Positions 1-64,000 of a stretch of DNA of 64,000 bases are shown here, piece after piece. The notes under the pieces were generated by a model, which ran no database searches, was not told the origin of the DNA, and saw nothing but the letters and a program-made list of their open reading frames with translations. A program made the position numbers and the translations under genes. How positions within the stretch are numbered: position 1 is the stretch's first letter; every line of letters begins with the position of its first letter. Source of the DNA: an uncultured Verrucomicrobiota bacterium (lineage in GTDB: Bacteria > Verrucomicrobiota > Verrucomicrobiia > Opitutales > Intestinicryptomonadaceae); the NCBI GenBank assembly GCA_949283955.1, contig CASDUP010000031.1:1-64000 (forward strand). The letters are read 5' to 3'.

Positions 1-183
1 TAAGAAGAGGTATATATTACCTATGCTAGTCCTACGTGATATAATAAATGGAATTTTTTCATATTTCGTCAACAAAAAATTGAATTTTTTGAAAAAAAAT
101 AATTACGGTTTTCTCGTTGTCGTGGAAGAAAAGTTTGTTGATATGAGACTGCTTTTATGTTTCGCTTAGCAAAAGGGATTTAG

Positions 184-594
184 ATGTCCGAAATGGAAAA
201 GACATATCGAGCCGATTTTAGCGCTTTGGACGAGATTGCCGAAGACATCGAATCTTTCTGCTCGGCAAACGGAATATCTCCGGAAATCGCCTACTCGTTT
301 AACCTTTGCGCGGACGAGGTGTTCACAAATATAGTGGTCCACGGATACAAAAAGCGCGAGGGCGCGGTTGGCATAAAATTCGTAAAATCCGGCCCGCAAG
401 CTTCCATGACAATCAGCGACTCCGCCCCGGAATTCGATCCGCTCGCTAAAATATCCGAAGCGGACCTTGTTTCTCCCGTGGAGACGAGAAAAATAGGGGG
501 ATTGGGAATATTTCTGCTTAAAAAGAACATGGATTGCCTATCCTACGAGCGCAAGAACGGAATGAATATTTTGAAAATGACCAAAAACCTGTAA
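184..594 (+). CDS. ATP-binding anti-sigma factor type protein (RsbW/SpoIIAB-like HATPase)
   Basis: A 136-residue cytoplasmic protein made only of a GHKL ATPase domain. The N-box lies around residues 40-54 (LCADEVFTNI with Glu45 and Asn49), an Asp-containing G1-like motif at 78-86 (SDSAPEFDP), and the glycine-rich lid at 105-110 (GGLGIF). This arrangement matches the HATPase_c_2 family of anti-sigma serine kinases (RsbW, SpoIIAB), which bind either a sigma factor or a phosphorylatable antagonist. Neither partner gene lies next to it. An AAAGGG-type ribosome site precedes the start by a few bases. It sits 48 nt upstream of the opp genes on the same strand and may be co-transcribed. A SpoIIE-type phosphatase at 8971-10533 is a possible functional partner. 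The family call is firm; the target is unknown. Confidence 0.82.
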   Translation: MSEMEKTYRADFSALDEIAEDIESFCSANGISPEIAYSFNLCADEVFTNIVVHGYKKREGAVGIKFVKSGPQASMTISDSAPEFDPLAKISEADLVSPVETRKIGGLGIFLLKKNMDCLSYERKNGMNILKMTKNL

Positions 595-642
595 GTTTTG
601 CTTGCGAAAAAATCGTCCCGTTAAAAAATTTCCCGCTAAAAA

Positions 643-1467
643 ATGGCATTGCTCGACGTCCAAAATCTCAAGATATCATTCGAATCCCGCGGAAGGAAAA
701 ACGTTGCCGTGAAGGGTTCGAGCTTTTCGCTCGGCGAAAACGAATCCGTTGCGATAGTTGGAGAGAGCGGGTCGGGCAAAACCGTCAGCGCCATGAGCCT
801 TGCCAAACTTCTCCCTCCCCCGCCAATGTGCGAGGTATCGGGAAAAATCTTGTTCGAAGGAGAGAACGTTTTGGAAATGGATTCACGGCGCCTCAGGCGC
901 CTTAGAGGGGGCGAAATAGCCTACATTTTCCAAGAGCCCTCCACTTCGCTAAACCCCGTCTTTTCCGTTGGATATCAAATTGCTGAGGCGGTAAAGCTGC
1001 ACTTCCCAAAAAACCGCGACGTCAAAGGGGAAGTCGTAAAGGCCCTGTCGGAGGTCGGAATAAAGGACGCCCCGGCAAGATACAAATCGTATCCACACGA
1101 ATTATCCGGAGGCATGCAACAGCGGGTAATGATTGCAATGGCCCTTGCTTGCAAACCGAAACTGCTCGTAGCCGACGAACCCACCACGGCGCTGGACGTC
1201 ACGATTCAAAAACAAATCATAGAGCTTTTGAAAAAAGTTAGAACCGAGCGTGGAATGTCGCTGATGCTGATTACGCACAATTTTGGAATAATATCCGAGT
1301 TGTGCGAGAATGTCATTGTGATGTTCAGGGGGGAAATAGTGGAGAAGGGAAAGACGGAAGAAGTCTTGAGAAATCCCAGGCACCCCTATACGAAAGCCCT
1401 AATAAAATGCGTTCCCCGAATGGATTCCGACGAGGAACTAACTCCCATAGACTACTCCAAACTTTGA
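643..1467 (+). CDS. oppD: Oligopeptide/dipeptide ABC transporter ATP-binding protein (OppD/DppD)
   Basis: A 274-residue ATPase subunit that powers peptide import. The Walker A motif GESGSGKT is at residues 40-47, the Q-loop FQEP around 96-99, the ABC signature LSGGMQQR at 154-161, Walker B with DEP at 178-180, and the H-loop His at 212. The C-terminal segment with RHPYTKAL is typical of the oligopeptide subfamily (oligo_HPY domain). It is the first of five opp genes and is followed after 16 nt by a second, non-identical ATPase. The ATG at 643 gives the usual MALLDVQNL start. Peptide specificity cannot be read from the ATPase; Opp, Dpp and App systems look alike here. Confidence 0.93.
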   Translation: MALLDVQNLKISFESRGRKNVAVKGSSFSLGENESVAIVGESGSGKTVSAMSLAKLLPPPPMCEVSGKILFEGENVLEMDSRRLRRLRGGEIAYIFQEPSTSLNPVFSVGYQIAEAVKLHFPKNRDVKGEVVKALSEVGIKDAPARYKSYPHELSGGMQQRVMIAMALACKPKLLVADEPTTALDVTIQKQIIELLKKVRTERGMSLMLITHNFGIISELCENVIVMFRGEIVEKGKTEEVLRNPRHPYTKALIKCVPRMDSDEELTPIDYSKL

Positions 1468-1483
1468 CAATTTCGAACGAAAA

Positions 1484-2278
1484 ATGCCCGACAAAACCGA
1501 CATATTGGAAGTGAAAAATCTCGTCGTATCCTACGACCTCGGAGGAGGATTGTTTTCCGGGGGCCGAAAGTTCAACGCAGTCGACGGAATTTCCTTCGAG
1601 GTGAAAAAGGGCGAAATAATGGGAGTTGTTGGGGAGAGCGGATCGGGTAAAACCACCACAGGGAGGGCTATAATACGCCTTGCCCCGATAGCCTCGGGAG
1701 AGATTTTTTTCAAAGGAGAAAAAATCTCCGGAATGGGCGAAAGCGAGTTCATGCCCTACCGCAAAAAAATACAGATGATATTTCAGGATCCGTTCAATTC
1801 GCTCGATCCCAGAATGAGTGTTTTGCAAATAGTTTCGGAGCCTCTCGACGTGCATTTCAAAAAAATGACCCGGGCGCAAAAGGCAGAAAGAACGGCAAAA
1901 CTGCTAAATACCGTAGGGCTCGAAGCGGATTGCATGCCTAGATACCCCCACGAGTTCTCGGGCGGACAGAGGCAGAGGATAGGAATAGCAAGAGCCCTTG
2001 CGGTGGAGCCGGAATTCCTGATTTGCGACGAACCCGTTTCCGCTCTCGACGTGTCTGTTCAAGCTCAAATAATAAACCTGCTGCGCGATTTGAGAAAGAA
2101 TCTGGGAATAACCATGCTTTTTGTCGCGCACGACATAGCCGTGGTTAGGTATCTGTGCGACAGAATGCTCGTGATGACGCGGGGAAAAATCGTCGAGAGG
2201 GGAAACGCCAGGGAGGTTTGCGCAAATCCAAAAGATCCCTATACCGCAAAGCTCATATCATCCGTTCCAAAATTTTAA
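1484..2278 (+). CDS. oppF: Oligopeptide/dipeptide ABC transporter ATP-binding protein (OppF/DppF)
   Basis: The 264-residue second ATPase of the heterodimeric peptide importer. Walker A GESGSGKT is at residues 50-57, the Q-loop at Gln101 within FQDPFNSLDP, the signature FSGGQRQR at 158-165, DEP at 182-184 and the H-loop at His216. The C-terminus (KDPYTAKL) is the OppF-type ending. It lies between oppD and the substrate-binding lipoprotein gene with short spacing, so the five genes are very probably one operon. The protein is intact with no unusual residues at the nucleotide sites. Confidence 0.93.
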   Translation: MPDKTDILEVKNLVVSYDLGGGLFSGGRKFNAVDGISFEVKKGEIMGVVGESGSGKTTTGRAIIRLAPIASGEIFFKGEKISGMGESEFMPYRKKIQMIFQDPFNSLDPRMSVLQIVSEPLDVHFKKMTRAQKAERTAKLLNTVGLEADCMPRYPHEFSGGQRQRIGIARALAVEPEFLICDEPVSALDVSVQAQIINLLRDLRKNLGITMLFVAHDIAVVRYLCDRMLVMTRGKIVERGNAREVCANPKDPYTAKLISSVPKF

Positions 2279-2297
2279 AAATTCACGATGGGCCACA

Positions 2298-3911
2298 ATG
2301 CTGAAAAGGGCAAAAATTTTTGCGGGTACGCTTATCGCGGCTGTTTTGACGTTCGGTTGCCAAAGGGAAACCCCCGCCGAAAAAGGAGCAAGGGAGGGAA
2401 TTTTGCTGATGGGAAACGGGGCTGATCCGGCCTCTTTGGACCCATCGTTTGCAACGGGATTTTCGGAGTCGAAAATTTTAAACGCACTGTTCGAAGGGCT
2501 GCTCGGAGCCGACTCGAAAACTTTGAAGCCCACTCCGGCCGCGGCAAAGAGTTGGGAGGTGTCGGACGACGGAAAAACGTACAGGTTCAAAATCGACGAA
2601 AAAGCCAGGTGGAGCGACGGGGAAAAACTCAAATCCTCCGACTTCGCCTTCGCATGGAAAAGAATTTTAAATCCCAAGCTCGGTGCGGAATACTCGTCGC
2701 TACTCTTTCCCATAAAAAACGCCCGGGAAGTAAATCTCGGGAAAGTTTCCCCCGATAAACTCGGGGTAAAAACCCCCTCAGACGACATCTTGGAAGTAGA
2801 GCTCGAATACCCCACCCCCAATTTTCCGAACATGCTTTCGCATTTCGCATTCTTTCCGCTTCCGGAGCATGTCCTCAAAAAATTCGGGGCGCAGTCTGTT
2901 CGCGACGCCCTGTGGACCAGGCCTCAAAATATGGTATCAAACGGGGCCTTCGTTCTGTCGGAATGGAGAATAAACGACGTAGTTTCCGTCAAAAAAAATC
3001 CCAACTTCAGGGCTTCCGACAAAATTTTCTTAAACGAGATAAGGTTTTATCCCATATCCAACGTCAATACCGAAGACATGGCGTTCCGTGCTGGACAGCT
3101 CCATATAACGGAATCGGTGGCGCCCGCCAGGCTTGAATCCACCAGGAAAAAATTTCCCGACGCGCTGAGAAACGAAGACTGGCTCGGCTGCTACTATTAC
3201 ATCGCAAACACCCGCCGCCCCCCCCTCGACGACCCACGCGTAAGGCGGGCTCTTTGGCTTGCCATAGACAGAAAAAAAATAGCGGAAAATTTCCTGAGGG
3301 GAGGCCAAAAGCCGGCCTATTCCTTCGTTCCCGACGGAATACCCGGATACTCCTTGGACGATTCCCTCAAGCTAAAAGAAAACGCAAACGAAGCGCGAAA
3401 ACTACTGGGAAAGCTTAGGCCAAAAATAAAAATCACCTACAATACCTCCGAACAGCACAAGCCCATAGCCGAGGCGATTCAAAATATGTGGAGAGAAAAT
3501 CTGGGCATAGAGGCCGAGCTTTACAATCTCTCCTGGCCAGCGTACTTGTCGGCAAGGGCCACCGGAGACTTCGACATTGCCAGGGCCAGCTGGGTAGCGG
3601 ACTTCGCCTCCCCCGAATCTTTTCTCGACATTTTCAAAAGCGACAGCGCCCTCAACCACGGACTCTACTCCAACGAAAAATTCGACTCCCTTCTCCGCCA
3701 AGCCGCCCGGGATCCGAAAAACAGAATGAAGCTTCTTTCCGAAGCCGAAGCGCTTCTCATATCCGATGCGCCAATAATTCCCATCTATTTTTACAAAAGG
3801 CTCTGCCTCGTCTCGCCGCTTGTAGAAGGATGGTTTTCGAATCCGCTGGACTACCACAACTATATCGGGGTAAGAATGGTTCCTGAAAATATCGAGGTGG
3901 ACGAAAAATGA
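2298..3911 (+). CDS. oppA: Peptide-binding lipoprotein of the opp transporter (SBP family 5)
   Basis: A 537-residue extracytoplasmic solute-binding protein. Residues 1-20 form a lipoprotein signal with lipobox LTFGC and acylated Cys21, so it should be membrane-anchored. The rest is a family-5 binding protein: the N-terminal part resembles OppA (SLDPSFATGFSESKIL, LFEGLLG), followed by lobe motifs such as GKTYRFKI and DPRVRRAL and a typical OppA C-terminal region (PIIPIYFYKR). Length agrees with OppA. Its stop overlaps the start of oppB by 4 nt (ATGA), which supports translational coupling. It probably binds short peptides; murein peptides are an alternative. Confidence 0.93.
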   Translation: MLKRAKIFAGTLIAAVLTFGCQRETPAEKGAREGILLMGNGADPASLDPSFATGFSESKILNALFEGLLGADSKTLKPTPAAAKSWEVSDDGKTYRFKIDEKARWSDGEKLKSSDFAFAWKRILNPKLGAEYSSLLFPIKNAREVNLGKVSPDKLGVKTPSDDILEVELEYPTPNFPNMLSHFAFFPLPEHVLKKFGAQSVRDALWTRPQNMVSNGAFVLSEWRINDVVSVKKNPNFRASDKIFLNEIRFYPISNVNTEDMAFRAGQLHITESVAPARLESTRKKFPDALRNEDWLGCYYYIANTRRPPLDDPRVRRALWLAIDRKKIAENFLRGGQKPAYSFVPDGIPGYSLDDSLKLKENANEARKLLGKLRPKIKITYNTSEQHKPIAEAIQNMWRENLGIEAELYNLSWPAYLSARATGDFDIARASWVADFASPESFLDIFKSDSALNHGLYSNEKFDSLLRQAARDPKNRMKLLSEAEALLISDAPIIPIYFYKRLCLVSPLVEGWFSNPLDYHNYIGVRMVPENIEVDEK

Positions 3912-4849
3912 AAACGTACTTTTTGCGGAGAATTCTGGAGGCGATACCGGTCTTTTTCGCCATAGCAACTCTCGCGTTTTTTATGGTTAGGTTCGTTCCC
4001 GGAGGCCCCTTCGACAAGGAGCGAACACTTCCCCCCGAAACAAAGGAAGCTCTAAACGCCTACTACGGGCTCGACAAACCGCTCGTCGTTCAATACGGGG
4101 AATTTTTGAGAAACCTGTTCCGTGGAGACCTGGGGCCGTCGTTCAAATACGGAGGCTGGTCGGTGAACGAAATACTCGCGGAAAAGGCTTCCGTATCCCT
4201 CGAATTGGGACTCGGAGCGCTGGCAGTCTCCGTATTTTTCGGAACTGCCATTGGATTCGCGGCGGCTGCAAGAAGGGGAAAAACTTTCGGGGGAACCCTC
4301 GATATCCTCTCATCGCTCGGAGTGTGCATGCCCGCCTTCGTGGTGGGACCTCTGCTGCTCCTACTGTTTGCCTTAAAGCTCGGAGCAGTCAACGCTATGG
4401 GTTGGAACGGATTATTTTCAAGCGACGCCATCTTGCCCGTGGCTACGCTGTCCCTGTTTTACACTGCGTGGATAGCGAGGCTTGCAAGAAGCGGAGCTCT
4501 GGAAGAGTCGAGAAAAAATTACGTTCGAACCGCCGCGGCAAAGGGCTCTCCGCCACACAAAATTTGGCTGGTTCACATTCTCCCAAACGCCATACAACCC
4601 ACCGTATCCTATCTCGGACCCGCGGCCGCCGGACTCCTTTCGGGCTCGTTCGTGGTGGAGACGATTTTTCAAATTCCCGGCCTGGGAAAATTCTTCATAT
4701 CCAGCGCTCTCGACAACGACTACACGATGCTCGTCGGCTGCGTAATGCTCTATGCGGCCTTCATAATAGTATTCAACCTGCTGTCCGACTTGGCTCTAGC
4801 TCTGATAAACCCAAAAATAGCAAAAGCTATGAGGGAGGACGAAAAATGA
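3908..4849 (+). CDS. oppB: Oligopeptide ABC transporter permease (OppB)
   Basis: A 313-residue inner-membrane permease. Residues 1-30 contain the first transmembrane helix, and RFVPGGPFD near residue 27 is the conserved OppB/DppB N-terminal element. Several hydrophobic helices follow. The EAA loop that contacts the ATPases is recognisable around ALEESRKNYVRTAAAKG, followed by HILPNAIQP. The start overlaps the end of oppA by 4 nt and the stop overlaps the oppC start by 4 nt. Gene order oppA-oppB-oppC is common in bacteria. Confidence 0.93.
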   Translation: MKTYFLRRILEAIPVFFAIATLAFFMVRFVPGGPFDKERTLPPETKEALNAYYGLDKPLVVQYGEFLRNLFRGDLGPSFKYGGWSVNEILAEKASVSLELGLGALAVSVFFGTAIGFAAAARRGKTFGGTLDILSSLGVCMPAFVVGPLLLLLFALKLGAVNAMGWNGLFSSDAILPVATLSLFYTAWIARLARSGALEESRKNYVRTAAAKGSPPHKIWLVHILPNAIQPTVSYLGPAAAGLLSGSFVVETIFQIPGLGKFFISSALDNDYTMLVGCVMLYAAFIIVFNLLSDLALALINPKIAKAMREDEK

Positions 4850-5682
4850 CCTCCCACGATTCACCGCTTGCAAGGGCCTGGAGGGCCATACGCGAAGATC
4901 CTTTGACTTTGGCCGCATTCGGATTTACTGCCGCAATGTTCCTGGCATGCGCGTTCGCGGAATTTACGGCACCATACGACTACTCCTCGCAAAACCTCGA
5001 TATGGCGCTCTCCGCCCCCTCCCTTTCGCATCCATTCGGAACGGACGTACTGGGAAGGGACATATTGAGCAGAATTCTCTACGGGGGCAGAATATCGTTT
5101 TCGGTAGGATTTTTGGCGACGGCCGTAGCCGTGCTGATAGGAACAACGTACGGAATGACGAGCGGAATGGCGGGAGGAAAAATCGACGCCCTGATGATGA
5201 GATTCGTCGACGCGGCATATTCCATGCCGTTTACAATATTCGTGATACTGCTAATGGTGGCATTCGGAAGATCGCTCTGGCTGATTTTCGTGGCGATAGG
5301 AGCAGTCGAATGGCTCGTGATGGCGAGAATAGTCAGGGGAATGACTCTCGACATAAAGATGAAGGGATTTTCCGAAGCGGCGAAAGCTCTCGGAGAAAGT
5401 CCGACCGGAATAATGTTCAGGCATATCCTTCCGAACTCTCTTGGGGCGATTCTCGTGTGCGCGGCGCTGACTGTTCCGAGCGTGATGCTGTTGGAGTCGT
5501 TTTTGAGCTTTTTGGGGCTCGGGGTCCAGGCTCCGCTTCCGTCGTGGGGAACTCTGATGAAGGAAGGAGCGGAGTATATGGAGGACGCCCCGTGGACGCT
5601 ATTCTTCCCCGCCCTATTCTTTTCGCTTACCCTCTTGTGTTTAAACAAAATAGGAGCTACTCTCTCAGATTTTGAAAGATAA
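4846..5682 (+). CDS. oppC: Oligopeptide ABC transporter permease (OppC)
   Basis: The 278-residue second permease. The open frame continues upstream within oppB, but the ATG at 4846 overlapping the oppB stop gives the expected MTSHDSPLARAWRAI start, so I use it. The N-terminal OppC_N helix is followed by PYDYSSQNLDMALSAP and HPFGTDVLGRDILSRILYG, a hallmark of OppC/DppC. The EAA loop lies around KGFSEAAKALGESP with HILPNSLG. The stop overlaps the ATG of cysK (TAATG), so cysK appears to be translated from the same transcript. Confidence 0.93.
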   Translation: MTSHDSPLARAWRAIREDPLTLAAFGFTAAMFLACAFAEFTAPYDYSSQNLDMALSAPSLSHPFGTDVLGRDILSRILYGGRISFSVGFLATAVAVLIGTTYGMTSGMAGGKIDALMMRFVDAAYSMPFTIFVILLMVAFGRSLWLIFVAIGAVEWLVMARIVRGMTLDIKMKGFSEAAKALGESPTGIMFRHILPNSLGAILVCAALTVPSVMLLESFLSFLGLGVQAPLPSWGTLMKEGAEYMEDAPWTLFFPALFFSLTLLCLNKIGATLSDFER

Positions 5683-6611
5683 TGGAAAATATAGCAAACA
5701 ACGTCGCGGAGCTTATAGGAAATACTCCGCTTGTAAAACTCGGCAAGATGAACGACGGGAAGGCCCGCATTCTTCTGAAGCTAGAGTATTTTAATCCGTC
5801 CGGCTCCGTAAAAGACAGGGCGGCGCTTGCGATGATAGACGACGCCGAAAGGAGCGGAAAACTTCAAAAAGGGAGCCTGATAATAGAGCCTACAAGCGGC
5901 AATACCGGTATAGGGCTTGCTCTTGTCGCGGCCACACGCGGCTACAAATTGGTTCTTACCATGCCCGAAACAATGAGCGTAGAGCGCAGGAAGCTGCTCC
6001 AAAGCTATGGGGCAGAACTCGTTCTTACGGAAGGTTCCAAAGGAATGGCAGGGGCCGTGGAAAAAGCCGAAGAGTTGCAGAGGGAAAATCCGGGATCTTT
6101 CATTCCGCAACAATTTGCAAATCCCGCGAACTCCGAAGCGCACGAAAAAAGCACCGCGATGGAAATTTGGAGGGACACCGACGGGAACGTCGACGCGATT
6201 GTAGCCGGAGTAGGAACCGGGGGAACCCTTACGGGTTGCGCGAGGGGATTGAAGCGGCTAAAGCCTTCCATAAAAGCCTACGCGGTCGAACCGGCAGCCT
6301 CCCCCATGCTCTCCGAAGGGCGGGCGGGTCCGCATGGAATACAGGGTATAGGGGCAAACTTCGTTCCCAAGATTTACGACAAGAACTTAGTCGATGAAAT
6401 TATAACGGTTTCGGACGCGGACGCCGCGAATACCGCCCGCAAGCTCGCTTCGACGGAGGGAATACATTCCGGCATGTCCGCCGGAGCCGCCGTTTTTGCC
6501 GCGATAAATTTGTCCAAAAGGCTTGAATGCGAAGGAAAGACAATCGTTGTCATAATACCCGACACAGGAACGAGATACCTATCTTCGCAGCCCTATTCCG
6601 AAAAAAAATAA
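5682..6611 (+). CDS. cysK: Cysteine synthase (O-acetylserine sulfhydrylase)
   Basis: A 309-residue PLP enzyme that makes cysteine from O-acetylserine and sulfide. Lys44 in PSGSVKDRA is the PLP-binding lysine. TSGNTGIG at 71-78 binds the substrate carboxylate, and the glycine-rich GVGTGGTLTG near 176-185 holds the PLP phosphate. The C-terminus (PDTGTRYLS) is typical of CysK. No C-terminal CBS domain is present, so it is not cystathionine beta-synthase. It overlaps oppC by 1 nt. That it is the last gene of a peptide-uptake operon suggests a link between peptide import and sulfur amino-acid supply, which is inference. Confidence 0.95.
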   Translation: MENIANNVAELIGNTPLVKLGKMNDGKARILLKLEYFNPSGSVKDRAALAMIDDAERSGKLQKGSLIIEPTSGNTGIGLALVAATRGYKLVLTMPETMSVERRKLLQSYGAELVLTEGSKGMAGAVEKAEELQRENPGSFIPQQFANPANSEAHEKSTAMEIWRDTDGNVDAIVAGVGTGGTLTGCARGLKRLKPSIKAYAVEPAASPMLSEGRAGPHGIQGIGANFVPKIYDKNLVDEIITVSDADAANTARKLASTEGIHSGMSAGAAVFAAINLSKRLECEGKTIVVIIPDTGTRYLSSQPYSEKK

Positions 6612-6690
6612 AAAAAACTCTTGCTTTTTAGAAAAAAAGTGGGAGTATGACAACATAATAAAAAATTTCCTCCCCCCATCATATATAAAA

Positions 6691-6730
6691 CAAGCCCCGT
6701 AAGGTTCTACCTTCGGGGCTTGTCCTTTTT
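6691..6730 (+). terminator. Rho-independent terminator after cysK
   Basis: The arms at 6691-6699 (CAAGCCCCG) and 6714-6722 (CGGGGCTTG) pair perfectly. An inner AAGGT/ACCTT pairing extends the stem, and a T-rich run follows at 6723-6730. It ends the opp-cysK transcript, or possibly a short RNA starting near 6655. Confidence 0.8.
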
Positions 6731-6859
6731 CCGATTTTTCTTCTACCCATAAAATTTTCTTTCCTTTCGGCTCTTAAAAAAACTCGAATAGCAGTTATTC
6801 CTTTATCGCCGCAAAAACAAAAAAATTCTCCCAAGCAAAAAATTAAAAAATTTTAAAAA

Positions 6860-8755
6860 CTAAAGAGACAACACGTACTCTTCTATTGCCCTTATATCGT
6901 CGTCTGAGAGGTCTTTCGTTCTGCCGTGCTTGTCCCCAAGATTGTGTTTGCGAAGCATCTCAAAAACCGTGCGAGCCCTTCCGTCGTAAAGGTACGGAGC
7001 CGTTCTCCAAGACTCTATCAGAGTGGGCGTGTCGAAAGGCTTGCCGACGTACTCGTTCAAGCCGCTGCCTACATCGTGCTTTTTCATATCGGTAAAATAT
7101 TCTCCGCTGTGGCAGTCGGCGCACCCAACCGACTCGAAGATTATTTGTCCGACTTGAGCAAGCTCGGAAAGTTTTCCTCCGACAAGCTTCGGGGACGGAA
7201 TCGGCTTGAGCGATTTCAAATAGGCGTCTATTGCGCGCGCGTCCTCCTCGGAGCGAGTCGCAAACTGTATGTACCTTATGCCCTTCCTAACCGCAAGTTC
7301 CGCGTCTTTTCTTATTCCCGTTATCATGCACGGAGGTGTGTAGTGGGCAAACAACATCGACTTCGACTGTTTCGGATTTCCTATTCCGTCATTTAGAAGA
7401 TCCCAATTCAGGGCGTCGCTGCGGGTTTCCGTGTGGCAGGTCACGCATGAAAGCCATTCCTGAAAACACAAAGACGCGTCGTGAAAATACAAGTCCCCGA
7501 GTCGAACTTCGCACATCTCTTCGTTTCCCCCAACCACAATTTTGCGGGTCTTGAAATAGGGCGCGGCCGAAAGCGATATGGATTCGAGATGGTCCGAGTA
7601 ATAATCCGCAACGTACGCCTCGTTCTTCGAGGCAAAAACGTGCCTTGGACCGAGTCCCTTCAGCGGAATGCGCGTTCGAATTCCATGCAAAAATGACATA
7701 TCGTTGCAAATGCTTTCCCTTACGGCTCCCGCCACTTTTTCGTCGAACACTTCCGAATTTTCCCTCGCCCTCGCAAACGTATCATCTATTTTGCCGTGCA
7801 ATCCCGGCAAGTCTATCACGCTTACTTCGTGGGTTCCGGCATGCGAAACCACTAAAAATTTTCCGTCCTTTGAAACCGCTATTCCGTAAGGATTGGCAGC
7901 TCCGCGCTCTATATCGTCGAGAAGAAACGTAGCCAATAGGGATTTGCTATCTACATCTATCACGCTGACAGCGTTCGTATTTATCCAACCCCTTTCAACC
8001 TGCGTAGTGGGAACGTTAAATCTTGCCACGCTATGGGTGCAGTAGGCGTATTTTTCATCGGGAGAGAGAGCCACGTCCTTGCAATTTATTGAACCGTTGG
8101 GAAGCGCCACGCTATAGACTTTTCCAAATTTGCCGTCCCTACATTCAAATATATTTACTTCCGAAGCTATGTTCTCCTCGTACAATCCTCCTTTAGCTGC
8201 GGGAAGTTGGTTTACCACCACTACACCATTCTTGAACGGAGCAAGAGCGAAGGGATCCCTGACGGCTTTCGCGCTCGATATTTCCGAGAGCTTTTCCGCG
8301 TCGAAGGACCTCACTTCGTTCTTGAATTGGTTTGCGAAAAAAAGAACTTTGCCGTCTTTGGACAGTTTTACCCCGCGAGGCATGTGCCCTGCGGGAACGC
8401 TCGCCAAAATTTTCCCGTCTAATTTTGAAATTTTTAGAATTTTCCCGTCCGGATCTGCCGTAGAAACGTAAACGGCGTCCTTCCCCACGGCCAAACCAGA
8501 AGGGCGAGACGGCAATTTTGCCGCAAAAGCAACCTTCTTGTCCGAAAGCGAATACGCCCTCAATTCGTCGGAGGTTCTACACGTGAAATACAATATCCCT
8601 TCGCTTTCCTCCACAAAATCCGGGCTCAAATAGGAGTTTTTCCCGTAGTCGGGAACGTCCCCGTAAATTCCCGATCCCCGCGCAGACACCAACGCCACCG
8701 ACGCCAAACAAAAAATTAAAACCAGCGCCGCAATATTACCCCTCTTTCCTTCCAT
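6860..8755 (-). CDS. Exported beta-propeller protein with C-terminal di-haem cytochrome c (MauG/peroxidase-like)
   Basis: A 631-residue protein counted from the ATG at 8755. A longer frame begins at a TTG at 8785, but the ATG places a clean signal peptide (hydrophobic to about residue 25) at the N-terminus. Residues about 40-400 contain YncE/lactonase-type beta-propeller repeats such as HMPRGVKLSKDGKVLFFANQ and KDGKFLVVSHAGTHEVSVID. The C-terminal third has two haem c motifs, C437VTCH and C545ADCH, with peroxidase-like text (FDTPTLIESWRTAPYLYDGRA) seen in MauG and di-haem peroxidases. It is likely periplasmic and depends on the ResB/CcsA system at 26.9-29.5 kb. The reaction is unknown; electron transfer or peroxide-dependent oxidation are candidates. 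Confidence 0.8.
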   Translation of the reverse strand: MEGKRGNIAALVLIFCLASVALVSARGSGIYGDVPDYGKNSYLSPDFVEESEGILYFTCRTSDELRAYSLSDKKVAFAAKLPSRPSGLAVGKDAVYVSTADPDGKILKISKLDGKILASVPAGHMPRGVKLSKDGKVLFFANQFKNEVRSFDAEKLSEISSAKAVRDPFALAPFKNGVVVVNQLPAAKGGLYEENIASEVNIFECRDGKFGKVYSVALPNGSINCKDVALSPDEKYAYCTHSVARFNVPTTQVERGWINTNAVSVIDVDSKSLLATFLLDDIERGAANPYGIAVSKDGKFLVVSHAGTHEVSVIDLPGLHGKIDDTFARARENSEVFDEKVAGAVRESICNDMSFLHGIRTRIPLKGLGPRHVFASKNEAYVADYYSDHLESISLSAAPYFKTRKIVVGGNEEMCEVRLGDLYFHDASLCFQEWLSCVTCHTETRSDALNWDLLNDGIGNPKQSKSMLFAHYTPPCMITGIRKDAELAVRKGIRYIQFATRSEEDARAIDAYLKSLKPIPSPKLVGGKLSELAQVGQIIFESVGCADCHSGEYFTDMKKHDVGSGLNEYVGKPFDTPTLIESWRTAPYLYDGRARTVFEMLRKHNLGDKHGRTKDLSDDDIRAIEEYVLSL

Positions 8756-8892
8756 ACGACCGCATACTCTTAAAATTCTTCCCAAAAGGCAACATTTTTA
8801 TATTTCAAATTTAAATTGCGAAATAAAACTATAAAAAAAATTTAGAAATCCAAAGGAGTCACTCCCCGGAGAAAATTTTTCAAAGTCCGAAA

Positions 8893-8919
8893 AAAGAGCT
8901 CCACACATATCGGCTCTTT
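8893..8919 (-). promoter_or_regulatory. Hairpin with T-run in the leader of the cytochrome gene
   Basis: The arms AAAGAGC (8893-8899) and GCTCTTT (8913-8919) form a 7-bp stem. Read on the minus strand the stem is followed by a T-run, which makes it terminator-like. It lies between two divergent genes, about 140 nt upstream of the cytochrome start, so it could be an attenuator in that leader. Support is only structural. Confidence 0.35.
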
Positions 8920-8970
8920 AGAAAATAAATTAAACTTGAAGAAGCCCCCTGCTTTTGGAAAATCGACCCA

Positions 8971-10533
8971 ATGAGCCCCCGTCGAGGCAGGAGAATATCA
9001 ATAGGCGCGCAAATATTTTTTTCGTCGCTGCTTGCAGTTTTTGCCATCGCGACCCCATTTTCGCTGTACGAGATGTACCGCGACACGAAATCCATCAGGC
9101 TGGCAATAGACGAGAGATTGAAAACTGCTGCGTACGGGCTTCGCGAAATCCTGCCGAACGACTACTTCGACAAGCTCTTGAAAGGAGAAGTGGAAAAGTC
9201 GGAGTATGACGCGCTAAGGTCTCGTTTGAACGACTATCGGAAGAAGGTTGGGGTCCAATATTTGTACGCGGTGGGAAAATTTCCCGACGGAAAAATCAGA
9301 TACCTTCTCGACACAAGCTCCCCGGAGCCCTTCCGCGCCTACGACAATCCCACTCCCATGGTGTTAAGGGCCCTTTCCTCAAGGGAGGTGACAATAGACC
9401 AGGAACTGGATTTCAACATAGACAAAAAAATACGAACCGCGCTCGTTCCATGCCTTTCGAGCGGAGGAAACTTTTTCGTCAGCGGAGCCGACATAGAGCT
9501 GAAATACGTCAGGGAGGAAATATTCCACCTGGTTTCAAACTTTTTCTTCCTTCTTTTGCTAGGACTGTTTTTTACGGGAATAATAGCGTTTTTTCTATCG
9601 CGTAAAATTTCCGCCCCCATAAGAAGGCTTTCTAAATTCGCCCTAAAACTCGCCGAAAACAATTTCGCCAAAGACCTCAAGCCTGACGAACCGATAGGGG
9701 CAAAAACTCTCGAGGTAGCCACCCTCGACCGCAACATAGCGCTCATGCGCAGAAGCCTTTCGGAATATATTGAAAATTTAAAGATTGCCGTCGGCGCAAA
9801 AGAGAGGGCCGAAAGCGAATTGAAAATAGCCGGAGAGATACAGAAGAGCTTTCTGCCGAAAGAAAGCATAGAGACGGAAAACTTCTCGATTTTTGGCGAC
9901 ATGAAAAGTTCGCGCGAGGCGGGCGGAGACCTTTTCAGCTACGAAGTGTCGGAAAATTCTGGAAATTTGGCATTCGTGATAGGGGACGTATCGGGCAAGG
10001 GAATGCCAGCCGCCCTCTTTATGGCAAGAGCCATAACGCTGGCTAAAATCTCCGGAGAAAACTTCGACGATGTATCCGAGATAGCGAGGGCGATGAACGA
10101 GCAGCTGTGCAAAAACAACGAGACTTGCACTTTTGTGACGCTCTTTTTCGGCATTTTCAATCCAGAGACAAAAATTCTAAAATTTGTAAATTGCGGCCAC
10201 AATCCGCCCTATTTGAAACGCGACGGAAAGGTATTTTCCATAAAAGTAAAGCCCAACACCGCCCTCGGAGCGATTGAAAATGCAAACTTTCAAGAGGAGC
10301 AGATTCTCTTGAATCCGGGAGACGAAATTTTGCTCTACACCGACGGAGTATGCGAAGCCACCGCCCCTGACGGCACATTTTTTGGAGACGAGAGAACGAG
10401 GGAAATTTTCTCCTCGATGCCCCCTTCGGCAACCCCGAGGGAAGTTTGCGCCAAGATAATGTCCGAAGTTTTAAAGTTCGGATCGGAACAGGCCGACGAC
10501 ACCACAGTTCTGTGCCTAAAAATCTCGAAATAA
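8971..10533 (+). CDS. Membrane-bound SpoIIE/RsbU-type PP2C phosphatase with HAMP domain
   Basis: A 520-residue sensor phosphatase. A transmembrane helix spans about residues 8-34, an extracytoplasmic region follows to about 190, and a second helix lies around 190-213. A HAMP linker (KISAPIRRLSKFALKLAENNF) follows, then a short coiled coil. The C-terminal PP2C_SIG domain from about residue 285 has all expected metal-binding acids: GGDLF, GDVSGKGMPAALFMA, NCGHNPPY, LYTDG and ADDTT. Such enzymes dephosphorylate STAS-domain anti-sigma antagonists in partner-switching circuits. No STAS protein is encoded nearby, but an RsbW-type ATPase lies at 184-594. The extracytoplasmic domain is not one I recognise. 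Confidence 0.88.
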   Translation: MSPRRGRRISIGAQIFFSSLLAVFAIATPFSLYEMYRDTKSIRLAIDERLKTAAYGLREILPNDYFDKLLKGEVEKSEYDALRSRLNDYRKKVGVQYLYAVGKFPDGKIRYLLDTSSPEPFRAYDNPTPMVLRALSSREVTIDQELDFNIDKKIRTALVPCLSSGGNFFVSGADIELKYVREEIFHLVSNFFFLLLLGLFFTGIIAFFLSRKISAPIRRLSKFALKLAENNFAKDLKPDEPIGAKTLEVATLDRNIALMRRSLSEYIENLKIAVGAKERAESELKIAGEIQKSFLPKESIETENFSIFGDMKSSREAGGDLFSYEVSENSGNLAFVIGDVSGKGMPAALFMARAITLAKISGENFDDVSEIARAMNEQLCKNNETCTFVTLFFGIFNPETKILKFVNCGHNPPYLKRDGKVFSIKVKPNTALGAIENANFQEEQILLNPGDEILLYTDGVCEATAPDGTFFGDERTREIFSSMPPSATPREVCAKIMSEVLKFGSEQADDTTVLCLKISK

Positions 10534-10537
10534 GCCG

Positions 10538-11416
10538 TCAGGCGTTTTCGAGAGCCTTGCAAACTTCGTCGATTAGAAAGTTTGGAGTCGACGCCCCGGC
10601 GGTCACCCCTATGGTTTCGAACTTCTTCAATTCTTGCAAATCGAGTTCCGCGGCGGTCTCTATGTGGTAGCATGGAAGTCCCGTCCTGCGGGCCATTATC
10701 GCAAGTTTCACGGTGTTTGCCGAATGCTTCCCGCCTATTACAACTATTGCTTCGGCACCCTTCTCGGCGAGAACCCTAACGTCCTTTTGGCGCTCCTTCG
10801 TAGCTCCGCATATAGTGTCTATCACATCGGTGTTCGGATATTTGGATTTAAAATATTCCGCCATTTCGTTGAAGTCGTCGGTGAACATGGTCGACTGGGA
10901 AACCATGCATATATCCCCTGAAAGAGGAGGCAGCTTATCTATGTCCTCCTTGCTTTTTACCACATATCCCCTCCCGTCCGCGTATCCGAGAAGGCCTATC
11001 ACTTCGGGATGGTTGGGATCGCCCACTATGACGGTCGTGTATCCCTTGTTGGCGTGCAACTTAATCACTCCCGCTATCTTTCCCACGTCTCTGCACGTGG
11101 CGTCTTTGCACTTTAGCCCCAAGCTCTTCAAATAGTCCCTCCTCTTTGGGGAAACTCCGTGCGCCCTAAACACCAAAACATCGTCTTTTGATGCCCCCTT
11201 TATGCGTAGATCTTCGCCTATGCCCATCTCGGACTTGTAGTCCCCTATCTCCAAAATACCGCTGTTTTGGAGGCGCTCCATCATCTGCCTGTTGTGTATG
11301 AGAGGACCGTCCGTGTACACTTTTCGGGTTCCGTCCTCCGTGCACTTCATGGCAATATCTATCGCCCTTTCCACACCGAAACAAAAACCGGCGCTCTTTG
11401 CCCTTATGACTTTCAT
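10538..11416 (-). CDS. ispH: 4-hydroxy-3-methylbut-2-enyl diphosphate reductase
   Basis: A 292-residue enzyme (LytB) for the last step of the MEP isoprenoid pathway, giving IPP and DMAPP. I chose the ATG at 11416, giving MKVIRAKSAGFCFGVERAI, over a longer frame whose extra N-terminus matches nothing in the family. The three cluster ligands are Cys12, the second Cys of CKDATC, and the Cys of DTICGATKERQ. The catalytic segment DPNHPEVIG and the SQSTMF and TAGASTPN motifs are present. Its 3' end lies 4 nt from the end of the convergent phosphatase gene. Confidence 0.95.
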   Translation of the reverse strand: MKVIRAKSAGFCFGVERAIDIAMKCTEDGTRKVYTDGPLIHNRQMMERLQNSGILEIGDYKSEMGIGEDLRIKGASKDDVLVFRAHGVSPKRRDYLKSLGLKCKDATCRDVGKIAGVIKLHANKGYTTVIVGDPNHPEVIGLLGYADGRGYVVKSKEDIDKLPPLSGDICMVSQSTMFTDDFNEMAEYFKSKYPNTDVIDTICGATKERQKDVRVLAEKGAEAIVVIGGKHSANTVKLAIMARRTGLPCYHIETAAELDLQELKKFETIGVTAGASTPNFLIDEVCKALENA

Positions 11417-11434
11417 GAGGCTATCGTCTAAAAC

Positions 11435-11470
11435 AAAAAATCCCCCGCGCAAGGCTAAACCGCGCGGGGG
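11435..11470 (-). terminator. Rho-independent terminator after the DUF1080 gene
   Basis: Perfect arms CCCCCGCGC (11442-11450) and GCGCGGGGG (11462-11470) form a 9-bp GC stem. The A-run at 11435-11440 becomes a T-run on the minus strand. It separates the DUF1080 gene from ispH. Confidence 0.88.
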
Positions 11471-11481
11471 AAACAAAACCT

Positions 11482-12513
11482 TTACTCTTCCACAAGCCAG
11501 ATGTTTCTAAACTGAATCACCGCGTTGTGGTCCTGCAACATTATCCTCGCAAGCTCGTCGCCTTTCTTGAAGGCAAGCTTCTCAAAGTCCTTTTGGGCAT
11601 GCGAAGTTCCGCGGGTCAAAACAATCCCCCTCTGGATTATCACCCCGTTGTGCGAAACGTCAACGAGAGGATACGAAACTATCTCTCCCTTCTCGTTAAA
11701 GCGCGGAGCCTTGTAGCGAATGTCGTAGGTCTGCCACGTTTCGGGAGGAAGAGAGGCGTTGACTCTCGGAGGAGAGTAGCGATAAACCGCTCCGCAGTCG
11801 TTCCAGACGCCTTCGCGGGCAAACGAATCAAGTATCTGTATTTCGGTCTCGCCTATGTACACCCCGGAATTTCCCGGATACTTCGGCTGGTTCGGGCCGT
11901 ACTCCTCTGGAAGCTTAAACTCGATGTGAAGAGTGAAATCTCCGAAGCGCCTTTTGGTTCCTATGTTCGTGTACTTTCTCTTTTTCCCGCCTTCGTCCAT
12001 CATTAAACGGGTCTCCAAAACCTTTTCGTCCTTCAACAGATTCCAGCAACACGGCTTTCCGTCGTCAGGAATATTTTTCCATTCGTCAGTGGAAGAACCG
12101 TCGAACAACACTACGGCGTTTTCGGGAGGATTTTTACCCATTGTGGGAGAAACCCTGTTTACCCTCTTTAGGAGCATTTCCTCGGATTTCCCGTCCTTCT
12201 CGCGAACCAACTTCATGTCGCCGTTCTTTTCCAGAACTCCGGAATACCCGCTGCCGCCCTTAAATTCCAATTTGTCCTTGCCTACCGCACCGTCCACAAA
12301 AATGTCCAAATACGGCTCCACTCTCTGGACGAGGGCGGGTATTATCTCAACCCTGTACGAGTCCTTCACGCGGGAAACTCTCGCTGCGACAGTCTGCCAG
12401 CTCTTAGACACCAAACCTTTGTTAGCCCCGGAATACTCGCCCACAAACGGATCTTTCGCAAGAGCCGAACAGGCAAGCGCCAAAGCGCAAATCAATGCAA
12501 TCAATTGTCTCAT
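11482..12513 (-). CDS. Secreted DUF1080 (3-keto-disaccharide hydrolase) domain protein
   Basis: A 343-residue exported protein. A signal peptide with an AxA-type cleavage site covers about residues 1-19 (ALACSALAK). Residues 20-125 are an N-terminal beta-rich region with no family I recognise. Residues about 130-343 form a DUF1080 concanavalin-like domain starting at NAVVLFDGSSTDEWKN, with the conserved YPGNSGVYIG and WQTYDIRYKAPRF segments and the terminal IQFRNIWLVE. Members in Planctomycetes and Verrucomicrobiota act on 3-keto-glycosides or bind glycans outside the cytoplasm. No oxidoreductase or glycoside hydrolase gene is adjacent, so the substrate is open. Confidence 0.85.
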   Translation of the reverse strand: MRQLIALICALALACSALAKDPFVGEYSGANKGLVSKSWQTVAARVSRVKDSYRVEIIPALVQRVEPYLDIFVDGAVGKDKLEFKGGSGYSGVLEKNGDMKLVREKDGKSEEMLLKRVNRVSPTMGKNPPENAVVLFDGSSTDEWKNIPDDGKPCCWNLLKDEKVLETRLMMDEGGKKRKYTNIGTKRRFGDFTLHIEFKLPEEYGPNQPKYPGNSGVYIGETEIQILDSFAREGVWNDCGAVYRYSPPRVNASLPPETWQTYDIRYKAPRFNEKGEIVSYPLVDVSHNGVIIQRGIVLTRGTSHAQKDFEKLAFKKGDELARIMLQDHNAVIQFRNIWLVEE

Positions 12514-12537
12514 ATTCCTCCTTTTATCAAAAAAACT

Positions 12538-13953
12538 CTACGCTTTCTGGATATCATATCCGTCTTTTTTGTCCAACACATTCCAACCCAAATCGGAAAG
12601 TTTTTTTCTCAGAGAATCGGCCAACGCGAAGTCTTTTGATTTCTTCGCCGCCCACCTCTCCTCAGCCAATGCTACAACTTCCTCCGGAATTTCAGAACTC
12701 TTTGAATCCGCGAAAATGTCCAGCCCCAAAGCGTAAAGAATATTTCCGAACGCCTCGACGTCCCTTTTGGAAAAGTCGCCCTTTTTCGAAAACGCCGAAA
12801 ACACCTCTCCCATGGCTTTGGGAACGTTCAAGTCGTCGCACAGAGCCTCCCAAGCCCCCTCGAAAGCGGTTCCCTCGAAGCCGGAAGCCTTGCCGACCAC
12901 AAACTTTTTGAAATCGTCCTCGGAAATTCCGAGGGTTTTCAAAACTGAAACAATCTCCCTTCTGAGTTTTTCGAGCGCGCTTTTGGCGTCTTCCAATCCC
13001 TTGAAAGTGAAATTCAACTGTTGGCGGTAGTGTCCAGATATGAGGGCGTATCGAACCTGCATGGGGGAGTATCCCTTCTCGACAAGTTGGTCGAGGGTGT
13101 AGAGGTTGCCGAAGCTCTTCGACATTTTCCTTCCCTCGACCATCAAATGGGCGCTGTGAAACCAATACTTTGCCGGAGGGACGCCCGTGGCGCACATGCT
13201 CTGGGCAATTTCGTTTTCATGGTGCGGGAAGCAAAGGTCGACCCCTCCTCCGTGGAGCTCGAAAGAATCTCCCAAGTATTTTCTGGACATTGCCGAGCAC
13301 TCTATGTGCCAACCCGGCCTGCCCTCTCCCCACGGAGACTTCCAAGAATTCTCCCCGTCCTCGGGTTTACGACCCTTCCAAAGAGCGAAATCCATAACCC
13401 TTTCCCTCTCGTACTCGTCGGCCGAATTCACCTCGCCTGCCGAATTCACAGCCTGGGTGTCGAGATGCTCCAAATCCAATCCAGACAAACGGCCATACTC
13501 GGGAAACGTCGATATTTTAAAATAGACGCTTCCATCTGAAGCCGGATAAGCGTGCCCTTTATCTACGAGCGTGGAAACCATCTCCAACTGCTCCTTTATG
13601 TGCTCGGTTGCCCGCGGCTCGACAGACGGAGGAAGCATGTTCAGCTTGAGGCAGTCCTCGTGAAACTTGTCCTCCCACTTGCGGGTAAACTCCTTTAGCG
13701 AAATTCCAAGCTTGCGGCTTTCCCGTATTGTTTTGTCGTCAACGTCGGTGATGTTCCTGACATGCCTAACATTAAATCCGGCAAGCTCGAGCGTTCTGCG
13801 AAGAACGTCCTGCGCTATGAATGTCCTAAAATTTCCGATATGCGCCGGACCGTAAACGGTGGGACCGCAACAATACATGCCGAAAATCCCTTCTCCGTCG
13901 GGCCGGAGTTCGTCCTTGTGTCGAGTGAGAGTGTTGTTGATTCTCGGGTTCAT
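12538..13953 (-). CDS. cysS: Cysteinyl-tRNA synthetase
   Basis: A 471-residue class I synthetase. The HIGH-type motif is PAHIGN near residues 35-40, and the KMSKS motif is intact (KMSKSFGN). Zinc ligands are recognisable at the Cys in YCCGPTVY, in IECSAM and in the HHENEIAQS segment. The C-terminal DALR and anticodon-binding parts follow, ending about residue 471, close to the usual length. The start at 13953 is only 44 nt from the divergent hemB start, so the two promoters must be tightly packed. Confidence 0.96.
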   Translation of the reverse strand: MNPRINNTLTRHKDELRPDGEGIFGMYCCGPTVYGPAHIGNFRTFIAQDVLRRTLELAGFNVRHVRNITDVDDKTIRESRKLGISLKEFTRKWEDKFHEDCLKLNMLPPSVEPRATEHIKEQLEMVSTLVDKGHAYPASDGSVYFKISTFPEYGRLSGLDLEHLDTQAVNSAGEVNSADEYERERVMDFALWKGRKPEDGENSWKSPWGEGRPGWHIECSAMSRKYLGDSFELHGGGVDLCFPHHENEIAQSMCATGVPPAKYWFHSAHLMVEGRKMSKSFGNLYTLDQLVEKGYSPMQVRYALISGHYRQQLNFTFKGLEDAKSALEKLRREIVSVLKTLGISEDDFKKFVVGKASGFEGTAFEGAWEALCDDLNVPKAMGEVFSAFSKKGDFSKRDVEAFGNILYALGLDIFADSKSSEIPEEVVALAEERWAAKKSKDFALADSLRKKLSDLGWNVLDKKDGYDIQKA

Positions 13954-13997
13954 TTTTCTTTATTGCTTTTTTTTATAATTCGGAAAAGCCTATCTCC

Positions 13998-14990
13998 ATG
14001 GAAGAAAAATTCAAGCTCGATATAAAAAAGAGACCGCGCCGTCTGCGCAAGTCGCAGAGGATTCTCGATCTCTGCCGCGAGAGCGAAGTAAGACCCTCGA
14101 ATTTGATACTGCCCGTCTTCATAAAGGAGGGGAAAAAGGGTTCCGAAGAGATACCCTCTATGCCCGGAATATCCAGGCATACCATAGATTCTCTTTTGAG
14201 GGAGTGCGAAAAATGCCTTTCTGCCGGAGTGGGTGCCATAGCCCCGTTCCCGAACGTCAACCCTAAATACAAATCTAAGGACGCCTCCGAATCCCTCAAC
14301 TCGAAATCGCTCGCAAACAGAGCCATCGAAGCAGTAAAGAAACATTTTCCCGAAATAGTGGTGATAGCGGATATAGCCCTCGACCCCTACACTTCCCATG
14401 GACACGACGGCATTCTAAACGACAGAGGGGACTGGATTTTGAACGACGAGACCGTAGAAATCTTGGCAGGAATGTCGCTTATGGCAGCGCATGCTGGGGC
14501 GGACTTCGTGGCTCCGAGCGACATGATGGACGGAAGAATAGGTGCAATTAGGGAGGCTTTGGACGAGTGCGGATTTACGGATACCGCGATTATGGCATAC
14601 AGCGCAAAATACTCCTCGTGCATGTATTCTCCCTTCAGGGACGCGATAGGAAGCGCCCCCAAAGGAGGGAAGGTAAAATATTTGGACAAGCGCGGCTACC
14701 AGCTGTCCCCGACAAATTCCCGGGAAGCGATGAAAGAAATTGCTTTGGACGAAGAGGAGGGAGCAGACGTTTTAATGGTAAAACCGGCAGGCTGGTACTT
14801 GGACATAGTCTCCGAGGCAAAAAAGCGCAGCAATCTTCCCATAGCGGCCTACCAAGTATCCGGAGAATACTCTATGATTATGGCGGCAGTAAAGAACGGC
14901 TGGCTCGACTTAGAGCGCGCAAAGCGCGAGTCTTTGGACTCTATAAAGAGAGCCGGGGCGGACATGATTCTAACGTATTTCGCAATATAG
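13998..14990 (+). CDS. hemB: Porphobilinogen synthase (delta-aminolevulinic acid dehydratase)
   Basis: A 330-residue enzyme joining two 5-aminolevulinate molecules in haem synthesis. The two Schiff-base lysines are in SAKYSSCMYSPFRDA and VLMVKPAGWYLD. The metal-site segment reads ALDPYTSHGHDG, with Asp where zinc-type enzymes carry Cys, so this is the magnesium-dependent type. The TSHGHDG flap region and the FRDAIGSAPK substrate loop are intact. It is divergent from cysS. Haem supply is relevant because the window encodes two c-type cytochromes and their maturation proteins. Confidence 0.96.
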   Translation: MEEKFKLDIKKRPRRLRKSQRILDLCRESEVRPSNLILPVFIKEGKKGSEEIPSMPGISRHTIDSLLRECEKCLSAGVGAIAPFPNVNPKYKSKDASESLNSKSLANRAIEAVKKHFPEIVVIADIALDPYTSHGHDGILNDRGDWILNDETVEILAGMSLMAAHAGADFVAPSDMMDGRIGAIREALDECGFTDTAIMAYSAKYSSCMYSPFRDAIGSAPKGGKVKYLDKRGYQLSPTNSREAMKEIALDEEEGADVLMVKPAGWYLDIVSEAKKRSNLPIAAYQVSGEYSMIMAAVKNGWLDLERAKRESLDSIKRAGADMILTYFAI

Positions 14991-15241
14991 AAGCGAAAGC
15001 AAGTTTTGCATTTGGGGGCAAGTTTGTCTTCCCCAAAATTTCTTTGGCTTACCAGAAGATTTTTTCTCCGCGGCGCTTTTCGTTGCAAGGCCAAAAATCT
15101 TCGGGAATAATTCCGCAGGCAAACCGTTCCCCGGAAATTTAATCAAACGATGCGCTGCCGCGACAAAGGCTGATGCTTCCAATGTGCATTGCCTGCTTTC
15201 GCTCCGAGCGCTTCGAAAGAACAAAGCCTTACCCCGTTTCC

Positions 15242-17143
15242 TTAATAAAGGTACGTCTTGCCCTTTAGGGCCGAATTGTATCTGGCCATCATCTTCACGC
15301 CTTCCCTCGGCTTTATCAGGTCGGATTTTATGGCAGAATCTATCTTCTTTTTCATCTCCCTGGAAACGTACTCCGGCTTGTATTGAATTTGAGGAATCAC
15401 GTCCTCTATCGAGGATCCGTCTATGGAGTCCTCTATGTAAAATCCGTTTTCTTCGTCGTCGTCCAAAAACACGTGGACCTCGTTTACCCTGCCGAAAAGA
15501 TTGTGCTGGTCCCCAAGAATATCTTGGTAGGCTCCCACCAAAAACACCCCTATGTAATATCTCTCGTTCTTGCGAAGCCTGTGGAGAGGCAAAGTATCAC
15601 GCTCGTCCTCAAAATCTATAAACTTGTTTATCTTTCCGTCGGAATCGCACGTTATATCGACGAGAGTCGCCTGAACATCAGGCTTCTCGTCGAGGCGAGC
15701 CAAAGGAACAACCGGAAACAACTGCTTCAGCGCCCAGTGGTCCAACAAAGACTGAAATACCGAAAAATTGCAAACGTACTGCTCCGCAAGTATCTCGTCT
15801 ATCTTCCAAAGATCTTCGGGTATCTGCCGCATGCTCTTTATCTCTTCCGAAACGTCGCGGCATACGCTCCAAAAAATCCTCTCCGCAAGCGCCCACTCTT
15901 CAAGCTTCAACATTCCGTGAGAAAATAGAAGATGGGCCTCCTTCTTTAGCTGTTCGGCGTCGAGGAATCGCTCGAGCTGGCTCTTGTACGAGTCTCCATG
16001 CTCGAGTATGTGCATCAAATCCACAAGAACCCTGTTCGCCTTTTTGCCAAGTTTGGGAAACTTTCCTCCTATGGTTTTCGATATGGTGTCGAAGACCTCT
16101 AACACGAGAATCGAATGTGGAGCCACAACCGCCCTGCCGCTTTCCGTAACAATCTTCGGATGCGGAACTCCGGCCGAATCGCATACGCTTTTAATCGCAT
16201 AAACGACGGTTCTTGCGTATTCTTCGAGAGAGTAGTTTGCAGAGCTCTCGTAATTGGAACGCGATCCGTCATAGTCGACTGCCAACCCTCCGCCGCAGTC
16301 TATGTACTCGACGGGAAATCCCATTCTGCGGAATTCGCAATAGTACCTCGAGGCTTCGCTGACTGCGTTCTTTATAGTAGCTATATTCGGGACCTGGGAT
16401 CCTATGTGGAAATGAACGAGCTTCACGCAATCCTTAAATCCCGCCCTCTTTATCTTCGCCAAAGCCTCCAATATCTCCGACGGGAACAAGCCGAACTTTG
16501 CGTTCTCCCCTACGGAACCCGCCCATTTTCCCTCTCCCGAAATGTTCAGCTTAACCCTTATTCCTATCAAGGGCCGAGCTCCATCTTTCTTGGCAATCTT
16601 TAAAATGTCGTCTACCTCCGCGAGCTGCTCGACGACAAGTATTGCTTTTTTGCCTATCTTTCCTCCGTCTATTGCCAAACGTATGTACTCCTCGTCCTTG
16701 TATCCGTTGCATATCACAAGGGACTCCTTCGCCTCATGCAAAGCAAGAGCTATCACCAGCTCTCCCTTGCTACCCGCCTCTATTCCGTAGTCGAAATCCG
16801 CGCCTATGTCGAGTATCTCCTCGACAACCTCCCTCATCTGGTTCGTCTTCACGGGAAATACTCCCCTGTATGGAGCCTCGTACTTTTCGTCGGCTATAGC
16901 TTTGGCAAAGGCCTTGTTTAGACGCTTTACCCTGTTTCTCAAAAGGTCTTGAACCCTTATGGTAAGCGGAGCATTAAAGCCCATATTTCTGGCCTCCTCC
17001 ACTATGTCGAGAATATCTATCGACTTTCCGTCCGCAAGGGGATGGACCCTCAGCTTGCCCTCTTCTGACACCGAAAAGTGCCCCATTCCCCAGTCGTTTA
17101 TTCCGTAGAGTTTTTCGGAGTCGGATATTTTCCAGTTTCCCAT
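15242..17143 (-). CDS. speA: Biosynthetic arginine decarboxylase
   Basis: A 633-residue PLP enzyme of the alanine-racemase-fold decarboxylases that converts arginine to agmatine for polyamine synthesis. The N-terminal YGINDWGMGHFSV motif, the PLP lysine in FPVKTNQ (Lys99) and the GSKGELVIAL, LVDLMHILEHGDSYKSQ and VDITCDSDGKI segments are characteristic of SpeA. Length fits the family (about 630-660). The ATG at 17143 has no clear Shine-Dalgarno sequence. It lies 51 nt downstream of hisF on the same strand. No agmatinase or agmatine deiminase gene is visible here. Confidence 0.96.
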   Translation of the reverse strand: MGNWKISDSEKLYGINDWGMGHFSVSEEGKLRVHPLADGKSIDILDIVEEARNMGFNAPLTIRVQDLLRNRVKRLNKAFAKAIADEKYEAPYRGVFPVKTNQMREVVEEILDIGADFDYGIEAGSKGELVIALALHEAKESLVICNGYKDEEYIRLAIDGGKIGKKAILVVEQLAEVDDILKIAKKDGARPLIGIRVKLNISGEGKWAGSVGENAKFGLFPSEILEALAKIKRAGFKDCVKLVHFHIGSQVPNIATIKNAVSEASRYYCEFRRMGFPVEYIDCGGGLAVDYDGSRSNYESSANYSLEEYARTVVYAIKSVCDSAGVPHPKIVTESGRAVVAPHSILVLEVFDTISKTIGGKFPKLGKKANRVLVDLMHILEHGDSYKSQLERFLDAEQLKKEAHLLFSHGMLKLEEWALAERIFWSVCRDVSEEIKSMRQIPEDLWKIDEILAEQYVCNFSVFQSLLDHWALKQLFPVVPLARLDEKPDVQATLVDITCDSDGKINKFIDFEDERDTLPLHRLRKNERYYIGVFLVGAYQDILGDQHNLFGRVNEVHVFLDDDEENGFYIEDSIDGSSIEDVIPQIQYKPEYVSREMKKKIDSAIKSDLIKPREGVKMMARYNSALKGKTYLY

Positions 17144-17194
17144 GTCTTATTCGAGTAAAAGAGTTAACGAAGACCCGCCGGCAATTTTGCCGCC

Positions 17195-17953
17195 TTACAA
17201 CCTGGCGGGAAGACCCGCCGCTATCAAAGCTTTCTTGGCTTCGGAGATTTTAAATTTCCCGTAGTGAAAAATAGACGCCGCAAGAACCGCGCTAGCTCCG
17301 CCGTTCTTTACGGCGTCGACCAAATGGGACAACTCGCCGGCCCCTCCGGAGGCTATCACGGGAATTTCCACGGCATCGCTCACCGCCCTGGTGAGAGGAA
17401 TGTCATAGCCGTCTTTGCGGCCGTCGCAATCCATGGAAGTAAGCAAAATCTCCCCCGCGCCTCGCCGAGCCACTTCGCGTGCCCACTCAACCGCATCGAG
17501 CCCCGCGGCGTTCCTTCCCCCATGCGTGTAAACCGTCCACGAACCAGCATCGTTTCTCTTTGCGTCTATCGCAACCACAATGCACTGGCCCCCGAATTTG
17601 GACGAAGCCTCCGACACCAAATCAGGATTCAAAACCGCCGATGTGTTGAGCGAAACTTTGTCCGCTCCCGCGTTCAACATTTTCCTTATATCCTCCACGC
17701 TGCGCAATCCCCCACCCACGGTAAGGGGCATAAAGCACTGAGATGCAGTGCGCTCCACAACATCAAGCATTATATCGCGCCTGTCGCTGCTTGCCGTAAT
17801 GTCTAGAAAGACAAGTTCGTCCGCCCCCTGCATCTCGTACGCCTTTGCCTGCTCTACGGGATCTCCGGCATCCGCCAAATTCACAAAATTGACCCCCTTG
17901 ACAACGCGGCCGTCCTTTACATCAAGACATGGAATTATTCTAACGCTCAACAT
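17195..17953 (-). CDS. hisF: Imidazole glycerol phosphate synthase cyclase subunit
   Basis: A 252-residue TIM barrel that forms imidazole glycerol phosphate and AICAR with ammonia from HisH. I use the ATG at 17953, which gives [15 protein letters not shown]; a GTG start 15 nt further upstream is possible but less usual for the family. The catalytic Asp in [12 protein letters not shown] and the second Asp in VVAIDAKRN are both present, as are the phosphate-binding GGGLRSVED and [11 protein letters not shown] loops. No other his genes apart from hisS lie in the window, so the histidine pathway genes are scattered. Confidence 0.95.
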
Positions 17954-17974
17954 ATCCGTCAAAAACACAAAAAA

Positions 17975-19426
17975 TTAGATTTCCGGATCCTCGGGGAACT
18001 TCAAGTTCAACTCCAGAGTTTGACGCTCCCCTACTTCAAACGTCTCGGAACCCTCGGATTCGATTTTGTCGTTTTTTAGAACCCTGAATCTCACACCTCC
18101 GGACGATTTCTCCCGCGGAGCAACCCATCTCCATCTGCCTATCTCCAAATAGTCCATCTCGGTTCCCTTCTCCGTAGAAAGCCCCCCTCCTTCTCCCCGC
18201 AAATAAGGTTTATTTCCAATCCCGATCAGAGTGTTTACTATGACGACACAATCGCCCTTTTTTGCCTTTCTAGGTCTTTCGTATGAATCCTCTAGGTCGC
18301 CGAAGAGTCCATCTCCCGATGCCTCCGATAAATCTTCCCCTTCTGAAATTTTTCCGGATTCGGATTTTGGGGCATCCGAACCCGCCGATTCAAAAAAATC
18401 GACGCCCTCCGGTTTCGGCCCGTTTCCAGACTCCGGGGAATTCCCGACTTCAGGCTCGGAATTTTCCTCAAAGTTCCCGCCGGGTTCCGAAGTTTCGGCC
18501 GGGTTCTCCGATGCGGAATCCCCTGTATCCGCCGATACATTCGCAACTTCGAGCTTCTCATCTCTTCTGCCCGAAAGAAATTTTTTAACAGTATCCCCCG
18601 AACCCGCCTGCGAAATGGCTTTCAAAAACATTCCCGAAGATGGGTCCCCGATAGCCTCTGCCTTCTCAATCCTTTCACGAATTTTTGAAAGCTCGTCCTC
18701 GAGGTTTTTTCTAATTTCCGACACCGATTTTTCGACGCTTTCAAAGATGGATTTTTCCTCAGCGCCGTCCATCTTCTCTTTCAAAAGCTCCGTCTGGCCT
18801 CTCAGGGAATCCAAAGCGGAAACCGACTTTGAAAGCTCTGCCGACAATTCCGCCAACTTCTTCTCCAGCAAGCCTATTTTTTCCACTTCTCCGGAAATAG
18901 ACCCGAAAGCTTTTTCAATCGCCGAAATTCTCTCCGAATTTCCCCTCGCCCTCTCCAAAACCGACTCCGAGCTATCCTCTTGAGAATCCAATTTTGCAGC
19001 CTGCTCCGCAAGGCCTTGCTCCAGAAGTTTTATGGATTTTGCAAACGACGAATCCTTATTAGTCAAAAGAGCCAATTTTTCTATGGCCGACTCGTCGCCC
19101 TCGAGACGCTCGTCGAAATCCGCGCACATGGAGCGTATTGCCGCCAGATCCTCGTATATCACGCGAAAGTTTGTTTCTATCTCGTCCTTCTTTTTTTCGG
19201 AATCCTCGCGGACACCCGCAAGCTTTTCCCTGTGTTCGAAAAACAGCGGCAAAGCCAGGAGAACCAGCGCCGCCAACACGAGCGCCGAGCATGCTAAAGT
19301 CTTTGCAAGAGACATTCTCTCCGACAACTCGACGTTGTCCCAACACATCGCCAGCACGGCGACAAACATCAACGCGTCCGCTATCCAAAGTGGAAGCATG
19401 CGAAACAACACCGACTTATTTTTCAT
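17975..19426 (-). CDS. Membrane-anchored coiled-coil protein of unknown function
   Basis: A 483-residue protein I cannot name. Residues about 10-30 and 40-62 are two hydrophobic helices in a hairpin. Residues about 65-275 are rich in Glu, Lys and Leu heptads and should form long coiled coils ([18 protein letters not shown]). A Ser/Glu/Pro-rich, probably disordered, linker follows to about 390. The C-terminal 90 residues look like a compact beta domain with [17 protein letters not shown] and [10 protein letters not shown], which resembles an immunoglobulin or starch-binding-like fold; that comparison is inference from memory. It lies between trpS and hisF on the same strand. Confidence 0.7.
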
Positions 19427-19448
19427 ATTTCATCTCCTCGTTTACCGT

Positions 19449-20456
19449 TTACCGCAAATCGAGAAAGCCCACCTTGCGCCTAACTTTGGACATTATCCTG
19501 CTAGCCCGCCTTTGTGCGGCTTCCGTGCCCCGCTTCAGGAACGACTCAATGTAGGCTTTGTCCGCGACCACCTCCTCATATTTTTCGCGAACCGGTTTCA
19601 GGCGTTCCACCACAGCCTCCGCCACTGCCTTCTTAAACTCCCCGTATCCCTTTCCGGAAAATTCCGACTCAATAAGTTCGAAAGATTTTCCGGTGGTTGC
19701 CGAATATATGTTCATTAGGTTGGTGATTCCCGGTTTATCCGCCGCCGCGCGAACTTCGCCGCCGGAATCGGTGACTGCCGACATGATTTTCTTTCTCAAA
19801 ACATCGGGGGAATCCGTTATGTACAAAGTTCCGTTCTGGTTGGAGTCTGACTTCGACATTTTTGAATCCGGAGACTGCAGCGACATCACTCTGGCGCCCG
19901 CCTTCGGAATGCTTGCCTCGGGAATTTTGAAGGTGTCGGAATATACGGAGTTGAATTTTTGAGCCAAATCTCTGGCAAGCTCCATATGCTGCTTTTGGTC
20001 TTGGCCCACCGGAACCATATCGGCGTTGTATATGAGTATGTCGGCGGCCATTAGGACCGGATAGAAAAGCAACCCGCTACATATTCCGCTCGAAGCGTGC
20101 CTGCGCGCCTTGTCCTTGAATTGGGTCATTCTCTCGAGGTTTCCCACAGGGCATATACAACTCAAAATCCACGTTAATTCCGCATGCCCCACCACCGAAC
20201 TTTGAAGAAAGATGCTGCTTTTTTCCGGGTCCAAACCGCAAGCTACATATTGCGCCGCGCACTCGTAAACGTTTTTTCTAAGATCCGCCGGAACGTACGG
20301 AATCGTAATGGCGTGCATATCAACTATGCCGAAATAACACTCATGGGTGCCTATCAATTCCGACCAATTTTTCACCGCGCCCAAATAATTTCCAAGGTGC
20401 AATCTGCCCGTAGGCTGAACGCACGTCAACACGACCTTTTTCGCTTCGGATTCCAT
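19449..20456 (-). CDS. trpS: Tryptophanyl-tRNA synthetase
   Basis: A 335-residue class I synthetase. The N-terminal Rossmann fold begins with LTCVQPTGRLHLGN, where HLGN is the HIGH-type motif, and KMSKSDSN is the intact KMSKS loop. GDQ-type adenylate-site text appears as VPVGQDQKQHMEL. Length matches bacterial TrpS. The start at 20456 is in a short A/T-rich leader with no obvious Shine-Dalgarno sequence. It lies 130 nt downstream of def on the same strand. Confidence 0.96.
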   Translation of the reverse strand: MESEAKKVVLTCVQPTGRLHLGNYLGAVKNWSELIGTHECYFGIVDMHAITIPYVPADLRKNVYECAAQYVACGLDPEKSSIFLQSSVVGHAELTWILSCICPVGNLERMTQFKDKARRHASSGICSGLLFYPVLMAADILIYNADMVPVGQDQKQHMELARDLAQKFNSVYSDTFKIPEASIPKAGARVMSLQSPDSKMSKSDSNQNGTLYITDSPDVLRKKIMSAVTDSGGEVRAAADKPGITNLMNIYSATTGKSFELIESEFSGKGYGEFKKAVAEAVVERLKPVREKYEEVVADKAYIESFLKRGTEAAQRRASRIMSKVRRKVGFLDLR

Positions 20457-20585
20457 CGCGCGAATATTTGATTAGCCCGCATTTTCTTTCAACATTTTTT
20501 CTAAGAAATTCCAAAATTTTCGATTGCCGGCCAAAGCCCTAAATAGCGTCGAAACCCGAACCCGACAAATCCACACCCGAAAGCC

Positions 20586-21170
20586 TCAATGTTTTTGCGA
20601 TTTCAAAAAATCCCTCGTCTGGCGCTTCAACCGCTTCAATTTCGGGGCGATTTTAAATAGCTGGGCCGACGAAAGCCTATCGACAAAAGAAATTCCGTCC
20701 AAATGGTCGTTTTCGTGCTGGACGCAGCGGGCGAACAATCCCTCGCACACGAGTTCGTGCGGAACTCCGTCTGTATCGAAGTAGTTCAGCCTCACTTTTT
20801 CCGCGCGCTCCACCTCCGCGTAAATTCCGGGAAAAGACAAACAGCCCTCCTCCGTTATCTCGACATAATCCCCCAACAATTCAATTTTTGGATTCACAGC
20901 CACCAAAGGCATTGCCAAATCCAAAGGTATAGACTTGCCGTCAAGGCTGAAAACACACGGAACCGAATCGTCGGACCTGCGGCGCATGTCTATGACAAAA
21001 ATTCGCTTTAACACGCCCACCTGCGGCCCCGCAAGGCCCAACCCATTGGCCGCATACATGGAGTCGAGCATGTCCGAAGAGAGCTTCTTTAGGCTTTCGT
21101 CGAACGACTCCACCTCTTTCGACCTCTCCTTTAAAACTCCCTCGCCAAACTTTACTATTCTCATCTCCAT
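20586..21170 (-). CDS. def: Peptide deformylase
   Basis: A 194-residue metalloenzyme that removes the formyl group from nascent chains. All three deformylase motifs are visible: GLGLAGPQ at residues 43-50, EEGCLSFP with the metal-binding Cys, and QHENDHLDG with the two His ligands and the catalytic Glu. Motif 1 has Gly where the second Ala of the usual GxGLAAPQ stands. Translation could also begin at the second Met two codons in. The C-terminal tail after the last helix is slightly extended. Confidence 0.94.
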   Translation of the reverse strand: MEMRIVKFGEGVLKERSKEVESFDESLKKLSSDMLDSMYAANGLGLAGPQVGVLKRIFVIDMRRRSDDSVPCVFSLDGKSIPLDLAMPLVAVNPKIELLGDYVEITEEGCLSFPGIYAEVERAEKVRLNYFDTDGVPHELVCEGLFARCVQHENDHLDGISFVDRLSSAQLFKIAPKLKRLKRQTRDFLKSQKH

Positions 21171-21206
21171 GGAAAATCTTCCGGAACACTATCCGCAAAT
21201 CCGCCG

Positions 21207-21674
21207 CTAAAAATCGAGCTTTTTACCCTTGGAAACTTTGGGCAAATTTCTATCCGCACGAATCAATAAAACCGGCTCCTTGGACTTCACCCAGATTTTG
21301 CTCTCCTTGTAAATTTTGGGGCTGGCATTTTCGCACGCCTCGGCATAAGTCATCAGAGGAATTCTTCTGCCTCTGGGTGTAGAGTTGAAGTCGAACGCAG
21401 CCTGCTCCAACTTCTCCAAAGCGCTGGCCGGATTGTCGTCTTCTGGGATTTGAACGACCCACCCCATAAAATCTTTTCTGAGGGATTTTATATCGCCGTC
21501 GGGATCGCTCACTATCACGACATACTGTTTTTTGACGGCCGGCTCCTTTTCTTTCCCCTCGTCGGCCATCTTGCTTTCAATAGCTATATCCTCAATGATT
21601 TGAGCGACTTTAACAGCATCGATATCCGCGCGAGTCAACACCATCTTCACCAGATCCAAATCCACTTTTGCCAT
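21207..21674 (-). CDS. Small conserved-looking protein of unknown function
   Basis: I do not recognise this gene with certainty. From the ATG at 21674 it codes for 155 residues beginning MAKVDLDLVKMVLTRADID, predicted helical, followed by a charged linker and a mixed alpha/beta C-terminal part (KKQYVVIVSDPDGD, GWVVQIPEDDNPASALEKL). An upstream ATG at 21731 would add a short hydrophobic segment (RILRAILTFYCAYVLLGN), which would make it exported; both starts follow GGGAAC, so the choice is open. It lies just upstream of def and 130-190 nt from tRNA-Val, on the opposite strand from the tRNA. Confidence 0.6.
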   Translation of the reverse strand: MAKVDLDLVKMVLTRADIDAVKVAQIIEDIAIESKMADEGKEKEPAVKKQYVVIVSDPDGDIKSLRKDFMGWVVQIPEDDNPASALEKLEQAAFDFNSTPRGRRIPLMTYAEACENASPKIYKESKIWVKSKEPVLLIRADRNLPKVSKGKKLDF

Positions 21675-21858
21675 GTTCCCAAGAAGAACATACGCGCAGT
21701 AAAAAGTCAATATTGCGCGAAGGATCCTCATGTTCCCGCGAAAGGCATTCAAATTTTGAAACGGCAAAAATTGCCATTTGGGAAAGATAAAATTTTTTTC
21801 TTGCTTTTATTTTTTGCTCCGCCACTATTCGCCGAAATTTACAACGATATCACTTTCT

Positions 21859-21935
21859 GGGGGTATAGCTCAGTTGGTTAGAGCACTTGCATGACACGCA
21901 AGGGGTCGCAGATTCGAGTTCTGCTACTCCCACCA
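21859..21935 (+). tRNA. tRNA-Val (anticodon GAC)
   Basis: A 77-nt cloverleaf. The acceptor arm pairs GGGGGTA with TACTCCC, with one G-T pair. The anticodon stem CTTGC/GCAAG encloses the loop ATGACAC with anticodon GAC. The T-arm is GCAGA-TTCGAGT-TCTGC and the 3' CCA is encoded. A terminator follows directly. Confidence 0.95.
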
Positions 21936-21938
21936 TTT

Positions 21939-21975
21939 AAAAGCCGCAGTTAAAATAACTTGCGGCTTTTTGTTT
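21939..21975 (+). terminator. Rho-independent terminator of tRNA-Val
   Basis: Arms AAAAGCCGCA (21939-21948) and TGCGGCTTTT (21961-21970), with an inner GTTA/TAAC pairing, are followed by a T-rich run. It begins 4 nt after the tRNA. Confidence 0.85.
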
Positions 21976-22273
21976 TCGCTAGAAATCAACACATTGCAAC
22001 GATTCCTAAGATAGGTTCATGGTTATAATACTATTTCAAAATCAAATCGCATTTTCCTCCATTTACTGTTCCCAAATATTTTGTGAGATCTAAAATGGCC
22101 AGAAATAAAAAATTTTCCGAACAAAAATATATTTAAAAGTCGCAATCGCGAATACAAAACGCAAATGAGCTTACTATCCAAAAAATAAATAGCTAAATTT
22201 TAAAAATATTGCGTGAGAAATTTTTTAACATTTAGGTAGAAAATTTCAAAAAATTGGAGTATGCTTACATCAA
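21976..22273. other. AT-rich intergenic stretch without recognisable gene
   Basis: About 300 nt between the tRNA-Val terminator and the glycerophosphodiesterase gene. It is strongly A/T-rich, especially from 22100 on, and probably holds the promoter of the downstream gene. No ORF, tRNA or repeat could be supported. Confidence 0.5.
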
Positions 22274-23104
22274 ATGAAAAGATTGATTGGCATTACAATG
22301 GGTACTTTGAGCGCGTTTTGCGCTTTTGCGCTTGATGTCGTAGCGCACAGGGGAGAGTCGTCTCTGGCTCCGGAAAATACTCTGGATTCTCTGGCGTTGG
22401 CGTGGAAAAACGGCGCGAAGTACGTGGAAGGCGACTTCCATATGAACAACGAAGGAGAAATACTCTGTATCCACTCCACTCGCGAATTAAAATCGCTTTG
22501 GAATATCGAGAAAAAAGACAAAGACCTGACGCTAGACGAGGCGAAAAAGTCGAACTTAAAGAATCACAAGCGCTGGGCAAAAAAATATCCCAACGCGAGA
22601 ATTCCCACCATAGAAGAGGTCTTTAAAATTATTCCCAAAGACTCGGTCTTGGTTCTCGAAGTCAAGACATTCAGAGACGGATATGTGGAAAAGGTGGAAG
22701 CCTTGCGCAAGGAAAACAACCTATCGTACGATAATATTTTGCTCATATCTTTTAATGACAAAGCGATCGCCGAGTTTAAGGAAAAATACCCCCAATATAA
22801 AGCGCTTTGGCTTTATTCCATGAAAAAATCCCCAAATGGGGACATAATTCCAACGGCGCAGGAAGCCATAGAAATCTGCAAAAAAATCAAAGCGGACGGC
22901 GTGGACGTCGGAAACATGGCTTCGTCCCGGGTTCCCAAACTGACCAAGGAGTATGTCGGCCAATTCAAGAAAGAGGGACTTGCGTTTTGGGTGTGGACAG
23001 AAGACGATTTGGGCAGCATTCCGTTTTACAAAGAACTTGGAGTCGACGGAGTCACGACGAACAAGTCTTCCAAAATGCTAAAAAGACTAAAAAAAGACTC
23101 TTAA
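22274..23104 (+). CDS. Exported glycerophosphodiester phosphodiesterase
   Basis: A 276-residue GDPD-family TIM barrel that splits glycerophosphodiesters to glycerol 3-phosphate and an alcohol. A signal peptide covers about residues 1-19 (MKRLIGITMG... to AFAL), which places it in the periplasm or outside. The active-site motif HRGESSLAPENT is at residues 25-36, followed by the acidic VEGD at 51-54 and a His in LCIHS. The C-terminal KEEGL-type segment reads KKEGLAFWVWTEDD, as in UgpQ/GlpQ relatives. It stands alone between terminators. Confidence 0.9.
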   Translation: MKRLIGITMGTLSAFCAFALDVVAHRGESSLAPENTLDSLALAWKNGAKYVEGDFHMNNEGEILCIHSTRELKSLWNIEKKDKDLTLDEAKKSNLKNHKRWAKKYPNARIPTIEEVFKIIPKDSVLVLEVKTFRDGYVEKVEALRKENNLSYDNILLISFNDKAIAEFKEKYPQYKALWLYSMKKSPNGDIIPTAQEAIEICKKIKADGVDVGNMASSRVPKLTKEYVGQFKKEGLAFWVWTEDDLGSIPFYKELGVDGVTTNKSSKMLKRLKKDS

Positions 23105-23113
23105 AACAGGCGG

Positions 23114-23143
23114 AAAAAGGACGGATTTATCCGTCCTTTTTTG
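23114..23143 (+). terminator. Rho-independent terminator after the glycerophosphodiesterase gene
   Basis: Perfect 12-nt arms AAAAAGGACGGA (23114-23125) and TCCGTCCTTTTT (23130-23141) enclose a TTTA loop. The T-run closes the transcript 10 nt after the stop codon. Confidence 0.9.
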
Positions 23144-23783
23144 TTTGATAGCGAGCGATTTTTCTCCGTGATAACACAATTTTGGTCGTTTGCGCGGCTT
23201 AACAAAGGCTCATGTCAAGCCGAATGGCTTGCCGATATATATCTCGGGCTCTGCGGCATCTGCCCAAACAAATCAAACTCAGACAAACCGGTATCGTGCT
23301 TCAAAACTTTTCTTAGGCATTCTTTTGTCTGTTCGCTTAAATTTTAGACCTCTTTTTGATATTCGAGCCGAAAAAGTTTACTTCAAAAACTTCTGCCACC
23401 AGCTTCGCATACTGTACCAAAGCGCGCAAAACAGCCTAACAATTCCGATATGCGCATTATGCATCCAAACTGCTTAAAGCCGAAGAAACGCTTTTGCACA
23501 AACAATCGCGCTTTTATATTTTTGATTGGAAAATCCATCTAACGCGCGCTCAAGGCATTTCGCGCGGAACCTTCCAAGTCTCCGAAAAAGATTTCTAAAA
23601 ACGCGGAAATTTTGCGCCGTCTGCCACGGAACTGTCTAGACGCCCGACAAATTTCCGCGCAAAACGCCCTGGCGAATTTGCTTCTTAAGTCTCCGAATTT
23701 CCCGATTTTTTAGATTGAACTTAGCCCTCCTTACGCGTCCTGCAACGGCTGTTATGGAAAAATCCTCAAACGAACACCGCGCA
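23144..23783. other. Gene-free stretch with a long inverted repeat
   Basis: About 640 nt between two convergent genes. Small frames exist on both strands but none has a convincing start, codon pattern or family resemblance. One stretch (near 23190-23330) faintly recalls decayed transposase, which I could not support. A structured inverted repeat lies at 23602-23659 and is listed separately. Confidence 0.5.
23602..23659. repeat. Inverted repeat with nested stem
   Basis: Perfect 11-nt arms CGCGGAAATTT (23602-23612) and AAATTTCCGCG (23649-23659) enclose a second 5-bp stem CGTCT (23618-23622)/AGACG (23638-23642). There is no T-run on either side. It may be a structured RNA, a protein-binding site or the relic of a small mobile element; nothing selects between these. 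Confidence 0.5.
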
Positions 23784-24773
23784 TTAGTTTGCGGATTTAT
23801 TCAAGAATACGGCCTTTATCATAACCGGCATGTGATCCGACGGATTTATGTCTCCCCAAGTGTCCGAAAGTATCCCAATAGATTCCACTCCGACGTTGTT
23901 CGAGACGAAAATATAGTCGATTATCGCTCCGTTATCCCTTGCCGACTTGAATCCTCTAAAAGAACCGCTTGGCCCATATGGTTTGCTTTTAGAAATAAGC
24001 CTCGAGTTGCGCATGTATCCCGATTCGTCGAGGAGCTTTATACATTTTCTATCGGAGGTCGCGTTGAAGTCGCCCATAATAAAAAATGCATTATCACCCG
24101 CCAAACTCTTTACTTTCTCCAATACAAGCTCCGAAGCCTTTGCACCAATCTCAAAATCTTGCGGCCTGGACATCACCAACATATGCAAGTTAAAGACAAA
24201 AAATATTTCTCCTGTCTTTTTGTCTTTGAACTTGGCCCAAACGCAATGTCTGGGATTCTTGTGCAAATTGTTCAGATCCCATCCGCCGGTAAGTTTCTCG
24301 TCGGGCCTGCACGACAACCAGAACTTTCCAGAGTCCAACAATTCAAACCTGCTTTTTTTATAAAATATTGGATTGTTAATTCGGGAAACCACGTTCTTCC
24401 AATAGCCCGGAGTTTTTCTGATGTCGGGCCTCGAAACGATGGAGGATTCGTCCGTTATAATATCGGGATTGCACACCGCGCCGTACTCCTGCAAAGCCGA
24501 CTTTAACCAGTCAAGCTGGAACGAATAAGGTTCCTGCATTCCGACTATATCAAACGAGTGGAATTTGACCAGCGATGTAATTTTATCTTTGCGCTTATTC
24601 CATTCGATCTGGTCCTCGATATCCCTGCAAAAGCCTATATTGAAAGTCGCCACATTAAGACAGGGCGACATCTGCGCCCCGCAGTCGCTTTGCGGGGCTC
24701 CCAGACGTTTCGAATCTTCCGATGCGCACGCGCACACAAAAAAAGAAATAGATAAGACAAAAAGATATCTCAT
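23784..24773 (-). CDS. Endonuclease/exonuclease/phosphatase-family lipoprotein
   Basis: A 329-residue protein from the ATG at 24773, which gives a lipoprotein signal (MRYLFVLSISFFVCAC, acylated Cys at about residue 16). A longer frame would run back into the upstream gene. The mature part has the DNase I-like motifs in order: ATFNIGF, GMQEP with the metal-binding Glu, FNLHM, GDFNATSD with the catalytic Asp/Asn pair, and SDHMPV with the Asp-His. The family includes nucleases, sphingomyelinases and inositol phosphatases; outer-surface attachment suggests an extracellular nucleic-acid or phosphodiester substrate. It begins 16 nt after the PEP-CTERM gene, so the two are probably co-expressed. Confidence 0.85.
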   Translation of the reverse strand: MRYLFVLSISFFVCACASEDSKRLGAPQSDCGAQMSPCLNVATFNIGFCRDIEDQIEWNKRKDKITSLVKFHSFDIVGMQEPYSFQLDWLKSALQEYGAVCNPDIITDESSIVSRPDIRKTPGYWKNVVSRINNPIFYKKSRFELLDSGKFWLSCRPDEKLTGGWDLNNLHKNPRHCVWAKFKDKKTGEIFFVFNLHMLVMSRPQDFEIGAKASELVLEKVKSLAGDNAFFIMGDFNATSDRKCIKLLDESGYMRNSRLISKSKPYGPSGSFRGFKSARDNGAIIDYIFVSNNVGVESIGILSDTWGDINPSDHMPVMIKAVFLNKSAN

Positions 24774-24789
24774 GGAACAAAAAGACGTA

Positions 24790-26409
24790 TCATTTCCTCC
24801 TGCGCACACATAAAACCAGTGCAATGGTCCCTATGGCAAGCGCAAAAGTCGAAGGTTCGGGAATATTCAAAACGAGCTCGTTGGAATACAAGCCGTAATA
24901 ATCCGATGAAATGTCGTCTATCACATTGCTTGTAAAATAATAATCTTTGTCTTTTCCGTACTCCAATATCGTTCCGAAAAGCTCTTCGTAATGGGAAACG
25001 TCAAAGTAAATAGTTTCATTCGCCTCAAGATTATACTCGTCAAATTCTACCTTGACGCTGGTGATTACGGAATCCTCCCCGACATAAAAGTTCCTGAACA
25101 CAAGGCGGGAACCTTCCTTTATAGATCCGGCAACATAAAAAATTTGATCTTTGCCCTTTCCTGTTCTATCGACAGCAAGGCCATCGGCAAGGTTTGCCTC
25201 AACATTTGACGCAAACTGTTTTTCGTCCATTCCGCTATCGGTCATTCCGAAATCGATATAGGCGGTTCTCATCGTTTCGGAACCCGATATGGTATTGCTC
25301 ACTGCTTCAAAGGACAGACTTGTTCCGTTCAAATTAATGGTGCCTGCAGCGCCGTTTTTAACCGAGCACAATGTGAAAGTAGTCACATTGGATAGCTGCC
25401 ATTCGCTAAATATGTTAACGTAAGCTCCGCCTGCAACGTAAAATCCATGTCTTTGCATATTGAAGGCTGACGAACCGTTCCTGTTCATTAAATTCACTAT
25501 GCCATATCGAACACAGGCCACGCCGTTGTAAGTATTGTCTTCCGAACCAAGAAAGTTAACAATACCCGTGGCTTTACCGCAAAAATTCAATTCGCAAGAC
25601 GAATCCGATATGATTTTACTATACACATTGATGCTCGAATTTACGGCGTCCCCTCCATACAAAAAGCCAAAAAGATATATTTGCCCGGTCTGGGTTCCTT
25701 GATTGATAGTAAGCGTTCTTGAGCTTGTTGCACTGCCTATATTCAGCACGGAGTTTTTCGTTTGCACTGTAAACATTTGCTGAAAGGTCTGGGTCGTATT
25801 TGTGTACGCCACGACATTCACATCCAACGTGAAATTAAATCCGGAATCCGCGCTCGAATCGGAAGGCCTCACGTGAAAACAGTTTTCGACGCTCGTGTAA
25901 TTCATGATGTTCAAAGTTCCGTCGCCTGTTATGCCCCCGCAAGTTTTCATATCGGCAGAAGACTCCACCATGACTCTATTCACAGTCAAATCCCTGTTTA
26001 AAACGGCAAAAGATTCCGTTGTTCCGGATCCGGTGTACGCCGAATAATCATATCCGAAATGGATATTTGTACCTATTGGATTTTCAGGAAAACCCGAATA
26101 CAGTGAACCTTTAAATGAGTCGGACAAAAAAGCGTCTTCGGTTAAAATGCCGTTTGAATCTACATAACCCAAAGAAGACGATGCATCCACGCTGTATCGA
26201 TTGAAAAATTCGGAGCGGGCATTTGTCGCCGCATTTACAAATCTATCATTTAAAAACCAATCATCTCCATTCTGAATCCAGATTTCATTTGAAGTCGTAT
26301 CGGAGAATCCGCGAGTCCAGTAGAACTGATTTTGAGCTTGCAAAAATCCGCACATTAGAAGCGCGAATAGAGTAGTTATCCCCCTTTTAATGGTTTTTCG
26401 TTTCTTCAT
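24790..26409 (-). CDS. PEP-CTERM-sorted surface protein, beta-helix-like
   Basis: A 539-residue exported protein. The N-terminal signal peptide spans about residues 1-25 (basic KKRKTIKRG, hydrophobic core, LQAQ cleavage). The mature part is rich in Ser, Thr, Asn and Gly with repeated beta-strand and turn text, such as GDGTLNIMNYTSV and GTINLNGTSLSFEAV, as in autotransporter-like or dockerin-associated beta-helix proteins. The C-terminus carries the exosortase signal: PEPST, a hydrophobic helix and a basic RRRK end. The function is unknown; surface or exopolysaccharide association is the usual inference. No exosortase gene is in the window. Residue use differs from the Lys/Glu-rich housekeeping genes around it. 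Confidence 0.85.
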   Translation of the reverse strand: MKKRKTIKRGITTLFALLMCGFLQAQNQFYWTRGFSDTTSNEIWIQNGDDWFLNDRFVNAATNARSEFFNRYSVDASSSLGYVDSNGILTEDAFLSDSFKGSLYSGFPENPIGTNIHFGYDYSAYTGSGTTESFAVLNRDLTVNRVMVESSADMKTCGGITGDGTLNIMNYTSVENCFHVRPSDSSADSGFNFTLDVNVVAYTNTTQTFQQMFTVQTKNSVLNIGSATSSRTLTINQGTQTGQIYLFGFLYGGDAVNSSINVYSKIISDSSCELNFCGKATGIVNFLGSEDNTYNGVACVRYGIVNLMNRNGSSAFNMQRHGFYVAGGAYVNIFSEWQLSNVTTFTLCSVKNGAAGTINLNGTSLSFEAVSNTISGSETMRTAYIDFGMTDSGMDEKQFASNVEANLADGLAVDRTGKGKDQIFYVAGSIKEGSRLVFRNFYVGEDSVITSVKVEFDEYNLEANETIYFDVSHYEELFGTILEYGKDKDYYFTSNVIDDISSDYYGLYSNELVLNIPEPSTFALAIGTIALVLCVRRRK

Positions 26410-26713
26410 AGTGATTATATTTTTTGGTGAATAATAAATTTCGCATGCATTTAAATTACGTAGACTGTATTATTATCATTCGAAAAAATCAATAGAAAAA
26501 ATCAGTTTTTTTTCTTAAAGCCCAAATTGCGATCTTTCCTCAATAAGCCGCTACACTGGAACAATTTTTAGATATAAGACAATCCATTCCAAGGGATTGT
26601 TTGAAGATCCGCCCACGCCCGAATCCCGAAGAGCAAAAAACTTCCTCAAACACCAACGAAATGATGTCTTTAATCGACCGCGGGAGAGAGCAAAGTTCTC
26701 GCAGGGGGGATAT
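26410..26713. other. Intergenic stretch without recognisable gene
   Basis: About 300 nt upstream of the PEP-CTERM gene, A/T-rich near that start and mixed further on. It presumably carries the promoter for the PEP-CTERM gene on the minus strand. No ORF, repeat or RNA could be supported. Confidence 0.45.
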
Positions 26714-26734
26714 AAAAAAACGCCATTATAGGCG
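26714..26734 (-). terminator. Terminator of tRNA-Pro
   Basis: Short arms CGCC (26721-26724) and GGCG (26731-26734) are followed on the minus strand by a seven-residue T-run (A's at 26714-26720). It lies 10 nt downstream of the tRNA. The stem is short, so confidence is moderate. Confidence 0.6.
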
Positions 26735-26744
26735 GGCTCTTAAA

Positions 26745-26821
26745 TGGTCGGGGTGAGTGGATTCGAACCACCGGCCTCTACGTCCCGAACGTAGCGCTCT
26801 ACCAGACTAAGCTACACCCCG
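26745..26821 (-). tRNA. tRNA-Pro (anticodon CGG)
   Basis: A 77-nt cloverleaf on the minus strand. The acceptor arm pairs CGGGGTG with CACCCCG. The anticodon stem CTACG/CGTAG encloses TTCGGGA with anticodon CGG, and the T-arm contains GGTTCGAATCC. The CCA end is encoded. It lies downstream of ccsA on the same strand. Confidence 0.95.
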
Positions 26822-26905
26822 CCTAAAAATGAGCGACCTTTATGAACCCTTTGCTCCTTTCATTCAAGCTTTTTTTAGCTCCGCACACAGCTTTCCCTAA
26901 CGCTT

Positions 26906-28741
26906 TTAAGCGGATGTTTTCCCCGAATCTCCCGCAGAATATTTCAACAAGCAAAGCGGCATTATCAAAACGTGCAAAATCGAAAAAATCGAAAACCAAA
27001 ACCAACCGCCCTCGAAGAACCCGTAGGAGTGCAAGCCAACTCCGAGCATGTTCACTCCAAACCACGCCCACGCCGCCACCACGTTTCCAAAAACGCAAAA
27101 AGCAAGAAACACTCTGTCGGAAAAAATTTTAAACGTTCTTCCGTGTATGCAAAACGCGCACCATAACAGAGTCATCAAAGCCCCGTTTTCCTTCGGATCC
27201 CACCCCCAGAATCTTCCCCAGCTCATGTCGGCCCATATTCCTCCAAGCATCGTGCCCGCAAATATGAACAGCATGGCAAAACACTCTATGGAATACACTC
27301 CACGGGCGCTCTCTCCGGTTAGAATACCAAAATTTTCCCTCGACTTTAAATTTGCCAACAGCCTGAACGCCGAAACGGTTCCTCCGAGAAATATTCCGCA
27401 ATAGCCCACCATTATAGTCACCACATGCGCGGTAAGCCAAAAATTGGAATTTAAAACCGCCCTCATGACTCCCATGGAATCCTCTCCGCTGGGCATGTTA
27501 ACCGCTATAATAAGCGACAGAAATCCGGCTGTTGCCGCCGATACCCCGTATATTCCCACTCTTCTTTTCAAGCACATCAGAAGTCCGACAAGCGCCCCGC
27601 AGGCTCCGGCGAAAACTATGGAAGAGTATAGATTTGTCACCGGAGGGCGCATCTGAATGTACATTCTTGCAAGTATTCCGAGGGATTGCGAACACACCCC
27701 GCCTATCAAAAACACCAACGCGAAATAAAACGCCACTTCCCTCAACCTTTGGAAGCCCGACGAGAGTCCGAAACAAAACAGCGCCGCCGCATATAACAGC
27801 AGCCCTCCGGAAAAGGGGGAAACCGCATTTGCTATCTGCTCTATTTTCAACCTCGCAAAGTCTATGTTTTTGTCCGATCTCAACATCGAATAGAGCTCCG
27901 ACATCGCTTTCCTTGCCGCGTCTAAATCTCCCTTAGAAAGGGAATCCCTAAGTTCGGAATATTTCGACAATGCGGAAAAGCTTTCCTCTGGAAGGCTCCT
28001 GTCCAACATCGCCTCGACGGGAGTAAGAAAACTTCCATCGCGCGGAACATTTCTAAGTAGTTTGTCCGACGCCGAAGCTTCCGCGTTTGCTACAAAACGG
28101 AGCGTTTTTAACATTCTGGAAGCGGGAATCAAATTTTCGGTTTTTGGCTCTCTCGAATTTTTTGACGCGCTCTCCAGTTCTGAGGCCGCCTCTTCTACCG
28201 CTTTCCTCCACTTCCGGACCGACTCGCGCGCCGTCTCCGACTTGGAAAACGAAAACGCTAAGCTTTCGGAATATATCGCATAAAGGTACGCCGAGTTCAA
28301 AACCTCCCTGCATGCCAGCGCGTACTTGCCCTCCCCCTCCGCGCTCTTTCTCAGAGAATCCTCGCACCTTTCCACGTCAGCAAAGGAAAAATATCTTCCC
28401 TTTGCTCCCAACAGCGCTTGAAGCTCTTTATTGTCGGTTCTAAAAATCCTCTGGTTGCCCGCGAAGTCGGATCTTGAGCAAAGCGTCCATAGAAGCTTCG
28501 CGGCCGACACCCTCTCTCCGTCGAATTTAGCGGAATCTCGTCCCCCTACCATTCTCGCGAAGTCCTCCGCCGCGCTCGATATTGGCATCACCCTGCCGCC
28601 TTTCAACACGGGCAATCCTCCGAGAGAATCGGAGACAACCGAGTCGTAGAGCGAGTCCGAGAGAGAAATCTCCCTGATACAAAGCGGGAGCAGGAACAAT
28701 GCAAAAGCGGCCGCGACCGCAAAAAAACATCTCTTAAGCAT
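26906..28741 (-). CDS. ccsA: System II cytochrome c maturation protein CcsA/ResC (haem handling)
   Basis: A 611-residue inner-membrane protein. The N-terminal half has one transmembrane helix and a long periplasmic domain (about residues 30-310). The C-terminal half has multiple helices and the tryptophan-rich WWD signature around residues 500-520 (WADMSWGRFWGWDPKE), which presents haem to apocytochromes; flanking His residues are in LTAHVVT and GLHSYGF. Its start overlaps the end of resB by 8 nt. With ResB it should attach haem to exported CxxCH proteins such as those at 6.9 and 57.3 kb. No thioredoxin-like partner (ResA) is visible here. Confidence 0.9.
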   Translation of the reverse strand: MLKRCFFAVAAAFALFLLPLCIREISLSDSLYDSVVSDSLGGLPVLKGGRVMPISSAAEDFARMVGGRDSAKFDGERVSAAKLLWTLCSRSDFAGNQRIFRTDNKELQALLGAKGRYFSFADVERCEDSLRKSAEGEGKYALACREVLNSAYLYAIYSESLAFSFSKSETARESVRKWRKAVEEAASELESASKNSREPKTENLIPASRMLKTLRFVANAEASASDKLLRNVPRDGSFLTPVEAMLDRSLPEESFSALSKYSELRDSLSKGDLDAARKAMSELYSMLRSDKNIDFARLKIEQIANAVSPFSGGLLLYAAALFCFGLSSGFQRLREVAFYFALVFLIGGVCSQSLGILARMYIQMRPPVTNLYSSIVFAGACGALVGLLMCLKRRVGIYGVSAATAGFLSLIIAVNMPSGEDSMGVMRAVLNSNFWLTAHVVTIMVGYCGIFLGGTVSAFRLLANLKSRENFGILTGESARGVYSIECFAMLFIFAGTMLGGIWADMSWGRFWGWDPKENGALMTLLWCAFCIHGRTFKIFSDRVFLAFCVFGNVVAAWAWFGVNMLGVGLHSYGFFEGGWFWFSIFSILHVLIMPLCLLKYSAGDSGKTSA

Positions 28742-29480
28742 CTCTTTCCCCCCTCTTGCGCGCCGCGCCGGGCAGAAATATTATCAGCATTCCCGCGAAA
28801 GTAGCCCCGACGGAAATCCACGGCAGCAATCTTGCGGGATTTTTTACGCACGCCAGCACGCTAACCCTTCCTCTGTCGGCGTAGGAGCTTTGGTAAAATG
28901 TCCATCCGCCAAAAGAGGCTGGAGCATTTACCATTATCGACACGGGAGAACTGTCCTTCCCCTTGCGAAAAGTCACGGTACTTTCGTAGGATTTGGGAAT
29001 CGAACTTCCCCTCCAATTTTCTATTTTAAAGTCGTCCAAAGTCACCTTGAAATGCAGCGGGACCCTCTTGCCGTCTGAGAGAAGCACTTCGTCTGAAGTT
29101 TCCCCCACGCGGAGCGGCATCACTCCCTCCAATCTCATAAAGGACTGCAAAAATCCGGACACTATGAGCAAAATCAATGCCATGTGGGTTAGCGAAATTC
29201 CAAGGCCGTAAAGCCCGAATTTCGACCTCCTATAACATGCCGCCGCGATGTTTACGCACGCCAAAAATCCTATCGCGGCGCCTCCGAGCATAGGCAATCC
29301 CGTGATATTTTCGAAAAATAGAAACGAGCAAAGATATCCGCTTTTAACCTTTTCGAGAGGCAGATCCGTTTGTGCTATCGTGGCAAAAAACACGAGCAAA
29401 ACCCCGTAGGCCAACAGAAAAAGCGTCAGCCACGGCGAGGACGCCGCTTTGTAAACCGCCTTGATTGCCCTGCCTCTCAT
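28734..29480 (-). CDS. resB: Cytochrome c biogenesis protein ResB
   Basis: A 248-residue membrane protein. Three hydrophobic helices occupy about residues 15-40, 60-85 and 90-110. A periplasmic domain follows with typical ResB text (FKVTLDDFKIENWRGSSIPKSY and SIMVNAPASFGGWTFYQSSY), and a last helix lies near 220-240. It is shorter than the ResB of Gram-positive bacteria but similar to those fused or paired with CcsA in Bacteroidota and Verrucomicrobiota. It overlaps ccsA by 8 nt, which indicates translational coupling. Confidence 0.88.
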   Translation of the reverse strand: MRGRAIKAVYKAASSPWLTLFLLAYGVLLVFFATIAQTDLPLEKVKSGYLCSFLFFENITGLPMLGGAAIGFLACVNIAAACYRRSKFGLYGLGISLTHMALILLIVSGFLQSFMRLEGVMPLRVGETSDEVLLSDGKRVPLHFKVTLDDFKIENWRGSSIPKSYESTVTFRKGKDSSPVSIMVNAPASFGGWTFYQSSYADRGRVSVLACVKNPARLLPWISVGATFAGMLIIFLPGAARKRGERDA

Positions 29481-29515
29481 AATGCTTTCCCGGTTTTATC
29501 AACAAGCGGCGATTC

Positions 29516-30619
29516 TCAGGCGTTAAATCTAAAAAGTGCCACGTCGCCGTCCGCGAAAAGATAATCCCTTCCCTCGAGCCTGTACTTTCCCGCCTCGCGC
29601 GCATGCACTACGCTTCCCAAAGCCGCCAAGTCCTCGTACGATACAACCTCCGCCTTTATAAATCCCTTCTCAAAATCCGTGTGTATCACCCCCGCGCACT
29701 GCGGAGCCGACATTCCCTTTTTAAACGTCCAAGCCCTCACCTCTTTTTCGCCCGCCGTAAAGAAGCTCGCAAGTCCCAAGAGATCGTACGTTTTCCTTAT
29801 GAGGGACGACACCCCGCTGTCCGATACTCCCAACTCTTTCAAATATTCCTCCGCCTCGGTTCGAGAAAGCTCGGACAGTTCCTCCTCAAGGCGCGCGCAA
29901 ATCGAACACGAATCCGCTCCGTGCTCGCGCTGGGCAAACTCCCCTACGGACTTGACGTACCCGTTCGACAAAGGGTCTGCTATGTCGTTTTCTGACACGT
30001 TGCACGCATATATCACGGGCTTTGAAGTAAGAAGAAAAAACGACTTTATCCTATCGGAATCCTCCGGCGACAAATCCATCGTAAGGGCGGGTTTTCCCTC
30101 GTTTAGATGCGAGCACACCGCCTCGAGCAATTCGACATTTTTGACGGCTTCCTTATCCATTCCCTTCGCCCTTCTTCTGTTGTTTTCGAGCTGCTTCTCG
30201 CAACTCTGAAGGTCGGAAAGTATTAGCTCTGTGGATATGACCTCTATATCCCTTATAGGATCTACGCTCCCCATATTGTGCAGAATGTCGTCGTCGTCGA
30301 AACATCTAACCACGTGTACTATGGCGTCGCATTCCCTTATATTGGAAAGAAATTTGTTTCCCAATCCCTCGCCCTTGCTCGCGCCCTCCACAAGTCCGGC
30401 TATGTCTAAAAACTCTACAGCAGCAGGAATTATTACATTTGTTTTTGCAATCTTGGCCAAAACCCCAAGCCTATCGTCGGGAACCTCCACTACCCCAACG
30501 TTCGGCTCTATCGTGCAAAACGGATAATTTGCGGCCTCCGCTTTTCTGCTCCTCGTAAGAGCGTTAAAAAGAGTGCTCTTGCCGACGTTCGGCAACCCCA
30601 CTATTCCCGCCTTCAACAT
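29516..30619 (-). CDS. ychF: Ribosome-associated P-loop ATPase/GTPase YchF
   Basis: A 367-residue Obg-family NTPase. The G1 motif is GLPNVGKST near residues 8-16, followed by NYPFCTIEPNVG, DIAGLV and a helical insertion. The TGS domain at the C-terminus ends in DYLFADGDVALFRFNA, typical for YchF. Members bind ribosomes and prefer ATP, with roles in stress responses. The start is preceded by an A/T-rich 48-nt gap after purM, and the next gene downstream is resB at 35 nt. Confidence 0.94.
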   Translation of the reverse strand: MLKAGIVGLPNVGKSTLFNALTRSRKAEAANYPFCTIEPNVGVVEVPDDRLGVLAKIAKTNVIIPAAVEFLDIAGLVEGASKGEGLGNKFLSNIRECDAIVHVVRCFDDDDILHNMGSVDPIRDIEVISTELILSDLQSCEKQLENNRRRAKGMDKEAVKNVELLEAVCSHLNEGKPALTMDLSPEDSDRIKSFFLLTSKPVIYACNVSENDIADPLSNGYVKSVGEFAQREHGADSCSICARLEEELSELSRTEAEEYLKELGVSDSGVSSLIRKTYDLLGLASFFTAGEKEVRAWTFKKGMSAPQCAGVIHTDFEKGFIKAEVVSYEDLAALGSVVHAREAGKYRLEGRDYLFADGDVALFRFNA

Positions 30620-30667
30620 ACGCTTTTCCCTCGTCTATCAAAAATTTCCATCCTCCGAAAAATCCGG

Positions 30668-31855
30668 CTAACTCCGGGGCCCGTAGCGCAGAATCTGCCC
30701 GTCAAACTTTATATCCAAGCTGTTCCCGACTCCGGAACTCTCCTCCGTTCTTCCCACAATCCGCGCTTCCACACCAAAGGATTCCGAAATCTTCACAACT
30801 TTTGCGGCGTCTCGGGGCTCGCAGTATACTTCCATTCTATGCCCCATGTTGTAAACTTCAAACATCTCCCTGTCCGAGGTTCCGCTCGACTCCTTGATTG
30901 CGGAAAATATAGGGGGAACCGGAAAGAGGTTGTCCTTGACGAATTTCACTCCCCTTCCGAACCTGAGGCACTTCGTCTGGCCGCCCCCCGAACAGTGCAC
31001 CAATCCCCTGACAAGGCGCTTCTTCAGAAGCCTCATTACAATCGGGGCGTAGGTTCTGGTTGGAGAGAGCAAAGCTTCAGCAACCGTCATTCCGGAACGC
31101 GGAAGCTTGTCCTCCAGCTTGTACTTTCCGCAATACGCCAAACCGCTCGGAATGTTGGTATCGTAAGTTTCCGGATATTTCTTTGCGTAGTATTTGCAGA
31201 GCATGTCGTGCCTGGCGCTCGTAAGACCGTTCGAGCCGATTCCGCTGTTTTCAAAATCCTCGTAGGAAGCCCTGCCCGACGAAGAAAGCCCCACTATGGA
31301 AAGTCCCGGAACGATTCCGCTCCCGTTTATAACCTTCTTTCTTTCCATAACCGCCACGGCGCACGAATCGACAACCGCCGCTCCAGTCAAATCGCCCGTA
31401 TCGGCAGTCTCGCCTCCTCCGGAGTAGATTTTCATGCCGTACCCGCGAAGCTTTTCCAAAAATTCCTCGGCTCCGTTTATCAAGGCAGCAATAGCCTCTC
31501 CGGGAACATTTTTAGCATTTCGATTTATGGTGTTGGAAAGAAGAATTCTGTCGAAAGCTCCGACGCACAGAAGATCGTCTATGTTCATTACGATGGAGTC
31601 TTGCGATATGCCCTTGAAAACCGACGCGTCTCCGGTTTCGCGGAAATAAAGATAGGCTATTATCGATTTCGTTCCGCTTCCGTCGGAGTGGATTATGTTG
31701 CAGAGCGACTTCTTTCCCGTGAGAACGTCGGGGGTTATTTTGCAAAAGGCTCCCTCGAATATTCCCCTGTCGAGCTTATCGACCGCCTTGTGAACCTCCT
31801 CCTTGCCGGATGAGACTCCTCTAGACGCGTATCTGCCTGTGTTTGCTTTTTTCAT
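30668..31855 (-). CDS. purM: Phosphoribosylformylglycinamidine cyclo-ligase family protein (AIR synthase)
   Basis: A 395-residue AIR synthase-related protein for the fifth step of purine synthesis (FGAM to AIR). It has the [12 protein letters not shown] and [10 protein letters not shown] elements of the ATP-binding N-terminal domain and [13 protein letters not shown] followed by SSSGRASYE in the C-terminal half. It is the long version (about 390 residues) known from Bacteroidota and relatives rather than the 345-residue enterobacterial form. It follows thrH after 8 nt on the same strand. purC lies at 46.4 kb, so purine genes are dispersed. That this is the true AIR synthase rather than a paralogue is inference. 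Confidence 0.85.
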
Positions 31856-31863
31856 CTAAGCGG

Positions 31864-32469
31864 CTACTCCTTCATGTAGATTTCGAGTTGCAAGGCCAAC
31901 TCGGTGTATTCGTAGGCGGCGGGAAGGTCGGAATTTTCCCTCGCGAACTTTTCGGACGGGCGAAACAGCACCGCCTTGTCGGCTGCGCGAAGCATGGACA
32001 GGTCGTTGTACGAATCGCCGGAGGCAATCACTTTAAAGTTTAGTTTTTTGAGCGTCTCCACAGTGACCCTCTTTTGGTCGGACAGCCTCAGCTTGTATCC
32101 GGTTATCTCTCCGGAATCCGACACTATCAAATTGTGGCAGAAAATCGTCGGATAGTCCAACTGTGCCATCAGGGGATGGGCGAACTCCTCGAACGTGTCC
32201 GAAAGAATCACTACCCTCGTCTTCGACTTCAATCTGCTGTAAAACTCCCTCGCGCCGTCCAGGGGCTTCATCTTCGACACCACGCTCTGTATGTCGGCAA
32301 GCTTCACACCCCTGTCGGATAGTATCTTTAGCCGATATTTCATCAGCTTGTCGTAATCTGGTTCGTCCCGCGTCGTTCTGCGAAGCTCCGGTATTCCGGC
32401 CGCTTCGGCAAAGGCAATCCATATCTCGGGAACCAACACCCCCTCCAAATCGAGCACTACAACGTTCAT
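31864..32469 (-). CDS. thrH: Phosphoserine phosphatase / homoserine phosphotransferase (ThrH)
   Basis: A 201-residue HAD-family enzyme. The nucleophile motif is LDLEGVLVPEIWIAFAE, close to the Pseudomonas ThrH N-terminus, with LSDTFEEF as the second motif, Lys in LRLSDQKR and the acid pair in GDSYND as the last. ThrH dephosphorylates phosphoserine and can move the phosphate to homoserine, which bypasses SerB. The gene sits between tolB (24 nt) and purM (8 nt). The resemblance runs over nearly the whole length. Serine synthesis is the most likely physiological role. Confidence 0.92.
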   Translation of the reverse strand: MNVVVLDLEGVLVPEIWIAFAEAAGIPELRRTTRDEPDYDKLMKYRLKILSDRGVKLADIQSVVSKMKPLDGAREFYSRLKSKTRVVILSDTFEEFAHPLMAQLDYPTIFCHNLIVSDSGEITGYKLRLSDQKRVTVETLKKLNFKVIASGDSYNDLSMLRAADKAVLFRPSEKFARENSDLPAAYEYTELALQLEIYMKE

Positions 32470-32493
32470 ATCGGAAAAATGTTCGACCCAGTT

Positions 32494-33711
32494 CTACCTT
32501 TCGACGTACGCGGCGCTCGCACCACTCGTCGACCCGAATCCCGCGGAATGCAGCGGAGTTTGCCGGAGCGTTTCCGTATCCACCACATACAACCTGCTGC
32601 TCGCACCGATTTTCTTGGTGCAAATCAGATGCCTTCCGTCCGCCAGCCAAGCCGGCTCCGAAGAATTCGCTCCGCTCGTGACCCATTTTGAGACGCCGGT
32701 TTTCATGTCGTACACCGCCACCTGGAAACCCTTTCCAACCGCCGCCGTAAACGCTATCAAATCCTGGTTTACGGGATTCCAAACGGGCTCGGAGGCGTAT
32801 CTGCTCATGCGGGTAGCAAGCATTTTCGGCTTTCCTCCGGAGGAGCTCATCACGTATATTTGGGGCCCTCCGCGGGAATCTGAGGCGAACACCAATTTTG
32901 ATCCGTCTGGAGAAAAGCACGGCGAGCTTTCCGTGGCGGAGGTCCGCGTCATTCTTTTAAAGCCCCCTCCCGAAGCGTTCGCCGTCCAAACTTCGGCGTT
33001 TCCGCTGGCGGAGAGTATCAAGGCGACCTTGGATCCGTCCCTCGAAAAACTTCCTCCCGTGTTGCTTCCCTTGAACGAGGAAAAAATCCTGCGGGTTTTT
33101 TTGTCGAGATCCACCATTATCAAGTCCATGAAGCCCGAGTTGTAGTATCCTGTGTATAAAATTTTCGATCCGTCCGGAGATATGTGGGGCATGAGAGATT
33201 CGGAATTGTCGGATGTGATTTTCTTGACGTTTTTGAAGGGAATGTCCGACACGCATATCTCGGAAATTTTGGAGCGGGATCCTGCTGAATAGGAAAACGC
33301 CACTTTTGAGGCGAAAAATCCTGGAGAGCGGAGAGTTTTCTCAACTGCCATATCGCATGCCCTCATGAGAGCGTCCGTAGGGGAGGAACCGGAACATGAG
33401 GTTGTCACGGTAGTCGCTCCGCTTATAGTCAGCCCCACGGAATTTCCCTCCCCGCGGGCGAACCTAAACTCGAACTGCGCCTCGGAAGGCTTTACAAGGA
33501 CGTAGCTTCCGTGCATGTTGAAAACCTTGGACGCTATGGCCTTATCCTCCGCGTTGTCTGCCGATATGGACACCCTGTACACCGGAACGTTGAGCGCCCC
33601 GTCCTTGATTATCTTTCCGGCGTCGAGAACCGAACCCTGCTGTGCAAGGCAGCAAAGCGGGGACATTGCCGCCGCAAAAATAAACGTTAAAATTTTGTCG
33701 CTAATTCTCAT
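32494..33711 (-). CDS. tolB: Periplasmic Tol-Pal system protein TolB
   Basis: A 405-residue exported protein from the ATG at 33711. A longer in-frame extension to 33891 has no family match and would hide the signal peptide (MRISDKILTFIFAAAMSPLCCLAQ). The N-terminal TolB domain is followed by a six-bladed beta-propeller with PD40 repeats (MPHISPDGSKILYTGYY, SFSRDGSKVALILS, CFSPDGSKLVFASD). TolB links the envelope energy system to Pal at the outer membrane. The usual tolQRA and pal genes are not in the window, so the tol genes are split in this genome. Confidence 0.9.
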   Translation of the reverse strand: MRISDKILTFIFAAAMSPLCCLAQQGSVLDAGKIIKDGALNVPVYRVSISADNAEDKAIASKVFNMHGSYVLVKPSEAQFEFRFARGEGNSVGLTISGATTVTTSCSGSSPTDALMRACDMAVEKTLRSPGFFASKVAFSYSAGSRSKISEICVSDIPFKNVKKITSDNSESLMPHISPDGSKILYTGYYNSGFMDLIMVDLDKKTRRIFSSFKGSNTGGSFSRDGSKVALILSASGNAEVWTANASGGGFKRMTRTSATESSPCFSPDGSKLVFASDSRGGPQIYVMSSSGGKPKMLATRMSRYASEPVWNPVNQDLIAFTAAVGKGFQVAVYDMKTGVSKWVTSGANSSEPAWLADGRHLICTKKIGASSRLYVVDTETLRQTPLHSAGFGSTSGASAAYVER

Positions 33712-33766
33712 GTTCCCCTTTTTCCCTCTGTTTGCGTGAATATTCCGATTTTCCCACAGTATCCGA

Positions 33767-34624
33767 TTATGACTGTTTCTTTTCAACACTTTTTGCTTTG
33801 TTTTTGTTTCGGCTCCCGTAATACACTTTTTCGAGAAACAGACCTTTTGCCGGAGCCGCCTGAAACAGCGTACCGCGCCTCCCCGACTCAAGAGCCGAAA
33901 TTATGTCTCCCTCTCCGAGTTTTCCAAGCCCCACGTCGAGCAGCGCTCCCGCCATCATTCTGACCATCTTGTAAAGGAATCCGCTGCCTTCCGCCACCAG
34001 CCGGATTTCCTTTCCCCTCTTCGACACTCTGAGCTCGTCGACCCTCTTTACTGTATTTTCGCGCTTGCCGTCCTCCAAATGCCTGTTTGCGCTAAACGCG
34101 GTAAAATCGTGCTCCCCGAGCAAAATCCTGGCGGCAGAGTTCATTTTGTCTATATCTGGAACGCGCCTTGCCAAAGACCACCTGTATCTCGAAAGATGCG
34201 GGGGGGCATATCCCAGATAGTAGCGGTAAACGTATCTTTTTCCCTTCGCGTCGAATCTAGCGTGGAAATCTTTCGAAGCTTGGGACACCTTAATTATCCT
34301 CACGGAGTCCGAATTTCCCCCTCTGAGGGCAGCAAGCAAAGAATCCAATCCGTGACTCCACGCGGCGTCGAAATGAAACACCTGCCCCAGCGCGTGAACG
34401 CCTGCGTCCGTTCTTCCGGCGGCGTGTATCCTTATCTTCCTCTTGAAAATTTTTAGCAACCTGCCCTCTATAAAATCCTGAATACTCCCGCCGCCCTTCT
34501 GACTTTGCCAGCCCCTATAATCGGTTCCGTCGTAGGCGCATAAGCATTTGAATCTGCGAATTTTTCCGGAAGGAGGAGTTTTCGAAGCTTCTATAAAATA
34601 AGTTTCCAGATCCCGATTTTTCAC
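33767..34624 (-). CDS. truA: tRNA pseudouridine synthase A
   Basis: A 285-residue enzyme that makes pseudouridine at positions 38-40 of tRNA. The catalytic Asp is in AGRTDAGVHALGQ (near residue 72). The N-terminal domain has the YDGTDYRGWQ segment, and the C-terminal domain contains SGFLYKMVRMMAG, both conserved in TruA. The N-terminus is about 25 residues longer than the E. coli enzyme. It overlaps the ruvX stop by 4 nt, so the two are coupled. Confidence 0.94.
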   Translation of the reverse strand: MKNRDLETYFIEASKTPPSGKIRRFKCLCAYDGTDYRGWQSQKGGGSIQDFIEGRLLKIFKRKIRIHAAGRTDAGVHALGQVFHFDAAWSHGLDSLLAALRGGNSDSVRIIKVSQASKDFHARFDAKGKRYVYRYYLGYAPPHLSRYRWSLARRVPDIDKMNSAARILLGEHDFTAFSANRHLEDGKRENTVKRVDELRVSKRGKEIRLVAEGSGFLYKMVRMMAGALLDVGLGKLGEGDIISALESGRRGTLFQAAPAKGLFLEKVYYGSRNKNKAKSVEKKQS

Positions 34625-35067
34625 TTCTCCCCGCCTTTCGAAATCAAGTATTCACCCAAAACGAGAGCTATAGCCCGGCTGTCTATGTCGCCGCTTTTTC
34701 TGTGCTTCAATCTTGCCGACAGCGATTTTTTTGGCTTCGAATTCATGGCGAAATAGTCGCTTTCTGCCTGGAATGAGCTGAGCCTTTCGTCGGCCCTGTC
34801 GACCTCCAGTCCAAACCTCTCCGTCAAAATCTCGACAAACTCGTCCACCTCTCTTGCCTTCTCTCCCACCGATCCGTCCATGTTGTACGGATAGCCTATC
34901 ACGATTTTATCTATCTTTCTCCGCTTTATTTCCAAGCCTATGTGCTCCAACCTTCCATTCAAGGTCGGCTCCACGGCGGCGGGAATGGGCACGGCAACCC
35001 CTAGCGCTCCGTCCGCGTACGCCAAGCCTATTCGCCTGTGCCCGTAATCTATTCCCAGATAGTTCAT
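34621..35067 (-). CDS. ruvX: Putative pre-16S rRNA nuclease / Holliday junction resolvase-like (YqgF/RuvX)
   Basis: A 148-residue RNase H-fold protein. The N-terminal catalytic motif LGIDYGHRRIGLA includes the first Asp. The middle motif IVIGYPYNMDGSVG and the acid pair in RADERLSS are also conserved, and the C-terminal Asp is in DIDSRAIALVL. YqgF proteins mature the 5' end of 16S rRNA. The family is essential in many bacteria. It overlaps truA by 4 nt and is divergent from the zinc-ribbon gene. Confidence 0.92.
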   Translation of the reverse strand: MNYLGIDYGHRRIGLAYADGALGVAVPIPAAVEPTLNGRLEHIGLEIKRRKIDKIVIGYPYNMDGSVGEKAREVDEFVEILTERFGLEVDRADERLSSFQAESDYFAMNSKPKKSLSARLKHRKSGDIDSRAIALVLGEYLISKGGEK

Positions 35068-35151
35068 TGTCCCGATATATATATGCTATGCCCGCGCGAA
35101 TTAAAATCTTTTTTATTGCGCGAGAACGGTTTCTTATCTCAAAATGCACGC

Positions 35152-35844
35152 GTGAAAGACGCTATTCAAAAACTCCTCGAACTTCAAAAGCTCGATTCGG
35201 CTCTGGCCGACGCTAAGCGCGAACTCGATTCCATTCCCAAAGACATAATGAGGGTGGAAACGAAAAAGTCCGAAATTCTCGGAATTTTGGAGGGGAGAAA
35301 GAGGGAGCTTGAAGAGTTGGAAAAGAGGCGCGAAGAGATGCGCTCCACAAGAAAGGCGCTCGAAGAGAAGGCCCAAAAGTACAAAGTTCTGCTTGCTTCG
35401 ATGAAAAAGCAGGCAGACTACGACGCTGCCAACGCCGAAATAGAAAAATTCCTCAAACAGGCGGGAAGCATAGAGGAGGAGGAATTGAACGCGATGTTTG
35501 AAATAGATTCCCGGAAGGAGGCTTTAAAAAACGAAGAATCGATGACAAGCGCCTCCGTGAAAAATCTCGAATGCGAAATAGAGTCGATAGCGGCGAAAAA
35601 AGTTCCGTTGGAGGAGGCCTATGCGAACGCGAAATCCGCCCTGGAAGCCCATTCGGTTCCGGAAAACTATTTGGAGGTTTATTCAAACCTGAAAAATTCG
35701 GGGAAAAAATTTCCCATTGTAGTAAAGTGGAACGGAGGATGCTGCGGGGGCTGCCACATAAAGGTGTCGGCTACGGAAAGAGAGATTGAAAGCTCGGACA
35801 ATCCCGTCTGTTGCGAACATTGCGGAAGAATTTTATACGTTTAA
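35152..35844 (+). CDS. C4-type zinc-ribbon coiled-coil protein
   Basis: A 230-residue protein with a long coiled coil over about residues 1-180 and a zinc ribbon at the C-terminus: CCGGCHIK followed about 30 residues later by CCEHCGRIL. This is the zinc-ribbon/coiled-coil family related to CT398 and FlgN-like proteins; its role is unsettled, with suggested links to nucleic acids or secretion. I chose the GTG at 35152 because the family begins with a K..LLELQ..D helix; ATG at 35083 or GTG at 35038 would add a poorly conserved N-terminus. No Shine-Dalgarno sequence helps decide. Confidence 0.8.
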   Translation: MKDAIQKLLELQKLDSALADAKRELDSIPKDIMRVETKKSEILGILEGRKRELEELEKRREEMRSTRKALEEKAQKYKVLLASMKKQADYDAANAEIEKFLKQAGSIEEEELNAMFEIDSRKEALKNEESMTSASVKNLECEIESIAAKKVPLEEAYANAKSALEAHSVPENYLEVYSNLKNSGKKFPIVVKWNGGCCGGCHIKVSATEREIESSDNPVCCEHCGRILYV

Positions 35845-35877
35845 GCGCGAAAAAATTGCCTTCGCATTTTGACTGCC

Positions 35878-35911
35878 TTCGGCGCGTTTTGAGGCACGCC
35901 GAAATGTTTTT
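35878..35911 (+). terminator. Probable terminator after the zinc-ribbon gene
   Basis: Arms TTCGGCG (35878-35884) and CGCCGAA (35897-35903) form a 7-bp stem with a 12-nt loop, followed by ATGTTTTT. The stem is short and the T-run starts late, so it is a moderate call. Confidence 0.5.
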
Positions 35912-36381
35912 GGCATATTCACCGCAAAACGACCTATTCTCGAATTGATATTTTGTATCCGCCAACGCCGATTGCTAGCGAAGATTCAAGACTAATCCGC
36001 CTAAAGGCCGTGCCTATTCAAACTACCGCGGGCGCTGCCGATTCTCTTAGCCCAAACAAAATTCACCAATGTGGAAAGACCCGCATCGGTTTTTCCCGAC
36101 AAGCTTCCTTTCATCATAAGCGAAAATTTTTCATTCGCCCGAGTTGGTATTCTTTCTTCCCCGCGTTTTGCCGGCTTATACATATCCGCAAGCGTCATGC
36201 TAAGCCATGTGAACGGCTTTTCCATGAAAAAAAACTTTCGCAAACAATTCGAACCTGCTGCGCGCCTCGGCTTCCGGGCAAGAAATGGCCGAAAATCTCC
36301 TTCCACTTGAAAAAGCTCCGCGGACTTTTCGGCAAATTCCAGATATCCGCCCGGAACAAAAGCTATTCCAACTTACGAAGC
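35912..36381. other. Gene-free stretch between convergent genes
   Basis: About 470 nt after the terminator of the zinc-ribbon gene and before the 3' end of hisS. Short frames exist, including one of about 100 codons on the minus strand at 36001-36306, but none has family resemblance or good codon structure. I see no tRNA, repeat or regulatory RNA. Confidence 0.4.
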
Positions 36382-37713
36382 TCAATCGAGCTTGGATTTT
36401 TCCGACAAAAATTTTCGAACTTCCGTTTCTTTGACGAAAACTTCCTCTCCGCTCGACAAATTTTTTATTTTAACCACTCCTTTTTCCGCCTCGTCCTCGC
36501 CCAAAATCAGGGCGAATTTGGCTCCCGAAGAATCCGCCTGCTTAAACTGCTTTCCAAATCCCGAATCTTTAAAGGGATACTCGACGGAAATTCCCCCGCC
36601 CCGCAACGACGACGCAATATTTAGGGCTTTTTTTCGAAGGCTCGGAGAACCTATAATCAAAAAAGCGTCCAAAGCGTCTTTATTTTTCGGCTTCTTCCCG
36701 ACCAACTCAAGCAGATCGGAAACCGTGACGTCTCCCATTCCGAAACCCACAGCGGGCAAATCCTGGTATCCAAGCTTCCTGACAAGAGAGTCGTATCTGC
36801 CTCCCCCGGCAAGAGCCCTTCCGGTTCCCACCGTCTGAAACGCCTCGAACACAAATCCAGTATAGTATGCCAAACCCCTGACTATGCCCATGTCGCAAAC
36901 CACAAAATCCGACTTCCCCAGATTCTCGAGCGACTCGAACAATACCTTCCAATCCTCAAGGCGTGCCAACAACTCCGAATCTTCTCCTTTCGAAATCCCT
37001 TCGAAAAATTTTTCAAGTTCCGAAAAGTCGTTTATACTGGCGAAATTCCGTATTTCGCGCGCGAGAGCATCGGAATCCACCCCCGAACCCTTCAAGCTTC
37101 CCGACAACACTTCGGAAAACGCCTCCGGGGAAATTTTCGCCATTTTATCCGCCGCAGACAGCACCGGGACCACGTAGTCCTCCGGAACTCCACGGGATTT
37201 CAAAAATAAAACCCAAAGCTTTCTATCTCCCAGCCTCACCTTAAACTCTTCCTTTGTAAGGCCGAGAGATTCAAGCGAAGCCACAAGCAACGCCATTATT
37301 TCAGCGTCGCAAGCCACGGAATCGTCGCCCAAAATGTCCGCGTTGTACTGGTAGAAGGCCCTAAGCCTGCCTTTCTGCTGGCGCTCGTAGCGATAGTTCT
37401 CGCCTATCGCAAACCACTTCACGGGCTTCCTAAGCCCCCCCGCTTTCGACCCTACCATTCTGGCAAGCGACGGAGTCATCTCGGGACGCAAGGCAACCTC
37501 CCTGCCTCCCTTGTCGACAAACTCAAACAGCTGCGACCTTATCTCCTCTCCGGATTTTTCGGTAAACAGCGACAACTCTTCAAGGACGGGAGGTTCAAAC
37601 TCCTTAAAACCGAAACTTCTCGCCGCGCTTCTCCAACGCGAAAATATTTCATTTCTGGCGGCGAGAATCTCCGGATAAAATTCTCTGAACCCCGGAAGCG
37701 TCCTGAAATCCAT
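36382..37713 (-). CDS. hisS: Histidyl-tRNA synthetase
   Basis: A 443-residue class II synthetase. The motif 2 region (LRPEMTPSLARM, GENYRYERQQKGRLRAFYQ) and the histidine-specific motif GLAYYTGFVFE are present. The motif 3 text AGGGRYDSL and GFGMGDV follows. The C-terminal anticodon-binding domain is intact. The arrangement, including the ending with the anticodon domain, points to HisS rather than the HisZ paralogue of histidine biosynthesis, which lacks the latter. The ATG at 37713 lies 1 nt after the stop of the HU-type gene. Confidence 0.94.
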   Translation of the reverse strand: MDFRTLPGFREFYPEILAARNEIFSRWRSAARSFGFKEFEPPVLEELSLFTEKSGEEIRSQLFEFVDKGGREVALRPEMTPSLARMVGSKAGGLRKPVKWFAIGENYRYERQQKGRLRAFYQYNADILGDDSVACDAEIMALLVASLESLGLTKEEFKVRLGDRKLWVLFLKSRGVPEDYVVPVLSAADKMAKISPEAFSEVLSGSLKGSGVDSDALAREIRNFASINDFSELEKFFEGISKGEDSELLARLEDWKVLFESLENLGKSDFVVCDMGIVRGLAYYTGFVFEAFQTVGTGRALAGGGRYDSLVRKLGYQDLPAVGFGMGDVTVSDLLELVGKKPKNKDALDAFLIIGSPSLRKKALNIASSLRGGGISVEYPFKDSGFGKQFKQADSSGAKFALILGEDEAEKGVVKIKNLSSGEEVFVKETEVRKFLSEKSKLD

Positions 37714-37714
37714 G

Positions 37715-38068
37715 CTACTTTCTTGCTCTCGAAGCCTTGCTCTGCTCCACTACGCTGAGATCGAGCTTGCGAAGAACGGCCTTCAATTCCTTGCCCGACT
37801 TAAATTTTACTATCGCGCGCTTGGGGATCATTACATCGTCCTGAGGCTTAGTGGGGTTCCTTCCAACCCTCGGTTTGCGAACCTGAACCTCGAGAACGCC
37901 AAAATTGCGGAGCTCCACATTTCTGCCGCAGCCGAGGGAAGCCGAGATTATATCCAAAGTGCGCTGGACTATGTCCTTAACGTCGCTTTGAAGTATATTT
38001 CCGTTCCGACATTCTTTTTTGTCTTTATAGATCTCCTGAACGATCTCACGCTTTGTAAGATTACGCAT
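37715..38068 (-). CDS. HU/IHF-family nucleoid DNA-binding protein
   Basis: A 117-residue histone-like protein from the ATG at 38068 (MRNLTKREIVQEIY); a longer frame would add 23 residues with no match. The dimer helices are followed by the conserved NVELRNFGVLEVQVRKPRVGRNPTKP, the DNA-intercalating beta-arm with the proline. Family members bend DNA. An N-terminal insert (KDKKECRNGNILQSD) distinguishes it from E. coli IHF. It ends 1 nt before the hisS start. HU and IHF type cannot be separated from sequence alone. Confidence 0.87.
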   Translation of the reverse strand: MRNLTKREIVQEIYKDKKECRNGNILQSDVKDIVQRTLDIISASLGCGRNVELRNFGVLEVQVRKPRVGRNPTKPQDDVMIPKRAIVKFKSGKELKAVLRKLDLSVVEQSKASRARK

Positions 38069-38266
38069 TTTTAAACCTTTTATTTTACAATTTTTAACAC
38101 TGTACCGCACGGTGCGCGCTCCGGGATATGGGAACACTCCATGCGAATTTGCTTTATTTTCGCCGGAGAAGATCTATCTTCCACCCGCAAAAGTCAAACA
38201 TTTTCTGAACCTTAATTTTTTATAGGCATTTGCCATCTGAAAAATTTAAGGGCTGCGTTTCGGATT

Positions 38267-39907
38267 ATGCCAACGACATATTTGACGATTTTAATCGATA
38301 TGACAAACGACCCCACAGAAGACGAAAATTCGAAGAAAAGCGAAAAGCCGGAGGAGGCGAAAAGCCCCGAAAATCCGCTGGAAGATTTGAAGCGGAGTTT
38401 GGACAAGATATTCGGCGGAAGAGCGGTGAGGCTTGAATTTCCCAACTCCGTCCCGCCGCGCGCCACAGATACCCGCGAGGAGCAAGACGACGGGGCGGAG
38501 ACTCTCAAAAGGATACGTGAGTTCTCGATGAAGCCGCGCGAGATACGCGACTATCTGGACAGGTTTGTGGTCAAGCAGGACGAAGCCAAAAAGGTTTTGT
38601 CTGTGGCCATTTGCGACCATTACAACCATGTCCGCAGATGCCTGGAAAATCCGGAACTTTCGAAGCGGGAGTACGGCAAGCAAAACATTTTGATTTTAGG
38701 TCCCACGGGAGTCGGAAAGACTTACCTGATGAGAACGATAGCAAAACTGATCGGAGTTCCCTTTGTAAAGGCGGACGCTACGAAATTCTCCGAGACGGGC
38801 TACGTTGGGGGAGACGTCGAGGATTTGGTTAGAAATTTGGTAAAGGCCGCCAACGGGAACGTCGATATAGCCCAATACGGCATAATATACATAGACGAGA
38901 TAGACAAGATAGCCGGGCGCGGAGATATGGGAGGCAGGGACGTTTCCGGAACCGGAGTCCAAATAAACCTTCTCAAGCTGATGGAGGAATCCGATGTCAA
39001 CACCGTAAGCCCCCAGGACATGATGGGGCAGATGAACATGATGATGTCTGCCCGCGGAGGGAAACCCGCGAAGACTAAAATCAACACCCGCAACATTTTG
39101 TTTATAGTAAGCGGAGCCTTCGACAAGCTTGGCGAGCAGATAGGGAAGCGAATGAACAGGAACGCGATAGGATTCGGAGTGGAAACTTCCGATTCCGACG
39201 CCGACCCGAGCGAATTCCTAAAATACGCCGAAACGCGCGACTTTATAAAATACGGATTTGAAGCGGAGTTCATAGGGAGGCTTCCCGTGAGGGTGGCTTG
39301 CGAACCCCTCTCCGCGGAGGATCTTGCCGATATTTTGGTCTCTTCGGAAGGCTCCATACTCAGGCAGTACATAGACGACTTCAAGGGATACGGGATAGAA
39401 TTCAACATCACTCCCGAAGCGGTAAAAAAGATAGCCGAAAAGGCCCACTCCGAACACACTGGCGCTCGCGGTTTGATGACAGTTCTCGAGCGCACCCTGA
39501 GGGATTTCAAATTCGAACTGCCCTCCTCCGGAATAGGACATTTCGAAGTAAGCACCGACACCGTGGAAAATCCCCTCGAGTCGCTCGCCAAGCTGCTGTC
39601 GGAAAACCGGGAGCTCGGAGACGCAACCATGTCGGCTGACATAACGCGCTTTGCCGAAGACTTCGAAAGGGAGACCTCGTACAAATTGATTTTTTCTCCC
39701 GCGGCAAGGAAGCGCGTCTTGGAAATAGCCCTCGAAACCGGAAAGACTCCGGTATCTCTCTGCTCCCAAAAATTCAAGGATTTCAAGCACGGCCTTGCGA
39801 TAGTGGCGCGGAACACCGACAAAAGGGAGTTTGAAAGTCCCCCGGAAGCGGTCGACTCTCCGGACAAATGGCTTTCGGATGCCGTAGTAAAATCATTTAA
39901 ACAGTAA
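38267..39907 (+). CDS. ClpX-like AAA+ unfoldase without zinc-binding domain
   Basis: A 546-residue AAA+ protein. The N-terminal ~85 residues are acidic, probably disordered and lack the Cys4 zinc domain of ClpX. The AAA module has Walker A GPTGVGKT (145-152), the ClpX pore-loop motif GYVG (178-181), Walker B IIYIDEID (206-213), an IGFG tetrapeptide (301-304) that in ClpX docks onto ClpP, and the FIGRLP arginine-finger region (335-340). A C-terminal tail of about 115 residues beyond the sensor-2 domain is unusual for ClpX. It is followed 1 nt later by menG. An internal ATG at 38300 is an alternative start. A protein-unfolding role is likely; the ClpP partner and substrate are inference. Confidence 0.85.
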   Translation: MPTTYLTILIDMTNDPTEDENSKKSEKPEEAKSPENPLEDLKRSLDKIFGGRAVRLEFPNSVPPRATDTREEQDDGAETLKRIREFSMKPREIRDYLDRFVVKQDEAKKVLSVAICDHYNHVRRCLENPELSKREYGKQNILILGPTGVGKTYLMRTIAKLIGVPFVKADATKFSETGYVGGDVEDLVRNLVKAANGNVDIAQYGIIYIDEIDKIAGRGDMGGRDVSGTGVQINLLKLMEESDVNTVSPQDMMGQMNMMMSARGGKPAKTKINTRNILFIVSGAFDKLGEQIGKRMNRNAIGFGVETSDSDADPSEFLKYAETRDFIKYGFEAEFIGRLPVRVACEPLSAEDLADILVSSEGSILRQYIDDFKGYGIEFNITPEAVKKIAEKAHSEHTGARGLMTVLERTLRDFKFELPSSGIGHFEVSTDTVENPLESLAKLLSENRELGDATMSADITRFAEDFERETSYKLIFSPAARKRVLEIALETGKTPVSLCSQKFKDFKHGLAIVARNTDKREFESPPEAVDSPDKWLSDAVVKSFKQ

Positions 39908-39908
39908 A

Positions 39909-40619
39909 ATGGCAAACTCCCAAGAGAGAAACCCGTCGGAAGTAAAACGCATGTTTGCGCGCGTTTCCCGAAGGTACGATTTGGCAAACAGAGCTATGAC
40001 CTTCGGAATGGACGTGCTTTGGCGAAAAAAATTGGTGGATAAACTTCTCGACGGGAACCCGTCGGGCAAAAAGGTTCTCGACGCGGCATGCGGAAGCGGA
40101 GACGTCGCGCTCGAGATAGCGAGAAAATTCCCCGGGGCCGAAATAACAGCCACCGACTTCTGCGAGGAAATGCTGGAAATGGCAAAATTAAAACTATCCG
40201 GCTTTCCGTCGGCAAAATTGGAGTGCGCCGACTGTTCCAGCCTTCCCTTCGAGGACGAAACTTTCGACGCTGCCACGATGGCCTTCGGCTTTAGAAATTT
40301 CAAGGACAGGCCCGCGTGCCTGAGGGAACTGTTCAGGGTGATGAAAAAAAACTCCAAAATAAGAATGCTCGAAACTTCGAGGGCCGGATTTCCTCTCGAG
40401 GGAATACAAAATTTTTTCATGGAAAAAATCGCCCCGACTGCCGCGTCTCTATGCGGAGGAAATCGGCTAGACTACGAGTATTTAGCCAAGACCACCCGGG
40501 AATATCCGGAGCCCCAGGAGGTGGAGAACATGTTTCGAGAAGCGGGATTTTTAAACGTCAAAACGAAAAGGCTCGGATTCGGCATGGTGGCGATAGTTTC
40601 GGCGGAAAAAATTTTTTAA
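39909..40619 (+). CDS. menG: Demethylmenaquinone/ubiquinone C-methyltransferase
   Basis: A 236-residue SAM methyltransferase of the UbiE/MenG family. The N-terminal signature FARVSRRYDLANRAMTFGMD, the SAM loop LDAACGSGD, the ATDFCEEML strand and the FGFRNFKDR motif are all characteristic. It methylates the ring of menaquinone or ubiquinone precursors; menaquinone is more likely in this phylum, so I use menG. It begins 1 nt after the ClpX-like gene and is followed 18 nt later by an RluA-family gene, so the three may be one operon. Confidence 0.93.
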   Translation: MANSQERNPSEVKRMFARVSRRYDLANRAMTFGMDVLWRKKLVDKLLDGNPSGKKVLDAACGSGDVALEIARKFPGAEITATDFCEEMLEMAKLKLSGFPSAKLECADCSSLPFEDETFDAATMAFGFRNFKDRPACLRELFRVMKKNSKIRMLETSRAGFPLEGIQNFFMEKIAPTAASLCGGNRLDYEYLAKTTREYPEPQEVENMFREAGFLNVKTKRLGFGMVAIVSAEKIF

Positions 40620-40637
40620 TACTCCGGAGAGGCAAAA

Positions 40638-41450
40638 ATGGGAGAACATTTCGGAAGGGAAACCGAACTTGTCGATATGAACGAGTTCCCCTCGTGGATT
40701 GTTTACGAGGACGGCGACTTTCTCGCCCTGAACAAACCGGGCTGGCTCGTGTGCCATCCGTCTAAAAACGGCCCGCTTTCGAGTTTGGCCGGAGCCGCAA
40801 GAACCTACCTCGGATCGGATTCGATACACCTAGTTGGAAGGCTGGATAGGGAAACAAGCGGGGTGGTCGTTCTCGCGAAGAACAAGGAGACCGCATCGAA
40901 GGCCCAAAAAGCCATGGACTCGTCCGGAAAAGGAAAGAAAGTTTTAAAAACCTACCTGGCCATTTTAAGGGGAAACTTGAACGCAACATGCACGGTTTCA
41001 CAGCCTCTAGCTCCCGACGATAAATCCGTGCTATCTATAAAAACCGCCTGCGCGGCCCGCAAGCTATCGGCCAAGAGCGCCGTGACGACTTTCGTTCCCG
41101 TAGCGCACTCCCGCTCCGAAAAATACGAGCCCGCAACCCTCGTCGAGATAGGTCTTATAACCGGCAGAAAACATCAAATAAGGGCGCACGCGAAATGGCT
41201 CGGGCACCAGGTAGTGGCGGATAAAATTTACGGCGACGACGAAACCCTGTATCTGGATTTTGTCGAGAACGGATTTACCGAGGAAATGGGAAAGATTCTA
41301 CCAATGAAAAGGCAGGCCCTGCACGCGTGGAGAATGGACTTTTCGCAAATATTCGAGGGAAAGATTTTCACCGCCCCGCTTCCGGAAGACTTTTTGGAGT
41401 TTATGGAATCCAGAGAAATTTCCCTGCCGGACAAATACAAAAAATGTTGA
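40638..41450 (+). CDS. RluA-family pseudouridine synthase
   Basis: A 270-residue RNA pseudouridine synthase. The catalytic Asp is in HLVGRLDRETSGVVVLAKN, the RluA signature. The C-terminal part has LITGRKHQIRAHAKWLGH. There is no S4 RNA-binding domain at the N-terminus. It is closest in layout to RluA/RluC-type enzymes, but the target rRNA or tRNA base cannot be assigned. An upstream AGAGGC is a weak ribosome site. Confidence 0.9.
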   Translation: MGEHFGRETELVDMNEFPSWIVYEDGDFLALNKPGWLVCHPSKNGPLSSLAGAARTYLGSDSIHLVGRLDRETSGVVVLAKNKETASKAQKAMDSSGKGKKVLKTYLAILRGNLNATCTVSQPLAPDDKSVLSIKTACAARKLSAKSAVTTFVPVAHSRSEKYEPATLVEIGLITGRKHQIRAHAKWLGHQVVADKIYGDDETLYLDFVENGFTEEMGKILPMKRQALHAWRMDFSQIFEGKIFTAPLPEDFLEFMESREISLPDKYKKC

Positions 41451-41511
41451 CGCGAACATTTCCCGGGAAATCATCGTAGTTTAGTTTTAAACCAAACAAA
41501 CAGGAACGAAC

Positions 41512-41745
41512 ATGGCAGACAAAAACGACAAAAACGAATTCAACGTCGCGGGGAAATTTTACGTGGACACGCAGTGCATAGACTGCGGGCAGTGCTACAC
41601 GAGCTATCCGAATTTTTTCTCGCACAACGACGACAACGGCTGCGCGTACGTCAGCAAGCAGCCTTCAACTCCTGAAGAGTCCGCCGAGTGCGACGAGGCG
41701 AAGTCCTCCTGCCCGGTCGAGGCGATAGGTGACGACGGGGAGTAA
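41512..41745 (+). CDS. Single-cluster 4Fe-4S ferredoxin
   Basis: A 77-residue electron carrier. The first cluster motif CIDCGQC lies at about residues 22-28 and the last ligand is in SSCPVEAI near the C-terminus; two further Cys (NGC and AEC) lie between and are probably not ligands. This matches mono-cluster 4Fe-4S ferredoxins, with the distal ligand late in the chain. CAGGAA precedes the start by 5-10 nt. It stands alone, closed by a strong terminator. Its redox partner is unknown. Confidence 0.88.
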   Translation: MADKNDKNEFNVAGKFYVDTQCIDCGQCYTSYPNFFSHNDDNGCAYVSKQPSTPEESAECDEAKSSCPVEAIGDDGE

Positions 41746-41750
41746 AACCG

Positions 41751-41788
41751 AAAAAACGCCGGGGCTTTCCGCTCCGGCGTTTTTTTTG
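41751..41788. terminator. Bidirectional terminator between ferredoxin gene and wecE
   Basis: The stem CGCCGG (41757-41762)/CCGGCG (41774-41779) is flanked by an A-run at 41751-41756 and a T-run at 41780-41787, so it can stop transcripts from both sides. It lies between the 3' ends of two convergent genes. Confidence 0.88.
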
Positions 41789-41800
41789 CTCCCTAACGAA

Positions 41801-42934
41801 TTATTTCGAATAGAACTTAAAGATTCCGTCGCAGACGTAATCGAGTTCCTCCGAGGTGATGGAGGAAAATATTGGCAGCCGAAGCATCGTCTTTGCGACC
41901 CTCTCCGCCACGGGAAGAGGGGAACCGGGACATCCGAGCGACTTTGCCATAGGCGACAAATGCAGCGGAGAATAGTGGGAAGCCGTAGCCACCCCCAGCC
42001 TCTTTAGATGATTCGAAAGCGCCTCTTTCTCGCCTTCGCTCGACGCGATAATGAAAAATATATGCGCGTTGTGGGAGCAATTCTTTGGAACTTTTGGCAG
42101 CTTTATTCTCCCTTCTTTCTCCAAGGGAGAAAGCCTGTCGAAATAGTACTTCCACGCCGCAACCCTCGCCTCCGTAAGGCCCACAGCAAAATCCAACTGG
42201 GCGTCCAAAAACGCGGCGCACAGCTCGGAGGGAATGTAGCTGCTCCCGTAGTCCACCCAAGTGTATTTGTCTATTTTCCCCTCCACGAAATGGATCCTAT
42301 TCGTCCCCTTCTCGCGGATAAAATTCGCCCTGTCAAAGAACGAGCGGTCTTTCATCACTATCGCCCCGCCCTCCCCGCATATCACGTTTTTTGTTCCGTG
42401 GAAACTTATAGCCCCAAAGTCGCCCAAAGTGCCCAAGGGAACTCCCTTGTAAGAAGCCATAAATCCCTGCGCCGCATCCTCGACGACTTTTATCCCGCGC
42501 TTTCCCGCAAAATTCGATATGTAATCCATATCGCACGACACCCCGGCGTAATGAACGGGAACTATGACCTTCGTCCTCGGTCCCACGAGCCCTTCAAGGG
42601 CTTTTTCGTCCATATTCAAAGTTTCCTCGTTGATGTCGCAAAACACGGGTTTCGCCCCCCGAAGAACAAACGAGCTTATACTTGTCACGAAAGTGTAGGT
42701 GGGAACCACCACTTCGTCTCCGGGTTTTATGTCGCATAAAAACGCTGCCGTTTCCAAAGCCGAGGTGCATGAATTCGTAACGAGGGCCGTATCGTTCCCC
42801 AGCAGCCCTCTCAATTTGGACTCCGCAGAACGGAGAAATTTTCCGTCCCCCTGCAGATGCCCGCTTTCTATAGCCTTTTCGATGTTCGAAATTTCGCTTC
42901 CTGTGACGGAAATTTTGTTGAATGGAACTTTCAT
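41801..42934 (-). CDS. wecE: dTDP-4-amino-4,6-dideoxygalactose transaminase (WecE/RffA-like)
   Basis: A 377-residue PLP aminotransferase of the DegT/DnrJ/EryC1 family. It resembles E. coli WecE over the full length: PFNKISVTGSE, GHLQGDGKF, LVTNSCTSALE, VEDAAQGFMASYKG, SFHGTKNV with the PLP lysine, FIREKGTNR and VDYGSSYIPS. WecE turns dTDP-4-keto-6-deoxyglucose into an amino sugar used for surface polysaccharide. The ATG at 42934 gives the family start; one at 42979 is possible. In E. coli the motif reads SFHETKN, so Glu is Gly here. No other nucleotide-sugar gene is adjacent, but a divergent ADP-ribosylglycohydrolase-like gene follows. Confidence 0.92.
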   Translation of the reverse strand: MKVPFNKISVTGSEISNIEKAIESGHLQGDGKFLRSAESKLRGLLGNDTALVTNSCTSALETAAFLCDIKPGDEVVVPTYTFVTSISSFVLRGAKPVFCDINEETLNMDEKALEGLVGPRTKVIVPVHYAGVSCDMDYISNFAGKRGIKVVEDAAQGFMASYKGVPLGTLGDFGAISFHGTKNVICGEGGAIVMKDRSFFDRANFIREKGTNRIHFVEGKIDKYTWVDYGSSYIPSELCAAFLDAQLDFAVGLTEARVAAWKYYFDRLSPLEKEGRIKLPKVPKNCSHNAHIFFIIASSEGEKEALSNHLKRLGVATASHYSPLHLSPMAKSLGCPGSPLPVAERVAKTMLRLPIFSSITSEELDYVCDGIFKFYSK

Positions 42935-43115
42935 ATCGTCCGACAAGGGTTTCACAAAATTATTCTCGTAGCAAAACATTTTTTATTTGACGTTCCCTCC
43001 ATTCGCGATTCCAATGGACCAGACCCCGGAGCATTGGGAACGGCGACACGGCAAATGTCTGACCGCTTATTTATTACTTGGAGAAATCGAATTCAAATCA
43101 AACAAAGGACTAAAG

Positions 43116-44150
43116 ATGGCAATAGGAGCAAGGGACAGATTCATGGGGGCGTGGTGGGGCGCTTTTCTTGGGGACGCTATAGCTTCCCCGTCTCACGGCT
43201 ACTCCTCGGAAGCCCTGATAAAAAAAGACTACGGCCTAATAGACGATTTCATCAAGCCCAAGGACGAATATCCCGAAAATTTGATGAGCGGCATAAAAGT
43301 CCCCGAACTTTCCGAAGAATTCGATTGCCTGAGCAATAGAAGAAAAATTTGGAGAATACCGCACGTTCATCCCCATCGCGGGCTCGAAGCCGGAGAAAGC
43401 ACTCTGCCCCTCGTTTTGGCGCTCCATCTTGCCGCCTCCATATCGGAGTCCGGTGGGCGCTTTGACTGCGACAAGTGGCTCGAAAGGTACCGCGCCGTAA
43501 TGACTTCGCCCGGCGGGCACAGGGATATGTTCATACCCTCGGTCCACAGGCGCTACTTCGAAAATTTGTCGGCAAAAAAGGATCCCCAGAAGAACGGCTG
43601 CCCCGACGCCCATGTTGGAGACATCGCCACATATATTCCGATAATTTTGCTCGCGCAGAAGAATTTGAAGAGCGCGCAGATGAACCTCTTTAAGGTACTG
43701 AGATATTTTACGATAGGAGAATCCGCGTCGAGTTCAGCCTTCTTTATTTCGGAGGTGGTTTCGAATATTCTAAAAGGAAGCACTCTCGAAGAGACGATTT
43801 ACTCCAAAATGACCCCCGACAGACATTTCGCCCTGGCGTTCCCCTACAGGCGCTGGATAAAGAATGGAACAAACGCGGTAAACACCCTCGGGCGCTTCGC
43901 TACTTTGGACGAGGGAATTCCTCTCGTGCTTTATCTGTCGCTGAAGCATCAGAACGATCTCGGGGGAGCGCTCATAGAAAACGCCAACATAGGGGGCGAA
44001 ACCACCGGAAGAGGAGCGTTTATAGGAATGCTGATTGGGGCTGAAATAGGAAAATCGGAAATTCCCGACGGACTCGTAAACAGGCTTTCCTATTGCGAAG
44101 AAATCCAAGCGGCTGGAGACGCCCTTTTCAAAATAGCAAGCTCCTTCTAA
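43116..44150 (+). CDS. Divergent ADP-ribosylglycohydrolase-fold protein
   Basis: A 344-residue helical protein. I use the ATG at 43116 because AAAGGA lies just upstream and the N-terminal family motif follows (RDRFMGAWWGAFLGDAIASP). The C-terminal motif IGGETTGRGAFIGMLIGAEIG corresponds to the canonical ANxGGDTDT..GAI..A.G region, but the acids of the dinuclear metal site are changed: Asp-Asp of the usual TDDT segment reads GEST and the C-terminal DTD reads ETT. The fold assignment is reasonable; hydrolase activity is doubtful. It lies divergent from wecE. The function is unknown. Confidence 0.72.
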   Translation: MAIGARDRFMGAWWGAFLGDAIASPSHGYSSEALIKKDYGLIDDFIKPKDEYPENLMSGIKVPELSEEFDCLSNRRKIWRIPHVHPHRGLEAGESTLPLVLALHLAASISESGGRFDCDKWLERYRAVMTSPGGHRDMFIPSVHRRYFENLSAKKDPQKNGCPDAHVGDIATYIPIILLAQKNLKSAQMNLFKVLRYFTIGESASSSAFFISEVVSNILKGSTLEETIYSKMTPDRHFALAFPYRRWIKNGTNAVNTLGRFATLDEGIPLVLYLSLKHQNDLGGALIENANIGGETTGRGAFIGMLIGAEIGKSEIPDGLVNRLSYCEEIQAAGDALFKIASSF

Positions 44151-44816
44151 AAGATTCGAAATATTCATTATCCGAACTCCCCAAGAGTATTGGAACCTCG
44201 ACAAAGGCGGAGCGGCTTTTGAGTGAACAGGTTCTCAGCGAATTGTCCTTTGAGCAGTTTTGCCTTGCGATAGGCTCGCAGTTAGAGCGCGACCCAAATA
44301 GTTGCAAAGTATCCGCCAAAGGATAGACTTGGCTGGAATTAGCGGGTGTTTATCGCAGCTTCAAATTTTCATTCTATACTGCAAAAATCCCGCCCACGGG
44401 GATTGTAAAAACTCCTGAAAGCAAGAACCTACCGCGCAAGTATCCGACGATTCTGCAAGCGGGTAAAAACTCTTCGCAAAAGAGGGTTTCTGCCGTACTT
44501 TGTAAAGGAAGGAACGGATTGTTTGCTTTTGCAAATGGACTCGAGCACGCATGGGGAAGGCAAGAATCTTCACATGGGAAGGATAAAATGGACGGAATGC
44601 CTTGCCGAATTGGACATTGAAAATCTCCTCCGAAGAATTTTGAGCGATATTTTAGATTTGCAAGGCAGCTCTTTGGAAAAGGAATGATTTTCGATGGAAA
44701 ACTCGCAATACAAATCCCAGCATTTGTAAGCTGCCGAGCGACTTTGAATAACCGCGGTGCAACAAGCCATTGAATGATTCGAATGCCCGCGCAGCAATAT
44801 AGATTATGTTGTACTA
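44151..44816. other. Gene-poor stretch, possible decayed sequence
   Basis: 666 nt between the ADP-ribosylglycohydrolase-like gene and the AT-rich restriction-like gene. Several short frames on the minus strand (44361-44573, 44570-44797) abut each other, as a frameshifted gene might, but none resembles a family I know. No tRNA or repeat is visible. It marks the left edge of a compositional change. Confidence 0.45.
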
Positions 44817-45656
44817 TTATTGAGCGCCAACTTCCGGAATCGTCGATTCATTTGGAAGAGGAATCGAACTCTTTTGCGCTTCAAGTTTACTTTTTTCTCT
44901 CTTCTTTTCAGCTTTACGAGCAATCTTATTAAAGAGTTTGCGCATATTTTTTTCTGCCTCTCTGGCTTCTTCCGACTCAATTAAATCTCTTTTTATAACG
45001 CTCAAAGAGAGCATTTCTTTTATCTCTTCTGGATCAAGTTTTAAATCATCCGAAAGTTTTCGAATCTCCTTCTTAATTGAACTAACAACAGCCTCCGATA
45101 GTAGTATTTGAGCTACTGTGTAGGGATTTATCATTTGCGTTTTTTCGTAGTGAGCCTGTCGATAATTCTTTTCTATCGCATCCTTGTGTAATATATATAC
45201 CAACTCTTTAGATTCGTCGGCACGCGGAGACAAAGACATTATGTCAAATTCATATACTAAATCAGCTTCTATAGGTTGCTCAAAACGTATCTTATAAAGT
45301 CTCCAATTTATCCCATTCGTGAGTATCACCCAATTCACGCCTTGATTAACACCGTAATCAACTGCCTGCTTTAAATGAGTTTCTTTAAGTTGAGTACCTA
45401 TAGATTTGCACTCAATAAGATATTCTATCTTATTACCGAGTTTTATCGCTAGGTCGCAAAATGTCCCTCTAATAGCGTATTCGCTCGTAATATCCAAATA
45501 CTTGTCATAGCCGAATATTTCGGCAAGCATATCCGTTATTATCGAAACGGTATCAGACTCGTTTAGATCTCGCGCTTTCGCTACGCCCAAGATCTTTTGA
45601 AACTTCACAAGTCCTTGTTGTATCAGTTCCGACTCTTTCTTAGGTATCTTGTACAT
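44817..45656 (-). CDS. HsdR N-terminal-like PD-(D/E)XK nuclease domain protein
   Basis: A 279-residue protein with an HSDR_N type domain, the nuclease domain of type I restriction R subunits. Residues about 68-90 hold the candidate active site: Asp in TFCDLAIKLG and Glu-x-Lys in LIECKS. GVNWVILTNGINWRLYKI is the typical following strand pair. There is no helicase domain after it; the C-terminal 100 residues are helical and Lys/Glu-rich. No hsdM or hsdS gene is present, so it is a stand-alone version. Codon use is more A/T-rich than the neighbours, which suggests acquisition. Such orphan proteins occur in many genomes with unknown roles, perhaps in phage defence. Confidence 0.82.
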   Translation of the reverse strand: MYKIPKKESELIQQGLVKFQKILGVAKARDLNESDTVSIITDMLAEIFGYDKYLDITSEYAIRGTFCDLAIKLGNKIEYLIECKSIGTQLKETHLKQAVDYGVNQGVNWVILTNGINWRLYKIRFEQPIEADLVYEFDIMSLSPRADESKELVYILHKDAIEKNYRQAHYEKTQMINPYTVAQILLSEAVVSSIKKEIRKLSDDLKLDPEEIKEMLSLSVIKRDLIESEEAREAEKNMRKLFNKIARKAEKKREKSKLEAQKSSIPLPNESTIPEVGAQ

Positions 45657-46204
45657 AAATATATTCTTTATGTTGCGTTGTCTCTGAAGTGATAATTTTA
45701 TAAGAAATCAGTGCGATAAATTAGTCAACATATAATTTATAGACCACTTCAACTTTATATCAACATAGTTTAACTAAAGATTAGCATGATAATACTTCGC
45801 AATATTATAACAACATTGTGAGTAGTTTTTTATATCGAATCACCAGACGTGAGTCTTTCGTCTAATATATTATTCGGTATTATAAGGTTGAAAAATAACA
45901 ATGAATGAAAACGTGTAGATACTTTTATATCCCAATTTCAAAATATTCAAAAATTTTTGGCGAACGAGAGATTGGACACCACGACAAACAAACTTTCGAA
46001 ACTATGTAAACTTTTGATCTAATCCACGCTCACAATAACTCCACGATGAAACGAAGTCTCAAATCGTATTTTAACGCTAGAACAAATTTCCTTTTCCGGA
46101 GAAAAACTGAACCGCTTATCATTTTCAAAAACAACCGGAGAAATAATCACAGACAAATTTGATAAAAGAACATTCATTATTCCGCCCCGCCGGAAAAAGA
46201 GGAT
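45657..46204. other. AT-rich gene-free stretch
   Basis: About 550 nt upstream of the HsdR-like gene and downstream of the tRNA-Phe terminator. It is strongly A/T-rich (long runs of A and T between 45660 and 45900) and has no coding frame I can support. It probably contains the promoter of the HsdR-like gene. Confidence 0.5.
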
Positions 46205-46240
46205 AAAAAAAACGCAAGCAAAACTTTTGCGTTGCTTGCG
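46205..46240 (-). terminator. Terminator of tRNA-Phe
   Basis: Arms CGCAAGCA (46213-46220) and TGCTTGCG (46233-46240) form a perfect 8-bp stem; the A-run at 46205-46212 gives a T-run on the minus strand. It lies 15 nt downstream of the tRNA. Confidence 0.85.
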
Positions 46241-46255
46241 GGATTCCTTAAAAAG

Positions 46256-46328
46256 TGGCTAGGACTGGAGTCGAACCAGTGACACAGGGATTTTCAGTCC
46301 CCTGCTCTACCACCTGAGCTACCTAGCC
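46256..46328 (-). tRNA. tRNA-Phe (anticodon GAA)
   Basis: A 73-nt cloverleaf on the minus strand. The acceptor arm pairs GGCTAGG with CCTAGCC, and the anticodon stem GGGGA/TCCCT encloses CTGAAAA with anticodon GAA. The discriminator is A and CCA is not encoded (the sequence continues CTT), so a CCA-adding enzyme is needed. Confidence 0.95.
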
Positions 46329-46417
46329 AAATTTATATCCGGCAAACCCTATATATCACAGTGTTTCAGTCAAGCATTTTTGATTGATTTTTTTATCCGC
46401 AAATTTAGATTGCGGAA

Positions 46418-47314
46418 ATGAAATTTAAACTCCCTTCAGAGCCGTTGATGAAGATAGACGGCCTACCGTTTGTAAAAATATCCCAGGGTAAGGTGCGCGA
46501 AAATTTCGACCTTGGCGACGAATTGCTAATCGTTGCTTCCGATAGAATTTCCGCTTTCGACTCTATAATGCCCAACGGAATTCCCGGCAAAGGAATACTT
46601 CTTACCCAGATAAGCCTGTGGTGGTTCAAGCAGGCGGAGAAGATAATGCCCACGCATCTTGTCGCAAACCACGACGAACGGATAAGGGAATTGCTCAAAG
46701 ATTTTCCGGAGCTTGTGGACAGATCCATGATTGTTCGCAAACTCAAACCCATGCCCATCGAAGCGATAGCCCGCGGATACCTCGCCGGAAGCGGATGGAA
46801 GGAATACAAAGCCACCGGAAAACTCTTTGAATTCGATCTTCCTGCCGGACTGTTGGAAAGCTCCAAACTTCCAACGCCTCTCTTTACCCCGACAACGAAG
46901 GCTTCGGAAGGGCACGACATGCCCATCACGAACGCTGAATGCGAAAAACTGCTCGGAGGCGAAACTTTTAGAAGGATAAAAGACGCCACTCTCGCGCTGT
47001 ACAATATGGGATCCAAGAAGGCTACGGAGTGCGGTTTGATTTTGGCGGATACGAAGTTTGAATTTGGAAAGGATTCCGAAGGTAAAATTTATCTAATAGA
47101 CGAAGTTCTTACTCCCGACTCGTCCCGCTATTGGCCCGTCCAGGGCTACGAGGCGGGGAAATCGCAGCCCTCTTTCGATAAACAATACGTAAGAGACTGG
47201 CTCGAAGCCAGCGGTTGGGACAAAAATCCTCCCGCTCCGGCTCTTCCTCCGGACGTGGTGGCAAACGTCGTCAAGTGCTACTCCGAAGCTCTCTCCAAAC
47301 TTATGGGAGAATAA
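46418..47314 (+). CDS. purC: Phosphoribosylaminoimidazole-succinocarboxamide synthase
   Basis: A 298-residue SAICAR synthetase that joins CAIR and aspartate in purine synthesis. GKVRENFDLGD is the ATP-binding start, followed by ASDRISAFDSIMPNGIPGKG, SMIVRKLKPMPIEAIARGYLAGSG and the C-terminal LIDEVLTPDSSRYWP motif. It is the 298-residue form typical of Bacteroidota, Verrucomicrobiota and yeast-like enzymes rather than the 237-residue E. coli form. It stands alone between tRNA-Phe and a bidirectional terminator. Confidence 0.95.
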   Translation: MKFKLPSEPLMKIDGLPFVKISQGKVRENFDLGDELLIVASDRISAFDSIMPNGIPGKGILLTQISLWWFKQAEKIMPTHLVANHDERIRELLKDFPELVDRSMIVRKLKPMPIEAIARGYLAGSGWKEYKATGKLFEFDLPAGLLESSKLPTPLFTPTTKASEGHDMPITNAECEKLLGGETFRRIKDATLALYNMGSKKATECGLILADTKFEFGKDSEGKIYLIDEVLTPDSSRYWPVQGYEAGKSQPSFDKQYVRDWLEASGWDKNPPAPALPPDVVANVVKCYSEALSKLMGE

Positions 47315-47320
47315 ACGACA

Positions 47321-47357
47321 AAAAAATCCCGAACCGTTTTCGGTTCGGGATTTTTTT
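47321..47357. terminator. Bidirectional terminator after purC
   Basis: Arms AAAAAATCCCGAACCG (47321-47336) and CGGTTCGGGATTTTTT (47341-47356) are a perfect inverted repeat with a TTTT loop. Being flanked by A's and T's it can serve the convergent genes on both sides. Confidence 0.92.
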
Positions 47358-47364
47358 ACTATCC

Positions 47365-48261
47365 TTAAAGAGATCTCACATACTTCGTGTTTGTCCTCAC
47401 GATACCCATGCGGGACTCCAAATCTCTCTTTTTGAACCCGTGCAATTCGAAGACAAACCAACCCCTATATCCGCCTTCAATCAAAGAATCTATGCAGGCC
47501 CGCACTCCTTCCTCGGGATTTTTTGCCGGCAAGGACAGATCGTGCGCATCGCTCTTTAAGTGGACCTGCCCTATATAGCCCTTTAACGCCTTTATGGATT
47601 CGACAGCCTTAAATCCGTAGTGCCCGAAATTCATTATGTCGAAGTATACTTTTACGAAGTCGCTTCCCACCGCATCTATTATGCGCTTGTCGTCATCGGC
47701 GGATATAGAGTTCTCCATGCATATCATCACTCCCTTTTTCTCCGCCGCAGGAACAACCTCCTTCAATTTTTCGACCAGCGCCTTGAACTTGTCTTCATAC
47801 ATCGGGGCACCGTTCTTCGGGTTCATTCTGGCTTTCCCGTAAAACGGCAACAAAAGGGCATCGCTACCCAGATCCGCAGCCACATCAATCGAGCTGTTTA
47901 AAAACTTTACTGCATTTTCCGCGCTTATAAACGGAAATTCGTTAAACGCGACGGGAGCCACTGAAGCGATCTCCATGCCCGTTTTCATCATTTCCGCCTT
48001 GAATCTGCCGATTGTTTCGGGAGAAGCAAACGGTTTTGAATAATCCTTCTCTTTTGAGGAAACCTGGACCCCGTCCAAGCCTATCGACTTGGCTATCTCG
48101 AGAACCTCCGGATTGGCGGCGTACTTCCCTCCGAAAGTTGTATCAAAAACACCCAACTTGAAGTCCCTCGCAGACACGCTCCCGAAGGAGGAACAAGCCC
48201 CCATAAACGGAACTCCCAAAGCTCCGATAACGGACTTTATTAAGAAATCTCTTCTATCCAT
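47365..48261 (-). CDS. Exported sugar phosphate isomerase/epimerase-fold protein
   Basis: A 298-residue TIM-barrel protein of the AP-endonuclease 2/xylose-isomerase-like family. I use the ATG at 48261, which gives the twin-arginine-like signal DRRDFLIKSVIGALGV followed by a possible lipobox FMGAC. Barrel motifs include IGLDGVQVS, MENSISADD (metal-binding Glu), VKVYFDIMNFGHYG and IGQVHLKSD, ending with RGWFVFELHG. Such proteins are frequent in Planctomycetes and Verrucomicrobiota and probably act on sugars or inositols outside the cytoplasm; the substrate is unknown. It stands alone, with a terminator at the 3' end. Confidence 0.85.
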   Translation of the reverse strand: MDRRDFLIKSVIGALGVPFMGACSSFGSVSARDFKLGVFDTTFGGKYAANPEVLEIAKSIGLDGVQVSSKEKDYSKPFASPETIGRFKAEMMKTGMEIASVAPVAFNEFPFISAENAVKFLNSSIDVAADLGSDALLLPFYGKARMNPKNGAPMYEDKFKALVEKLKEVVPAAEKKGVMICMENSISADDDKRIIDAVGSDFVKVYFDIMNFGHYGFKAVESIKALKGYIGQVHLKSDAHDLSLPAKNPEEGVRACIDSLIEGGYRGWFVFELHGFKKRDLESRMGIVRTNTKYVRSL

Positions 48262-48473
48262 TTTCCCCTTTATTTTAGCTTTCTGTTCCACAACCGCAGA
48301 ATCAATACCGCGGCTGATTGGAAACACAAGCTATATACAAAACTGCAAAACACAATGAAATTTTAGATAAACAGCTCGATAAATCAAAATAAATCAAAAT
48401 GCCGCAAACCTATTTCAACATGCTACAAATCTACGTTCTGCGCTGAAAATTCCGAATGTAAACTCTAAATATC

Positions 48474-49748
48474 CTAGGCTTTTTTAAATACGAAAACCCT
48501 ATCTCCAAGTCTGACTTTTTCCGGAACCGAAACGGTCGCGCAATCGCCCTTCTTGGCGAATTTCGACCTGAGCCCTCCGACTCTTATTTCAGAAATTTTA
48601 GACCTAAAAAACCGCGGATCTTTCGACGGATTTTTACCCTCGATTTGAATAAAATCTCCCTCTTTTAGAGATCCCGAATCTATCGCCATTTCTGCCACTC
48701 CCATTTTGGGGTAATATTTTACAACATGTCCTAGAATAAATTTTTTCTCCGTTCCCCCGCTTATATCCGAAGTCCAATTTCCTACCGGTTTCCCCATAAA
48801 AAATCCCCCGGAAAAGCCTCTGTTAAAAACTTTTTTGAGCCGTTCGCATTCGGACTTTTTTAGGTTTTCAAACTCTTCCGGATTCCTTCCTGTTTTTCCC
48901 TTCGACACGAAATCCATGTAAAAATCCAAAACCTTTTTATAGGACGAAGTCGTTTCAAATACGTACTCGGCATTTCGATTCCTTCCCTCTATTTTTAAGG
49001 AATCTGCTCCCGCCTCGACAAGCTTTTCCAAAAATGGAAGAGCGCACAGATCTTTCGGGCTCAAGATTGTCGATTCTCCCAGCTCGAACTCCGCCCCGCT
49101 TTCGGAACGTTCTTTTATTATGTATGTTTTTCTGCAAGGCTGGAGGCATTCCCCTCTGTTTGCACTCTTGCCGCGCGAAAATTGTGAAAGAAAACATCTC
49201 CCGCTTTCCGAAACGCACATCGCTCCATGCACAAACACCTCAAGCTCCACGTCCATTCCCCTTTTGTCCAAAACCTTTCTGATTTTTTTCAAATCCGATA
49301 TGGAGCACTCCCGCGCAAGAACGAACCTCTTTATGCCGAATTTTTCCGCCAGACAAACCATAGCTTCAGAGTTTGCGACACTCGCCTGGGTTGACAAAAA
49401 AACAGGCAAATTGGCCTTTTTAGCCTCAGAGACCGCCGCAAAATCCCACGCTATCACCGCATCTACTCCCGCTTTAGCGGAATGTTCGCACACCCTGCCC
49501 AAAAGGGAAATCTCACTTTCAAAATAAATTGTGTTGAGGGCAAGATAGGCTTTGGCTCCGCTTTCCTTGCACTTCGAAACGATTTTTGGCAGGTCTCTCA
49601 GGGCGAAGTTTCTCGCCCCAGCCCTCATATTTCCCCCTCTTATACCGAAATAAATCGCGTCGGCTCCCGCTTTCAAAGCCGCCTCAAGGCATACGAAGTC
49701 CCCGGCAGGAGCCATCAATTCCGGTCGTTTTGCAATGCGCTTTACCAT
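48474..49748 (-). CDS. U32 peptidase-family protein (TrhP/YegQ-like)
   Basis: A 424-residue protein starting at the ATG at 49748 (a TTG at 49769 would add seven residues). The N-terminal region PELMAPAGDFVCLEAALKAGADAIYFG is the U32 signature, followed by VFVHGAMCVSESGRCFLS and ANRGECLQPCRK, the Cys-rich part that in relatives holds an Fe-S cluster. The last 70 residues look like a small beta barrel. TrhP/RlhA relatives hydroxylate tRNA uridine-34 or 23S rRNA C2501, and the annotation as peptidase is historic. Which RNA is modified cannot be told from sequence. A 239-nt gap separates it from rpoN. Confidence 0.88.
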   Translation of the reverse strand: MVKRIAKRPELMAPAGDFVCLEAALKAGADAIYFGIRGGNMRAGARNFALRDLPKIVSKCKESGAKAYLALNTIYFESEISLLGRVCEHSAKAGVDAVIAWDFAAVSEAKKANLPVFLSTQASVANSEAMVCLAEKFGIKRFVLARECSISDLKKIRKVLDKRGMDVELEVFVHGAMCVSESGRCFLSQFSRGKSANRGECLQPCRKTYIIKERSESGAEFELGESTILSPKDLCALPFLEKLVEAGADSLKIEGRNRNAEYVFETTSSYKKVLDFYMDFVSKGKTGRNPEEFENLKKSECERLKKVFNRGFSGGFFMGKPVGNWTSDISGGTEKKFILGHVVKYYPKMGVAEMAIDSGSLKEGDFIQIEGKNPSKDPRFFRSKISEIRVGGLRSKFAKKGDCATVSVPEKVRLGDRVFVFKKA

Positions 49749-50263
49749 CGTTTTCAATTGTTGACGCAATCAAAATACGCCCATATCGAAAGGCAACGCT
49801 ATTTATGCGCCCCACAAAATAATTGAAACTTGGCAAAGCGCATTTTCCCATGACCGGAAAAACGCCAGAACTTCAATAAAAATTTCAAACCTTCATTCGC
49901 CGCGCGCGCAAAAACTCTCACCCCAAAAAAAGAAAAAATCCTCCGTTTTTCCCATGCGCAAAAATATCCATACATTCTTTAATTCCCGCCCGCCCCCATA
50001 AGCAACTTATGGGTCGATTCCCAATTTCTTTTTATTTGTGTGGAGCTGCCGCAAAGGCTGCCTACTCGTTTTCAATATTTCGCAACACAGCAACTTATTC
50101 CAAGCTCCGACAAAGAATGCCTCTTCCAAATACCCAATGCGTGCTGGAAATAATCGAACCAAAAAAAAGAAAAAAAATTCCGGATTTCAGCCGTTTTAGA
50201 TGGCTTCACTCTCCTCTATTAGTCTTGAAAAAAAGCAACGTTTATGCGACCTTTGAACGAAGA

Positions 50264-51697
50264 ATGTCCATGGAACTGTCCAGTAATTTAAGCCAAAGGC
50301 AGAGTTTCGCTCTCTCTCCGGAAATGAGGAGAAGTTTCGAAATAATGCAGGCTCCGTCTTGGCAGCTATCGGAAATAATATCGAAGGAATTGTCGGAAAA
50401 TCCGGCACTTGAATTTCCGGGTGCAAACGAACCGGTATCCATTCAGGATTTTTCCTCCAGGAAGGAGAAAAAAAAGGAGTCCGAGGATTCGGAAGACGCG
50501 GACAAGCGAGAAATCTTCAGGTCGGAAAAAAGCGACGAAGTTCCGGACAACTACAATATACCGGAGATTCAAAAGCGAAGAGACTTTTTCTTCAACTCAA
50601 TAGCCTTCAACGAATCCACTTCCGAAAAGCTTTTGAAAGAAGCCAAGCTCAATTCCCCTAACGATGAGACGTTTAAGGCGTTCGAGTTTTTTGTAGGGGA
50701 GCTCGACGACAGGGGATTTCTTCCCAAAGATTCGCTCGAAAGGGCCGAAAGAGCTGGATTTTCCAAGGAATCGGCTGAGGCAGCCCTGTCTCTCATAAAG
50801 AATTCCGAACCTTTTGGGATAGGGGCGTTCGACATGAGAGAATCTTTGATGACCCAACTTAAAAAACGGGGCTTGAAGGATTCCGTATGCTATAAAATTT
50901 TGGATTCCTACTTCGATTTGTTGATGGGAAGAAAGATAGGCGAACTGTCCAGCATATTCAAAATGAGCGAAGAGGAGCTCATGGGCGAACTTGATATACT
51001 AAAGGATCTGAGCACATCTCCGGCCCGCGAACTTCGAGACGATTCCCCCGAGTTCGTCTCCGCCGATATAGCATTTCTGAAAAAGCCCGACGGTTCCTTT
51101 GAAGCGGAGCTTACCAACGAGCATATCCCGAAACTGAAGATAAATCCGGAATACAGAAGCATGGTTTCCACGGGAAAGTCGGGGGACCACCAGCTGAATT
51201 CTGGCGAGCTATCCGCCGTACGGGAAAAAATCCGCGAGGCAAAATCTCTCATAGGAATGATAGAGGACAGGCAAAATACCCTGTTGAAAATAGGGAAATC
51301 CATACTCTCTCGCCAGGAAGATTTCATGATAAACGGCCGCGAGGCTCTCAGGCCTATGACAATGCAGGACGTCGCCGGCGACATCGGTGTACACGCCACC
51401 ACGGTTGGGAGGGCCGTGAACGAGAAATACGCTGATACTCCCCACGGAATTATGCCTCTGAGAGATTTCTTTTCAGGGAGCTATTCATCGACTGGAGAAG
51501 GGGAGGACGTGGCAAGCAGCTCGGTTAAGGAGCGCATAAGGGAAATAATATCTGCCGAACCGAAACGAAAGCCATACTCCGACGCCAAAATAGCCGAAAT
51601 ATTGAACGAAGAAAATATAAGCATAAAAAGAAGAACCGTGGCGAAATATCGGGAAGCTCTCGGAATTCCGCCGAAAAGCGGAAGGAGAATTTTCTAA
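50264..51697 (+). CDS. rpoN: RNA polymerase sigma-54 factor
   Basis: A 477-residue sigma-54. I use the ATG at 50264 (MSMELSSNLSQRQSFALSPEMRRS); the open frame upstream to 50009 has no family match. Region I (Gln/Leu-rich, activator-interacting) covers about residues 1-45, the acidic region II lies near 50-100, and the core-binding domain follows. The DNA-binding helix-turn-helix reads TMQDVAGDIGVHATTVGRAVN, and the RpoN box is intact near residues 455-470 (KRRTVAKYREALG). Genes needing it require AAA+ activators, none of which lies here. tsaB begins at the next base after the stop. Confidence 0.95.
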   Translation: MSMELSSNLSQRQSFALSPEMRRSFEIMQAPSWQLSEIISKELSENPALEFPGANEPVSIQDFSSRKEKKKESEDSEDADKREIFRSEKSDEVPDNYNIPEIQKRRDFFFNSIAFNESTSEKLLKEAKLNSPNDETFKAFEFFVGELDDRGFLPKDSLERAERAGFSKESAEAALSLIKNSEPFGIGAFDMRESLMTQLKKRGLKDSVCYKILDSYFDLLMGRKIGELSSIFKMSEEELMGELDILKDLSTSPARELRDDSPEFVSADIAFLKKPDGSFEAELTNEHIPKLKINPEYRSMVSTGKSGDHQLNSGELSAVREKIREAKSLIGMIEDRQNTLLKIGKSILSRQEDFMINGREALRPMTMQDVAGDIGVHATTVGRAVNEKYADTPHGIMPLRDFFSGSYSSTGEGEDVASSSVKERIREIISAEPKRKPYSDAKIAEILNEENISIKRRTVAKYREALGIPPKSGRRIF

Positions 51698-52330
51698 ATG
51701 AAGGGACTTACTTTCGTAATCGACGCGAGCGGCTCCGTGCTGAAATGCGCGGCAATGCGGGACGGAATTTTTATCGGAGGCGTGGAATCCGAAGGGGGCG
51801 CGGCGGAAAATTTCCCGTTTGCAATAAGAAAGCTTCTTAAAATTTCCTCGGCAAGCGGGACGGACGATATAGACAACTTCGCCGTATGCGAAGGGCCCGG
51901 TTCCATGCTCGGAACGCGAGTTGCAAGCGCCGCGGTAAGCTCGCTAGTATCCGCCTCGAAAAAACGCGCCAAAATATTTTCCTACGACTCCCTGGTTTGC
52001 GCGGCAAGAGTGTTGATCTCAAGAGGCGAGAAAAATTTTTGCGTGGTAGCCCCATCGAGAAAGGGATTTGCCAATCTAATAGAAGTATCAGGCGGAGAAA
52101 TAAAGTCCGAGAGGGAAGTGGTGGAAAACTTTGCGTTTCCACAAAACTCGTTCCTTTTAAGGCAGCGTCCGTCGGAAGCGCTAAGCGGGCTGAAAGACGC
52201 GAATATTCAAATGTACGAAGAATGCGTGGCAGCCTTGGAAATTTCCAGCGAAGTAAAATCGGGAACGATAGAAGCAAAGACGCTCACAAAAAGGGAGTAC
52301 GTAAAATGGAAGGCTCAAGCACGCATTTAA
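51698..52330 (+). CDS. tsaB: TsaB-like tRNA threonylcarbamoyladenosine biosynthesis protein
   Basis: A 210-residue ASKHA-fold protein. The start TFVIDASGSVLKCA and the EGPGSMLGTRVA loop correspond to the GPGSFTGLRIG element of TsaB, and the ending with YVKW matches the family's C-terminal region. TsaB pairs with TsaD and TsaE to make t6A37. It is more divergent than the E. coli protein. It begins directly after rpoN's stop and overlaps the next gene by 25 nt, so the three form an operon. tsaD and tsaE are not here. Confidence 0.82.
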   Translation: MKGLTFVIDASGSVLKCAAMRDGIFIGGVESEGGAAENFPFAIRKLLKISSASGTDDIDNFAVCEGPGSMLGTRVASAAVSSLVSASKKRAKIFSYDSLVCAARVLISRGEKNFCVVAPSRKGFANLIEVSGGEIKSEREVVENFAFPQNSFLLRQRPSEALSGLKDANIQMYEECVAALEISSEVKSGTIEAKTLTKREYVKWKAQARI

Positions 52331-53424
52331 GATGCTCCGTCCAGATAGACCTGTGCGCCTTGGAGCGCAATCTCGGAAAGTTGAGGCATTTCATTGGGGT
52401 CGATAAAAAGTGTTTCGCGCTCGTGTCGGCCGACGCCTTCGGCTACGGGGTCAACGCCGCCGTAGCGCGCCTGATGCTCGGGGGAGCGGACGCTTTTGCC
52501 GTGACAAACCTCGCCGAGGGAATAAGGGTCCGCGAGGAGGGAGAAGGCTGGCCCGTAATAGTTATGAATCCAACCCTTCCCGGAGAAGAGGAATATTATT
52601 TCGAAAACTCACTCGTGCCTACCATAGCGAGTTCCGAAGAGGCGGACAGGTTCGAAAAAGTCGCAAACAAGACGGGGAAAAAAATAAGGGTTCACGTAAG
52701 GGCTCCCGTCGACGGAGACGCCCTGCCTTCCCCCGAAGAAGGAGTGGAAATAGCAAGAAAAATATTATCGAGCAAACTCCTTGAATTGGGCGGAATATGC
52801 GTTCCCGGAACGGGAACGGGAGCACCCGTAGAGGGCGGTGTATGCGATAAAACTTTTGCCGAGTTCGCCGAAAAAAATCTCTCCGGAGTACCGGTCCACC
52901 ATTCGGACATCTGCGATCTCGACTCCCTTCCGAAATGCGGAGAAAAAATATTGAGGGCGGGTTTGGTTCTGTTCGGAATGCGCCCATTGGAAAGTTCCAT
53001 TTTGAGCGGCTTCAAACCCGAAAGAGTAATGAAATTTAGAGCTTCGGTAAGCCTCATAAAAATGCTTCCCAAAGGCGCTTCGGTGGGATATTGCAGAAGA
53101 TTCGTGTTGTCGAGGGACTCGAAGGTGGCCCTGATTTCCGTTGGATACGGAGACGGGCTGGCGCGGGACGCCGGAAATAAAACAGAGGTTATAGTTAGGG
53201 GAAGGCGAGCGAAAGTGATCGGAGTGGTTTCGATGGACCAGGCCGCGATTGACGTCACCGATATAGACGGAGTCTCTCTCGGGGACGAAGTTCTAATAAT
53301 AGGATCGGACGGGAAAGACGAAATATCCATAGAGGAGTTCTGCGCCCCTCTCGGAATAACTCCCGCGCAAGCCCTCACCTCCATAACAAAGCGAGTGGCT
53401 AGATTCTACAAGACCTTATACTAA
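52306..53424 (+). CDS. Alanine racemase-fold protein lacking the catalytic PLP lysine
   Basis: A 372-residue homologue of alanine racemase, from the ATG at 52306 (25-nt overlap with tsaB). The N-terminal barrel segment reads CFALVSADAFGYGV where active enzymes read VxKADAYGHG, so the PLP lysine is Ser41 (codon TCG at 52426). The substrate-side motif KxDTGMxR is also lost (VHVRAPVDGD at 129-138). Retained are the PLP-pyridine Arg217 (LRAGLVLFG), the second base Tyr281 (VGYGDG) and VSMDQ at 308-312. The chain is otherwise intact with no stop. It could be a pseudo-enzyme, a PLP-independent binding protein or a differently acting enzyme. Canonical Alr should exist elsewhere if the organism makes D-alanine this way. 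Confidence 0.86.
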   Translation: MEGSSTHLRCSVQIDLCALERNLGKLRHFIGVDKKCFALVSADAFGYGVNAAVARLMLGGADAFAVTNLAEGIRVREEGEGWPVIVMNPTLPGEEEYYFENSLVPTIASSEEADRFEKVANKTGKKIRVHVRAPVDGDALPSPEEGVEIARKILSSKLLELGGICVPGTGTGAPVEGGVCDKTFAEFAEKNLSGVPVHHSDICDLDSLPKCGEKILRAGLVLFGMRPLESSILSGFKPERVMKFRASVSLIKMLPKGASVGYCRRFVLSRDSKVALISVGYGDGLARDAGNKTEVIVRGRRAKVIGVVSMDQAAIDVTDIDGVSLGDEVLIIGSDGKDEISIEEFCAPLGITPAQALTSITKRVARFYKTLY

Positions 53425-53441
53425 TCTCCCCACAAAAATTT

Positions 53442-54050
53442 TCACCTGGCAAAATAGTTCTTGTGCATCTGCCAGCCCGCTCGGAAAACCCCTCCGTTCG
53501 ACATCACAAAGTCCGTTATAGCCGACAGCAATCTCCTATCGCCCGATTTGGACCATTCCGGATTCAACCAGACAGCCTTGGCATTCTTCGCAAATTTCGC
53601 GAATTCGGAGTATTCCAGAATTTCCTCGGGGCGCGACACAACGCATTTCAATTCGTCGGCGATCTCCAAGGCGGAGCGAATCGGTGGGCGAAACAATTTA
53701 GGGCTCAGGGACACCCAGTCGACCGATACGACCGGAAACACACCTGAAGTTTCCAAATGGACCGCCACACCTTTTGATTTCAAACTTTTTACCAAACTTT
53801 CGAGATTTCTCGAACACGGTTCTCCTCCGGTAATTACCGCCATTTCCGCATTCCCTACCCGTTCGGCAATACCGGAAGCGGAGATTTTTTCGAACCCCTC
53901 CGCATTCCAAGAATCCTTGGTGTCGCACCACGGGCACCTCACTGGACAGCCGGCAAGCCTTATAAAAAATGCCCTCCTGCCCGCATGGATCCCCTCTCCT
54001 TGAATGGAAAGAAAAGTCTCCGCCACGGGATACTTCGCGTCTTCGACCAT
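53442..54050 (-). CDS. queE: 7-carboxy-7-deazaguanine synthase (radical SAM)
   Basis: A 202-residue radical SAM enzyme of queuosine synthesis, converting 6-carboxytetrahydropterin to 7-carboxy-7-deazaguanine. The cluster motif is RLAGCPVRCPWCDTKDSW, a CxxxCxxC motif near residues 35-42. SIQGEGIHAGRR upstream and ITGGEPC further on bind SAM. Length fits QueE. It follows queD after 3 nt, and the two probably share a transcript with the M20 peptidase. Confidence 0.93.
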   Translation of the reverse strand: MVEDAKYPVAETFLSIQGEGIHAGRRAFFIRLAGCPVRCPWCDTKDSWNAEGFEKISASGIAERVGNAEMAVITGGEPCSRNLESLVKSLKSKGVAVHLETSGVFPVVSVDWVSLSPKLFRPPIRSALEIADELKCVVSRPEEILEYSEFAKFAKNAKAVWLNPEWSKSGDRRLLSAITDFVMSNGGVFRAGWQMHKNYFAR

Positions 54051-54053
54051 ATA

Positions 54054-54482
54054 TCACTCCGAATAGCGCGCGCTGTTTTTGGAATCCTCCCTCACTTCGA
54101 CGGAAACAACCCCCACCCTTCCGCCTGTCTTCTCCGAAACGAGCCTTCCAAAAACTTCGTATATTCTCTTGGCCAATCCCTCGCACGAAGGCCTGTCTAT
54201 AAAGTACGGCTTCCATGCCTCCGGAGCCGCTTCCATTAAGGCTCGCGCCGTCCCGTCCTCCTCGGCAAACAAACATGCGTGGTCGAGATTTTCGGATATC
54301 CAATCTTTCAAAAATCCCAGTTTGCCGAAATCCACCACAAATCCATTCTCGTCGGTACTCTCGCACGAAAATTCAACAGCTATGCTCCAGTTGTGCCCGT
54401 GAACAAACGAACAATGCCCGTCGTGCAAGTGCTGCCTGTGCGCTATCGGAATTTCAGAATAAACTTTTTTGCATGTGGTCAT
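54054..54482 (-). CDS. queD: 6-carboxytetrahydropterin synthase
   Basis: A 142-residue enzyme of the queuosine pathway that makes 6-carboxytetrahydropterin from dihydroneopterin triphosphate. From the ATG at 54482 the protein begins MTTCKKVYSEIPIAHRQHLH. The zinc ligands and the catalytic Cys are in AHRQHLHDGHCSFVHGHNW. A long frame that runs upstream into the peptidase gene is not used. The start overlaps the end of the M20 gene by 4 nt and the stop lies 3 nt from queE. Confidence 0.92.
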   Translation of the reverse strand: MTTCKKVYSEIPIAHRQHLHDGHCSFVHGHNWSIAVEFSCESTDENGFVVDFGKLGFLKDWISENLDHACLFAEEDGTARALMEAAPEAWKPYFIDRPSCEGLAKRIYEVFGRLVSEKTGGRVGVVSVEVREDSKNSARYSE

Positions 54483-55879
54483 TTTCCCCTCCTTTTCTCT
54501 TTTCCGGGGCTCCCGTCCCGCTTTGACATCTCCGCGAAAAATTTTTCGTAGCACAAAGACGCCTTCTCCATCATCTCTATAAAAAACCCCTCGTTCGGGG
54601 CGTGAAGATTGTCCGCCGGAGTAAACAATCCTGTCATTATGCAGTCCAATCCCGTCAGTTTCTTCATTTTCGCTATGAGGGGAATACTGCCTCCCTCGCG
54701 CAAGTAAAGCGGCGGTTTTCCAAACGCCTCCGCAGCCGCCCTGTCCATGGTAGAAAACGCCTTCCTCAAAATTTTTCCTCCTTCGGACGGAGATACAAAA
54801 TACGGATCCCCCGCGTCTCCCGAATCCAAAAACGAAACCTCCACCTCCTTGGGACATCTATCTATTATGGCGCGCTTCACCCTGGAAAGCATCTTCCCCA
54901 TCTCCTGCCTCGGCACGCTCCGGCAGGAAATTTTCACGAAACACTCCGCCGGAATTATCGACTTGTTCCCCTCTCCCTGGTATCCACCTCCCATACCGGT
55001 AAATTCCAAGGTCGGAAGCAGCCTGACGGCCTCCTCCGGAGTCCACCCCCTCTGCTTCATCAACCTCTTCAAGCCCAGAACGGAAGCCATTCCTTTGGAG
55101 TCGAACGGACACTTCTTTATTTGCTTCCTCTCCCATTTCGAAGGGGAAAGCACTCCGTCGTAAAAATGCGGAACGGATACAAAGCCGTCTTTGTCGTGCA
55201 GGGAGGCGCAAACTTCCGACATCGCCCTCAGAGGATTGTAAACGGCTCCTCCAAATATTCCCGAATGCGAGTCGCTTTTCGCACCGCGGAAAACCGCCTC
55301 AAACGCCCCAACTCCCCGTATTCCCGTGGTTATAACAACCTGGTCCAAAGAGGCGGAAGAAGTATCGCTCAACACTATGAAATCGTACCCGGAAAGCACT
55401 TTCGAATACTTCTTCAAGAACCCGTCCATGCTCGGGCTGCTTATCTCCTCCTCCCCTTCGAGCATAAACGCTATGTCTATGTCCGCAGAGGGATTCTTCG
55501 ATATGAAATTCATGAAGCCGGCTATTATACACGTAAAGGGACCTTTATTGTCCGCCGTTCCCCTTCCCCAGATTTTGCCGTTTTTTACTACGGCTTTAAA
55601 GGGGTCGGTCTTCCACTCTCCTATGGGATCGGGAGGCTGAACGTCGTAGTGGCCGTAGCAGAGAACGCGGACAAGCGGCTTTCCTGAGGAGCAATTTCTC
55701 CTGGCAAACACAATGGGATGAAGCTTTGTCTTTACAAGCTCGGCTTCAAAGCCGAATTTCTCGAAGCTGTCTTTAAGAAATTCCGCGCACCCGCGCACCT
55801 TGCCCGCGCAGGCGGAATCGGCCGATACGCTCTCAAACGAAACCAGCTTCGATATAAATTTTTTTGAATCGAATTTCAT
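54479..55879 (-). CDS. M20-family dipeptidase/carboxypeptidase
   Basis: A 466-residue zinc metallopeptidase of the M20/ArgE/DapE group. The first metal motif is LCYGHYDVQPPDP, with GRGTADNKGP carrying the second set, and the catalytic Glu pair is in MLEGEEEISSP. The dimerisation lid domain occupies about residues 190-320. It resembles cytosolic dipeptidases such as CNDP2-like enzymes; the substrate could be a dipeptide or an acylated amino acid. It lacks a signal peptide. It overlaps queD by 4 nt, so it shares a transcript with the queuosine genes, although the connection is not explained by known chemistry. Confidence 0.9.
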   Translation of the reverse strand: MKFDSKKFISKLVSFESVSADSACAGKVRGCAEFLKDSFEKFGFEAELVKTKLHPIVFARRNCSSGKPLVRVLCYGHYDVQPPDPIGEWKTDPFKAVVKNGKIWGRGTADNKGPFTCIIAGFMNFISKNPSADIDIAFMLEGEEEISSPSMDGFLKKYSKVLSGYDFIVLSDTSSASLDQVVITTGIRGVGAFEAVFRGAKSDSHSGIFGGAVYNPLRAMSEVCASLHDKDGFVSVPHFYDGVLSPSKWERKQIKKCPFDSKGMASVLGLKRLMKQRGWTPEEAVRLLPTLEFTGMGGGYQGEGNKSIIPAECFVKISCRSVPRQEMGKMLSRVKRAIIDRCPKEVEVSFLDSGDAGDPYFVSPSEGGKILRKAFSTMDRAAAEAFGKPPLYLREGGSIPLIAKMKKLTGLDCIMTGLFTPADNLHAPNEGFFIEMMEKASLCYEKFFAEMSKRDGSPGKEKRRGK

Positions 55880-56025
55880 AGATAATTTTCAGTTTCCGCT
55901 TCAAACAAAAGAACCGCCTTCGACGCTAAATTATCGGGAAAAAATCCGCAACCAGCTTTTTTCGAAACCGAAAACTAAATTTTTTCCTGTCTTCGGGACA
56001 TTTTTGAATCCGCCGACTCATCAAA

Positions 56026-56056
56026 CAAAAAATCCCCCGCATTCGGGAGATTTTTC
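56026..56056 (-). terminator. Terminator after the DUF3568 gene
   Basis: Arms ATCCCCCG (56032-56039) and CGGGAGAT (56044-56051), with one G-T pair, form a hairpin flanked by A's and T's. It lies about 45 nt downstream of the DUF3568 stop and just upstream of the M20 gene. Confidence 0.7.
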
Positions 56057-56095
56057 CGACTTTGCCCGCTTTTCGCGAAACTTAATGCGGGAAAA

Positions 56096-56500
56096 TTAAT
56101 TCCTGCCGAGCGCGCGTACGTTCCGCGCTATGCTGTTGAATATTTCTTGGCTCTTCATCAAGTTTCCGCCGTCATACGAAACCGCCAAAGAAACCACGTC
56201 GACCTTCTTCTGGCGTATCACCACGACTATCTCATGGTCTAGCTCCGCCCTGGCGTAAACCTTCCAGCCGTCCTCGAGCTGCTTCTGGCCAACCCTGAAA
56301 TATTTCAAGTCGCGCTCAAGAGCGATATTCGTAGCCTTAAAAACGTTCTCTATCGAATATCCGTCGATGGTTCCCTTCAGCTCCCCGGTTATATCGTCGT
56401 AGGTCGCGATTTTCGAGGAGGATTCAACCGCTATATTTGTGGAGCATCCGCAAAACGCGAAAACCACGGAAAGACACAACGCGAATATGTATTTTTTCAT
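56096..56500 (-). CDS. DUF3568-family lipoprotein
   Basis: A 134-residue small lipoprotein. From the ATG at 56500 it has a lipoprotein signal MKKYIFALCL..AFCGC with the acylated Cys at residue 19. The mature part fits DUF3568: GYSIENVFKATNIALERDLKYF, then alternating strands ending in NSIARNVRALGRN. Its role is unknown; members occur in Verrucomicrobiota, Proteobacteria and others, and probably sit in the outer membrane. It is an isolated gene with a terminator behind it. Confidence 0.85.
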   Translation of the reverse strand: MKKYIFALCLSVVFAFCGCSTNIAVESSSKIATYDDITGELKGTIDGYSIENVFKATNIALERDLKYFRVGQKQLEDGWKVYARAELDHEIVVVIRQKKVDVVSLAVSYDGGNLMKSQEIFNSIARNVRALGRN

Positions 56501-56628
56501 GCTCCAATAGTCCAATCCATTCGCGTTTTTTTGCAACTTTTTTTTACCGAAATTTTCAGTTCTCTAAAAAAAAAACGTGGGCGCCCCGATACACGAAGCG
56601 CCCCGCCAACCGAAAAATTCGCCCTCTA

Positions 56629-57306
56629 TTAGAATTTGGCGTTCGGATTTGTGAACTTTACTCCGTTGCCGCAGTGGTAGGCCCCGTATTCCGTAACAAC
56701 CGCCCCTTGGGGACCGGCTATCTGATAATGCCTGGCCCCAACCCTGTTGAGCCAAACAACGTTGCCCTTCTTTGCGTCGGCAACCGAAACCTTGTTTGTG
56801 GTGATGTTGCTCTTTTGGCTTTCCGGAACTTTGACGTCGGGATACTTGTCGGAAGATTCGCCCTCCTCTCCGAAACAGTAAGAGGTTCCGGCGCGGCACT
56901 GCCAACATTCGTATTTGGCGGGAAGCCCGTCGGCTGCCTCGTGCCAATGCTCTATGAGCATCTGGTTGGGCAAAAGCAATATTTCATGCCCGAAGACTCC
57001 GTGCTTGTCCTCCATGGCCCATATTATTCCGCCCATTCCAACGGCTGGAAATTCTCCGAGCCCGAAATCGGAAACCCACATATTCTCGCGCATGTTGTCG
57101 CTGACGGGATACCCTAGATTCTCCATCATGGAAATATACGCCTTCTTTGCGGCAACTTCGTCCAATTTTCCGTCTTTGTAGTAGTCAGATTTATTCATAC
57201 TTATATTTGTTTGAGGTTTCCGGCAGGCCGACTGATCGCACCCTCCGAAACAGAGGGCCGCGGCAACGGCTATTGCCAGAACGACATATCCTTTCATTGT
57301 TTTCAT
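56629..57306 (-). CDS. Cupin-fold lipoprotein related to D-lyxose isomerases
   Basis: A 225-residue exported protein. From the ATG at 57306 it has a lipobox FGGC with acylated Cys23. The mature part contains a cupin with the complete metal set expected for D-lyxose/D-mannose isomerase-like proteins: His120-x-His122 (LPNQMLIEHWHEA), Glu133 (KYECW) and His211 (YGAYHCGNG). An exported lipidated form is unusual, since known lyxose isomerases are cytoplasmic. Alternative starts at 57324 (TTG) and 57297 are possible. It begins 1 nt after the big fusion gene stops, so it is almost certainly co-transcribed with it. Substrate is unknown. Confidence 0.72.
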   Translation of the reverse strand: MKTMKGYVVLAIAVAAALCFGGCDQSACRKPQTNISMNKSDYYKDGKLDEVAAKKAYISMMENLGYPVSDNMRENMWVSDFGLGEFPAVGMGGIIWAMEDKHGVFGHEILLLPNQMLIEHWHEAADGLPAKYECWQCRAGTSYCFGEEGESSDKYPDVKVPESQKSNITTNKVSVADAKKGNVVWLNRVGARHYQIAGPQGAVVTEYGAYHCGNGVKFTNPNAKF

Positions 57307-57307
57307 A

Positions 57308-60300
57308 TTATTTTTGTTTAGCAAATTTATCCGCTCCCGACGGTTTCCCGAATAGCTCGGCTGCCGCCGGAGCGTCCAATATCACGGGCCGGAACCCCAC
57401 ATTGTAAACTTTCATCCAAGGGCTGTAATCCCTGCGGACGGTAACCCGGGCCCACTTCGGCCTGTCTCTCCACGATCCGCCGCGGACAGTCTTGCGGTCG
57501 GGCACGGCCTTGCCTCCCAAAACTTCCGTGTAGTTGTCGCGGGTCCATTCGAGCACGTTTCCGTGAACGTCGCACAATCCGAACGGATTTGGCTCAAAAC
57601 TTCCAACGGGAGCGTTTATGAGGAAGCCGTCGCTGAAGCGCTTGTCCCTCGGAACAAAAGATACGAAATCGTCAATGTTTACGAGCGGGCTCGGATTTAC
57701 TCCCATTACGGCAAACTTCTTCACCGTCTTATCTGCCAAATTTTCGTACTTGGAAAAATCCGCGTCGATATTTCCGTACCAAAAATCGTCTGAGCTTCCC
57801 GCCCGCGCGGCCCATTCCCATTCCTTCTCGCTAGGAAGCGACACCTTCACTCCAAGTTTTCCGCCAAGCCACGAGCAGAATTCCGACGCCTCGTTCCAAG
57901 AAACCCTCACCACGCTCTGCTCCGGGTTATTAGACGGATAGCCCTTGTTTATGTGGTCCTTCCACTGCCTGTCTTGATGCCCGGAATCGTGTTCGGGATC
58001 GAACTCGGAAAACTGCGAGTTCGTAATTTCGGTCTTTGCCATATAAAAGGGCTTTTCTATACGGACAACCCGTGCCGGACCTTCGTCGTAAAATCCGCTG
58101 TCGGATCCCATCACGAACTCTCCAGAAGGAATCAGCACGAAATCCACCGACTTTCCCTTGCCTACCGGCACGGAAATTTTCGCGGGCAAATTCTCTTCGG
58201 CAACTTTCTTGCGAGCTGTTTCCGCGTCGAACGGGAACCCATCGCACTTCAAATTTTGGATCTTGTGGGACTTTGCGGCGGAGGGCTTTTGAAACTTCCT
58301 CGCCGGAGGATTGTACACGATCTCGTCGGGATTGTCGTGGCGATTAGCATACTTTGCCAAAAACTTTCTGCGCTCGACATCTCCGTTATTCGGAATCTTA
58401 TCGACAGTTTCCTTCCATGTTCCCCAGTATGGAACGTTCAAATCTATCCACGTTGTAAGAACCCGCATATCCTCGTCAGACATAGAGACTCCGTGATGGC
58501 CCTTCTTTAGCATTTGAACGAGCTCGCTCGTGTCGGCGTGCATCTCGAGCGGAATGAGCATGTTTTGGTTGCTCTCCGGCCCGGTTCGGCGAATGTACGG
58601 ATTGAGGCTCAAATAGGATAGGGGGAAATTGTGCCATACCTTGCCTCCCCTAGCGAAATTCGGCCTGCCTTTATTTTTTCCGTCGTGGCAGCCCACGCAG
58701 TACTGGTCTAGAATCGGCTGAACCTCCCTGTCAAACGAGAATCCCCTCGGGGGTTTACCGCCTCCATCGATTTCGCTCGGAGCCCTCCTCGAAGCTATCG
58801 CAGGAGCCAACGACGGAGTCATCATGTTGCTCTCGTGGCAACCCACGCAACTGTGGACCTCTCCCGGCATCACGCTAAACCAGCTCCGCATCAGCGCAAG
58901 AGCCTTGCCCTCCGCGTCGAGGGGCTGAACCGCTATGGGGCGATTTGCCGGCACTTTGAACATGGCGCTTCCGTCGGACTCCACTGGAACTTCTCCGTGC
59001 AAAATCTTGACGTCCCAAGAGCCCTCGTTGCCGATTATGTAATTCTCCCCCATATTCCGGTAGCAGTAAAAATACTCGAATACCCTGAGCGACTTCACTG
59101 TTCCCCTCGGAACTCCCGCAAGCCCCTCACCCTTATATATGTCGTTTAGGAACACGTATCCATAGTCCAAATCCGGATCGGTTTTATCCACTATAACCTC
59201 GGGCCTCTTTCTCGGAGACAGCGGAAGAGGCTCCAACAACGCCACTCCTCCCGCGGATTTTTCAAACTTTTCATCTCTCTCGGGAAAAGCTATCGGCGTC
59301 ATATTGTCGAAAGAATCGACAAGCCATATTCCCCACGATCCCTTGTCCTCATAAAAGTAGTCGTTTAGATCCTTGGAAAACTGAACTTCTCCGAACTTGT
59401 GGTTGGGAGACATTCTGAGCGAACATACAATGAAATTTTCCGAAAGCGGATATGGATGCAAAATTTTCGGAAAGGAGTTCTCCACAAGTTTGTCTTTGAT
59501 TTTTGCGACGTACTTTCTGCCAAAATTCGGAAAGCGCCTGACCCTTCCATCCGCCTCGTGAGTTCCCTTCGATATGTCGAACAGATGAAGTTCTCCTGCA
59601 CGCTTCTCGCCGTGGTGTCCGCTGACAATTCCAACAAACTTGTTGGCGTCTCCGGGAATTTGCCTACAATAAAAGAGAGAATTGGGCCAATAGCTGTTCG
59701 ATCCGTAAAGGGCAGCCTGGGAAGTTCCGTCGGGATTCATCTGCATTAAGATTCGGGAGAAATAGTGCGAGTTGTCCGTGTACTCCCAGCGAGTGTACAT
59801 CACCCTTCCGTTTTCGAGAACTACAGGCATCCAGTCGGCATCCTGCTCGAACGTCAACTGCCTTATGCTCCCGTCGACCTTTTCGGGAGAACCCGCGTCG
59901 GGATCCATAGTATAAAGGCTTGCCACGTAATCGTCCCCGTTTACACACGGAACCCCGACATGGCAGGCAGTATAGCAGAATATAATCCTGCCGTCTGGCA
60001 TGTAGGCTCCGTCGTAGGCGTCAACTCCGTCGTGCAACCTCGGCGATATAGCCCTTCGAGACTTTCCGTCTGAGGAAATCTCGTCCATCTGCCAGCGATT
60101 CTTCTCGTCGACGAACGAAAAAAGTATTTTGTTCCCGTCGAAATCCACGTCCAAGTCGGTTATTATATTTACCTCGGGATCTTTGAATAAAACCGAGTAC
60201 TTTCCGGATCCGGACAAATCGAACTCCGCAATGGAGTCGTCGTACTTTTTCGACCTTCCGACGTAGTTGCTAAGAGAGGTGTTTCCCTGCCAATTTCTCG

Positions 60301-61624
60301 GCAACCCGAGAGCGCTCGAGGTGGTTCTTCTATTTACGCATATCCACCTCGGATAATTCTTTAAAAGCGGATTGGCAAGAAGGGCTTTGCGAGCCTCTTC
60401 CCTGAACTTTTCAGCCAAGGGCAAAGCGGCGTCGCGCACCGATTTGTCCGGGCTCTTCAAAGAATCCTTCAGCGACTTCCAGTCCGCCTCCCACTTTCTC
60501 ATACCCTCCAAATGTTCGCGCGAAAAATCCGGATAAACTTTCGAAGTATATTCGAGCGATGCCAGGACGTTCTTCAGTTCGTACCCCAAAACGCTCTCCG
60601 CGTACCGAGTCCTCACCATCTCCGAGAACAAGTCCAAAATCTCCTTCCTTACTTCCTCCGTCTGCGGCTTGGAAAGCAAAGCGGAAAATTTCCTCTCGAA
60701 CTCTCCCGCCGAATAAAGGGAGCGATCCACTCCCCCCATGATGGAGTTCTTCAAAAATTTGGAATCTCCCTTAGACGAAATTAGGGATTCCAGCACGGTT
60801 CTGTTTCTAAAATTATCCCAGCGGGAAAGAGCCTCGGCTTCGTCGGGAAAATCCTCGGCTATCTTTTTGGCAGCATAAGTAGAAGCGTCGGCATAAGGAG
60901 AGAAAAACACCCTCCGGGGACAAAATTCGTCCCCAGATTTTATTGCGACTACAAGCTCGTTTTCCCCCGCCTTCAAGGGAAGATTCAAAAAGAACACCGG
61001 AGTGGTTCCAAAACCGCTCTTTTTAGCCGCGTCCAACTTCTTTTTGTTAAACCAAATTTCATGCTTCTCAGCCGCGGCTATAGAAATCGGTATAACAATG
61101 TCCCTGTCGGAATGAATGGACGTCCTAATAAAAGACATGTTTCCGGCATACGCCTTGTACGAATCCACTTCGAAAAACGCCCCAAAAGGTTCCGTCACCT
61201 CGTTCCAAAGCTTGTCGCCGTCAAAAGACGCCTCGGGATCAAACGGAACTTTCCTTATATCCACCAGGTCGAACGCAGCCCTGGGGCGCGAATACCTGTC
61301 CATGTCGTAGCTCTTCGGCGACGTGTCGGGCGAAGCGCTCCTTGGAACTATCATTCCGCAGTAGTGCCATTTGTTCGATGGTTTTACCCCAAGCTTTTCA
61401 AGTTCGGAAAGTTTTTTAGCCCTGTACGACTCGTACGCTGAAGAGGCTTTTAAAATTCGCTCCCCAAAAGTGTCCTCTTTGGAAAAGCTTTCGCACAACA
61501 CCTTCCCCTCCGAACTTAAATCCAAATCGACTCTCCCACTCTCCTCCCCGAAAGCAAAGATAGCCCAGCAAAGCGACGATGCCAACAAAGCCCCTTTCGT
61601 TATTCCCGCCATATATGAATTCAT
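57308..61624 (-). CDS. Hydrazine-synthase-alpha-like di-haem cytochrome fused to a formylglycine-enzyme/SUMF1 domain
   Basis: A 1,438-residue exported protein. A signal peptide lies at about residues 1-26. Residues about 100-260 form an unknown beta-rich domain, and 490-880 contain TolB/PD40-like propeller text (DVDFDGNKILFSF, YDGAYMPDGRIIFCY) of the HzsA-related type. Two haem motifs follow, C926VGCH and C976VGCH. A C550-x3-C-H also occurs inside the propeller. From about residue 1155 to the end is an FGE-sulfatase domain (FVLIPSGEFVMGSD, LPSEKEWEWAARAG, NPFGLCDVHGNVLEWTRDN, VRGGSWRDRP), which lacks the active-site Cys pair of true FGE. It likely sits in the periplasm and needs ResB/CcsA. 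Electron transfer coupled to the cupin partner is inference; hydrazine chemistry is not implied. Confidence 0.82.
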   Translation of the reverse strand: MNSYMAGITKGALLASSLCWAIFAFGEESGRVDLDLSSEGKVLCESFSKEDTFGERILKASSAYESYRAKKLSELEKLGVKPSNKWHYCGMIVPRSASPDTSPKSYDMDRYSRPRAAFDLVDIRKVPFDPEASFDGDKLWNEVTEPFGAFFEVDSYKAYAGNMSFIRTSIHSDRDIVIPISIAAAEKHEIWFNKKKLDAAKKSGFGTTPVFFLNLPLKAGENELVVAIKSGDEFCPRRVFFSPYADASTYAAKKIAEDFPDEAEALSRWDNFRNRTVLESLISSKGDSKFLKNSIMGGVDRSLYSAGEFERKFSALLSKPQTEEVRKEILDLFSEMVRTRYAESVLGYELKNVLASLEYTSKVYPDFSREHLEGMRKWEADWKSLKDSLKSPDKSVRDAALPLAEKFREEARKALLANPLLKNYPRWICVNRRTTSSALGLPRNWQGNTSLSNYVGRSKKYDDSIAEFDLSGSGKYSVLFKDPEVNIITDLDVDFDGNKILFSFVDEKNRWQMDEISSDGKSRRAISPRLHDGVDAYDGAYMPDGRIIFCYTACHVGVPCVNGDDYVASLYTMDPDAGSPEKVDGSIRQLTFEQDADWMPVVLENGRVMYTRWEYTDNSHYFSRILMQMNPDGTSQAALYGSNSYWPNSLFYCRQIPGDANKFVGIVSGHHGEKRAGELHLFDISKGTHEADGRVRRFPNFGRKYVAKIKDKLVENSFPKILHPYPLSENFIVCSLRMSPNHKFGEVQFSKDLNDYFYEDKGSWGIWLVDSFDNMTPIAFPERDEKFEKSAGGVALLEPLPLSPRKRPEVIVDKTDPDLDYGYVFLNDIYKGEGLAGVPRGTVKSLRVFEYFYCYRNMGENYIIGNEGSWDVKILHGEVPVESDGSAMFKVPANRPIAVQPLDAEGKALALMRSWFSVMPGEVHSCVGCHESNMMTPSLAPAIASRRAPSEIDGGGKPPRGFSFDREVQPILDQYCVGCHDGKNKGRPNFARGGKVWHNFPLSYLSLNPYIRRTGPESNQNMLIPLEMHADTSELVQMLKKGHHGVSMSDEDMRVLTTWIDLNVPYWGTWKETVDKIPNNGDVERRKFLAKYANRHDNPDEIVYNPPARKFQKPSAAKSHKIQNLKCDGFPFDAETARKKVAEENLPAKISVPVGKGKSVDFVLIPSGEFVMGSDSGFYDEGPARVVRIEKPFYMAKTEITNSQFSEFDPEHDSGHQDRQWKDHINKGYPSNNPEQSVVRVSWNEASEFCSWLGGKLGVKVSLPSEKEWEWAARAGSSDDFWYGNIDADFSKYENLADKTVKKFAVMGVNPSPLVNIDDFVSFVPRDKRFSDGFLINAPVGSFEPNPFGLCDVHGNVLEWTRDNYTEVLGGKAVPDRKTVRGGSWRDRPKWARVTVRRDYSPWMKVYNVGFRPVILDAPAAAELFGKPSGADKFAKQK

Positions 61625-61860
61625 AACTTTTCCTCTTTATCAGATTCTCCAACGCATTTTACGATTTGACTCCGAAACTAATGTTTTACATTTCAATCAA
61701 TATTTCAAAAAGTCAACTATTTTCCCAAAATTCATACAAAAGGAACGATTATTTCGGTAAAATTCGAGTTTTTGAAAGCGATTCCAAGCCTTGCTATACG
61801 ATCTAAAAACTAAAATTTCGCCTTGCTCCGCTTCGAAAAACACGAAGAATCCGCCGACAG

Positions 61861-61868
61861 AAGGGAGG
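61861..61868 (+). promoter_or_regulatory. Strong Shine-Dalgarno sequence
   Basis: AAGGGAGG lies 5 nt before the ATG of the cytidylate-kinase-like gene. It is one of the few convincing Shine-Dalgarno sequences in the window. Confidence 0.75.
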
Positions 61869-61872
61869 CTTC

Positions 61873-62472
61873 ATGAAAAAAATAATAACAATAGGCCGCA
61901 AGCACGGAAGCGGAGGAAGAGAAATAGGCAAAGAGATAGCAAGAAGGCTCGGAATAAAGTATTACGACAAAGAACTTTTGTCGGTTGCAGCCGGAGAAAG
62001 CGACTTGGGAAAAGAAGTCCTCGAGGGTCTCGACGAGCGTCCCATGAGCGTTTTTTCCTACATGGCAACCGCCAATGCGCTCTCGCCCGTCCTCCCCATA
62101 AACCACAGAGTGTTCGAGGCTCTTTCCGAAGCGATGAAAAAAATAGCCTCCGAAGGTCCGTGCGTATTCATAGGCAGATGCTCCAACGTAATCCTGAAAG
62201 ATTTCGACAAATTGTCTGTTTTCGTACACGCCCCCCTTTCCGATAGGATAGCCCGGGTAATGAAAACCGACGGCGTCACCGAAGAGCAGGCAAAAAACTA
62301 CATAGAAAATAAGGACGCAGACAGGTCAAAATACTACCATTTTTATACAGGAGGTTCCTGGTCGGATATGTCCTCCTACGACCTCTGCATCGACAGTTCT
62401 AAATTTGGAATTGAAAAAACGGCCGAATTAATCGCCGAATTCGCCTCGGAAGATTCCTTTTACTCCAGATGA
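61873..62472 (+). CDS. Cytidylate kinase-like family protein
   Basis: A 199-residue P-loop protein. KIITIGRKHGSGGREIGKEIA at the N-terminus carries the P-loop (GRKHGSGGR) of the cytidylate-kinase-like family. LGIKYYDKELL, FIGRCSNVIL and the SDRIARVM lid region follow. It is shorter and different from true Cmk and lacks the C-terminal CMP-binding features I would expect; such proteins are widespread, often described as AAA domain or cytidylate kinase-like, and their substrate is unknown. It stands alone with a strong ribosome site. Confidence 0.82.
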   Translation: MKKIITIGRKHGSGGREIGKEIARRLGIKYYDKELLSVAAGESDLGKEVLEGLDERPMSVFSYMATANALSPVLPINHRVFEALSEAMKKIASEGPCVFIGRCSNVILKDFDKLSVFVHAPLSDRIARVMKTDGVTEEQAKNYIENKDADRSKYYHFYTGGSWSDMSSYDLCIDSSKFGIEKTAELIAEFASEDSFYSR

Positions 62473-63537
62473 AAAAACTCTCTTAAAAAACGATAAATTT
62501 TAAGCGTTGATTTCAAGCGCAACTTTTCGGCAAATCGCCCAAAACGCAGTCATAGATACATTAAAAACGGCGGCAACATTCGGATTAGCCCGAAAAAAAT
62601 GGACAACCGCAATCGTTTAATTCGCGCGGAAACCGAAGGCTCGAAAACGCACGTTCGCTATCTTGCCCAAATATCGAAAAAAAACACGGACGGACTTTGT
62701 CGCGAAACAAAGATGGAAACGTGTAAAATCGAGCACTGCAAATAAAGATATAAAACATCCGCAAGGCAAAATAGCTTCGCAAATATACCAGAAATTATGC
62801 GCACAGTTTGCAAAAAAGCAAACGCTCAAAAAAGGCGAATATTGTTTAAAAGAAAGCTAAATATAAGCCAAGCCCCAAGCAAGAGCCCGATAATGCAAAA
62901 GTCTATTAAGCAACTTGCAAAACATTATCCAACCGTCCAAATCCCTGTTGCGGTAATGAATGCCATGCTCGAAGCAAACTATGCCAAAAAACGGAAGCGT
63001 ACATTCAAACCATTTTCACACAAAGAAAGACAGTGCGAAATACCGCCGGCAGCGCGGCTAAGATAGAGACAGTTATCAAAAATGTTTTTCGGAGAATATC
63101 CCATCTTCTATCCGCCTATTCGGAATATTGGTTTCAAATATTTGCGCCGAACCTTTTTTTAAAGAATAAAAATTATTTTCCATGATTGGATTTAATTGTT
63201 AAATTTTTATCCAACCTTTTTGTTTTTTAAGAAGCACCAATATGCACGCACCGCATATCAAAGAAAAAATTATATGCCTTCTTCCTTTTTAAGATTTTTA
63301 GAACGAACACATGCCGCCACGTCAAAAACACATTCGAATAATCAAGACGAAAAGATAAGATGCTGCCGCAAACAGAGCTTACAAATTAACTCCGAAACGT
63401 TCTTATTAAATTAAGTATCGTTAAACCGGCAAACGACCGCATACGCTGTTGCAAAGTTGCATTTTCTGGAAAATGCAAATAAAAATAACCAAAAAAAGAT
63501 TAACAGAGAAGAGAAAGTCAGATGTCTGCAATCCCGC
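62473..63537. other. Gene-free stretch of about 1.06 kb
   Basis: This stretch is A-rich on the plus strand and contains only short frames (for example 62663-62860 and 62797-63066) with highly Lys/Arg-rich products that do not look like genes. No tRNA, obvious repeat or terminator was seen up to the tRNA-Thr terminator at 63538. A small RNA or decayed DNA is possible. Confidence 0.45.
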
Positions 63538-63574
63538 AAAAACAAAGGGTTTCCGTGCGGAAACCCTTTGTTTT
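63538..63574 (-). terminator. Terminator of tRNA-Thr
   Basis: Arms AAAACAAAGGGTTTCC (63539-63554) and GGAAACCCTTTGTTTT (63559-63574) form a perfect long stem with a GTGC loop. The adjacent A's give a T-run on the minus strand. It lies 8 nt from the tRNA. Confidence 0.88.
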
Positions 63575-63581
63575 AAAGCTG

Positions 63582-63654
<73 letters not shown>

Positions 63655-63824
63655 GCAAATATATTTGTTCGAGCAAATATCGGCACCGCGTTTTTGCAAG
63701 TCTTTTTTGTAAACGAACGACACGAAAGTCGCTCAAGAAGCCTTCCTCTGCAAATCTCTTCTCTAAATGTCCCGAAAGATTCCCCCGCTTAGGTAAAGAA
63801 CCACTCTTTTCGGAAATATTCCCT

Positions 63825-64000
63825 CTATATTCTCAACTGGTAGAGCAAATGTGTCAAAGATTTCAACTCCTTTTCAGTAAACCAAGCCCTCTGCCCGCTG
63901 TCGGAAAAGTAGAGCATAAACTCTCCTGTCTTTTTGTTGTAGCCCATTACAAGCGCTGAAACAACAGTCCGCTTGCTGTCGTTGGGAAACTTTTTCTTTT
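63825..64000 (-). CDS. 3' end of an unrecognised gene cut by the window edge
   Basis: An open minus-strand frame of 58 codons that runs off the right end and stops at a TAG at 63825-63827. The product ends with GYNKKTGEFMLYFSDSGQRAW, FTEKELKSLTHLLYQLRI. It has balanced, natural-looking composition and no internal stop, so it is probably the C-terminal end of a real gene. I do not recognise it. Confidence 0.6.
   Translation of the reverse strand, partial: KKKFPNDSKRTVVSALVMGYNKKTGEFMLYFSDSGQRAWFTEKELKSLTHLLYQLRI

Follow-up and report, generated by a model that had tools for sequence, protein, structure and literature searches.

The rpoN–tsaB–alr locus

The window, that is, the whole stretch of 64,000 nucleotides analysed here, carries three consecutive genes in the same direction: rpoN, tsaB and an alanine racemase homologue. 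We take Alr-S as our name for this last protein, which has no PLP lysine. Its reading frame is intact (372 aa), as the initial annotation had described it, both Pfam domains (Ala_racemase_N and Ala_racemase_C) are matched, and the TIGR00492 score is 190 bits against an equivalog cut-off of 168. The start, MEGSSTHLRC, is kept within the genus. Reference positions are those of Geobacillus stearothermophilus Alr, checked by aligning the PDB sequence; PDB entry 1xqk (Y265F) fixes the Tyr of the VSYG motif as residue 265. The features of the locus are listed below, with counts for Alr-S orthologues of the family unless stated otherwise; Alr-K is a second homologue encoded outside the window.

50009–51697, + strand: rpoN (start codon uncertain), head of the rpoN–tsaB–alr block; TIGR02395 match of 349 bits, same gene order in relatives
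51698–52330, + strand: tsaB, overlapping the Alr-S start by 25 nt; TIGR03725 match below cut-off, directly upstream of alr across the order
52306–53424, + strand: Alr-S, alanine racemase homologue without the PLP lysine, 372 aa; from the frame, Pfam, TIGR00492 and an AlphaFold2 model
52426–52428, + strand: Ser41 codon (TCG), position of the PLP Lys39; within the family Ser (16/18) or Ala (2/18), in other members of the order always Lys (50/50)
52438–52440, + strand: Phe45, position of the PLP-phosphate Tyr43; Phe in all Alr-S (18/18), whereas canonical enzymes (50/50) and Alr-K (16/16) have Tyr
52699–52719, + strand: former KxDTGMxR loop (Lys129–Arg136); Asp131 to Pro 18/18, Arg136 lost 18/18
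52807–52827, + strand: GTGTGAP, new conserved motif at the old His166 site; His166 lost 18/18
52897–52908, + strand: HHSD, new motif replacing the canonical HxxNS (Asn203–Ser204); Ser204 lost 18/18
52954–52956, + strand: Arg217, the PLP-pyridine Arg219, retained 18/18
53089–53091, + strand: Tyr262 (TAT), the catalytic Tyr265, retained 18/18, whereas all Alr-K copies have lost it along with the surrounding loop
53146–53148, + strand: Tyr281, the entryway Tyr284, retained 18/18
53230–53241, + strand: SMDQ, positions 311–314 (with Met312 and Asp313), retained; Met, Asp and Gln each 18/18, Alr-K having L-D-E at the last three
53365–53367, + strand: Ala354, at the same-subunit entryway residue 354; invariably Ala in Alr-S (18/18), with Trp in all Alr-K (15/15) and in most canonical enzymes (41/50)

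In canonical relatives a Lys-bearing alr lies directly 3' of tsaB, preceded by rpoN where the contig reaches, so the position held by Alr-S is the ancestral one for alr in the order. The neighbouring TsaB scores 40 bits with TIGR03725 (cut-off, 69), as if it had diverged too, and its orthologues within the family are only ∼34–38% identical.

The lysine-less form is fixed in the family

A search of 133 genomes, drawn from the genus, the family and the order, revealed an Alr-S orthologue in 18 readable family genomes: that of the window, 12 more of its genus and five of two further genera, with identities of 52–64%. The initial annotation had read a Ser in place of the PLP lysine and had proposed aligning homologues at this position and computing dN/dS. 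The residue does align with Lys39, and the substitution holds throughout these orthologues, Ser in 16 genomes and Ala in two, while Lys occupies the position in all 50 homologues, each single-copy, taken from the order's other families. The Ser is encoded by four synonymous codons (TCG, TCA, TCC and TCT). Both Ala-bearing proteins belong to the third genus (G015 and G017), in which Alr-K carries Phe at 284 and Ala at 203, so that the two proteins have drifted further there.

Pairwise dN/dS for the closest Alr-S pairs was 0.02 (G014/G016) and 0.12 (G015/G017), and 0.04–0.08 for Alr-K; these values are rough because dS is near saturation. Both genes are under purifying selection. An odd residue seen alone would suit a decaying gene or a sequence error, an explanation that the orthologues refute and to which we give practically no weight: the same state recurs in 18 genomes and in 16 independently published records, and stop codons are absent, dN/dS lies far below 1 and the Ser codons vary synonymously. 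A recent local loss, with Lys alleles surviving in near relatives, is ruled out by the lack of Lys in any readable family member. The observations that the initial annotation had named as speaking against its reading (a Lys-bearing allele at this locus in close relatives, neutral decay or a sequencing error) were looked for and not found.

An alignment-based scan of genome contigs (GTDB 220) matched the family and otherwise only distant canonical enzymes. The GTDB 220 records of Alr-S carriers are Opitutales or Verrucomicrobiota, several of them from rumen, abomasum or caecum, and one is Puniceicoccaceae bacterium Marseille-Q1082.

Alr-S is predicted to keep the alanine racemase fold

An AlphaFold2 model of Alr-S built with 22 sequences had a mean pLDDT of 89.3 and a pTM of 0.86. 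It superimposed on 4y2w with a VIA Z of 36.0 and an rmsd of 2.5 over 354 residues, and Foldseek likewise returned alanine racemases as full-length matches. The N-terminal barrel and the C-terminal beta domain of an alanine racemase are both present in the model. This full-length correspondence indicates that Alr-S has lost active-site residues and not the fold, which is predicted to be intact. With the lysine-less form fixed family-wide, purifying selection and the modelled fold, the suggestion of a selected pseudo-enzyme made by the initial annotation gains support.

Alr-S has lost most of its own side of the active site

Alanine racemase, an antibacterial target, is a two-base PLP enzyme described as a homodimer, in which each active site is made from Lys39 of one chain and Tyr265' of its partner. 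Tyr284' likewise reaches in from the partner chain, while Tyr354 belongs to the site's own subunit (PMC3245724; PMC4089486). In Alr-S, Lys39, Tyr43, Asp131, Arg136, His166, Asn203, Ser204 and the residue at 354 (Trp or Tyr in canonical enzymes) are each lost in 18/18 orthologues, while Tyr265, Tyr284, Met312, Asp313 and Gln314 are each retained in 18/18. The disappearance of the KxDTGMxR loop had been noticed correctly, and the losses go beyond those listed initially, to Tyr43→Phe, Asp131→Pro, Arg136, His166, Asn203, Ser204 and position 354. Arg217, Tyr281 and VSMDQ, reported as remaining, are all there, but the role of the tyrosine needs amending: on the 1xqk numbering Tyr281 is the entryway Tyr284, and the retained catalytic Tyr265 is Tyr262. 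Met310–Asp311–Gln312 of Alr-S correspond to reference positions 312–314.

At the mouth of the Alr-S barrel, GTGTGAP and HHSD replace the His166 and Asn203–Ser204 loops. Among 16 aligned orthologues, G168, G170, G172 and P174 of the former and H198, H199 and D201 of the latter are invariant. This suggests that the pocket may bind some ligand, as a possible new ligand site, or may be held shut.

The initial annotation had also considered an enzyme with a new mechanism, which here would be Alr-S acting alone and without a lysine. An intact fold, the retained Tyr265, Arg219 and SMDQ and the new conserved motifs agree with such an activity. It is made very unlikely by what the protein's own site has lost, almost every residue that binds PLP or substrate: the own-side phosphate and carboxylate ligands examined are all gone except Arg219 and Gly221, and the presence of Ala at the lysine position in two members indicates that the Ser is not an essential nucleophile.

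A second, unlinked homologue, Alr-K

A search for a second alr gene, as the initial annotation had advised, was successful. Alr-K lies outside the window (G000:C48:22-1188, locus L001), is unlinked to Alr-S and scores 220 bits with TIGR00492 (equivalog cut-off, 168). The gene lies next to yraN in divergent orientation and, in relatives, often precedes metF. A short PF01168 protein of the YggS type is also encoded in the genome (G000:C45).

Of the 18 readable family genomes, 16 carry Alr-K, which in three of them is broken into fragments at contig ends. Both genes occur together in 16/16 judgeable family genomes, a joint retention like that of DHSc and DHSp (see below), and neither form was found in any other family of the order. 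The readable G001 and G018 and the masked G010 were not counted for Alr-K. G018 is 79% complete and lacks the neighbouring yraN too, and a 20 kb stretch of G010 read as all N, matching none of the families searched. G001, which might pass for a genome with Alr-S and no Alr-K, was dismissed as a counter-example: its sequence is partly masked (28 kb of N in 400 kb sampled), the whole yraN–alrK–metF locus is missing and there is no strong match to Ddl or MurC–F, so that the absence of Alr-K is uninformative.

The losses of the two proteins are complementary

Alr-K presents the opposite pattern. Lys39, Tyr43, Lys129, Asp131, Arg136, His166, Ser204 and Arg219 are retained in 16/16, so that its same-subunit side is that of a canonical enzyme, whereas the catalytic Tyr265 is retained in 0/16, a loop of ∼15 residues carrying it having been deleted in every copy. 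Met312 is replaced by Leu (15/15) and Gln314 by Glu. Set against a canonical enzyme, Alr-S has Tyr265 and lacks the PLP lysine, Arg136 with its KxDTGMxR loop, His166 and Ser204; each copy is without residues that the other retains, as in a DHSc/DHSp type of pair. The only same-subunit residues common to both proteins are Arg219 and Gly221, and the partner-side residues found in both are Asp313 and Tyr284, the latter in all Alr-S and most Alr-K.

The pattern extends beyond the known catalytic residues. Of 62 columns conserved in at least 90% of canonical enzymes (40 in the N-domain and 22 in the C-domain), Alr-S keeps 16/40 and 19/22, and Alr-K 36/40 and 15/22, respectively. Columns kept by one protein only number 3 versus 23 in the N-domain and 6 versus 2 in the C-domain (Alr-S versus Alr-K; Fisher p = 0.0014, only a guide because columns are not independent). 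The two C-domain columns that go the opposite way adjoin residue 354, a same-subunit site. Within-group divergence points the same way, with N/C ratios of 1.13 for Alr-S, whose N-domain is the more divergent, 0.91 for Alr-K, whose C-domain is, and 1.05 for canonical enzymes.

Seen beside Alr-K, with its complementary losses, the window protein takes on another meaning: our preferred interpretation is that it contributes Tyr265, as one half of an alanine racemase made by two genes. We consider it probable (roughly 0.7), judging from the sequences, that Alr-S and Alr-K form an obligate heterodimeric alanine racemase.

A proposed heterodimeric alanine racemase

In this proposal alr would have been duplicated, or a second copy acquired, in the family ancestor, and the two copies would then have lost opposite halves of the active site. 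Alr-S would have kept the C-terminal half that enters the partner's site (Tyr265', Tyr284', Arg290', Met312' and Asp313'), and Alr-K the barrel half (Lys39 with PLP, Tyr43, Lys129, Arg136, His166, Ser204, Arg219 and Trp354). An Alr-S homodimer, without the PLP lysine, and an Alr-K homodimer, without the second base, would each have no complete site. The heterodimer would have one working two-base site, formed by Lys69 of Alr-K and Tyr262 of Alr-S; Lys69, Arg167, His196 and Arg249 of the former with Tyr262, Tyr281, Met310 and Asp311 of the latter would make up the full canonical set. Its second site, with neither base, would be dead. Complex formation, PLP on Alr-K only and racemase activity are what we infer from this division of residues, and the heterodimer is the simplest account of what each gene keeps. 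We also think it rather probable that the pair became obligate by complementary degeneration, Lys and Tyr residing on two unlinked genes with neither product a racemase by itself, and that the dead pocket of Alr-S, with GTGTGAP and HHSD, may serve as a regulatory ligand site as well.

Changing Tyr265 to Ala in the Geobacillus enzyme lowers racemase activity 4 × 10^5-fold (PMC3962088), and on that basis Alr-K by itself would be expected to racemise alanine very poorly. Some observations run against the heterodimer: the two genes are unlinked, Alr-S retains Arg219, which is needless in a dead site, and Alr-K retains Tyr284 and Asp313. The role of a mere Tyr donor does not account for GTGTGAP and HHSD, and a Tyr from elsewhere in Alr-K could replace Tyr265.

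In another reading, Alr-S is a non-catalytic partner or sensor with a ligand pocket of its own, and Alr-K is the sole racemase, a homodimer that has recruited some other second base or remodelled its entry loop. The new invariant motifs at the barrel mouth and the retained Arg219 of Alr-S fit such a role, as does Alr-K with its full Lys39 side and a score (220 bits) above the alr equivalog cut-off. We hold this to be unlikely, since it explains neither the trans-acting residues (Tyr265, Tyr284, Met312, Asp313 and Gln314) kept in 18/18 Alr-S nor the loss of Tyr265 and Met312 in every genome with Alr-K, and the Y265A enzyme is nearly dead as a racemase (PMC3962088).

The tree places Alr-S and Alr-K each in one clade, on long stems, inside the racemases of the order. 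The data are compatible with a single duplication within the family, which is not rejected (p-AU 0.52), a sister relation of the two genes being neither shown nor rejected.

The need for D-alanine

The proposed heterodimer would be the source of the D-alanine that Ddl and the cell wall require. Of the 18 readable family genomes, 16 have a Ddl; the two exceptions are G001, whose sequence is partly masked, and G005, which is 86% complete. Mur ligases occur in those family genomes that were tested. No D-amino-acid transaminase scored above the cut-off in any family genome. A sub-threshold class IV aminotransferase, considered as a source of D-alanine, was rejected as IlvE (NF006185, 430 bits; TIGR01122, 310 bits); it is the sole class IV aminotransferase match and is common to canonical relatives too. 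Apart from Alr-S and Alr-K, a PF01168 search of the family genomes for another alanine racemase returned only the short single-domain protein of the YggS type, together with a few partial matches that fell below threshold or were confined to single genomes. Alr-S and Alr-K are thus the sole racemase candidates seen, and no other source of D-alanine was detected, a result to be read with incomplete genomes and promiscuous enzymes in mind.

The two proteins might instead have unrelated functions, Alr-K being another PLP enzyme (for instance, a D-amino-acid retro-aldolase), Alr-S something else, and D-alanine coming from another source. A single change, Y265A, gives the Geobacillus enzyme aldolase activity (PMC3962088), and the loop deletion would open the Alr-K pocket. 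We regard this as improbable, given that neither another alanine racemase nor a transaminase above the cut-off was found while Ddl and the Mur ligases remain, and that it leaves the complementary retention of residues unexplained.

Comparison with known systems

In whole fold and domain order the proteins are like canonical Alr (TIGR00492; PDB 1sft and 4y2w; fold type III PLP enzymes), both scoring above the equivalog cut-off, and the canonical copy of relatives stands at the same rpoN–tsaB–alr locus. They differ in that one chain of the canonical homodimer carries both Lys39 and Tyr265, which here reside on different genes. Ornithine decarboxylase and its paralogues, such as antizyme inhibitor, are a fold type III PLP family in which a paralogue has turned regulator, but this is a different family from that of Alr-S and Alr-K. 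Alr and DadX of Gram-negative bacteria are described as separate isozymes, biosynthetic and catabolic (PMC4089486); as there, each genome has two alr homologues, but here each copy is without one catalytic residue.

The deoxyhypusine synthase of trypanosomatids can serve as a model, in which an impaired DHSc and a dead paralogue, DHSp, need to form a hetero-oligomer for activity (PMC3663545). Like that pair, Alr-S and Alr-K would come from a duplicated enzyme gene with one dead and one impaired copy, whereas DHSc/DHSp is an unrelated, eukaryotic enzyme. The losses of Alr-S and Alr-K match the two sides of one shared site, which suggests residue sharing and not allosteric activation. The literature searched, which left out most subscription papers, contained no description of an alanine racemase that is a heterodimer or a pseudoenzyme.

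If true, the proposed pair would be a natural heterodimer in which each gene is minus one catalytic base, a clear case of two duplicates bound together as a single enzyme by reciprocal losses that cannot be reversed. The complementing residues being known to the atom, the evolution of an obligate hetero-oligomer would then be directly testable. The pair also calls for caution in annotation: by score each gene passes for an ordinary alr and NCBIfam would name both 'alanine racemase', so that a genome seeming to have two racemases may have two halves of one. Taken together, these results point to a family of gut-type Verrucomicrobiota in which alanine racemase seems to be split into two damaged copies.
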